From Clostridia bacterium (GTDB taxonomy: Bacteria > Bacillota > Clostridia > Christensenellales > Christensenellaceae): DNA of 34,165 nucleotides. A model generated the notes under the pieces. It made no database searches. It had not been told where the DNA came from and was given only the letters and a program-made list of their open reading frames with translations. Where the stretch lies: contig JAAUYQ010000099.1 in the NCBI GenBank assembly GCA_014805015.1, forward strand, positions 1 to 34,165, read 5' to 3'. Made by a program: the position numbers and the translations under genes. This document shows, piece after piece, positions 1 through 34,165 of the stretch. Each line of letters opens with the position of its first letter. Positions within the stretch are counted from its first letter, which is position 1.

Positions 1-110
1 ACGGCTCCATCCAATGAATCCAGCCAGATTATGGGCATCAAATCCTAAAAATTTCCCACAACCGCTTTCGATTCGTCGGTCGCGTCGTGGGGGTTGCGTT
101 TAGTTTTTCA

Positions 111-568
111 ATGAACCGTCATTTTTATCACCAAGGAAGATCGGAAGGCGAGGGCAAACCCGTCTACTGATACCATACTGTGCGGAAGGATAATCCGGAA
201 AAGATTATGCCGAATGCAACAGAATATCTGTTTGTGAATGGAAAGGACCCGGACCAATCAACGCTCCTGGGCCGGATTGTTGCCGATATCCTGGAGCCGG
301 ACCCTGATCTGATCCAGACGGAAGTGCGGCGGCGGCGGATGAAAAGGCTGAAGAACACGGCAGAAAGGAGAACGAAGATGGAAGATCTGCTGGCGAGGTA
401 CGTGGATGAGCGGAGCGCAGAAAAAGCAAATCAGGAAATGCTGGGATTGCTGCATAGAATGGCAGACCGAAAGAAACTGACGCCGGCAGATGCAGCTGAA
501 GAAGCTGAAATGTCGTGGATTCATTCGCGGCAGCTATGAGGGCATATAAAGCTTCTCAGAAGATCTGA
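111..568 (+). pseudogene. Decayed Rpn-type PD-(D/E)XK nuclease/transposase, C-terminal part
   Basis: The longest open piece runs from GTG at 180 to a stop at 537-539 and contains TEYLFVNGK followed by a G-R-I-V helix and a charged coiled region. This layout is typical of the C-terminal third of Rpn-family recombination-promoting nucleases (PD-(D/E)XK family transposases). Two lesions are visible. An in-frame TGA at 168-170 interrupts a frame that could start at ATG 111. Near position 514 a missing base shifts the frame: the continuation VDSFAAAMRAYKASQKI, ending at 566-568, lies in the next frame and is the expected tail of the C-terminal AEEAEMS helix. The catalytic nuclease core is absent from the window. 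This is therefore a relic rather than a working gene. The family call rests on recognition of the C-terminal pattern only. Confidence 0.6.
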
Positions 569-656
569 CCCTGGAGCTGACCGCGTTCTCGATAATCAGA
601 ATGAGGCGCAAAGGTTTCGGAACGCAACAAATAGAAGACTATATAGCCAAATATGA

Positions 657-681
657 AGAGGTCCGCAAAGTCCGGACCTCT
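657..681. terminator. Hairpin, possible terminator
   Basis: A 9-bp perfect stem (AGAGGTCCG at 657-665 and CGGACCTCT at 673-681) encloses a 7-nt loop and is followed by CTTTAT. The T-tract is short, so efficiency is uncertain. It lies about 90 bases after the end of the Rpn relic. Confidence 0.45.
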
Positions 682-1055
682 CTTTATGTTCAGTAATTCT
701 CCGGATGCAGTTTGGCCAAGCGCAAATGGTCTTCAAGAGCTTTCTCTAAACCTGACTTACTTTTCGCGCCTTGGAGATCCCAGGCCACGCCACACAAGAA
801 TCCGCTGCAGAATCAGTTTCCGGCTTTGCGTCGGATCCGTTGTGCGCTGCATGCGTGCCATGCCCTGAAAACCGCAGTTCATGCATGGGGAAGCTTCCCC
901 ACTCCACAGGCGGCACGGTCAGGTTGAGCAGCAGATCCGCTGCCGTGGTTATTCTGAGTACGACAGCAGCGTCCTTCTTTGCCGTACCTGCAATAATACG
1001 ATCTGCTTCGGACCCCGGATTTCCAGCGCACAAACACCGAAAGACGCGTGGAGAA
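682..1055. other. Gap without a recognised gene
   Basis: No gene is recognised between the hairpin and the stop codon of the flavin reductase. A minus-strand open frame crosses the stretch (746-1147), but it overlaps the 3' end of the reductase gene and has no recognisable ribosome binding site. A segment of it around 915-1010 has a protein-like composition (alternating hydrophobic and charged residues) and could be the remnant of a decayed gene. No family is recognised. Confidence 0.4.
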
Positions 1056-1625
1056 TCAGATGTTCTCTGACCCCAGTCTGCGGCCGTCACGGAATGCCTG
1101 CCCGACACTCTCACCAATAAGCAGATAATCATGGTGCACTGGATCAAAGGAAATTGCTCTCATTTTGGCGATATCGGGTTTGCCGTCCTCTGCCAGGATC
1201 GATTCGTCCGCTGACACATTCACGACTTCACCGATGACACATCCCGACTCGGTCAGGCCGGCAAGCCGGCATTCAAGCGCCAGCGGAATCTCCTCAATCA
1301 GCGGTGCATCCACAAACTGACTCTTTACGGCGTGGAAACCAGCTTTCGCGAATTTATCCGGCACTTTGTTGCCTGACACAATGCCCACGTAGTCAGCAGC
1401 CACAAGGTTAGCCTCATCGGCAATACTGACGGTGAATGCCTTGCGCGCCATAATATTCTTGGTTGTACGGTGCCCGGCCGAAATGCAGAGCATGATCTGG
1501 TTGTTCGCGTACGTGCCGCCCCAGGCCGCATTCATCACGTTCGGGACTTCGTTCTCGTCGTACGCAGCTACCAGGGCCACCAGCTGTGGTACGAGCCACG
1601 GCTGGGAACCGAAATCTTTTCTCAC
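1056..1625 (-). CDS. Flavin reductase-like FMN-binding split-barrel protein
   Basis: The 189-residue protein matches the flavin reductase-like/flavoredoxin family: a split beta-barrel that binds FMN and passes electrons from NAD(P)H or a redox partner to flavin or a small substrate in the cytoplasm. The motif NAAWGGTYANNQIMLCIS near residues 32-49 and DYVGIVSGNKVPDKFAKAGF near residues 78-97 are characteristic, as are the later DAPLIEEIPLALEC and SFDPVHHDYL stretches. The length is normal for the family. The start is GTG at 1625, with AAAGGAT five bases upstream. The stop of the RecX-repeat gene lies 30 bases upstream on the same strand, so the two may be co-transcribed. The physiological substrate cannot be read from the sequence. 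Confidence 0.88.
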   Translation of the reverse strand: MRKDFGSQPWLVPQLVALVAAYDENEVPNVMNAAWGGTYANNQIMLCISAGHRTTKNIMARKAFTVSIADEANLVAADYVGIVSGNKVPDKFAKAGFHAVKSQFVDAPLIEEIPLALECRLAGLTESGCVIGEVVNVSADESILAEDGKPDIAKMRAISFDPVHHDYLLIGESVGQAFRDGRRLGSENI

Positions 1626-1655
1626 AATCTATCCTTTCTTGCCGCCAAAAGTCAT

Positions 1656-2507
1656 TTATCTGCGCAGGTTCTGCAGGGCAGAGCGGATCTGGCTGCCTGT
1701 GAACTGATGCTCCCTGAGCTGTCCCCTCAGACGTCCCGGGGGCATATTCTTCCGGAAGTAATAGAAGCGGGCGCACTGCAGCGCCTGGCTGTTCCAGTCT
1801 ACAGGCACATCCCGAACGGCTTGCGCTGCCTGAATCAGGGTGAAACTCTGCATCCGCAGGTAGCTCCCAAGCCGCTGCTGGGAGATGAGCGGTCCATAGC
1901 GTCCGACAAGACGCCAGGCTGCCGCGAGTGCCTGATCTGCCCAGATGTCACCAAGACGCTCAATGACTGTCTGCACAGCCCACTCGTCATAAGTTTCTGC
2001 AAGCTCGCTGCGTACGCTCGGTTCAGAAGAAGGAGCAGCACCCAGCATATACTGCGCTTTCTGCCAGGCCTCCTCTTCCTCACTTTCAGGCAGTTCACCC
2101 AGGGCATAGACGATTTCCGCGGCCTTGAAACCGGCGTCAGCAAGCTTTTGCTGCGCAGCACTTGGGTCCACGCCGGGCTGAGCGGAGCGCTCATAAAAAC
2201 TGCGGGCATGATCGAACCAGTTAACCGGCAGCGTCCGGTCTGTATAGGCCAGCGCCGGCGGCAGAAAACCTGCTTTTTCCAGCTGCGCCCGCAGCTCCCT
2301 GCGGGAGGTCCAGGGCTGCTCGCCGCAGATTTCTTGGGCACACCGAAGGCACTCCCGCTCGTAATCTGTCCCGGTCTCCCGGAGCATGGCAAGTGCCTCC
2401 CTGACCTCGTCTTCTCCGTAGCCGCTGTCTGTGAGCTTCCGGCGCACTGCCCGTTCAGAATGGGCTGCTTCAGCCAGCAGCCTCTGCGCTTCCTTAAGTG
2501 CGTCCAT
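1656..2507 (-). CDS. RecX-like helical-repeat protein (about six repeats)
   Basis: This 283-residue protein is not a canonical RecX but is built from about six helical units of roughly 40-47 residues. Each has the pattern A..LL....S...L...L...GF....I..AL..L. Units begin near residues 6, 53, 99, 147, 193 and 237. The first unit (SERAVRRKLTDSGYGEDEVREAL, near 17-39) is the most RecX-like, and unit 3 has the same AGFKAAEI signature. PVNWFDHA (near 94) recurs as PVDWNSQA (near 235), suggesting growth by duplication of longer blocks. RecX proteins bind RecA filaments and limit them, so a role in recombination control is possible but inferred. The start ATG has only a weak GGGCGGG upstream. It lies between the small coiled-coil gene (90-base gap) and the flavin reductase. 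Confidence 0.55.
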   Translation of the reverse strand: MDALKEAQRLLAEAAHSERAVRRKLTDSGYGEDEVREALAMLRETGTDYERECLRCAQEICGEQPWTSRRELRAQLEKAGFLPPALAYTDRTLPVNWFDHARSFYERSAQPGVDPSAAQQKLADAGFKAAEIVYALGELPESEEEEAWQKAQYMLGAAPSSEPSVRSELAETYDEWAVQTVIERLGDIWADQALAAAWRLVGRYGPLISQQRLGSYLRMQSFTLIQAAQAVRDVPVDWNSQALQCARFYYFRKNMPPGRLRGQLREHQFTGSQIRSALQNLRR

Positions 2508-2597
2508 GCTTCCCGCCCTTCTGACCTTCCGGCCGGCTACAGCCGCGGCACCCGGTCAGAAAGAACAGAGGTCAGCGCCTCTGCCTGTCCTGCATCT

Positions 2598-2813
2598 TTA
2601 GTCGCTGGTGACGATATCCTCATCTTCCAGAGCCAGCATGCCTGCTTCCTGCACAGAGCCCTCATGCTTCTCAAACATCTTCTTTTCGTGTCTGATCTCT
2701 TTGTCCCGCTCGCGGACAGCTTCTTCGTGCTTCTGCTCGTGCTCTCTGATCTCTGTCTCTACCTTCTCTGCCAAGCTGTGCAGCTTTTCTGGTACCGTCT
2801 CTTTCTTACTCAT
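2598..2813 (-). CDS. Small highly charged coiled-coil protein
   Basis: This 71-residue protein is unrecognised. From residue 8 onward it is a single highly charged helix rich in Glu, Lys, His and Arg (KVETEIREHEQKHEEAVRER), with a short acidic tail ending DEDIVTSD. There is no signal peptide or membrane span. The ATG at 2813 gives the plausible N-terminus MSKKETVPEKL. A GGAGG sits unusually far (about 21 bases) upstream and no in-frame start lies nearer to it. A longer frame with an ATG inside the 22-bp palindrome at 2862-2883 is less likely. It follows gyrA by about 120 bases and precedes the RecX-repeat gene. Confidence 0.55.
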   Translation of the reverse strand: MSKKETVPEKLHSLAEKVETEIREHEQKHEEAVRERDKEIRHEKKMFEKHEGSVQEAGMLALEDEDIVTSD

Positions 2814-2861
2814 TTCGTCATTGGCCGCAGCCTGCCTCCTTCCTGCAAAACCACAGATGCC

Positions 2862-2883
2862 GGCGGCCGGCATGCCGGCCGCC
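2862..2883 (-). terminator. Perfect 22-bp GC palindrome after gyrA
   Basis: GGCGGCCGGC-AT-GCCGGCCGCC is a perfect palindrome 50 bases beyond the gyrA stop codon. As RNA it would fold into a very stable GC hairpin. On the minus strand the downstream T-content is weak (ATCTGTGGTTTTGC), so it could be a terminator of gyrBA or a pause/processing site rather than a textbook intrinsic terminator. Confidence 0.45.
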
Positions 2884-2932
2884 TTTCCCTACAAGCCAAG
2901 TCTAGCGACCCATGTCCTTATCCGCAACACCA

Positions 2933-5455
2933 TCAGTGTACCTGCTCAGGTTCCGGTGCTTTCACATCTTCGGCCAGCGCTTCCCTGTCAAGGTGGTCAA
3001 TATCCTCGACATCGGTATCTGCCTCATTCTCCACGATCTTTTCAACGCTGACCACGTGCGAATCCTCTTCTGTCCGCATCACGATCACGCCCTGGGTGGA
3101 GCGGCCGATGACCCGGATATCGGCCACGTTCATGCGGATGACAACACCGTGATTGTTGATCAGCATGATATCTTCCGTGCCGTCCACAATCTTCACGCCG
3201 ACGACCCTGCCGGTCTTCTCCGTGACATTGATGGCCTTGCGTCCGTAGCCGCCGCGCCTCTGCGCTGTGAATTCCTGCAGTTCCGTCCGTTTGCCGTAGC
3301 CGTTTTCCGTCACGACCAGCAGCTGGCTGCCCTGCCCTTCGCCGGCCTGGGCCGCCCCGACGACTTCGTCCCCCTCGCGCAGTTTAATGGCCCGGACGCC
3401 GGCCGCCGCCCGCCCCATGTTGCGCACATCCGCCTCATTGAAGATGATGCCCATGCCGTTCCGGGTAGCGACGAGGATTTCATCGTCCCCGCCCGTCTCC
3501 AGCACCGCGACCAGTTCATCATCATCGACCAGATTGACCGCCTTGAGGCCGTTCTGACGAATGTTGCGGAATTCCGCTGCGGTCGTCTTCTTGATGCGGC
3601 CCTGCCGCGTCACAATGACAAGGTTGGCCTCTTCGTTGATCTTTGGCGAAGGGAAAACCGTCGTGACTTTTTCACCGCTGTCGAGCTGCAGCAGGTTGAC
3701 GATGGCCGTTCCTTTGGCTGTGCGGCCGGATTCCGGCAGATTGTAGCATTTCTTGACGAAGACCTTACCCTTGTTCGTGAAAAAGAGCAGATTGTCGTGC
3801 GTCGAGCTGACAAAGACACGCTCGGCAAAATCCTCTTCCCGGGTGGACATGCCGGAAATACCCTTGCCGCCGCGCTTCTGTGCGTGATACGTCTCCAGAC
3901 TCACGCGTTTGACGTAGCCGAAATGGGTCATCGTGACGACCATCTCCTCACGCTCAATCAGCTCGTCAAGATCAATTTCATCTTCCTCGAAAGTAATCTC
4001 TGTGCGCCGGGCATCAGCGTACTTGTCGCGGATCTCTGCGAGATCCTCCTTGATGATATCGTCAATCATCTTCGGCGTGCTCAGAATCAGCTCATAGTGC
4101 TCAATTGTCGCCACAAGCTCGGCATGCTCAGTCAGGATCTTGTCCCGCTCGAGGCCGGTAAGGCGCTGCAGGCGCATGTCCAGAATCGCCTGCGCCTGCA
4201 CCTCCGAAAGCCCAAAACGCTCCATCAGGCCGGTGCGCGCCGCAGGCGGGTCCGCGCTGGTGCGAAGCAGTCTGATGACCTCATCGATGTTGTCGAGGGC
4301 AATGATCAGTCCTTCGAGAACGTGAGCCCGCTTGCGGGCCTTCTCCAGCTCGTATTTGGTGCGGCGGACAATGACCGTGCGCTGATGATCGAGATAATGA
4401 CCGAGAATTTCCTTGAGATTGAGCACCCGCGGCTCGTCGTCCACAAGCGCAATCATGATGATGCCAAACGTGTCCTGCATCTGGGTGTGCTTGTAGAGCT
4501 GATTGAGGACCACACTCGAATTGGCACCGCGTTTGAGCTCAATGACGATGCGCATGCCGTTTTTGTCCGATTCGTCCCGCAGACCGGAAATGCCTTCGAC
4601 CGTCTTGGCATGCACCAGGTTCGCGATCTTTTCAATCAGAACCGCCTTGTTGACCTGGTAGGGAATCTCTGTGACAATAATGCGCTCACGGTCGCCGGAA
4701 TACGTTTCAATTTCCGTACGGGCCCGCACGCGCACCCGGCCGCGTCCGGTCTTGTAGGCTGCACGGATACCGCTGACGCCGCAGATGATGCCGCCTGTCG
4801 GAAAATCCGGGCCGGGCAGCTCGGTCATCAGCTCATCGATCGAGATTTCCGGATTGTCGATGAGGGCAATGGCCGCATTGACGGTCTCAGCGAGATTGTG
4901 CGGCGGAATATTTGTCGCCATGCCGACGGCAATGCCGCCGGAACCGTTGACAAGCAGATTGGGAAAACGGGCCGGCAGGACGACCGGTTCCTGCTCACGG
5001 CCGTCAAAGTTCGGCTTGAAATCGACCGTATCCTTGTCGATATCGCGCAGCATCTCGAGTGTGATTCTGGCCATGCGTGCCTCTGTATAACGCATGGCAG
5101 CAGCCCCGTCGCCGTCGACTGAGCCGAAGTTGCCGTGGCCGTCCACAAGCATATGCCGGATCGAAAAATCCTGCGCCAGACGCACCATTGCGTCATAGAC
5201 TGCCGAATCGCCGTGCGGATGATATTTGCCGAGCACATCTCCGACCAGACGCGCACTCTTGCTGTAGGCCTTGTCCGGCGTCATCGACAGTTCCCGCATC
5301 GAATACAGGATGCGGCGGTGGACTGGCTTGAGGCCGTCGCGCACATCCGGCAGTGCACGGTTGATGATAACCGCCATCGCATACGCGATGAACGACTTCT
5401 GCATTTCGTCGTTCAGATCTATCGGGACGATGGATCTGGTGATTTCATTTTCCAA
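2933..5455 (-). CDS. gyrA: DNA gyrase subunit A
   Basis: This 840-residue subunit carries the DNA breakage-rejoining activity of gyrase (A2B2), which introduces negative supercoils. The order is standard: N-terminal [12 protein letters not shown] near 40-51, helix-turn-helix segment [13 protein letters not shown] near 78-90, and active-site Tyr123 in [10 protein letters not shown]. The six-blade C-terminal beta-pinwheel begins with the GyrA box QKRGGKG near residue 523, which distinguishes GyrA from ParC. The quinolone-determining positions are Ser84 and Asp88, the wild-type residues, so no classical fluoroquinolone-resistance change is present. The C-terminus is an acidic tail. The ATG at 5455 lies 21 bases after the gyrB stop, so the two form one operon. 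A long open frame on the opposite strand here is a composition shadow. Confidence 0.98.
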
Positions 5456-5476
5456 AACCTGTTCCCCCTCCAGCGG

Positions 5477-7381
5477 CTAGACATCCAGATCAGCGACGAG
5501 CTTGGCATTCTCCTCAATGAAATCGCGCCGCGGCTCCACCGAGTCGCCCATCAGAATCGCAAAAGTCTCCTCGATCTCGAGCTCATCTTCCAGGTGCACC
5601 TGCAGCAGCGTGCGGTTCTCCGGATCCATGGTCGTTTCCCAGAGCTGCTCCGGATTCATCTCCCCAAGGCCCTTATAGCGCTGCACGCTGACGCCGTCAC
5701 CCATTTCTTCGAGCACCTTCGGAAGCTCCTCCTCCATGTACAGGTAGCGCTCCTCATTTTTCTTCGAAACCTTATAGAGCGGCGGCTGGGCAATGTAGAC
5801 ATAGCCCTTCTCAATCAGCGGCCGCAGGTAACGGAAAAAAAACGTCAGAAGCAGAATCCGGATGTGGCTGCCGTCCACATCGGCATCGGTCATGCAGATG
5901 ATCTTATGATAGCGCAGCTTCTCCTCGTCAAAGTCCTCGCCCATGCCGGCTCCGAATGCCGTGATCATAGCCTTGATCTCGGCGTTGCCGAGCGCCTTGT
6001 CCTGGCGTGCTTTCTCCACGTTCAGGATCTTGCCGCGCAGAGGCAGAATCGCCTGGAAGGCGCGGTCCCGTCCCTGCTTGGCACTGCCGCCGGCGCTGTC
6101 ACCCTCCACAATGAAGATCTCGCAGCGGGACGGATCCCGCTCGCTGCAGTCGGCTAGCTTTCCCGGCAGTGTGGTTGATTCCAGCGCGCTCTTGCGCTGC
6201 ACGACCGCCTTCGCTTTGGCCGCCGCCTCCCGCGCATGCCGCGCCGTCACGCACTTGTCGAGGATCTGTTTTGCCTGCTGCGGATGCTCTTCCAGGAACG
6301 TGCTGAGTCCTTTGGACAGTGCGTTGTCCACGAACGACTGCATTTCCTTGTTGCCGAGCTTCGTTTTGGTCTGGCCTTCAAACTGCGGCTCCGGCAGACG
6401 GACACTGATCACAGCACCAAGACCCTCGCGCACGTCCTCACCCTGCAGACGCTCACTCTCCTTGATCATCTTATGTTTTATTGCATAAGCATTCATCACA
6501 CGCGTCAGGGCGTTCTTGAATCCGGTCAGGTGAGCACCACCCTCATGGGTCGCAATGCTGTTGGCAAAACTCAGAATCTGCTCCTGGAATCCGGCATTGT
6601 ACTGCATGGCGATTTCCGCCACCATGTCGTCTTCCTCGCGCCGGAAATACAGCGGTTCTTCCGACAGTGCCTGTTTCTTGCGGTTGAGATACTGTACGAA
6701 CTGGCGGATACCGCCGTCGTAGAGAAATGTCTGATGCTCATTGGCACCGCCGCGCTTATCGGTAATGGAAATCGTAACGCCCTGGTTCAGGAACGCCATC
6801 TCCCGCATGCGCACTTTGAGATCATTGTAGACAAAGTTGATGTCCGGGAAGACTTCGGGATCCGGGGTAAAGCGGATCGTCGTTCCCGTCTCGTCGGTAT
6901 CGCCGATCTTACTGAGCTCGGTAAGCTTTTCACCGCGGGAGTATTCCTGCTGATAGATATGGCCGTCCCGTTTCACGGTAGCCGTCAGGTGCATGGACAG
7001 CGCATTCACAACCGACACGCCCACCCCGTGCAGGCCGCCGGAAATGTGGTAGCCTTCGCCGCCGAACTTGCCGCCGGCATGCAGGACCGTGAGGACCACC
7101 TCAAGCGTCGGCACGTGCTGCTGCGGATGCATTCCCACCGGGATGCCGCGGCCGTCGTCGGCTATTTCCACGCTGCCGTCTTCATGTATGGTGATGTCAA
7201 CCTTGGTGCAGTGACCGGCCATGGCCTCATCAATGGAATTGTCCACGATCTCATAGACCAGATGATGCAGGCCGGCCAGGTCCGTGGTGCCGATATACAT
7301 TCCGGGGCGCTTACGCACGGCCTCCAGTCCCTCGAGTACGCGGATCTGCGATTCATCATACGTTGTGGTGCCCTGCTCCAT
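5477..7381 (-). CDS. gyrB: DNA gyrase subunit B
   Basis: This 634-residue ATPase subunit of gyrase has GHKL motifs in order: EIVDNSIDEAMAG near 44-56, DDGRGIPV near 75-82, and GGKFGGEGYHISGGLHGVG near 103-121. The transducer follows, then the TOPRIM domain with VEGDSAGGSAKQGRDR and the metal-binding DADVDGSHI, and the C-terminal RYKGLGEMN motif that contacts GyrA. The length is typical of the short Gram-positive GyrB without the Gram-negative insertion. I chose ATG 7381 rather than an upstream TTG because GAGGAGG lies immediately before it, although with a short spacing. It is preceded by its own promoter and a leader of about 150 bases, and is followed after 21 bases by gyrA. Confidence 0.98.
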   Translation of the reverse strand: MEQGTTTYDESQIRVLEGLEAVRKRPGMYIGTTDLAGLHHLVYEIVDNSIDEAMAGHCTKVDITIHEDGSVEIADDGRGIPVGMHPQQHVPTLEVVLTVLHAGGKFGGEGYHISGGLHGVGVSVVNALSMHLTATVKRDGHIYQQEYSRGEKLTELSKIGDTDETGTTIRFTPDPEVFPDINFVYNDLKVRMREMAFLNQGVTISITDKRGGANEHQTFLYDGGIRQFVQYLNRKKQALSEEPLYFRREEDDMVAEIAMQYNAGFQEQILSFANSIATHEGGAHLTGFKNALTRVMNAYAIKHKMIKESERLQGEDVREGLGAVISVRLPEPQFEGQTKTKLGNKEMQSFVDNALSKGLSTFLEEHPQQAKQILDKCVTARHAREAAAKAKAVVQRKSALESTTLPGKLADCSERDPSRCEIFIVEGDSAGGSAKQGRDRAFQAILPLRGKILNVEKARQDKALGNAEIKAMITAFGAGMGEDFDEEKLRYHKIICMTDADVDGSHIRILLLTFFFRYLRPLIEKGYVYIAQPPLYKVSKKNEERYLYMEEELPKVLEEMGDGVSVQRYKGLGEMNPEQLWETTMDPENRTLLQVHLEDELEIEETFAILMGDSVEPRRDFIEENAKLVADLDV

Positions 7382-7539
7382 ATTCCTCCTCAATATGCGA
7401 CTGCAGAAAAAAACGCCCGCAATGCCCCCGCCGGGACAGCTTGCTGCCGGATCTCTCCGGCCTCGGGCGCTCCTCGTCGTGTTTGGATTTTCTGAAGTGG
7501 CCTTCCGGTCACCTTGAAAGCAATCATTATTTATAGTAA

Positions 7540-7577
7540 AGTATAGTCCTTTGAGGCCTTTTTCGCAAATATTTGCG
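7540..7577 (-). promoter_or_regulatory. gyrBA promoter with overlapping palindrome
   Basis: Read on the minus strand, TTGCGA (7563-7568) and TATACT (7540-7545) are separated by exactly 17 bases, a good sigma-A type promoter upstream of gyrB. A perfect 14-bp palindrome CGCAAATATTTGCG (7564-7577) overlaps the -35 hexamer and could be a repressor operator. The predicted leader is about 150 bases. The assignment is from sequence only. Confidence 0.6.
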
Positions 7578-7673
7578 GTACCATCGGACTATCTCCCCGG
7601 TCCAAGGCAAGCACAGAGATCCGCTGCCGCTGAGATCTCTGCTGCCCGCATCGGATCGGCGGCCTCCCTGCAC

Positions 7674-7700
7674 AAAAAAGGACAGCGGCACCGGCTGTCC
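7674..7700 (-). terminator. Rho-independent terminator after the transglutaminase-like gene
   Basis: On the minus strand a 7-bp stem GGACAGC/GCTGTCC with a 7-nt loop is followed directly by TTTTTT. It lies about 75 bases beyond the stop of the transglutaminase-like gene and ends the dnaN-recF transcription unit before the separate gyrBA promoter. The rest of the 393-base interval 7382-7774 holds that promoter and no recognisable gene. In particular, the remB/DUF370 gene often found here is absent. Confidence 0.85.
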
Positions 7701-7774
7701 CTGGATCTTCCGTTGCTTCTGACGGTTCACCGCCGCGCTGCCTGGCTCCGAAGATGCGCTCAGAGCGGGCTGCT

Positions 7775-8899
7775 TCAGCAGCTGAAATCCGTTTCACTGA
7801 GCTCTGGATAGCAGAGCGGATAATCCCCGTATGCACCTTCCTCATGCCAGTGCAGAAAACTCCGTCCCTTCAGAAAGTAATCGTGGATGACGCCCGAACG
7901 CTTCGCATCCCAGGTACAGTCGACGCCGTACCACCGGCTCCCTATCCTGACATAGTTCCAGACGTGCGGACCGTCCGCGGCAAATCCGGCTGCCACAATA
8001 CTGGGAATACCCAGCAGACCGCAGAGAAGCTTAAACGAGCGCGCAAAGCCCGTACAGACGGTCACTCTCCCGCCAAGACTACTCCATGCCGTCTGGTAGC
8101 CCCGCCAGTTCAGACGGTAACGTTCGCCGGACATATCTGCATATCTCACGTTTGTACAGAGCCAGTCATGTACTGCCCGGACCTTCTCATGCGTCTGCTG
8201 CCCTCCGAGACTGCCCATCGCCCTGACTGCCGTAAGGGCTGCACGCATAACCGAGCGGCGGTCCCTGGTATCCGCAAAGAGCCGCCGGTCCGGTCCGGAC
8301 GGCGCGCTCTCAAAAGGCGTCACGGCCTGCATAAGCCCGTGCGGAGAAAGGCCGAAGGAAACAGACGTCAGGATCAGCTGACAGGAGGCAAGCCGCACAG
8401 AGTGCCCGGGCTGAAGTCTCCTGGCAACGTCTGACGGTATATCCGCGGCAAAACCGGCACTGCACATAAGTTCAGTTTCAACCAGCCAGGACAGCTCCGG
8501 GCAGTCCCCTGTCAGGGCAAGCACTGCCGGCCCGACTGCATTTCCCGCCATTTCCGGCCACGCAGGACAGGAATATTCCCTGCCGCCGGAAGCGCTCCGC
8601 CGAATAATCAGATCGGCGCAGAACGTGCGCTGCGGCAGCGGTACCGCATCAAGCGGTACCTGCACAGGCTCAGAGGAAGGACCGGTCCACAGCGCGCACG
8701 ATGGGACAGCAGCAGCCAGGGCTCGCGGCAGCGGTCCAAGCTGGTTCACATAGTACGCAGATGCTCCATCCTCGGGACCACATGCACGGTCCGGAACACG
8801 GATGATACAGTTCCTGCTGCCAACGCCGCTGAGAAAGACTTTCTGCAGGCGGCCGCTCATAAGAGAGGAGGCAGCGCGGCCTTCTTCTGTGCTGCTCAT
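7775..8899 (-). CDS. Transglutaminase-like cysteine protease-fold protein in the recF operon
   Basis: The C-terminal part of this 374-residue protein is a transglutaminase-like domain. KVRAVHDWLCTNVRYAD (near 239-255) is the usual entry helix. The predicted catalytic triad is Cys282 in VCTGFARSF, His312 in PHVWNYVRIG, and Asp327 in WYGVDCTWD, followed by the common HDYFLKG near 339-345. The N-terminal 200 residues are unassigned and Pro/Ser/Cys-rich. No convincing signal peptide or membrane span is present, unlike many bacterial members, which are exported; the protein may be cytoplasmic. Its ATG overlaps the recF stop (ATGA, 4 bases), indicating translational coupling. A strong terminator follows. 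The role (peptidase, crosslinking, or other) is unknown, and the position beside recF is unusual. Confidence 0.75.
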   Translation of the reverse strand: MSSTEEGRAASSLMSGRLQKVFLSGVGSRNCIIRVPDRACGPEDGASAYYVNQLGPLPRALAAAVPSCALWTGPSSEPVQVPLDAVPLPQRTFCADLIIRRSASGGREYSCPAWPEMAGNAVGPAVLALTGDCPELSWLVETELMCSAGFAADIPSDVARRLQPGHSVRLASCQLILTSVSFGLSPHGLMQAVTPFESAPSGPDRRLFADTRDRRSVMRAALTAVRAMGSLGGQQTHEKVRAVHDWLCTNVRYADMSGERYRLNWRGYQTAWSSLGGRVTVCTGFARSFKLLCGLLGIPSIVAAGFAADGPHVWNYVRIGSRWYGVDCTWDAKRSGVIHDYFLKGRSFLHWHEEGAYGDYPLCYPELSETDFSC

Positions 8900-9987
8900 G
8901 TCGCAGCCGCATCAGCCATCTGTGCCGCGCCGGCTTTCACTTCAATTCTGCTCCCTGCACCGATCAGCGCACTGTCTCTCGGATCTGCTGTTGTAATAAA
9001 CACCTGCAGATCCTGCAGACTGCCAAGCAGATTGCGGCGGCGCTCCTCATCCAGTTCGGAGAGCACATCATCGAGCAGAAAAACCGGCATCTTCCCGGAT
9101 ACATCGCGCAGAATGCGCAGACAGGCAATTTTCACCGCGAGCATCAGAGTACGCTGCTGGCCCTGCGAGGCATAGCTTTTCACCGGCCGGCCGTTGATCG
9201 TGAAGATGACGTCATCCCGCTGCGGGCCTGCAACGCTCGCATACGCCAGTCTCTCCCGATGCGAGAGCGCCCTGAGCTCTGCCTCAATGTCCTCGCCGGG
9301 AAGCGTTGAATGGTAGGCGATTTCAATACGTTCATCCGAACCGGAGATTTCCTTGTGCACCTGCTCCACATAAGCATTCAGCTTGGCAATATACTTGAGG
9401 CGGTTGCGCAGAATAATCCGGATGCAGGGCGCCGCCTCCGCGTTGTAGGTCGCGATCAGCTCCTCCGCGTGCGGGGCATCCGGCTTCTTGAGCACCTTGT
9501 TTTTTTCCGCCAGCAGACGCGCGTACTTGCGCAGGGCGTCCACATAGGTCGGACGGATCTTGCTGATTTCGCTGTCCAGGAGATTGCGCCGCAGACCCGG
9601 GCCTTCACGGACAGTACGGATATCGTCAGGCGAAAAAGAGACCGTCAGCAGTGTGCCGATGATCTCTTTGATGGTGCGCACCGCACTGCCGTTCTTCTTG
9701 TAGCTTTTCCGGCCGTCCGGCAGTATAGCTGCCTCAATGCTCCCGCGGCGTCCGCCCTCCCGGTACTCAACTCTCACGTAGGCACTCTCGGCGCCGCCCC
9801 GCACCAGGGAAGTCTCCGCTCCAGGACGGAACGACTTACCGTTGGCCGCAACTGCCGCTGCCTCAATGAGATTTGTTTTCCCCTGGGCGTTTTCCCCGTA
9901 GACGACATTGACCCGGCTGGAAAAGCCGCTGAGATCGAGACGGGCGTAATTCCTGAAATTGTAGAGTCTGATCCGGGTTATTTCCAT
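8896..9987 (-). CDS. recF: DNA replication and repair protein RecF
   Basis: This 363-residue SMC-like ATPase of the RecFOR pathway loads RecA at single-strand gaps and helps restart replication. Walker A is GENAQGKT at 31-38, the ABC signature lies in SYASQGQQRTLML, and Walker B is PVFLLDDVLSELDEERR, all conserved and in order. The reading frame is open 27 codons further upstream into dnaN. ATG 9987 is preferred because MEITRIRLYNFRNY is the standard N-terminus of the family. No clear Shine-Dalgarno sequence precedes it. With the dnaN stop only 11 bases away, termination-reinitiation is likely. The S4-domain gene usually found between dnaN and recF in many Firmicutes is missing. The 3' end overlaps the transglutaminase-like gene. 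Confidence 0.96.
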   Translation of the reverse strand: MEITRIRLYNFRNYARLDLSGFSSRVNVVYGENAQGKTNLIEAAAVAANGKSFRPGAETSLVRGGAESAYVRVEYREGGRRGSIEAAILPDGRKSYKKNGSAVRTIKEIIGTLLTVSFSPDDIRTVREGPGLRRNLLDSEISKIRPTYVDALRKYARLLAEKNKVLKKPDAPHAEELIATYNAEAAPCIRIILRNRLKYIAKLNAYVEQVHKEISGSDERIEIAYHSTLPGEDIEAELRALSHRERLAYASVAGPQRDDVIFTINGRPVKSYASQGQQRTLMLAVKIACLRILRDVSGKMPVFLLDDVLSELDEERRRNLLGSLQDLQVFITTADPRDSALIGAGSRIEVKAGAAQMADAAAT

Positions 9988-9998
9988 CCGAACGAATG

Positions 9999-11096
9999 CT
10001 AGCGGTTCACCTGAATCGGCAGGATCAGGTATCCATAGGACTGGATACCATGCCGTTCGAAGGCACACGGACTGGTGCTGGTATTGAAAACCATCTCCAC
10101 CTCTTCGTCCTCAATCGCTTTGAGAACATCCATCACAAAACGGCCGTTGAGCGCAATGCGCAGGTCGTCTCCCTGCGTGATTGCCGGCAGGGACTCACTG
10201 AGCTGACCGGCCTGTGAGGCTGCTTCCAGGCTGAGATCGTTGTCATGAATGTCGAACATGACCACGTTGTTCTCCTCGCCGCTCGCAATCACGCTCGCCC
10301 GCTGCAGTGCCTCAAGCAGCATCAGGCGGTCTGCCCGCACTCTGATCGCAAAACTCTTTGGGAACAGGGAATCGTAGCGCACATACCGGCCTTCCAGGAG
10401 CTGCGTCGTAATCTCTGTGGTCCCAACCGAAAAACAGGCCCGGCTCGCATCAAAGCGGATGGACATCTCCTCTTCCGTGTCCTGCATGGCGCGCACTGCT
10501 TCCCTGAGTGCCCGCGACGGAATCACAAAGGAACCTTCCATATCAGAAAGGATCGTATCGGAGCGCACCGCCATCCGGAAACCGTCAAGCGCCACCAGTG
10601 TCAGCCGGTCCTTCTCAAGCTGGAAGAGCACTCCGGTCAGGATCGGTTTGTCTTCGTTCACCGCTACTGCAAACACGACCTGCTCGATCATGCGGCGCAG
10701 CTGCGCCTGCGGCAGACTGACCGGCGCTGTTTCCTCGACCTGCGGCGGCACTGGGAATTCGTCCGCATTCTGCATCCGCAGATCCACTTTGGCAGAGAGG
10801 CACTGCAGATACAGCGCCGACTGCCCGGAGGTCGTCACTGTCACGTCTGCATCCGGCAGCCGGCGTACAATTTCTCCAAGCAGTCTTGCTGGCACGGCCG
10901 CCCGGCCGTCGTTATTGACAATGGCATCAAGCTCGGTCCGGATCGAAAGCGTTGAGTCCGTGGCCCGCAGCACAACGCGGTTGTCCCGGCACTCAATCAG
11001 TATGCAGTCCTGGATAGTGTTCTGGACCTTGCCGATCGCGTGCTGAACCGCACTCACAGCTTCATTGAGATCAGATCTGGTGCAGACGAATTGCAT
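9999..11096 (-). CDS. dnaN: DNA polymerase III beta subunit (sliding clamp)
   Basis: This 365-residue sliding clamp tethers the replicative polymerase and many repair factors to DNA. The three-domain clamp organisation is visible, with ILTGVLFQL and LVALDGFRMAVR in the second domain, ALNGRFVMDVLKAIEDEEVEM in the third, and the C-terminal YLILPIQVNR. That tail closely resembles the usual clamp ending, which contributes to the peptide-binding pocket. ATG 11096 has AGGAGG six bases upstream. The gene lies 343 bases after dnaA on the same strand, so it may have its own promoter; an AT-rich TAAATATATAAG lies just before the ribosome binding site, but no clear -35 is seen. recF follows after 11 bases. 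Confidence 0.97.
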   Translation of the reverse strand: MQFVCTRSDLNEAVSAVQHAIGKVQNTIQDCILIECRDNRVVLRATDSTLSIRTELDAIVNNDGRAAVPARLLGEIVRRLPDADVTVTTSGQSALYLQCLSAKVDLRMQNADEFPVPPQVEETAPVSLPQAQLRRMIEQVVFAVAVNEDKPILTGVLFQLEKDRLTLVALDGFRMAVRSDTILSDMEGSFVIPSRALREAVRAMQDTEEEMSIRFDASRACFSVGTTEITTQLLEGRYVRYDSLFPKSFAIRVRADRLMLLEALQRASVIASGEENNVVMFDIHDNDLSLEAASQAGQLSESLPAITQGDDLRIALNGRFVMDVLKAIEDEEVEMVFNTSTSPCAFERHGIQSYGYLILPIQVNR

Positions 11097-11439
11097 GCCT
11101 TTCCTCCTTATCTCTTATATATTTAGGCAGTCATGGTGGTAGTAGGGGGCGTGGACCGGGTGGACGGAGCCCGCAAAGCCTGCCGTCATGCAGGCTAGAG
11201 GCTCCCTGCCGCCGGCGGATGGGCTCTGCACAGACGGCTCATAAATGAGGCGCACTCGTGGGCGCACCGTGCACAGTTCAGGGCTGTCTGAGCCCGGCCG
11301 CTGCCGGCAGCCGGATGCCGCTCAGTTGTCCCCCGCAGCCGCAGGGCCCGAATCATCCACGCGCCGTGGAAAGCACTGCCGGGGCCGCTTCCTGCCGCTC
11401 CCGCCGGCGGCGGGTTTCCCGGTGGACGGCTGCCGGAAA
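11097..11439. other. dnaA-dnaN intergenic region with hairpins
   Basis: This 343-base GC-rich interval holds no recognisable gene and no DnaA-box consensus. Two hairpins can be seen: AGCCTGC/GCAGGCT with a 6-nt loop (11177-11196), and CCCGCC-GGC-GGCGGG (11400-11414) about 25 bases beyond the dnaA stop. Neither is followed by a T-tract on the minus strand. They might act as pause or attenuation sites between dnaA and dnaN. Confidence 0.4.
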
Positions 11440-13080
11440 TCAGGTGTTTCGCAGCCGCGCCATCAGATCGTCTATGTCTTTCTTTATATTGGCATCCGAA
11501 TGCATCGCTTTGGCTATTTTTTCCTCTGCATGCATGACTGTCGTATGATCTTTTTTACCAAAAAACTCGGCGATTTTCGAGTAACTCAGTTCCGTCATGT
11601 CCCGGATGATAAACATGGCCACCTGGCGCGGAAAGACAATATCTTTCGACTTGCGCGGGCTGCGCAGGTTCTTTTCATCGACGCCGTAGAATTCACAGAC
11701 CGCATCAAGCACACGCTCGGGAGTGACGTTTTTCTGTTTCTGAGAGGCGAAAAGTTCCGCGAGTGCCCGGCGTGCCAGGTCTTCATCAATAAAACGGGTG
11801 CCAAGCGAAGCACGGTTCAGATCCGTGTAGGCTATGACACGCTTCAGGGCTCCCTCGAGGGTCCGGATGTTGGCGTTTGGCTGACTGGCAATATAATAGA
11901 AGACCTCGTCGCGAATCGGCAGGCTGCCCGGACGCTGCAGCCGTTCCGCCTTCTTCATCAGAATGGCCACCCGGGTCTCATAGTCCGGCATCTTTATGTC
12001 AGCGATAAGACCCTGCTCGAAGCGCGATACGATGCGTTCCTCGAGCTGCTCAAGTTCCTTCGGCGGCCGGTCGGATGAAATGATGATCTGCTTGTTGGCC
12101 GTCTGCAGCTCATTGAATGTGTGAAAGAATTCGTCCTGCGTCTTGTCTTTGCCGGCAATGAACTGAATGTCATCAATCATCAGGACATCCACTCGGCGGT
12201 ACTTGTTGCGGAACTGCTCTCGCATGTCAATGTTGGCGTTCGTGCGGCCGATCATGTTCACCAGTTCGTTGGTAAACTTCTCGCTCGTCACATACACAAT
12301 CTTCCGCGTTGGATCGTCACGCAGGATCGCGTTGGCGATCGCGTGCATCAGATGTGTCTTGCCAAGCCCCACGCCGCCGTACAGAAACAGCGGATTATAG
12401 ACAAGACCGGGACTGTTGGCGACGGCCAGGGCCGCATTGCTTGCGAACATGTTGCTTTCGCCGACAACAAATGTATCGAAGGTATGTTCCGGGTTGATCG
12501 CGGCAGAGCCTTCGGAGCCGGACGCAGGCGAAGAAGCCAGTTCGCGCACGTCCGGCACATGCCGGGGAGGCGGCGGCTGTTCGCGGGGGCTGTACGGTGC
12601 CGGCAGCTCCTCAGCCGGAGGATACGGTGCCTCCGGATAATTTGCGGCTTCCGGCTCCTCCACTTCGGCCGGCTCAACATCCTCCATCAGGAACGGATCG
12701 AGATCAAGTTCCGGTGCAAGCGGCTCATACTCCCGCTCCGGTTCCACCTCCGGCTCTGCCTCTTCCTCTGCTTCCGGCTCACTTGCAACTGCGCGGTCAT
12801 AGAGCTCCTTTTCCTGTGGCGAGACAAAGCATACGCTTATGTTCCGGTTCGGCTGGCCGTTGATCTCCTCGTAGGCAGACTGCAGCGCCTTCTGCACCTT
12901 GTCCGCATACTTCTGCTCCATGATCTTCTTGTGCTGGTCGTTGGAGACCTCGAAATAATAAATATCGTCTTCTTCGAGGAACGGATACGTCCGCTTGAAC
13001 CAGATCTGAAACTGAAAGTCCGCGAGCTCCTGTTCGATCAGCGTGAGGGCTTTTTTCCAAATGACATCATAGCCGGCCAT
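11440..13080 (-). CDS. dnaA: Chromosomal replication initiator protein DnaA
   Basis: This 546-residue initiator binds DnaA boxes at oriC, unwinds the origin and loads the helicase. Domain I covers about 1-88. A long acidic, proline-rich domain II runs from about 92 to 195. The AAA+ domain III has Walker A GGVGLGKT at 235-242, Walker B VLMIDDIQFI at 299-308, and the sensor and arginine-finger region SRFEQGL. Domain IV carries the family signature DHTTVMHAEEKI at 511-522 for duplex DNA binding. The protein is longer than the usual 440-470 residues because of the linker. ATG 13080 has GGAAGAGG six bases upstream; the 68 additional upstream codons lack family similarity. It lies beside the origin and probably regulates itself through the nearby boxes. 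Confidence 0.97.
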   Translation of the reverse strand: MAGYDVIWKKALTLIEQELADFQFQIWFKRTYPFLEEDDIYYFEVSNDQHKKIMEQKYADKVQKALQSAYEEINGQPNRNISVCFVSPQEKELYDRAVASEPEAEEEAEPEVEPEREYEPLAPELDLDPFLMEDVEPAEVEEPEAANYPEAPYPPAEELPAPYSPREQPPPPRHVPDVRELASSPASGSEGSAAINPEHTFDTFVVGESNMFASNAALAVANSPGLVYNPLFLYGGVGLGKTHLMHAIANAILRDDPTRKIVYVTSEKFTNELVNMIGRTNANIDMREQFRNKYRRVDVLMIDDIQFIAGKDKTQDEFFHTFNELQTANKQIIISSDRPPKELEQLEERIVSRFEQGLIADIKMPDYETRVAILMKKAERLQRPGSLPIRDEVFYYIASQPNANIRTLEGALKRVIAYTDLNRASLGTRFIDEDLARRALAELFASQKQKNVTPERVLDAVCEFYGVDEKNLRSPRKSKDIVFPRQVAMFIIRDMTELSYSKIAEFFGKKDHTTVMHAEEKIAKAMHSDANIKKDIDDLMARLRNT

Positions 13081-13202
13081 GCACAACCTCTTCCTACTTG
13101 TTTGATGGAGCCAGGGCATCCTGCCCGCTGCCAGAGCGGAGTTGTACACGGCGTTTCCACACCATACCCCCCCAACTTGCCGCAGGTCCGGGCCTGCAGG
13201 CC

Positions 13203-13246
13203 GCGAATGCAGATCCATACTATCACAAATCCGCCGGCATTCGCAA
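13203..13246 (-). promoter_or_regulatory. dnaA promoter flanked by inverted repeat
   Basis: On the minus strand TTGCGA (13241-13246) and TAGTAT (13217-13222, preceded by TGA, giving an extended -10) are 18 bases apart, about 135 bases upstream of the dnaA start. An 8-bp perfect inverted repeat, GCGAATGC (13203-13210) and GCATTCGC (13237-13244), flanks the -10 and touches the -35. The -35 is identical to that of gyrBA. Confidence 0.5.
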
Positions 13247-13387
13247 ACAACTCCGATCGCTTGATAGAGCCATTTTTTGCTCATTCAGACAAACGAACCG
13301 GACCGATGTCCAGGTTGATCCCCAGCGGGAATACACCGTCAGAAACGGCGACGCGGAGCCATTTGCGCTGCAGCTGTCCCACTTCTA

Positions 13388-13544
13388 TTATCCACGTATC
13401 CACTAAGTTATCCACAGGTAATGATGTAACATAGCAAAGCCACCGGCGAAATATTACATTAAAAACTTAAAAGCATGATTGAGCCATTCTTCCTGCAGCC
13501 GAAATGGTGGATAAAATGGTGGATACCGTGGACAAGGTGGACAG
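13388..13544. other. Chromosomal origin oriC: DnaA-box clusters around an AT-rich element
   Basis: Plus-oriented boxes are TTATCCACG (13388-13396), GTATCCACT (13396-13404) and the perfect consensus TTATCCACA (13408-13416). On the other strand a second cluster contains GGTGGATAA (13506-13514), GGTGGATAC (13518-13526), CGTGGACAA (13527-13535) and GGTGGACAG (13536-13544), with starts spaced 12, 9 and 9 bases. Between them lies the most AT-rich stretch of the region (about 13450-13480, ATATTACATTAAAAACTTAA), a plausible unwinding element. Position upstream of dnaA and box density support this as oriC. Exact limits are not determinable by eye. A double 8-bp palindrome follows at 13613-13629. Confidence 0.88.
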
Positions 13545-13660
13545 ACAACGTCGGCAGTGGCGGCAAAATATATCACGGATTCTGTGCGTCAATATCTTAT
13601 TCACCGGTGGGGATGCGCATTATGCGCATGAGGACGGCCGGGTGGAGCTTCTGGGGACAC

Positions 13661-13682
13661 AAAAAGACCCGCGCTGCGGGCC
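13661..13682 (-). terminator. Rho-independent terminator of the phosphatase operon
   Basis: Read on the minus strand, a short GC stem CCCGC-AGC-GCGGG is followed by TCTTTTTG. It lies about 20 bases past the metallophosphatase stop and would stop that transcript before it enters oriC. Confidence 0.75.
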
Positions 13683-13700
13683 GGTGCATGGAAATGTGCC

Positions 13701-14603
13701 TTAGCGGTATCCGGGCGCATAGACACGAAAAGTGTTATCAAGGCAGTAGGCACCCAGCCTTCCCCCCTGAACGCATCCGCAGTCGACAGCGATGTTGTTG
13801 GCGAACGAAAAGATCTCAGAAGCGCCATCACGGCGTATCTCGGCCGTCCACTTATGACCGCTGACAACGGTGCGTTCGTCCGGCAAAATGGGTTCATAAT
13901 AGTCGAAGCCGCGCCGCATGAAATCCCGGAGTGTCCAGTCGGAAAAGCGCGGCCGCTCCAGAAAGCCCCTTGTTGCTTCGTGTACCAGAATAAATTTTCT
14001 GCTTCCGACACTGGTTTCCACGACAGCCGGGGCGTTCTCCAGATAATGAAGGATCTCACGACGTTTATCGACAGGAAGGGCACGAAACTGTCTGAGCGTC
14101 GAGGAGCCGCCGTCAAGCATCCAGGCGGCATAGAGCATCTGATCAAACAGGGAGGCGCGGGCGCGGCCTTCCTCGGGCCGGAAACCGAAATGAGGCCCGA
14201 GGCGCAGCAGAAAATAATCATGATTACCGGGGATGTATGTTATTTCCGGTCGGAAGATCACATCACAGAGGACATCCATTGAAGCTGGTCCGCGGTCAAT
14301 GGCGTCTCCGAGAACATACAGCCGGTCGCACTTGCGCAGGTTCATGCTTGTGAGAAGCCATTTGTACTGATCGATACAGCCGTGAATATCGCTCATCACC
14401 CACTGCACAGGCGGGTCGTCTCCCAAAGGTATTCCTAAAGGCATGGAGAACAGCGGTCTTTCGGCATTGAGCGCTGCAAGCGCTTCTTCCGGTGTGTAGC
14501 TTTCCCTCTCGTGCAGTGCTCCGAGGCCGAAAGGCGCAGTCAGTTCGCAATCATCCGGGGACGGCGAAGCTTCTGAAGTACCGAGGGTCTTTTCCGTCTC
14601 CAT
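13701..14603 (-). CDS. PPP-type metallophosphatase (serine/threonine phosphatase-like)
   Basis: This 300-residue calcineurin-like metallophosphoesterase has the full PPP signature: SDIHGC at 71-76 (metal-binding Asp and His), GDAIDRGP at 99-106, GNHDYF at 126-131, and later LVHEATRGF and SGHKWT supplying further metal-binding His residues. These motifs place it with bacterial serine/threonine phosphatases and ApaH-like enzymes. The substrate (phosphoprotein, dinucleotide or other) cannot be chosen. About 65 N-terminal residues precede the domain, a longer lead than in simple PrpA-type enzymes. No signal peptide or membrane span is seen. The ATG lies two bases after the stop of the coiled-coil gene, so the two are translationally linked, and a terminator ends the unit just before oriC. 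Confidence 0.85.
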   Translation of the reverse strand: METEKTLGTSEASPSPDDCELTAPFGLGALHERESYTPEEALAALNAERPLFSMPLGIPLGDDPPVQWVMSDIHGCIDQYKWLLTSMNLRKCDRLYVLGDAIDRGPASMDVLCDVIFRPEITYIPGNHDYFLLRLGPHFGFRPEEGRARASLFDQMLYAAWMLDGGSSTLRQFRALPVDKRREILHYLENAPAVVETSVGSRKFILVHEATRGFLERPRFSDWTLRDFMRRGFDYYEPILPDERTVVSGHKWTAEIRRDGASEIFSFANNIAVDCGCVQGGRLGAYCLDNTFRVYAPGYR

Positions 14604-14605
14604 GA

Positions 14606-15004
14606 TCAGGTTGCCTTTTCCGGCTGATTCCAGCCGAATTTCTCGTAAGTCTCACGGATTCCGCTGAGAATCTCCTTCTGCAGCTTTTCGTTTGCTGCCG
14701 ACTCTTTCCGGAGATTTGCAAGTACCGAAAGTGCTTCTTTGAGTTCATCCATCAGACGGCGGCTTCGCACTGTCTCTTTGGTCAGCTGTTCAAGCTGTTC
14801 GTCATTGCCTGCGGGATCAAAGTCCTTGTTTTCCTGCAGATCACGTAGCACGCGCTGCACAGTGTGCAGATCTCCTTCGAGCCGGTTCACTTCCTCCTGC
14901 GACTCCTCAAGCTTACCCGCAATCTTCTTGTGCTCCCGCCTGGCAAGTTCAAGTGAATGCAGCTGCTCTTTCAGATGTCTGTCCCGCTCCTCCAGATTAT
15001 GCAT
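14606..15004 (-). CDS. Cytoplasmic coiled-coil protein
   Basis: This 132-residue protein is not recognised. Heptad-like spacing of Leu and charged residues runs almost end to end (for example KIAGKLEESQEEVNRLEGDL near 27-46), predicting a long coiled coil with a short break near DFDPAGNDEQ. The last 12 residues (KFGWNQPEKAT) leave the heptads. There is no signal peptide or transmembrane segment. ATG 15004 has GGGGAGA five bases upstream. The phosphatase start lies two bases after the stop, which suggests the two products act together, for example as a scaffold or partner. That is an inference from gene spacing alone. Confidence 0.7.
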   Translation of the reverse strand: MHNLEERDRHLKEQLHSLELARREHKKIAGKLEESQEEVNRLEGDLHTVQRVLRDLQENKDFDPAGNDEQLEQLTKETVRSRRLMDELKEALSVLANLRKESAANEKLQKEILSGIRETYEKFGWNQPEKAT

Positions 15005-15086
15005 GGAACTCTCCCCTCTCAGATTCTTGTATCTCTTCCCCCTCTTTTAACCGCATCGGTCAGGCGGCAAACGGCAGGCGCGCGGC

Positions 15087-16022
15087 TCAGCAGGTGCTGC
15101 CGGTCTGTCCCGGCTCTGTCTGGGCATACATCGCGAGAGCTTTCTGCAGGCTTTTCCGAACAGCCTGCCGCAGATCTGCCGGCTGCAGCAGCTCAGCAAG
15201 ATCACTGTAGAGAAGCGCAAACCGGAGAAGCGTCGGACGTGGTGCCCGGATGATGGCGATCAGCCACTCATCGCTGCCGGAGCCGAATGACACGTCGTCG
15301 CCAAACTGGCTGCGGATACTCCCGATAGCGCTGCGCTTTACGCTGAAACGTGCGCTGCAGGGACGGGCCGGCTTCTCACTGCTGAGCTTGCGGGCGGCTG
15401 CGTCGAATATCCGCACATCGTGCAGTTCACTGATGCTCTGCTGCATCACTGTACCATCCTCAAAGCGGCAGGTGACGAAATGCCGGCCGCCTTCGGTGCT
15501 CATCAGAAGCGGCTGGAAATGACGACGGACAAATGATCTTACCCCATCACCGCTGACCGGGAAATCTGCTGCGATGTATTTCTGCATCCGCACTGCCTGT
15601 TCCAGAATCCAGACACTGCGCGGCTCACTGACCTGGGAAGCCCGGGACCGAAAATGCAGATTTCCCATCCGGCCGATCCGTCCGGCCAGATCTGCTTTCC
15701 TGGCTGTGCTCAGTGCATGATTGGCCTGGACGCTGTCGAGTATCTGCTGCAGCTCCGGCTCGGTGAACGGATGAAGCAGGTAAAAACCGGACCGCAGCAT
15801 ACTTTCCTGTCCTCCGCTTACGCGCCGATGCTCGTGATACTTGATTTCGTCCCGGTATTCGGCCAGGTCGCTGAGCAGACGCCGGAGAACTTTTGGTTTT
15901 ACGTCAATACCATGCTCCCTGCGCAGCAGCTCCCTGATTTCTTTTTGAGAGAGCGGATGATCCTGATCTGTGTGGTGCCAGAGAATCTCCATGATCCGGA
16001 CGCTCAGAGATCCGTCAGCCAT
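15087..16022 (-). CDS. WYL-like transcriptional regulator
   Basis: In this 311-residue protein, residues 1-60 form a winged helix-turn-helix (RIMEILWHHTD, then SQKEIRELLRREHGIDVKP, then VLRRLLSDL). A long region follows that resembles a divergent WYL sensor domain: RSVWILEQAVRMQKYI near 136-151 and a beta-rich section around 165-225. It is followed by a C-terminal alpha/beta segment with RFALLYSDLAELL, comparable to the WCX extension. WYL regulators respond to nucleic-acid or nucleotide ligands and often control DNA-damage or defence genes. The canonical W-Y-L triplet is not obvious, so assignment is by overall architecture. ATG 16022 has GGAGG five bases upstream. The coiled-coil gene starts 82 bases downstream and may be co-transcribed. 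Confidence 0.65.
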   Translation of the reverse strand: MADGSLSVRIMEILWHHTDQDHPLSQKEIRELLRREHGIDVKPKVLRRLLSDLAEYRDEIKYHEHRRVSGGQESMLRSGFYLLHPFTEPELQQILDSVQANHALSTARKADLAGRIGRMGNLHFRSRASQVSEPRSVWILEQAVRMQKYIAADFPVSGDGVRSFVRRHFQPLLMSTEGGRHFVTCRFEDGTVMQQSISELHDVRIFDAAARKLSSEKPARPCSARFSVKRSAIGSIRSQFGDDVSFGSGSDEWLIAIIRAPRPTLLRFALLYSDLAELLQPADLRQAVRKSLQKALAMYAQTEPGQTGSTC

Positions 16023-16231
16023 GCTATCCTCCTTCCATAAGCTGCCCGTTCGGGCCGGCCCTTCAGCCCCGGCCTCTGTTTTTACTATACGCAGACCGGT
16101 GCGCCGTTTCGGGCCTATCCTGGACTTGGAAAGAAGGGATATGCTGTTTCGAGCCTATCCAGATGCGGGTGCTGGGATATGCCGCCCGCAGCCTGTGTGA
16201 CTTCCGCTGAACACGCCGATTCTGAACCGAC

Positions 16232-16270
16232 AAAAAGGCCGCCCGCCGGTCTGAATACCGGTGAGCGGCC
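16232..16270 (-). terminator. Rho-independent terminator after the duplicated cassette
   Basis: On the minus strand GGCCGC...ACCGGT...CCGGC...GCGGCC folds into a long GC-rich hairpin (16237-16270) followed by TTTTT. It starts about 20 bases past the stop of the last cassette gene and separates the cassette from the WYL-like regulator operon. Confidence 0.85.
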
Positions 16271-16291
16271 CTGTAGGCAGTGCAGTGTACC

Positions 16292-16909
16292 TCAGTTCCT
16301 GGGCTGATCCACGAACTTGACGTATTCCTGCAGTCCCTCGTACTGTTCGTCTGCACGGGAACCCGCGCGGGCGAATACGCCTCTGGCATCATCCTTGGTC
16401 AGCTGGCCGGAGGCAACGAGAGAGACGACAAAGGCAGCGAACGCTTCGGAAAGATCCTCTGCCGTGAGCTGTTCTGTGCAGCGCGTTGAGCAGATGAGAT
16501 CGCCGAGCGTATCGTTCCACATGATCCCGACCAGAGATTTGACATCGCCGAACCGGTCCTGCAGCTCGTCCATGAAAGTCTGGGCCATTACCCGGAACTG
16601 GGCGGCCGGCGCCGGACCGTCCTCCCCGCCGCCGGGCTCGACGGCTGTCAGCAGAATCCGGTCAAGGAGACTCGCTGTCTGCTCAGCGTCGAGTCCGGCC
16701 TCCGCCACGTACACCCAGAAAAAAGAGGCAAAGATGTCAATGAAAACCCCTTCGGGAATCTCCGGATCGATCAGTGTCCGGCGCGTCATAAAGCCGTCTT
16801 CATCGGTGACAGCGAGTGAGGCGAGTCCGTGCACTTCTTCGTCAATATCTTCGAGCGTTTTGGCGAAGTCGGAGATCAGATCATCCATCTTTTCTGTTTC
16901 AGCACTCAT
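16292..16909 (-). CDS. Unknown protein, large member of duplicated cassette (copy 2)
   Basis: This 205-residue acidic protein belongs to no family I recognise. It is a paralogue of the 230-residue product at 17320-18012. The shared core is FIDIFASFFWVYVAEAGLD (near 55-73) against FVHLLGAFFWDYVKQENLD in the other copy. Further C-terminal matches are RFGD...WN...GDL and TAEDLSEAFAAFVVSLVASG with TKDDA. It is predicted mostly helical, with no signal peptide and no convincing transmembrane span; the FFW segment is an amphipathic helix. ATG 16909 overlaps the stop of its small partner (ATGA) and has GAGGAGG seven bases upstream, so the pair is translationally coupled. A strong terminator follows. 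Function is unknown. Confidence 0.75.
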   Translation of the reverse strand: MSAETEKMDDLISDFAKTLEDIDEEVHGLASLAVTDEDGFMTRRTLIDPEIPEGVFIDIFASFFWVYVAEAGLDAEQTASLLDRILLTAVEPGGGEDGPAPAAQFRVMAQTFMDELQDRFGDVKSLVGIMWNDTLGDLICSTRCTEQLTAEDLSEAFAAFVVSLVASGQLTKDDARGVFARAGSRADEQYEGLQEYVKFVDQPRN

Positions 16910-17244
16910 GATTCTTCCTCCTCATTCAGCTGTCCCGGCCGCGGCAGCACCTTGTCCCGCTCAGCGATGACCTGCAGAAGCAGGCCCTTGATTTCCTCGA
17001 CCGACAGGTCATGCGCTTCCGCGTACATACGCAGAAAATCGCCGAGCATGCCGCCTACGTTGTCAGCGTCCATATTGCGGCCCTGAACCGCACTCATGGC
17101 AAAAGTGTCCGCCTTCTGTGCCAGGGCATACCCGCACAGAACGTCCATCTGCGGATTCCTGCCGTCACTGCAGGTGGCACCGCTGACGAAATCCAGCATT
17201 GCCTGGCGGCACTTGTCTGCACCAGTATTGTTTTCTTGTGTCAT
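16906..17244 (-). CDS. Unknown small protein, cassette copy 2
   Basis: This 112-residue protein is unrecognised and is paralogous to the 99-residue product at 18023-18322. Both share an N-terminal helix, then LCGYALAQKAD against LCGYVLKDGAN, then GGMLGDFLRMYAEAHDLS against VGMLGKMLGTYAEGELT, then an E-I-(K/R) helix at the end. It ends in an acidic tail. I place the start at ATG 17244, giving MTQENNTGADKC. The only good Shine-Dalgarno (AAAGGAG) lies about 50 bases further upstream, so an earlier non-ATG start in the same frame cannot be excluded. It overlaps its large partner by four bases and lies 75 bases after the first large copy, in what looks like a four-gene operon. Confidence 0.7.
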   Translation of the reverse strand: MTQENNTGADKCRQAMLDFVSGATCSDGRNPQMDVLCGYALAQKADTFAMSAVQGRNMDADNVGGMLGDFLRMYAEAHDLSVEEIKGLLLQVIAERDKVLPRPGQLNEEEES

Positions 17245-17319
17245 ACAATTCTCGCCGCGGCATCCCGCGGAGGGACGCAGCGCGCGATCTCCTTTCCTCA
17301 TACCGGCCGGCAGCCGGAC

Positions 17320-18012
17320 TTAACTCTGCCCAGCGCCGTCCTGCTTATCTGACTGCAGGGCTTTTTTGTCGCTCAGGAGCATTTCATATGTGTTTGTCAG
17401 GATCTGCTCAACATCATCTTCCGTGAGGGTTCCATCCATCAGCGGCAGCAGCAGGAAAGCCCGGAAAGCATTGGCCCATTCTGCGGGCGACATGTTCGGG
17501 GAGCTGAACGCAGACACGCCGATCTCACCGGCTGAACCGTTCCAGGCGACGGCTGCCATGGCGCGCACGCCATCGCCGCACCGGCGCTTCAGTGCGTTTT
17601 TGTATTCAAAGGCAGTCTCCGAGAAATTCTCCAGCTGTTTCTGAATGGCCTGCTGATCCTCGAGGCGGCCGACACCGGAATTTTCGCGGTAATCGGCCAC
17701 GCTGGCTGCTGACTGCTCCACCAGGGCCATCTCAAGAATGTCACCCACAAGACGCAGGATTCCATCGAGGTCCAGGTTTTCCTGTTTGACGTAGTCCCAG
17801 AAAAAGGCACCCAGAAGATGCACAAAATCCTCCTGCAACATTTCAGCGGACAGCGCAGCCATGGAAACAAGGTCAGAAGTGCCTTCCTCCCCAAGGGGCG
17901 GTCCGATGACTGCCCACAGTCCGGCGGCGCCGTAGGCCTCTGCCCCGCAGTAACTGATGTTCTGGTCGAAGGCTTCGGCAATTTTTTTCAGATCATATTC
18001 GATCTGCTTCAT
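17320..18012 (-). CDS. Unknown protein, large member of duplicated cassette (copy 1)
   Basis: This 230-residue protein is not recognised. It shares the FFW-Y-V core and the C-terminal ANAFRAFLLLPLMDGTLTEDD block with the copy at 16292-16909. It differs in a longer N-terminus (KQIEYDLKKIAEAFDQNI) and a Lys/Gln-rich C-terminal tail. It is mainly helical and soluble, with no signal peptide. ATG 18012 has AGGAGG five bases upstream, and the gene lies ten bases after the small copy-1 gene. The two large copies are clearly diverged, so the duplication is old or the copies have specialised. No catalytic motif is visible. Confidence 0.75.
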   Translation of the reverse strand: MKQIEYDLKKIAEAFDQNISYCGAEAYGAAGLWAVIGPPLGEEGTSDLVSMAALSAEMLQEDFVHLLGAFFWDYVKQENLDLDGILRLVGDILEMALVEQSAASVADYRENSGVGRLEDQQAIQKQLENFSETAFEYKNALKRRCGDGVRAMAAVAWNGSAGEIGVSAFSSPNMSPAEWANAFRAFLLLPLMDGTLTEDDVEQILTNTYEMLLSDKKALQSDKQDGAGQS

Positions 18013-18022
18013 CAGGTCCTCC

Positions 18023-18322
18023 TTACGCGCGTTTGGGACCGTTCTGGAGCATACGCAGCACCAGATCCCTGATCTCGTCCTGAGTCAGCTCGCCTTCCGC
18101 GTACGTGCCCAGCATCTTTCCGAGCATACCCACGACGGCGTCGCGGCTTAAGTATGCGCTGCGGGAAACGGCAATGTGACTGTTAGCGCCATCCTTGAGC
18201 ACATACCCGCACAGATACTGGGCGGGCTGACTCGGTCCGTCCACAAGCGCCATGACGCTGGTACCGTAGTTCTGCAGGGCTTCCTGACATACGGCGGCAG
18301 CAGTTTTCTCTGTATCTGCCAA
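18023..18322 (-). CDS. Unknown small protein, cassette copy 1
   Basis: This 99-residue protein is the first gene of the four-gene unit. The start is TTG at 18322, with GGAGG five bases upstream, giving the N-terminus MADTEKTAAAVC. Matches to its paralogue at 16906-17244 are listed there. The C-terminal half (DAVVGMLGKMLGTYAEGELT, then EIRDLVLRML) is predicted as two helices. There is no signal peptide, membrane span or metal-binding motif. It lies upstream of and divergent to rnhA. In the 297-base interval between them a TACAAT on the minus strand (18424-18429) is a possible -10 element for this operon, although no good -35 is seen. Function is unknown. Confidence 0.72.
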   Translation of the reverse strand: MADTEKTAAAVCQEALQNYGTSVMALVDGPSQPAQYLCGYVLKDGANSHIAVSRSAYLSRDAVVGMLGKMLGTYAEGELTQDEIRDLVLRMLQNGPKRA

Positions 18323-18619
18323 TTTTTCCTCCTTGCGGCGTTCTGCACGCGCAGCCGCAGAGGCTGCCTGCAGTCCTGTCTGATTGTTGAGCGCGCCGGC
18401 GTCTGTGCGGCGGCTACCTTATTATTGTAACCAATTTTCTTAGGCCGGGAATACCTTGTCCGGGCACAGAATCGCCATCCCATACGTCCAAACCGGGACA
18501 GAAGATGACAGGCAGCTGCTCTGCAACGCTTTTTGTGTCCAAGCGGCAGCCTGCGGCGGAAAGGAGAAGCGCAGTTTCTGCCCCGTTCACCGCCTTACGG
18601 TGCCTGAAGACAGGGAGTT

Positions 18620-19081
18620 TTGCGCAAAGATCTGTTGAAAAAGGTAACCCTCTATACAGACGGAGCCTGCTCAGGAAATCCTGGACCAGGCGGCTGGGCC
18701 TATGTACTCGGTTACAACGGCCACGAAAAAGAAGGATCCGGCTATGCGCCGGAGACGACCAACAACCGTATGGAGCTTCTCGGTGTCATCGAAGGTCTGC
18801 AGGCGCTCAGAGAGCCGTGTGAGGTCGACATCTACTCAGACAGCAGCTACATCTGCCAGGCCATCAATCAGCACTGGGTGGACAGCTGGAAGGCCAAAGG
18901 CTGGAAGCGGCGGGAGGGCCAGCCGGTCAAGAACCCGGACCTGTGGCAGGAACTGCTCTCACTTATGAGCCGGCATAAGGTGCATTTCCATCAGGTAAAG
19001 GGGCATGCAGGTAACCCGCTCAATGAGCGTTGCGACCAGCTTGCGACTGGGGAAATCAGCCGCCACCGCGGTAAAAAATAA
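18620..19081 (+). CDS. rnhA: Ribonuclease HI
   Basis: This 153-residue enzyme cleaves the RNA strand of RNA:DNA hybrids and removes R-loops and primer remnants in the cytoplasm. All four acidic catalytic positions are present and in order: Asp in YTDGACSGNPG (near 12-22), Glu in NNRMEL (near 48-53), Asp in IYSDSSYI, and Asp in NERCDQLA near the C-terminus. The basic handle WKAKGWKRREGQPVKN is also present, typical of E. coli-type RNase HI. The start is TTG at 18620, with AGGGAG close upstream. It is the only plus-strand gene between oriC and the accessory locus, divergent from the duplicated cassette. Confidence 0.95.
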   Translation: MRKDLLKKVTLYTDGACSGNPGPGGWAYVLGYNGHEKEGSGYAPETTNNRMELLGVIEGLQALREPCEVDIYSDSSYICQAINQHWVDSWKAKGWKRREGQPVKNPDLWQELLSLMSRHKVHFHQVKGHAGNPLNERCDQLATGEISRHRGKK

Positions 19082-19134
19082 GAAAGCCTGCAGAAGAAGC
19101 GCTCAGGCCGTATCTTCTGGGAGCTGGATGCAGC

Positions 19135-19152
19135 GTCTTCCTTGAGGAAGAC
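19135..19152. terminator. Hairpin between convergent rnhA and sbcDC units
   Basis: GTCTTCC-TTGA-GGAAGAC is a perfect 7-bp stem with a 4-nt loop in the 90-base gap between the convergent rnhA and DUF6440 genes. A second stem, GCCTG/CAGGC (19086-19108), lies nearer rnhA. Neither has a good T-tract. Confidence 0.4.
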
Positions 19153-19170
19153 ATACCGAAAGCTTCCATT

Positions 19171-19377
19171 TCAGGACCTGTCGTCATCCGCTGCCTTGAA
19201 ACCCGCGGCGCGCAGCGGTCTGCCGTCCGCGTCCACCAGCACGGTGAGGCCTCCCGCATAGCCGCTCTGGACAAACAGGTACTGCACCCCCGTTTCCTCG
19301 TCTGTGAAGACCAGGCGGAGCCCGCTTCCAAGAGGATTTCCTTCCTTGCCGGTCAGAACAAAACGATCTTTTTTCAA
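19171..19377 (-). CDS. DUF6440-like small protein
   Basis: This 68-residue protein has the pattern of the DUF6440 family: a lysine-start KKDRFVLTGKEG, then TDEETGVQYLFVQSGYAGG, then LTVLVDADGRPL. It is predicted as a small all-beta domain of unknown function. I chose TTG 19377 because GGAGG lies seven bases upstream and the N-terminus then matches the family. A longer frame starting at 19440 would run inside sbcC. The start lies 13 bases after the sbcC stop, so it is the third gene of the sbcD-sbcC operon. Whether it has any link to SbcCD is unknown. Confidence 0.7.
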   Translation of the reverse strand: MKKDRFVLTGKEGNPLGSGLRLVFTDEETGVQYLFVQSGYAGGLTVLVDADGRPLRAAGFKAADDDRS

Positions 19378-19390
19378 AGCTGTGCCTCCT

Positions 19391-22300
19391 TCAGGACAGC
19401 GCCCAGCGGGCGTGACTGCCAGACGCATTTTTCGTGACAATCAGCTGCCGGTCGATCTCATTTTTGAGTTCAGTGACATGAGAGATAATCCCAACCAGCT
19501 TATTGCCTTCTGTCATGCCCTGCAGAATCCGGACCGCATCACGCCGCGCATTGTCGTCGAGCGAGCCAAAGCCTTCATCAATAAACATGATATCCAGCTG
19601 CACAGCCGCAGAGTACTGCTCAATGATATCTGCCATCCCGAGCGACAGCGAGAGCGCCGCCATAAACGATTCACCGCCGGAAAGCGTATCAATATTGCGG
19701 GTGGCATCTGTGCTGCGGGAGTAGACAGTGAGATCGAGTCCGCCGTTGCTGCCCTGGGCGCCTTTGCCGTAGTCGAGCAGCCGCAGCTCATATTCACCGC
19801 CGGTCATCTCACGGTAGCGGCGGTTGGCAGCAGCCAGAATATCCTGCAGGTAATAGCGCAGGACAAAGGTCTCCAGATCGATGCGGGCACCCGTGAGCTT
19901 CCCCGAAAGGCGCTTGTCCAGATAATCGAGGCGTCCGGCCTGCTGCGCCGGTCCGCGGTAGGCCTCAAGTGCCTCTTCGAGCGAGCGGGTCAGCAGTTTT
20001 GCCGACTGTTCGGCGGCTTCTGCCTCTTTACTCTGATCGAGCGCTGCATCCCGCTTCTGCCGGGCGGTTTCCACGGCCTGCCGGCTGCGCTCAAGATCCG
20101 GACGGGTGCGGCCGGCAGTTTTTCCTTCTGTGTGCGCCTGCAGTTCCCTGGCTGCCCTGAAGTCTTCCTCGTAGGAGCGGCACTCGCCGTCCAGCGCTGA
20201 AATCTGCTGCTTCAGATCGGGAACGTTGTAGCGGTGCCACTCTTCCTCACTCAGACTGCGCCTATCCAATTCCTGCTGATAGCGGTCCCGGGCTTCGGCA
20301 GCTTTCTTTTCCAGTCTTGGAATCTCCTTATGCAGCTGCTCAATGCGGGCCTCACTGGCACTGACAGCGCTGCTGCTCTTCTGGGCGGCAGCTTTCTTCT
20401 TTGCACTGCGCTGCTCAGCGGCCCGCAGTACTTCTTCTGCTGCAGCGAGTTCCGCTTCTGCCTGTTCGCTTGAGGCATAGGAAACCTGTTTTTTCAGGGC
20501 TTCCAGACGGGAGGTTCCGGCAGACCATTTTTCGCTGGTCTCCTGCCGGCGTGCTTCTGCCTGCCTGACCTTCTCCTGCAGCGCCGGGAGATCCTTCCTC
20601 TGTTTCTTCTGGGCAGCCTCAAGCTCAGAGCGCCTCTCTACCTGTTCGCTCAGCTGATTGTGGAGTTCCTTGAAAGCATTCATAAGGCTCTGCAGACAGT
20701 CCTGTTCATCGTCCGGGAGCCCAAAGGCATAAGCGGCCCCAACAGACCGGACTTCCTTATAGACAGAGTCGAACTGTTCCCTCGCTTCCTGCATCCGGCT
20801 TACCGCCTGACCGGCCGCCTGAGAACTTTCCGTGTTCGTCTCTGTTATTCTGTCCAGTTCCTGTTTGAGCTGCTCAAGTCTCTCCTGGCTTGGTGCGCCA
20901 GCCTGCAGCCGGGCCGGCGACGGATGTGCAGTGGAGCCGCAGACCGGACACGGCATTCCAGGCTCAAGTGCAGCCGCCAGTATTCCGGCCTGACTGTCGT
21001 AGAACGCTTTCTGCGCAGCATTGAACTGCGCCTGTGCCGCTGCGAGCTGCGCAGCTACTTCCTGATACACTTTCTGCGCTTTTACACTGTTTCTGAAGTG
21101 CTTGCGCCAGGTGTTGAAGCTTTCTACGGCACTGTGCACGAGTTTCCCTGCCTGCCTGCAACGCTCCAGCTCCAGTGGAGCGTCCTGGAGACTCTCGAGC
21201 TCAGCGTGGGTCGTGTCCATAGATTTCTGCAGTTCCTCAGCCTGGCTGCTGATTTTTTTGCGGTCTGTTTCTGCCCTCGAACGCTTTCGCTTAAGCTGCA
21301 GGAGTTCTGCTTCCACCTGCGCCGCATCATGCAGAATACTGAGCGCGGATTCCACCTGCTGTTTCTTCTTTCCGAAGCTAAGCCGTTCGCGTTCAGCATC
21401 AGATGCGGCCGCCTCGGCTGCCTTCTGGTCTTCCAATTGCTGCGTCTGAAGTCGGGGGAGGCTCTCGAGCTCGTCCTGCAGCGACCCTTTCTTCTCGACG
21501 AGCGTTTTTTCTCCGTCTGCGACCGGAGTCCACAGCTGCAAAACAGCCTGTGCATCCTGGAAATTCTTCAGCTGCACCTTCTTAGCTGCAATCTCACTGC
21601 TGCGCTCTTCAAGTGCAGCAAGCCTGGCGGCTGCCTGTTCGGCGTCCTGAAAGAGTCCAGTAAGGAGCTCATCCTCCTTGAGTGCGGCGGCTGCCCGATC
21701 GTATGCTTCCGTACAGATGTCTTTCTGTTCGGCTGCGGCTTTTGTCTTTGCTTTTAGATATTCCAGCTGCTCACCGAGGAGCCTCAGCACCTGTTCTGCC
21801 TGCGAGATGTCCGGACTGGCTGATTCAGCCGCGCTGCGGGCCGCACATAGCAGAGCCTCATTTTCCATGTCATGCGGAACCTGAACCTGAGAGCACAGAC
21901 TGCTGATTCTGTTCCAGGCAGTGTGCGAAGCGTTCTGCTGCTGCTTTGCCTTTTCATGCACAGCTGACTGAATATCCCCAAATATACCTGTGCCAAACAG
22001 TTTGCGCAGAATACGTCTTTTCTCCATGGGTTCAGCGTTCAGAAAAGACATAAACTCGCCCTGGGCCAGCATGGCGATCTTTGTGAACTGCTCTTTGGAA
22101 AGACCGATAAGGTCCTGCAGATACTGATCAATTTCGCGCTTGCCGGTTGGGGCCGTGCCGCTGGGGACAAGCAGCTCCACGCTCGCCTCATCCCGGGTGA
22201 GCTCGCCCTTCCTGGCACCGCGCTTAATCGCGCGCCAGCGCGGCGGTGTGCGGCGCACGGTGTATTCCTTGCGGTCTTCGCCGCTGCCGGCAGCGAAAGT

Positions 22301-22543
22301 GAGTTCAACGTAGGACTCGCCGGCGTCCGCATACTGGCAGCACAGCTCGGTCGTATCGTTTTCTTTCTGCGATCCGCTTGTCTCCCCGTACAGGGCAAAT
22401 GAAATGGCATCAAAGATGGTGGTCTTGCCGGCGCCCGTGTCGCCGGTGACCAGAAAGAGATCAGAGCCGATGTCCTCAAAAGAAATCACCGTTTCCTTGG
22501 CGTAGGAACCGAACCCTGCCATTTTAATCTGCAGCGGTCTCAT
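19391..22543 (-). CDS. sbcC: Exonuclease SbcC (Rad50-like ATPase subunit)
   Basis: This 1050-residue SMC-like ATPase of the SbcCD (Mre11-Rad50) complex opens DNA hairpins and blocked or palindromic ends and processes double-strand breaks. Walker A GDTGAGKTT lies at about 34-42. The N-terminal half continues with the Q-loop region MLAQGEFMSFLNA. Two long coiled-coil arms flank the zinc hook CPVCG (residues 532-536). The C-terminal half carries the signature LSGGESFMAALSLSLG near 954 and Walker B/D-loop IMFIDEGFGSLDD near 984. The ATG overlaps the sbcD stop (ATGA) and has GGAGG upstream, the usual coupled arrangement. The length is normal. Confidence 0.97.
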   Translation of the reverse strand: MRPLQIKMAGFGSYAKETVISFEDIGSDLFLVTGDTGAGKTTIFDAISFALYGETSGSQKENDTTELCCQYADAGESYVELTFAAGSGEDRKEYTVRRTPPRWRAIKRGARKGELTRDEASVELLVPSGTAPTGKREIDQYLQDLIGLSKEQFTKIAMLAQGEFMSFLNAEPMEKRRILRKLFGTGIFGDIQSAVHEKAKQQQNASHTAWNRISSLCSQVQVPHDMENEALLCAARSAAESASPDISQAEQVLRLLGEQLEYLKAKTKAAAEQKDICTEAYDRAAAALKEDELLTGLFQDAEQAAARLAALEERSSEIAAKKVQLKNFQDAQAVLQLWTPVADGEKTLVEKKGSLQDELESLPRLQTQQLEDQKAAEAAASDAERERLSFGKKKQQVESALSILHDAAQVEAELLQLKRKRSRAETDRKKISSQAEELQKSMDTTHAELESLQDAPLELERCRQAGKLVHSAVESFNTWRKHFRNSVKAQKVYQEVAAQLAAAQAQFNAAQKAFYDSQAGILAAALEPGMPCPVCGSTAHPSPARLQAGAPSQERLEQLKQELDRITETNTESSQAAGQAVSRMQEAREQFDSVYKEVRSVGAAYAFGLPDDEQDCLQSLMNAFKELHNQLSEQVERRSELEAAQKKQRKDLPALQEKVRQAEARRQETSEKWSAGTSRLEALKKQVSYASSEQAEAELAAAEEVLRAAEQRSAKKKAAAQKSSSAVSASEARIEQLHKEIPRLEKKAAEARDRYQQELDRRSLSEEEWHRYNVPDLKQQISALDGECRSYEEDFRAARELQAHTEGKTAGRTRPDLERSRQAVETARQKRDAALDQSKEAEAAEQSAKLLTRSLEEALEAYRGPAQQAGRLDYLDKRLSGKLTGARIDLETFVLRYYLQDILAAANRRYREMTGGEYELRLLDYGKGAQGSNGGLDLTVYSRSTDATRNIDTLSGGESFMAALSLSLGMADIIEQYSAAVQLDIMFIDEGFGSLDDNARRDAVRILQGMTEGNKLVGIISHVTELKNEIDRQLIVTKNASGSHARWALS

Positions 22544-23676
22544 TTGTTTTCCTCCAGTTCTGCCAGGATTTCAGCCAGAATGCGCTGGTTTTCTTCGTCC
22601 GCGTCATCCCCGAGAAAGTCGATGCACAGCTGCATCGGGTCAATCTGCCGGCGTTCAAAGTGCACTGCCTCCCCGGCTGCCGGCTGCGTCATATCCACAG
22701 CGTGACGATAACCAAGCAGGCGCGGAAAAGCGTGTCTGAGACGGCTGCTGATTACAGTGCTGTCCGTATTTTTTTCTCCTGTGAGAATGACTTCTATATA
22801 GTCACCGCTTGGCTGCCCCGTGACTTCGTCGAGCGTGCCTTCCAGACGCCGCACCGCGTGCAGCGGCCTGAGCGGCAGCCGCTCGATCTCCGGCTCACCG
22901 TCCGCCAGCAGATCGACGGCCACGATGCTCTTGTGCTGACCACGTTCACTGAGTGAGTAGGCAAGGGGCGTGCCGCAGTACCAGGCTCTTTCCCCGACCC
23001 GCATCGGCTTATGAATGTGACCGAGTGCAGCGTAGTTGAAGGCAGAGAGAATCTCTCCCGGAACTGCATCCAGGTTGCCCCTCTGCGGCAGCTCGGAGTC
23101 CATGCGTTCCACATCTTCCGCGGCTTCGCCGGCAGGGACATAGAACTGATGCGAAACAAGGACGCGCCGTTCTCCTTCCGGCGCTTCTGTCGCGGAAACA
23201 AGCCTGTCAACTGCCTGGGCGTAGGTAAGCGGAGTTTCGGCGTCGAGCATGGCCCGCACTGCTCCGGGACGCACGAACGGCAGCAGATAGAAATGGACCG
23301 GACCGTCCTCGTCGTGCAGGGTAACGCACTCGGGCCCTCCGTTTTGGAGCCGTCCGGCCACATAAACGCCGGCAATTTTCAGAATATCCTGATAAAGATT
23401 GATCCTCTCTCCATTGTCATGATTACCACTGATAATCATGATTGCGGCTTCCGGCACCGCCTCTTTCAGGGCCGTCACGAAATCGCTGAACATAGCGACG
23501 GCATCCGGTCCTGGATCGGATTTGTCGAAGACGTCGCCCGCAATCAGAACAGCGTCTGGTTTTTCGTCTGCGGCCGCCTGCACAATCTGATTCAGAATGT
23601 GCAGCTGATCATCCCGCAGATCATGGTCCCGCAGCCGGATACCGAGATGAAGATCGGACAGATGAAAGAATCTCAA
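22540..23676 (-). CDS. sbcD: Exonuclease SbcD (Mre11-like nuclease subunit)
   Basis: This 378-residue metallophosphoesterase nuclease is the partner of SbcC. The phosphodiesterase motifs are in order: SDLHLG at 7-12, GDVFDKSDPGP near 47-57, SGNHDNGER near 100, a long central stretch with VSHQFYVP, and GHIHKP near 222. A C-terminal capping domain follows. The start is TTG at 23676 with AAAGGGGG upstream, giving the standard N-terminus MRFFHLSDLH. It is the first gene of a minus-strand operon with sbcC and the DUF6440-like gene. On the right arm of the origin this orientation is head-on to the replication fork. Confidence 0.96.
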   Translation of the reverse strand: MRFFHLSDLHLGIRLRDHDLRDDQLHILNQIVQAAADEKPDAVLIAGDVFDKSDPGPDAVAMFSDFVTALKEAVPEAAIMIISGNHDNGERINLYQDILKIAGVYVAGRLQNGGPECVTLHDEDGPVHFYLLPFVRPGAVRAMLDAETPLTYAQAVDRLVSATEAPEGERRVLVSHQFYVPAGEAAEDVERMDSELPQRGNLDAVPGEILSAFNYAALGHIHKPMRVGERAWYCGTPLAYSLSERGQHKSIVAVDLLADGEPEIERLPLRPLHAVRRLEGTLDEVTGQPSGDYIEVILTGEKNTDSTVISSRLRHAFPRLLGYRHAVDMTQPAAGEAVHFERRQIDPMQLCIDFLGDDADEENQRILAEILAELEENK

Positions 23677-24023
23677 GCGAACCCCCTTTGTGTGATGATT
23701 CCCTGTCTGCCGCTGGCAAACCGGGACCGGATCTTGAATAGTGTCTATGTGTCAACGTACTGCTTTTGTCAGAACAGTGCAAGTCCGCGGCACTGTGCAG
23801 CCGAGCGTAAGAATTTCTCGTTTGTTGATAAAACCTTGATAAAAAAGTTGAGGGCTATGGATTCCTATTATAGTGAAGGAGGATTCATTGACGAGCTCCT
23901 GCACGTGCCTGGCGCACGCGTGGGAGCACGAGAATCCCCCCTTCGGGTGAATTACGTGACTCGCGCAATTTGAAGCAGATGTCACATGATGAGTCAAAAT
24001 GGAAGAGAGCTTGAAGGTTTTCT
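23677..24023. other. Intergenic region upstream of sbcD and a secreted-protein gene
   Basis: This is a 347-base interval between divergent genes. Base composition drops to AT-rich at 23815-23875. TATAGT (23869-23874), with GTTGAG 16 bases before it, is a possible plus-strand promoter. Immediately after it AAGGAGG precedes TTG 23888, which opens a 20-codon frame (stop 23948-23950). The two signals overlap too closely to be used together. A stretch with several GTGC/GCAC pairs (23905-23930) can form alternative short hairpins. No other gene is seen. Confidence 0.35.
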
Positions 24024-24437
24024 ATGCAAAGAATCAGGTACACGCTTGTACTCATTGCCTTGGTTTGCGCAATCATCTCTACAACGGCCTCAACTGCCTT
24101 GGCGGATGGTGGTTATTACTACGATGCTTTTGATAGTGGTTTTACGGCGGGTCAGACCTTCAACAAGATCAACGACCGCATGGTAGATGACCAGAATGTG
24201 AAAGCATCGCAGGTGTACGACAGTGTGATTAAAGTAGGCGGCGTGACCAAAAGCGGTGCGATACAGCAGTCTGGAGGACTGCATCGCTATGAGGGTGCGG
24301 CACAGGGCAGAGTAACGTTGACCTTGCAAGAATGCGGCAATGGGACCACTAAAGTAAAGGGCATGCTTTTCGTTTATGGCACAACAGCACGAGTAATAAC
24401 AGACAGATCTCATTACTGGGGGAATTGGGATTTCTGA
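24024..24437 (+). CDS. Small secreted protein of unknown function
   Basis: This 137-residue protein has a clear signal peptide: a basic MQRIRY start, a hydrophobic core TLVLIALVCAII, and a probable cleavage after ALA near residue 27. The mature part is about 110 residues. It opens with an aromatic DGGYYYDAFDSG and is otherwise rich in Gly, Thr and Val in an alternating beta-like pattern (VTLTLQECGNGTTKVKGML), ending in SHYWGNWDF. It has one mature Cys. No family is recognised; a lactococcin 972-type bacteriocin was considered because of size and aromatic content, but the motif match is poor. ATG 24024 is preceded by GAAGG. It lies at the edge of the accessory locus, alone on the plus strand. 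Confidence 0.7.
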   Translation: MQRIRYTLVLIALVCAIISTTASTALADGGYYYDAFDSGFTAGQTFNKINDRMVDDQNVKASQVYDSVIKVGGVTKSGAIQQSGGLHRYEGAAQGRVTLTLQECGNGTTKVKGMLFVYGTTARVITDRSHYWGNWDF

Positions 24438-24793
24438 GGCATAGGCGGACACAGATTCATATTGCAGAAGAATATCCAGAGCGTGCTGCTTTATGACCTT
24501 CCACCTTTTCGGCTCGTCTCTGGAGCAGTCCATGTCACGCTCTATACTGTTCACTTTTTACATTGCCTTAGTGCAGAGTTAGAACAGATTCATAATGTGA
24601 CTGCACAGACGACCGATCTGACGGTCGGTTCACTCTGGGGCGTACTATTGAGATGCGTGATACTGACATAGCTCTTACACCTTGCAGGAGCTCGAGCAGA
24701 ATCTTAAGAATCTGCACTTGCTTTGCGCCAGGCAAGGTCCATACGATCTGATACTCACGACTAATCCGCTTCGTTGTGTCATGCGGGGGAACT
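24438..24793. other. Gene-free stretch with a small hairpin
   Basis: Between the secreted-protein gene and the large dyad no gene is recognised; open frames on both strands are short and lack family features. A stem GACCG-atctga-CGGTC lies at 24611-24626 and could be a weak terminator, although no T-tract follows. Confidence 0.35.
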
Positions 24794-24906
24794 GGGACAC
24801 CGTGGATTCCGACTGTTGACCTGTCTGAGCGTTTGTGTCGGAACCAGCGGGCTGGTTCGGGATTCGAAGACACATCAGTTTCCGGGCAGGCGGCCCACGG
24901 CGTCCC
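24794..24906. repeat. Large nested dyad, possible structured RNA or mobile-element end
   Basis: The outer arms GGGACACCGTGG (24794-24805) and CCACGGCGTCCC (24895-24906) pair at 11 of 12 positions. A middle pair TGTGTC/GACACA lies at 24834-24839 and 24869-24874. The inner arms GAACCAGC/GCTGGTTC (24841-24848 and 24851-24858) are perfect with a 2-nt loop. The outer and inner pairs share a centre near 24,850. Conceptual translations of both strands show mirrored GTPW segments, as expected from the symmetry. It may be a structured RNA, a regulatory hairpin or relic transposon ends. Confidence 0.5.
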
Positions 24907-24971
24907 GACGCCTCCTGAAGCCCCCAATCATATGAAAACAGCATTGTGCCTGCATGAATATGTGCGATTAA

Positions 24972-25071
24972 GGAACTGTCGACATTTAATCTTTCTATCG
25001 TCGAATAGATAATTGGCTTAGACGCGACGTTTTATCGAGTTGCATTAGAAAGCTTATTCACCGACAGTTCC
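24972..25071. repeat. 100-bp inverted-repeat element, MITE-like
   Basis: Arms of 25 bases (24972-24996 and 25047-25071) match at 19 of 25 positions. The outer 10 bases GGAACTGTCG/CGACAGTTCC are perfect, as are the inner CTTTCT/AGAAAG. ATTAA occurs directly before the element (24967-24971) and again two bases after it (25074-25078), a possible target duplication. No open frame lies inside. It could be a miniature transposable element or a long hairpin in the leader of the downstream operon. Confidence 0.4.
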
Positions 25072-25160
25072 CAATTAAGAATCTATACATATAAATACAT
25101 AGTTTTAGAATAGTATGTCTCATACACTCTTCTACACCAAGAACTGAAAGGAGCCTCACG

Positions 25161-26531
25161 TTGATTATCAGGAAGAAGCCGGTCGCAGCAATCACTGTAG
25201 CTGCAGTTCTTCTGTTTGGGGGATGTCAGGCAACGCCAGAGCAATCCGTTATCGCGACCAGAATGGTCGAACTTGAACCTGTTGCAGGTTCATCGTCAAC
25301 CGCATCTTCTGCGCCTGCTACTGCCCACGATGAAATGTGGCAGGACGAAATGGAAATAGCCGGGATGAAGATTGTCATAGATGCTGATGTTGAAACACCC
25401 CAGGCTGATACATTTCCAGTGGTCAAAGTGCGTCCGACCGGGTTTTCTGCTGACACGGTGCAACGTATTCTTGATTATTTTGCAGGCAACGCTGTACTTC
25501 GCGATCTCAATGCCGATGTACCGTGGATGACCCGTGATGTGCGTGACCAGATCATCGTTGAGGAGCTTCGCTTTCAGCACGACTGCGGTGTGCGAAATGA
25601 TATTCTACCGGAAGAAGTAGCAGCCCACATGGACGAATTGTATGGCACGCCTCCCGAAGCCGCTGAAGCCGCCGAGATTCCACGAGATGATGTCAGCACC
25701 GTCTCTGAGTCAGTCTACTTCGATACAGGTAAGACCGTACCGGGGACAATGATTTTGGAGGACAGCCGCCAGGACGCGAATAAAGCATTTTTAGAAGTTT
25801 CAGATTTCGGTTTTTTCGGGGGGTACACAAATGAACGACACCAAGAGGAGTCTGCGGCTGGCACTGGCCTGACCGCCGAGGAGGCAGCATCTGCTGCCAA
25901 GGTGACGGCTGATAGTCTGGGATTTGACTATATGGATGTATCAGATGTTCGGGTCGCTGATCGCTATTCTAATCTCGCCGCGGGAACAACAGACAGCGAT
26001 CAGCAATGCTACTTGGTACTCTTCTCCAGAACGTATGCTGGAGTGAAATCTCCGTTCGTAGAGTTGCGTGCGTGGCGTAACTCGGGCGCTGCTGGCGACA
26101 GTTCCGAGCAATACCGCGCCCCATGGACGCCGGAGTACCTTGAACTTATGATCAACGAGAACGGCGTTGTCTGGCTTCGCTGGCAGAATCCAGTCGAGAT
26201 AGTCAATGTTGAGCATGATGACATTGACATCATCAGCTTTGAGCAGGCCAAACAGGATTTCGCAGAAAGCATGCGACTTGTTCTGACCGGAACGGATTTC
26301 TTATCAGATATGGAAGAGGATGTTGCCTCTGGCTTGATGGACAACAACGAAATCCACATTAACAAAGTCGTTCTGGGAAACGAGTTTTTTCCTGTGAAAG
26401 ACTCAAAGGATGAGTATCAGCTTATGCCGTGCTGGATCTTCTTTGGATATGACGGCTGGTTGGGCGATATATCGCGAGATCTGCCGACCTGCGAGATGAT
26501 GCTGGATGCTGCTACAGGCGCTATTGTCTGA
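25161..26531 (+). CDS. DUF6034-like lipoprotein
   Basis: This 456-residue exported lipoprotein has a basic N-terminus (MIIRKK), a hydrophobic core AITVAAVLL and the lipobox FGGC, with Cys22 as the lipidated residue. A short low-complexity Ser/Thr/Ala linker follows (VAGSSSTASSAPATAHD). The body resembles the DUF6034 family of Firmicutes lipoproteins: a substrate-domain-like start DTFPVVKVRPTGFSADTVQRI, a middle section with GLTAEEAASAAKVTADSLGF, and a C-terminal beta-rich part. The start is TTG at 25161, with AAAGGAG seven bases upstream. Two permease genes follow, so it may be a surface partner of that transporter or a sensor; the partnership is inferred from position. Confidence 0.75.
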   Translation: MIIRKKPVAAITVAAVLLFGGCQATPEQSVIATRMVELEPVAGSSSTASSAPATAHDEMWQDEMEIAGMKIVIDADVETPQADTFPVVKVRPTGFSADTVQRILDYFAGNAVLRDLNADVPWMTRDVRDQIIVEELRFQHDCGVRNDILPEEVAAHMDELYGTPPEAAEAAEIPRDDVSTVSESVYFDTGKTVPGTMILEDSRQDANKAFLEVSDFGFFGGYTNERHQEESAAGTGLTAEEAASAAKVTADSLGFDYMDVSDVRVADRYSNLAAGTTDSDQQCYLVLFSRTYAGVKSPFVELRAWRNSGAAGDSSEQYRAPWTPEYLELMINENGVVWLRWQNPVEIVNVEHDDIDIISFEQAKQDFAESMRLVLTGTDFLSDMEEDVASGLMDNNEIHINKVVLGNEFFPVKDSKDEYQLMPCWIFFGYDGWLGDISRDLPTCEMMLDAATGAIV

Positions 26532-26569
26532 AAGAAGGATCATGCGCCGCGTCAAGGTGTGGAGCCCTT

Positions 26570-27358
26570 ATGCGAAATGCTCTCGAGAGTGATCTGGGAC
26601 GGATCAGCGTCTGGACGGTCGTCGCGGCAGCGACTGGTTTCGCTGGTGCCGCATTGTCGGGGATCCTGGATGACCTGATCCTGGTGTTTCAGCGTCAGCC
26701 CGTTCCGATTGTGATGCCTGAAGAAATGATGCAGGTGCTTCTTTCTGGGCTCACCAGTGAGCCAGTTCTGCTGACGCTGCCTGTGCTGGCTGCACTGCCA
26801 TTCACCACTGCTTTTCTGGACGACTGCGCAAGTAGGTATGTGCATTCGTTCCTTCCTCGTTCGGGCCTGGGAAACTACATAGCTTCCAAAGCAGTCGTGA
26901 CGGCGATAAGCGGGGGCGGAGCACTGGTCCTAGGCGCTTTGACGGCCTTGAGTATGATCATGATCCTTTTGCTGCCGCTGACTTCCGCGCCTGCGGCGGA
27001 AGAGAGTGCAGACGAGCTTCGTATTGCCGGACAGACTGCCCTCGTGGACATCATGGCGTCTATGCTGCTCCTGTTTCTTTCAGGTGCTTTATGGTCCCTG
27101 GTGGGTGCAAACCTGGCCGTTCTGACCACGAGCCGATACGCAGCCTATGCCGCTCCGTTCGTATTCTTCTATTTGCTCGTCATTCTCGCAGAGCGATATT
27201 TCTATGGAGCTTTTATGCTTAATCCCAAGGAATGGATCTCCCCCTCAGACAACTGGCCCGGGGATGTGGGCGGTGCTGCCCTTTTTATCGGAGAGCTGGT
27301 CTGTATCTTCGCTGTTCTGTACGCCTTGCTCATGAAAAGAAGGCTTCGCCATGTTTAA
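26570..27358 (+). CDS. ABC-2-like membrane permease subunit 1
   Basis: This 262-residue integral membrane protein has about six predicted helices: FAGAALSGILDDLILVF, PVLLTLPVLAALPFTTAF, GALTALSMIMILLLPL, DIMASMLLLFLSGAL, APFVFFYLLVILAERY and FIGELVCIFAVLYALLM. The large soluble segments between helices 1 and 2 and around residue 140 are acidic. No protein family is assigned beyond the ABC-2-like arrangement. It lies 38 bases after the DUF6034-like gene and overlaps the second permease start by eight bases. With the downstream ATPase it forms a permease-permease-ATPase unit like lantibiotic-immunity or bacitracin-type exporters. The ATG has only a weak GTGGAG upstream. Confidence 0.7.
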   Translation: MRNALESDLGRISVWTVVAAATGFAGAALSGILDDLILVFQRQPVPIVMPEEMMQVLLSGLTSEPVLLTLPVLAALPFTTAFLDDCASRYVHSFLPRSGLGNYIASKAVVTAISGGGALVLGALTALSMIMILLLPLTSAPAAEESADELRIAGQTALVDIMASMLLLFLSGALWSLVGANLAVLTTSRYAAYAAPFVFFYLLVILAERYFYGAFMLNPKEWISPSDNWPGDVGGAALFIGELVCIFAVLYALLMKRRLRHV

Positions 27359-28247
27359 GTTCAGGCAGATACTGGATGTGGCAGCGTACAACTTCCGTCA
27401 GTGGCGTTACAGCCCCCGTGTCATCATTGTATTTGCGCTGGCTTTCGTGCTCTGTTTTCTTCTGTCAGACAAGGCAGTGCGCTTTGCTGAGCATTACGGA
27501 ACCGTTCTGCAGATAGGAGAGCCTTTTGTATGGACCTTCGGCGATGCGACCAACATCTTGCTCATATCCCTGCTGCTGGTACTGCTGTTTGCAGATATGC
27601 CGTTTGTGACGCCCGGCACGCCCTTCTATCTGACACGGACGACCAGAACAGTGTGGCTGTTGGGGCAGATCATCTACATATGCGTGGCGACCACGATCTT
27701 CGTCGCGTTTATTCTGCTGGCGACCTCGGCATTGTGTGCGCACATTTCCTTTGCCGGAAACCAGTGGAGTGAGACAGCGGCTATTCTGGGCTACTCGGGG
27801 ACCGGCCTCGTCGTGTCGCTGCCAGCATCTGTCAAGACAATGCAGATGTCGAGTCCGTATGCCTGCATGAGCGCGATTTACGTGCTGATTCTTCTGTACG
27901 CACTGCTGATGGTTTCTGTGATGCTCGTCTTCAACCTGTGGAGGGGGCAGTTTTGGGGCATTTTCAGTACCTTCATTTTCAGTCTGTTTGGTCTGCTGCT
28001 TAATCCCGAAGTGTTTATCAGCATGTTCGAACTGCAGCCGGAACAGAGCTACAGGGCGAGGGTAGCAGTTGGCTGGCTGTCTCCGCTCAATCATGCCACC
28101 TACTATATGCATAACTTCGGTTACGATCTGCTGCCGCGACTGGAAGATACATACCTTATCTTTCTTGCTGCTATCGCTGTTATGTTTGGAACAGCCCTGC
28201 ACACCATGCGGTCTTACAACTTCGAGTTTACAGGAACGGAACGCTAG
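27351..28247 (+). CDS. ABC-2-like membrane permease subunit 2
   Basis: This 298-residue integral membrane protein has about six hydrophobic spans: VIIVFALAFVLCFLL, NILLISLLLVLLFADM, LLGQIIYICVATTIFVAFIL, AIYVLILLYALLMVSVMLV, GIFSTFIFSLFGLLL and YLIFLAAIAVMFGTA. It resembles subunit 1 in size and topology and is probably its heteromeric partner. Motifs such as LNHATYYMHNFGYD near residues 249-262 are not recognised. ATG 27351 overlaps the end of subunit 1 by eight bases. The cognate ATPase starts 65 bases downstream. Export or immunity against a peptide or lipid is a reasonable guess only. Confidence 0.72.
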   Translation: MFKFRQILDVAAYNFRQWRYSPRVIIVFALAFVLCFLLSDKAVRFAEHYGTVLQIGEPFVWTFGDATNILLISLLLVLLFADMPFVTPGTPFYLTRTTRTVWLLGQIIYICVATTIFVAFILLATSALCAHISFAGNQWSETAAILGYSGTGLVVSLPASVKTMQMSSPYACMSAIYVLILLYALLMVSVMLVFNLWRGQFWGIFSTFIFSLFGLLLNPEVFISMFELQPEQSYRARVAVGWLSPLNHATYYMHNFGYDLLPRLEDTYLIFLAAIAVMFGTALHTMRSYNFEFTGTER

Positions 28248-28312
28248 GGTTGGGCGGCCGTGACGCCCAATGCGATATCTGTTCGTAACTTGACTATATT
28301 CAGGGAAGATAT

Positions 28313-28957
28313 ATGAAAGATATAGCTGTCAGTGTTCAGCATGTCTGCAAAGATTTCGGTGAAGAACATGTTCTGTGCGATGTACACCACGATTTTGCAG
28401 CGGGTCAGATTCATGGAATCGTTGGCAACAATGGGTCTGGAAAGACCGTGCTGTTCAAGTGCATCTGCGGTCTTCTTGTTCCCACCAGCGGCCGTATTCT
28501 GGTGGACTATGAGCAGATCGGCGCAGATGTGGATTTTCCGGAAGATGTGGGGCTCATCATAGAAACACCCGGTTTTCTTCCATCGCTTACCGGGTTCCGA
28601 AACCTGCAGCTGCTGGCCAAGCTGCGCCGCCGTGTTGGAGACACGGAAATACGCAGCACACTCAGACGGGTAGGCCTGGACCCAGATTTGAGTAAACACG
28701 TGTCCAAGTACTCCCTGGGAATGCGGCAGCGGCTGGGAATCGCGCAGGCTATTATGGAAGCGCCGTCTCTTCTCGTCCTCGATGAGCCCTTCAATGGTCT
28801 CGATCGGGCGGGAGTACGGGAGATGCACCGTCTGATTATGGGTATGCGCGATGAGGGAGCAACGATTCTCATGGCCAGCCACAATGCAGCGGACATTGAG
28901 GAACTATGCGATACAGTATGCAGTATGGATGCTGGCGTCCTCACTGTGATGCGGTAG
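28313..28957 (+). CDS. ABC transporter ATPase, lantibiotic/drug-export type
   Basis: This 214-residue ABC ATPase has Walker A GNNGSGKT at 38-45, the signature YSLGMRQRLGIAQA, Walker B LLVLDEPFNGLDRAG and a switch histidine in MASHNAADIEE. The S-L-G-M-R-Q signature in place of S-G-G-Q is typical of ATPases partnering ABC-2 permeases, such as the BcrA/LanF immunity group. The Q-loop falls in VGLIIETPGFLPSLTG. ATG 28313 is preceded by AGGGA with good spacing. It likely energises the two permeases just upstream. The next ATPase starts one base after its stop, linking both transporter modules in one transcript. Confidence 0.9.
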   Translation: MKDIAVSVQHVCKDFGEEHVLCDVHHDFAAGQIHGIVGNNGSGKTVLFKCICGLLVPTSGRILVDYEQIGADVDFPEDVGLIIETPGFLPSLTGFRNLQLLAKLRRRVGDTEIRSTLRRVGLDPDLSKHVSKYSLGMRQRLGIAQAIMEAPSLLVLDEPFNGLDRAGVREMHRLIMGMRDEGATILMASHNAADIEELCDTVCSMDAGVLTVMR

Positions 28958-28958
28958 C

Positions 28959-29678
28959 ATGAAGCCTGTCATACGGATCCGGAATCTTGTCCGGATCTTT
29001 AGATCACGTAACGTCCGCTTCCGGGCTCTGGGTGGTGTGAATCTGGATATTATGCAGGGGCAATCAGTCGCAATTGTAGGAGCCTCCGGAAGCGGGAAAT
29101 CTACACTTCTGAACCTTATTGCTGGGCTGGACAAGCCCACCAGCGGCAAGATTTTTGTCAGGGATTCACCCGTGCACAGGATGTCTGAGGAAGAACTGAC
29201 AGACTTCCGCCTGGCAAATGTTGGGATTATTTTTCAGAACTATCGGCTGCTGCCGACACTCAACACTCTGGAAAATGCTGCATTTCCTCTCATGCTCAGG
29301 GGCGTGGACTGTGCGGAGCGAACAGAAAAGGCCCGTGCCTTGCTTCGTCAGCTGGGTCTGTCCAGTCACCTCAGCCACGATGTGGACGAGCTCTCCGGGG
29401 GTCAGCAGCAGCGGGTCGCCATTGCCAGAGCGCTCATTGATGAACCGCCTATCCTGCTGGCCGACGAGCCCACGGGAAATCTCGACAGTAATACAGCGGA
29501 TCAGATACTGGATCTGCTGCAACGGATGGTGAAAGATCGGAGAACTACGCTTCTGATGGTTACACATGACCTTGGGCGCGTTCATCATGCTGATCGCATC
29601 ATCCACATTGCGGACGGTGAAATTGTAGAGGACAGGCTGATTGCAGGGGCGGAAAAGTCGCTGGACATCGAAGAATAA
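28959..29678 (+). CDS. MacB/LolD-type ABC transporter ATPase
   Basis: This 239-residue ATPase has Walker A GASGSGKS at 41-48, Q-loop IIFQNYRLLPTL, signature ELSGGQQQRVAIARAL, Walker B ILLADEPTGNLDS and switch histidine in MVTHDLGRVHH. The PTGNLDS block and Q-N-Y-R-L-L-P sequence are diagnostic of the LolD/MacB/FtsE group that serves FtsX-fold permeases rather than ABC-2 permeases. The permease at 31233-32525 is its expected partner, three genes along, separated by the CARDB-like gene. It is the second distinct ATPase type in the same transcript. The start at 28959 is one base after the preceding stop. Confidence 0.92.
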   Translation: MKPVIRIRNLVRIFRSRNVRFRALGGVNLDIMQGQSVAIVGASGSGKSTLLNLIAGLDKPTSGKIFVRDSPVHRMSEEELTDFRLANVGIIFQNYRLLPTLNTLENAAFPLMLRGVDCAERTEKARALLRQLGLSSHLSHDVDELSGGQQQRVAIARALIDEPPILLADEPTGNLDSNTADQILDLLQRMVKDRRTTLLMVTHDLGRVHHADRIIHIADGEIVEDRLIAGAEKSLDIEE

Positions 29679-29722
29679 GCAGAGAAACCGAACAATATTT
29701 GATACAGGCAGGGTGAAGAAAA

Positions 29723-31252
29723 GTGCGAAGATGGCTTCAAATTGCGGCGGCAGCTTTCTTATTGGCTGCATTTTCTGCTCCAGCGCAGATTGTGTCGGCA
29801 AACGGTTCAGCAGATAGGATGTCTGCCGCAGACACCGGGGTCTTGCTTGTTATAGACAATGATGCTCTCTATCCAGGCATGGACCGGACATATAGCAACG
29901 GCTATATTCCGACTGTAACAGATAACACTGCTTCGGTTATTCTGCCGCTGAAGCCCACGAGCGGAATAGAAAGCAGCACAGTCCGTGTGAGTGTTGATCT
30001 CGGCAACCCAGACAACTCGCCGTTTGTTTTCGAAAATCTTAACCAGACGGTGGCGCTCAGAGAACATACGGTTGACGGCGGCAGCAGGACGCTGGAAGCT
30101 TATCTTATTGATCTCGCGCTACCGCTGACGGCGGACAGACAGAGCGGCAGGTATCCAGTGATTCTAAGCGTGCAGGGTACGACAGAAGCAGGAGACGCCT
30201 TTGAGCAGACATTTACAGTGTACGTTACGGTCGACGGGGCAGCACAGGAATCTGAGCCTCCGCCAGAAGCCGACGTTGCGGAAGCCCTGCCGGACTTCGA
30301 AGGGAATACTCCAGCAGCCGCAGATGAAGGCGTCTCGACAAGTTCAGGTTCTCTCACCAGCGCCCAGGCCACAGAACCACCCCCGCAGCCGAAAAGCGTA
30401 ATCTCTGGCTTTGCCGTTGATCCGTGGCCAATCATTGCGGGACAGGAGTTTTCCATAACGGTCAATCTCCAGAATACTAACACCCGAGTTTCCATGCGTA
30501 ATGTCAAAGTTACGCTGCACGGGGAAACCGACGATATTGTCTCGGCCGGTGAAGCAGGATCCTTCTATTTTGCTGAGGTGAAGCCAGAAGAGACCGTGAG
30601 TGTCTCCAGCCGACTTCTAGTTCAGCCAGGCATAACAAACGATGCGGCGGCCATTCTGATCCATGCCGACTATGAAGGTGCAGACCGCACCGCCTTTACT
30701 GCCGACGAGCAGCTTGTACTGCAGGTCCGTCAGCCGGTTCGACTCGAAGTGGACGCGGTAAATATACCTGCTCAAGTCAGTGCGGGTGAAACGCTGTCTG
30801 TGTCCGTCAACGTTATGAATATGGGCAGGAGTACCGTCCACAATATCCGCGCACAGCTCGAAGCACCAGGTCTGGTGCCCGAAGGAAGCCTGTTCCTGGG
30901 GAATCTGGAGAGTGGAAGCGCCAAGAGAGGAGAACTTTATGCGTTTGTTGACTTTATTGATGCGAACGGTGGGATGGAACAGCGCTATGGGGAGACAGCT
31001 GGTCGGGTTATCCTGACCTATGAGAATGCATTTGCCGAAGAGGAAGTGCAGGAGATGATCTTTGTCACAGACATCCAGCCTCCGCTTCTGCCGCAGACAG
31101 CAGTGCTGCCGGAAGAAGAAAGTGAGAACAGGAATCCAGCTTTTGTGCAGTGGTGGGTGTCTGTTGCAGCTGCGGGGGGCGTACTGGCTGTACTGATCGC
31201 CTTTCTGCGGAGACGACGGCAGCAGAAGACATATGAAGAAGACGATGCGTAG
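29723..31252 (+). CDS. Exported, membrane-anchored CARDB-like protein
   Basis: This 509-residue protein has an N-terminal signal peptide (MRRWLQIAAAAFLLAAFSAPA) and a C-terminal membrane helix near 470-490 (WWVSVAAAGGVLAVLIAFL), followed by the cytoplasmic RRRRQQKTYEEDDA. The extracellular part has a beta-domain near 40-175, a Glu/Pro/Ser-rich linker near 177-225, then two CARDB-like (bacterial adhesion module) immunoglobulin-fold units. These begin near ISGFAVDPWPIIAGQEFS and RLEVDAVNIPAQVSAGETLS. The two units share the pattern (V/I)..AG(Q/E)..S..V...N. GTG 29723 has GGGTGA upstream. It lies between the MacB-type ATPase and its permease, suggesting it replaces the usual membrane-fusion adaptor; that is an inference. 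Confidence 0.75.
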   Translation: MRRWLQIAAAAFLLAAFSAPAQIVSANGSADRMSAADTGVLLVIDNDALYPGMDRTYSNGYIPTVTDNTASVILPLKPTSGIESSTVRVSVDLGNPDNSPFVFENLNQTVALREHTVDGGSRTLEAYLIDLALPLTADRQSGRYPVILSVQGTTEAGDAFEQTFTVYVTVDGAAQESEPPPEADVAEALPDFEGNTPAAADEGVSTSSGSLTSAQATEPPPQPKSVISGFAVDPWPIIAGQEFSITVNLQNTNTRVSMRNVKVTLHGETDDIVSAGEAGSFYFAEVKPEETVSVSSRLLVQPGITNDAAAILIHADYEGADRTAFTADEQLVLQVRQPVRLEVDAVNIPAQVSAGETLSVSVNVMNMGRSTVHNIRAQLEAPGLVPEGSLFLGNLESGSAKRGELYAFVDFIDANGGMEQRYGETAGRVILTYENAFAEEEVQEMIFVTDIQPPLLPQTAVLPEEESENRNPAFVQWWVSVAAAGGVLAVLIAFLRRRRQQKTYEEDDA

Positions 31253-32525
31253 AAGTGATCTCCTGAAACTGGCTGTCGCCGGACTGCGCCGGCGCCCATC
31301 GCGAACCCTGATGATGATCACCGGAATCCTGATCGGTTCCGCGTGCATTGTTCTCATGCTGTCCATTGGATACTCGAGCAACCGGCAGTTTGCAGCGATG
31401 TTGGAGAGCAATACAGCCTTGACGCGCATCGAGGTCAGTGACTTCGGCGCTGGACGCAGCCGACTCACCGATAGCACTATAGCTATAATGACAGCCCTGC
31501 CGCATGTGGAAGCTGTGTCTCCAGTGCTGGACGTGCCGGCTGTTATGCGTGCAGGAGCCTACGAGGCGGCGGCAACAGTGACCGCAATTGATCCAGCTGT
31601 GTTGCGTCTGCACTTTTCTGCGGGCGGCATGTTTGCTCCATCGGCTTCTATGCCCTCTTTGGTGATTGGTGAAGATGCAATGAAGTACTTTATCGATTCC
31701 AGAAATCCCCCGGACTTTGCAGACTGGGAAGCGTACCAGCAGTACACGCCCGACATAGACTGGCTGTCATCGGTTCTCGATCTGCAGGTAGGATACGCCG
31801 ATGCTGAGTCTGAGGTGCCTCGAAGCGGAGTTTACCGCGTAGGGGTGGCAGGGCTCATCTCAGCCGACCAGAAGTCCGAAAGTGGACGCATCTATATGGA
31901 TCTTGAATCCATACGCAGCATACTACAGAGCAACCGTGACGTGGCTGCCTATCTGGATATTCCGCTTTCATCGTATCAGCAGGCAGTGATCCGAGTGGAC
32001 GACATGGATAATGTTGCTGGCGTCACGGAAAGTATCCGTCAGCTGGGCTTTGAGGCATTCAGTGAAGCCGAGTACATCCTTCAGATGCAGTCTGAACAGG
32101 ACCGGCAGCAGACGCAGCTTTTTGCGATTGGTCTGGTCAGTCTGTGTGTGGCAGCCCTGGGCATCGCCAACACCATGTATGCGTCTGTCCTCGAGTCGCG
32201 CGCCGAAATCGGCATTATGAAGGTCGTTGGAATGAAGCTGCAGCTCATACGGCAGATGTTTACGATGCAGGCAGGCATCGTTGGTCTCATGGGTGGAGTT
32301 CTGGGCCTTCTGGTCAGTTGGGTAGTCGTGTGGGTGATCAACACCTGCAGCGGGGATATGCAGCTGTTCGGCATGGAGCTTGCAGCGGGCACCAAAATCG
32401 CAGTGCCCGTCTGGGCTGCTGCCGGTGCAGTCGGTATATCCGTCGGCACGGGCGTTTTAGCGGGACTGTTCCCTGCGCGGAAGGCGACAAAAATGAGCGC
32501 GCTGCAGGCCATGCGGGACTCTTGA
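31233..32525 (+). CDS. MacB/FtsX-type ABC permease
   Basis: This 430-residue permease has the MacB fold: an N-terminal cytoplasmic elbow (AVAGLRRRPSRTLMMITGI), a first helix IGSACIVLMLSIGYSS, a long extracellular domain (about residues 50-285), then three C-terminal helices. The first of these is AIGLVSLCVAALGIANTMYAS followed by the ESRAEIGIMKVVGM coupling helix, then GIVGLMGGVLGLLVSWVVVWVIN, then VPVWAAAGAVGISVGTGVLAGLFPARKAT. The C-terminus ends in the family motif P-A-R-K-A-x-x-x-x-A-L-x-A-M. ATG 31233 overlaps the CARDB gene by 20 bases; ATG 31245 is an alternative start. It probably works with the ATPase at 28959-29678. Substrate unknown. Confidence 0.87.
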   Translation: MKKTMRRSDLLKLAVAGLRRRPSRTLMMITGILIGSACIVLMLSIGYSSNRQFAAMLESNTALTRIEVSDFGAGRSRLTDSTIAIMTALPHVEAVSPVLDVPAVMRAGAYEAAATVTAIDPAVLRLHFSAGGMFAPSASMPSLVIGEDAMKYFIDSRNPPDFADWEAYQQYTPDIDWLSSVLDLQVGYADAESEVPRSGVYRVGVAGLISADQKSESGRIYMDLESIRSILQSNRDVAAYLDIPLSSYQQAVIRVDDMDNVAGVTESIRQLGFEAFSEAEYILQMQSEQDRQQTQLFAIGLVSLCVAALGIANTMYASVLESRAEIGIMKVVGMKLQLIRQMFTMQAGIVGLMGGVLGLLVSWVVVWVINTCSGDMQLFGMELAAGTKIAVPVWAAAGAVGISVGTGVLAGLFPARKATKMSALQAMRDS

Positions 32526-32599
32526 CATGAAATCGGGGCACGATGTGACGGAACTGTGGATACGCTGCATCCCCCTTGATCTGTCGATCAGACATAACT

Positions 32600-33259
32600 T
32601 CATTCAGAAGCACTGATGCCATGGATGATGGCAAGCATCTGCTCGCGGGACAGATTGCCAACAATGTTGAAAACGTACTTGCCGACTTCCACCTCGGCGC
32701 TATAGGGCGGTGAGGTCGACAGAACCGCAAGTCTTTCAGTGGAATTCTCGACAATCTCATCGTGTATCAGACTAAACTGTGTGCCCAGTTCAATGGAATC
32801 CTCCAGAATCACCATATTAAGATATTGCTCGCCTTGTTCCCAGGCGATTGTGATGATAGGAGCGCCCTCCATGTACTGTACGCGGATCGAGTCGGTCAGC
32901 TCAAACCCAGGTGGGATATACGTGATAGACGGCACTTGGAGCGCCGTATCTGCTTCTAGGTCCTCCAGGGATTCGTAGGTGTCTTCCATACGATTCTCCT
33001 GACTGGCAAGACGCTCGAAAATCGCAGAGCGCGAGGCTTGGATCACTGGGAAGTCAGCAAGTACTAGGGCGCCGAACAACATCGAAGCTGCAATCGCGGA
33101 AGCAAGCAGAACTATCCGGCGGACTGGATGCGACGCGGCCGCATCCTGCCGACGGATTGCTCGCTCTGTCAGTTGCTCATAGAAGTCAGCGTTGTTCTCC
33201 CATTCTTCTGTTAGTAACTGTTCGGACAGATTATTCAGTTTTGTCTGTGTCGTTTTCAT
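32600..33259 (-). CDS. DUF4367-type membrane anti-sigma-like protein
   Basis: In this 219-residue protein the N-terminal 45 residues are charged and cytoplasmic, with a helix suitable for sigma-factor binding. A single membrane span follows (IVLLASAIAASMLFGALVL). The extracytoplasmic C-terminus shows the DUF4367 pattern: SITYIPPGFELTDSIRVQYM, ITIAWEQGEQYLNMVI, then a final VGKYVFNIVGNLSREQMLAII. DUF4367 proteins are commonly found beside ECF sigma genes as anti-sigma/sensor partners. I chose ATG 33259. It overlaps the sigma gene by 29 bases and shows no own Shine-Dalgarno, so translation is probably coupled. The stop at 32600 converges on the MacB permease gene, 74 bases away. Confidence 0.8.
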   Translation of the reverse strand: MKTTQTKLNNLSEQLLTEEWENNADFYEQLTERAIRRQDAAASHPVRRIVLLASAIAASMLFGALVLADFPVIQASRSAIFERLASQENRMEDTYESLEDLEADTALQVPSITYIPPGFELTDSIRVQYMEGAPIITIAWEQGEQYLNMVILEDSIELGTQFSLIHDEIVENSTERLAVLSTSPPYSAEVEVGKYVFNIVGNLSREQMLAIIHGISASE

Positions 33260-33780
33260 CAATGAGGAGGGTCCGTAGTTTCTGTTTTAGCCTATGATGC
33301 AGCACGCCCAAATACTGAGGAGAAGTCTGAAGCTCTTTCGCTATAGCTTCCAGCGACAGTTCTTCGGCGTACCGCAAATGAATAAATACTCTTTCCTTAA
33401 ACGACAGTGTAGCGATGACTTTGTGAAGCTCCGCTGTCTCCAGGCTTTGGATCACCTGATCTACTGGATCAGGTGTCTCACTTCTGAAGAGCAATCTGGC
33501 CCCGTTCAGATTCTCCTCCGACATCTCCAGCGGCAATTCGTCGCTCATCTTCCGTTTGTATTTGGCGACTATGGCCGATCGGGCAATCTCCATAATCCAC
33601 GGCTTGAATGAGTTATGATTACGAAGTTTGCCGAAGGCCTTATATGCCCGCTCTATCGTGTCCTGAAAGAGATCCTGGGCGTCGTCCACATTGTATGTGT
33701 GCTTAAGCAGAAAACCAAACAGCGTTTTTTCAACCGGTTTAAGCAGCGCTACAAACTGTTTTCTCTTGGCCGAATTCCAC
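33231..33780 (-). CDS. ECF RNA polymerase sigma factor (N-terminus possibly frameshifted)
   Basis: This is a group IV sigma-70 protein. Region 2 is DAQDLFQDTIERAYKAFGKL with helix FKPWIMEIARSAI; region 4 is TLSFKERVFIHLRYAEELSL, then IAKELQTSPQYL and a final basic helix. The frame is open from GTG 33689 to the stop at 33231 (152 residues). The coding signal continues upstream in the same frame (QFVALLKPVEKTLFGFLLK), yet that frame has no start codon before a TAA. Removing one base from the four-base run at 33759-33762 would join it to GTG 33780 and yield a normal N-terminus, MEFGQEKQFVALL. This may be a real mutation or a sequence error; if real, an N-terminally shortened factor may be made. 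Confidence 0.8.
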
Positions 33781-33802
33781 CTCGGAACACGTGTTTTTAG
33801 TA

Positions 33803-33811
33803 ATTATACCA
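33803..33811 (-). promoter_or_regulatory. Extended -10 promoter of the sigma/anti-sigma operon
   Basis: Read on the minus strand, TGGTATAAT is a perfect TATAAT with a TG extension, about 23 bases upstream of the likely GTG start at 33780. No matching -35 is obvious; a run of T lies about 13-20 bases further upstream. It lies inside the divergent region with the 58-residue secreted peptide gene. Confidence 0.55.
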
Positions 33812-33871
33812 TTTCTGATGGGTAAAAAAAAGAGGTCGGAGAATAGAAAAGAACTGAGGAGAGCGATCAAA

Positions 33872-34048
33872 ATGAGGGAACGAAGCAAGATCATGTGCGT
33901 TGCTGTGCTGATTCTAAGTGTATTAGCTATGAGCTCCACCGCATTAGCGCTTAGGGGAATGTCTGTGCAGCAGCCACTGTCCGCGGAGCGTATCCTAGTA
34001 CAACGTTTCGTAAGTTCGCGTACGCTAAAAAGAACGAAATTCTCGTAG
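33872..34048 (+). CDS. Small secreted peptide, divergent from sigma gene
   Basis: This 58-residue product starts at ATG 33872, with GAGGAGA nine bases upstream. Residues 1-26 form a signal peptide: basic RERSK, hydrophobic MCVAVLILSVLAM, and probable cleavage after STALA. The mature peptide would be only about 32 residues and basic (LRGMSVQQPLSAERIL, then SRTLKRTKFS), with no Cys. No family is recognised. It could be a signalling or antimicrobial peptide, or a truncated secreted protein. The reading frame is open further upstream to GTG 33791, but that start lacks a ribosome binding site. It diverges from the ECF sigma gene, so control by that sigma factor is possible but not shown. Confidence 0.5.
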   Translation: MRERSKIMCVAVLILSVLAMSSTALALRGMSVQQPLSAERILVQRFVSSRTLKRTKFS

Positions 34049-34057
34049 AATAATAAA

Positions 34058-34118
34058 GAAAAACTCCATTATTCCGATAATATAAGTAGAAACAAAAAAC
34101 AATCGGAAGGAGTTTTTC
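34058..34118 (+). terminator. Inverted repeat after the small peptide gene
   Basis: The outer arms GAAAAACTCC (34058-34067) and GGAGTTTTTC (34109-34118) are perfect. The inner arms CCGAT (34074-34078) and ATCGG (34102-34106) are also perfect and enclose an AT-rich loop. The T-run at the 3' arm fits a terminator starting nine bases past the peptide stop. The 3' arm also contains AAGGAG, so it could instead mask a ribosome binding site of the next gene. Confidence 0.4.
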
Positions 34119-34128
34119 AAACAGAATT

Positions 34129-34165
34129 ATGGCATCGAGAGCGAAGGAAATCAAATGTGGAAACT
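34129..34165 (+). CDS. Possible start of a gene cut by the window end
   Basis: An open frame begins at ATG 34129 (MASRAKEIKCGN) and runs off the window. A second candidate, ATG 34155 in another frame, has AAGGA six bases upstream, which is better spacing than the AAGGAG about 16 bases before ATG 34129. Too little is present for any identification, and even the frame is uncertain. Confidence 0.2.
   Translation, partial: MASRAKEIKCGN

Follow-up and report, generated by a model that had tools for sequence, protein, structure and literature searches.

The window, which comprises the whole analysed stretch of 34,165 nucleotides, carries four co-directional genes on its minus strand in the order S1-L1-S2-L2, i.e., two pairs of a small (S) and a large (L) gene, at the place and in the arrangement described in the original prediction. 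S1 (18023..18322, minus) starts with a TTG codon located after AAGGAGGA and encodes a 99 aa protein with one predicted alpha-beta-beta-alpha-alpha domain. L1 (17320..18012, minus) encodes a 230 aa protein with two putative S-type domains in tandem, spanning residues about 1-97 and 108-230, for which a domain-profile search returned matches at 17716-18012 and 17353-17640. The second pair consists of S2 (16906..17244, minus; 112 aa), for which an alternative in-frame ATG at 17301 is possible, and L2 (16292..16909, minus), whose 205 aa product likewise exhibits two putative tandem S-type domains and has a net charge of -26 and a pI of 4.05. Linkage within the pairs is as tight as had been claimed: a gap of 10 bases separates S1 from L1, and S2 and L2 overlap by 4 bases (ATGA), while L1 and S2 are 75 bases apart. 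The copies align significantly with each other, at 31% identity over 89 aa for S1 and S2 (E=2e-10) and 26% identity over 143 aa for L1 and L2 (E=2e-12), and the motifs said to be shared by the small and by the large products were found as quoted.

Downstream of L2, an intrinsic terminator (16225..16291, minus) consisting of a GC-rich stem of 13 pairs followed by UUUUU closes the unit, as expected from the original prediction. The stretch 16225-16295 (minus) folds with -34.8 kcal/mol as a whole (z=-4.2), and none of 200 shuffles was equally stable; the hairpin is not listed by a simple terminator-pattern scan. The flanking genes also agree with the earlier description, in that one flank encodes a WYL/WCX-type protein and a metallophosphoesterase and the opposite flank carries rnhA and sbcCD. 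The WYL-type gene downstream of the S-L unit (15087-16022, minus) shows a C-terminal WCX match of 21.6 bits (cut-off 23.9), and this weak match suggests a diverged regulator. Analysis by codon position yielded a GC2 of about 0.4 and a GC3 of 0.66-0.69 for the S and L genes, compared with 0.36-0.45 and 0.63-0.74 for the reference host genes gyrA, gyrB, dnaN, sbcC, sbcD, and the WYL gene. This host-like composition indicates that the frames are coding and gives no sign of a recent arrival from a genome of differing composition.

Profile comparisons and structure predictions indicate that S and L are homologous and that L is composed of two S-type domains in tandem (L-N and L-C). Profile-profile scores amounted to 24.9 for S versus L-N, 26.8 for S versus L-C, and 32.7 for L-N versus L-C. 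In 200 column shuffles the respective null maxima were 17.9, 16.2, and 19.8, so that the real scores exceeded 200/200 shuffles, and the S, L-N, and L-C alignments are in the same register. HHalign probabilities for the S/L homology reach only 22-76%, with four diverged sequences on each side. The structure models are nonetheless in agreement: AlphaFold2 predicted the order helix-strand-strand-helix-helix once in S2 (mean pLDDT 82.8, 12-row alignment) and twice in L2 (mean pLDDT 68.6, four rows of L only). As the 12-row alignment includes the L halves, the S model partly depends on the homology that it is meant to support, whereas the L model does not. Consequently, each cassette would represent one domain of about 80 residues with a predicted alpha-beta-beta-alpha-alpha fold that is used three times, singly in S and doubled in L.

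The assembly to which the window belongs (2.70 Mb, 102 contigs) was queried with S and L, which revealed two additional pairs: S3-L3, located between metK and recD2 on contig C59, and S4-L4, located before tadA on contig C42. A profile of the domain, constructed from every copy, detected exactly 12 domains in the four S-L pairs and one solitary S-type gene. The latter encodes 100 aa (C33:2566-2865, identical to L035:2566-2865, minus), has no adjoining L gene, and lies between genes for a MerR-type regulator and a small lipoprotein, with an AbrB/MazE-like gene further on. Identity among the copies within this genome is 22-31%. In all four cases (4/4), the L gene is directly preceded by an S gene, and the claim that whole pairs rather than single genes were duplicated is supported. 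In a tree of the domains, the L-N halves (81) and the L-C halves (73) form separate groups with moderate bootstraps, while the S domains and the solitary gene fall outside. This grouping by type indicates that the split into S, N, and C domains is older than the cassette duplication; thus, single-domain S and double-domain L predate it, and the multiplied unit was the pair.

The S3 and L3 genes overlap by 4 bases (GTGA), and Shine-Dalgarno sequences are present at the S/L junctions of L1, L2, and L3. S4 and L4 are separated by about 113 bases, assuming that L4 starts at its GTG, and L4 is not preceded by a clear ribosome site, which suggests that translational coupling is not universal. The original prediction had proposed an obligate two-component complex and a survey of small/large co-occurrence as a check. 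The complete pairing of every L gene in its own genome makes a two-component complex the best inference, but the designation “obligate” is weakened by the solitary S-type gene, since S-type proteins may also act alone.

Searches with L or domain profiles in 18 genomes of the same family, 297 of the order, 391 of the class, and 398 of the phylum, which are overlapping sets of together about 1,000 genomes, found S-L genes only in the genome of the window. This genome is the sole sampled member of its genus, so that the family may be restricted to the species, to the genus, or to a group somewhat wider than that. No relatives were found in GTDB contigs (L profile), viral contigs (L and S profiles), phages (L1), or plasmids (L2), all of which are sets that may omit the window's own genome. 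The phylum scan returned four weak matches (E 4e-4 to 5e-3). Three were rejected as chance-like matches to an LT-x-E helix in unrelated proteins, namely, a 277 aa exported Gly-rich protein found in two species of one genus and a 113 aa helical protein; the fourth, in a 1159 aa frame, was set aside as weak. Pfam and NCBIfam contain no match above cut-off, in line with the families having been called unknown, and the sub-threshold matches in Pfam, NCBIfam, PHROGs, and PADLOC are scattered over unrelated families. PDB sequence searches mostly returned helix-repeat or isolated-helix matches, many of them to designed proteins. Foldseek gave nothing with E<=0.001 in PDB and BFVD, and VIA-align no Z above 4.0; this lack of structural matches to predicted models does not prove the fold to be new. 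A broadly worded literature search turned up no relevant work. S-L is a real, uncharacterised orphan gene family, seen so far only in one bacterium.

The genomic context of the further copies provides insight into how this distribution arose. The genes metK and recD2 are direct neighbors in 13 relatives belonging to four genera, where 14-34 bases separate the aligned ends, and in two relatives recD2 is preceded by other neighbors. The genome of the window instead exhibits metK, a terminator-like hairpin, and S3-L3, and recD2 begins a few bases beyond the L3 stop codon. The adjacency of metK and recD2 in the 13 relatives identifies S3-L3 as a lineage-specific insertion, and recD2 may depend on the cassette transcript in this genome. 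The hairpin of metK lies at L016:3140-3230; in relatives recD2 follows metK within a few tens of bases. At the tadA site, the same acetyltransferase gene follows tadA in the relatives and in the window's genome. Upstream of tadA, the relatives (L089-L093) carry a conserved gene for a lipoprotein-like protein of about 150 aa with a motif like YDNFINDLDAxTRLQTGL, which is unrelated to S-L. The presence of S4-L4 in its place is consistent with insertion or replacement, a less clean case than that of metK/recD2. In the only relative whose contig starts with dnaA, this region contains no homologues of the genes that flank the unit in the window. The cassette ends were searched for target-site duplications and for terminal repeats in common, and none were found. 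Elsewhere in L016, a gene at 48-1031, which we take to be of the Rpn/YhgA-like nuclease type, is followed at 1187-1480 by a near-identical second copy of its C-terminal approximately 97 codons, and L035:4393-4926 represents a possible partial relative of this gene.

The restricted distribution might also reflect a failure of homology search, with S-L being an old and widespread family that diverged past detection. Indeed, as copies within one genome share only 22-31% identity, orthologues in other genera could escape detection. Yet, relatives lack any gene between metK and recD2, and the profile searches across family, order, class, and phylum retrieved weak, chance-like matches only. A widespread ancient family is therefore considered unlikely.

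With regard to function, the invariant residues of L are mostly hydrophobic (FFW-YV core), those of S are G, G, L, and A, and neither protein exhibits a catalytic-type set of invariant residues. The L proteins are strongly acidic, with pI values of 4.05-4.35 and net charges of -18 to -26. We lean, by a modest degree above even, toward a lineage-restricted S-L cassette that specifies a non-enzymatic, acidic S:L heteromer with a binding or adaptor role and that was subject to coupled translation, duplicated as a unit, inserted, and diverged. In this model, a single domain of about 80 residues makes up S in one copy and L in two, and both genes would be translated from one message under tight coupling, mediated either by overlapping genes or by a Shine-Dalgarno sequence close upstream of L. 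This coupling would allow S and L to form a pseudo-symmetric complex containing three or more domains. The whole cassette would then have been copied and placed at several chromosomal sites, where each copy may have diverged toward its own specificity or separate partners. The complex, its stoichiometry, and its binding role are what we infer from pairing and domain content. The system offers a lineage-restricted family with a partly readable history, comprising an empty site in relatives and four diverged cassettes, in which paired genes deploy one domain as a monomer and as a tandem dimer. Should S:L complexes with separate partners be demonstrated, they would exemplify the integration of a new protein module into conserved operons.

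The neighborhood of the cassettes suggests a link to the nucleic-acid enzymes encoded by recD2, tadA, rnhA, and sbcCD by adjacency. S and L could accordingly be regulators or inhibitors of RecD2, SbcCD, RNase HI, and TadA or, in the extreme case, DNA or RNA mimics, as cassettes are located directly upstream of recD2 and tadA, the window unit lies beside rnhA-sbcCD, and the charge of the L proteins would fit such a role. However, these are only three sites, genes of this kind are in any case frequent near the origin, acidic proteins are common, and structural searches retrieved no known DNA mimic, which leaves this role rather improbable. Equally improbable is an immunity-like or conflict function, in which diverging paralogues would act as immunity proteins or antitoxins against varied attackers. 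The cassettes are diverged, acidic, multicopy, and lineage-restricted, Foldseek ranks BH3703 (Pfam DUF600) first for L (E=0.013, prob 0.54), and one member matches a PHROG “immunity protein” at E=0.031. Against this, the TM-score between BH3703 and the L model, which is of moderate confidence, is only about 0.2 with an rmsd of about 16 Å, and Pfam scans of S, of L, and of the individual domains list no YezG/DUF600 match. Moreover, there is no PADLOC match, neither a toxin nor a secretion gene or mobile element stood out near any of the copies, and the common fold of S and L sets them apart from most toxin-antitoxin pairs. The more specific proposal that a new alpha-beta-beta-alpha-alpha domain arose in one lineage, that a self-contained S+L cassette with three domain copies spread as a whole among housekeeping genes, and that each S:L serves as a dedicated acidic regulator of the adjoining enzyme (RecD2, TadA, or SbcCD/RNase HI) is regarded as a long shot.

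The original prediction had interpreted the four genes as a tandem duplication. A recent event of this kind inside the window is very unlikely: though the two pairs are arranged head to tail at a distance of 75 bases, L2 is nearest to L3 on another contig (86.7 bits, versus 50.1 bits to L1), the copies in the window share just 26-31% identity, and among the three topologies of the L quartet the grouping of cassettes 2 and 3 is best, whereas that of cassettes 1 and 2 is marginally excluded (AU p=0.044). For L, sequence comparison has thus largely refuted a recent tandem origin. Pairwise S scores also favor S2-S3 (46.2 bits), while the S quartet resolved no topology and does not give the same history as the L quartet. 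The closer relationship of L2 to L3 than to L1 suggests that the window cassettes are probably two different members of the family situated side by side rather than recent tandem twins.

Comparison of the favored acidic S:L heteromer with known systems yielded partial resemblances. The BH3703/DUF600 proteins (YezG-like; PDB 2ia1 and 3i0t) are of similar size to L, but VIA-align gave no row with Z>=2 for them and kinship with S-L is not supported. The Roadblock/LC7-like MP1 family (MAPKK1_Int, PF08923) gave a sub-threshold match over a helix-hairpin-helix stretch (best E=0.014); against whole L2 the values were E=0.049 and 13.9 bits (cut-off 25), and only one of 13 domains matched at E<=1. Membership was rejected because the score lies below the curated gathering cut-off. 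The roadblock fold has a second group of strands, which the predicted S/L fold lacks. In many copies, the last S/L helix starts with (D)G-x-L-T-x-(D/E)-(D/E), similar to SHOCT and EF-hand-type caps and to many short helical motifs. However, a D-x-D-x-D-G calcium loop is absent, EF-hand matches have E values of 0.14 and above, and the rest of the domain is unrelated; in the 13-domain alignment, only a partial DG-x-L-T is found in L1-C and there is no loop of three acidic ligands, so EF-hand membership was rejected. An anti-phage defence system (0 PADLOC families for the four L proteins), a toxin-antitoxin pair (the two proteins are homologues in which Pfam and NCBIfam scans detected no toxin or antitoxin domain), and a phage or plasmid gene (no match of L1 in phages or of L2 in plasmids, and no relative in viral contigs with the L and S profiles) were likewise rejected. 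A further parallel is provided by taxonomically restricted, orphan paralogous families, which also occur in several copies in one genome without homologues elsewhere in the searched sets. The S-L unit differs from these in being a two-gene cassette in which one domain is apparently used three times and which is inserted between housekeeping genes.
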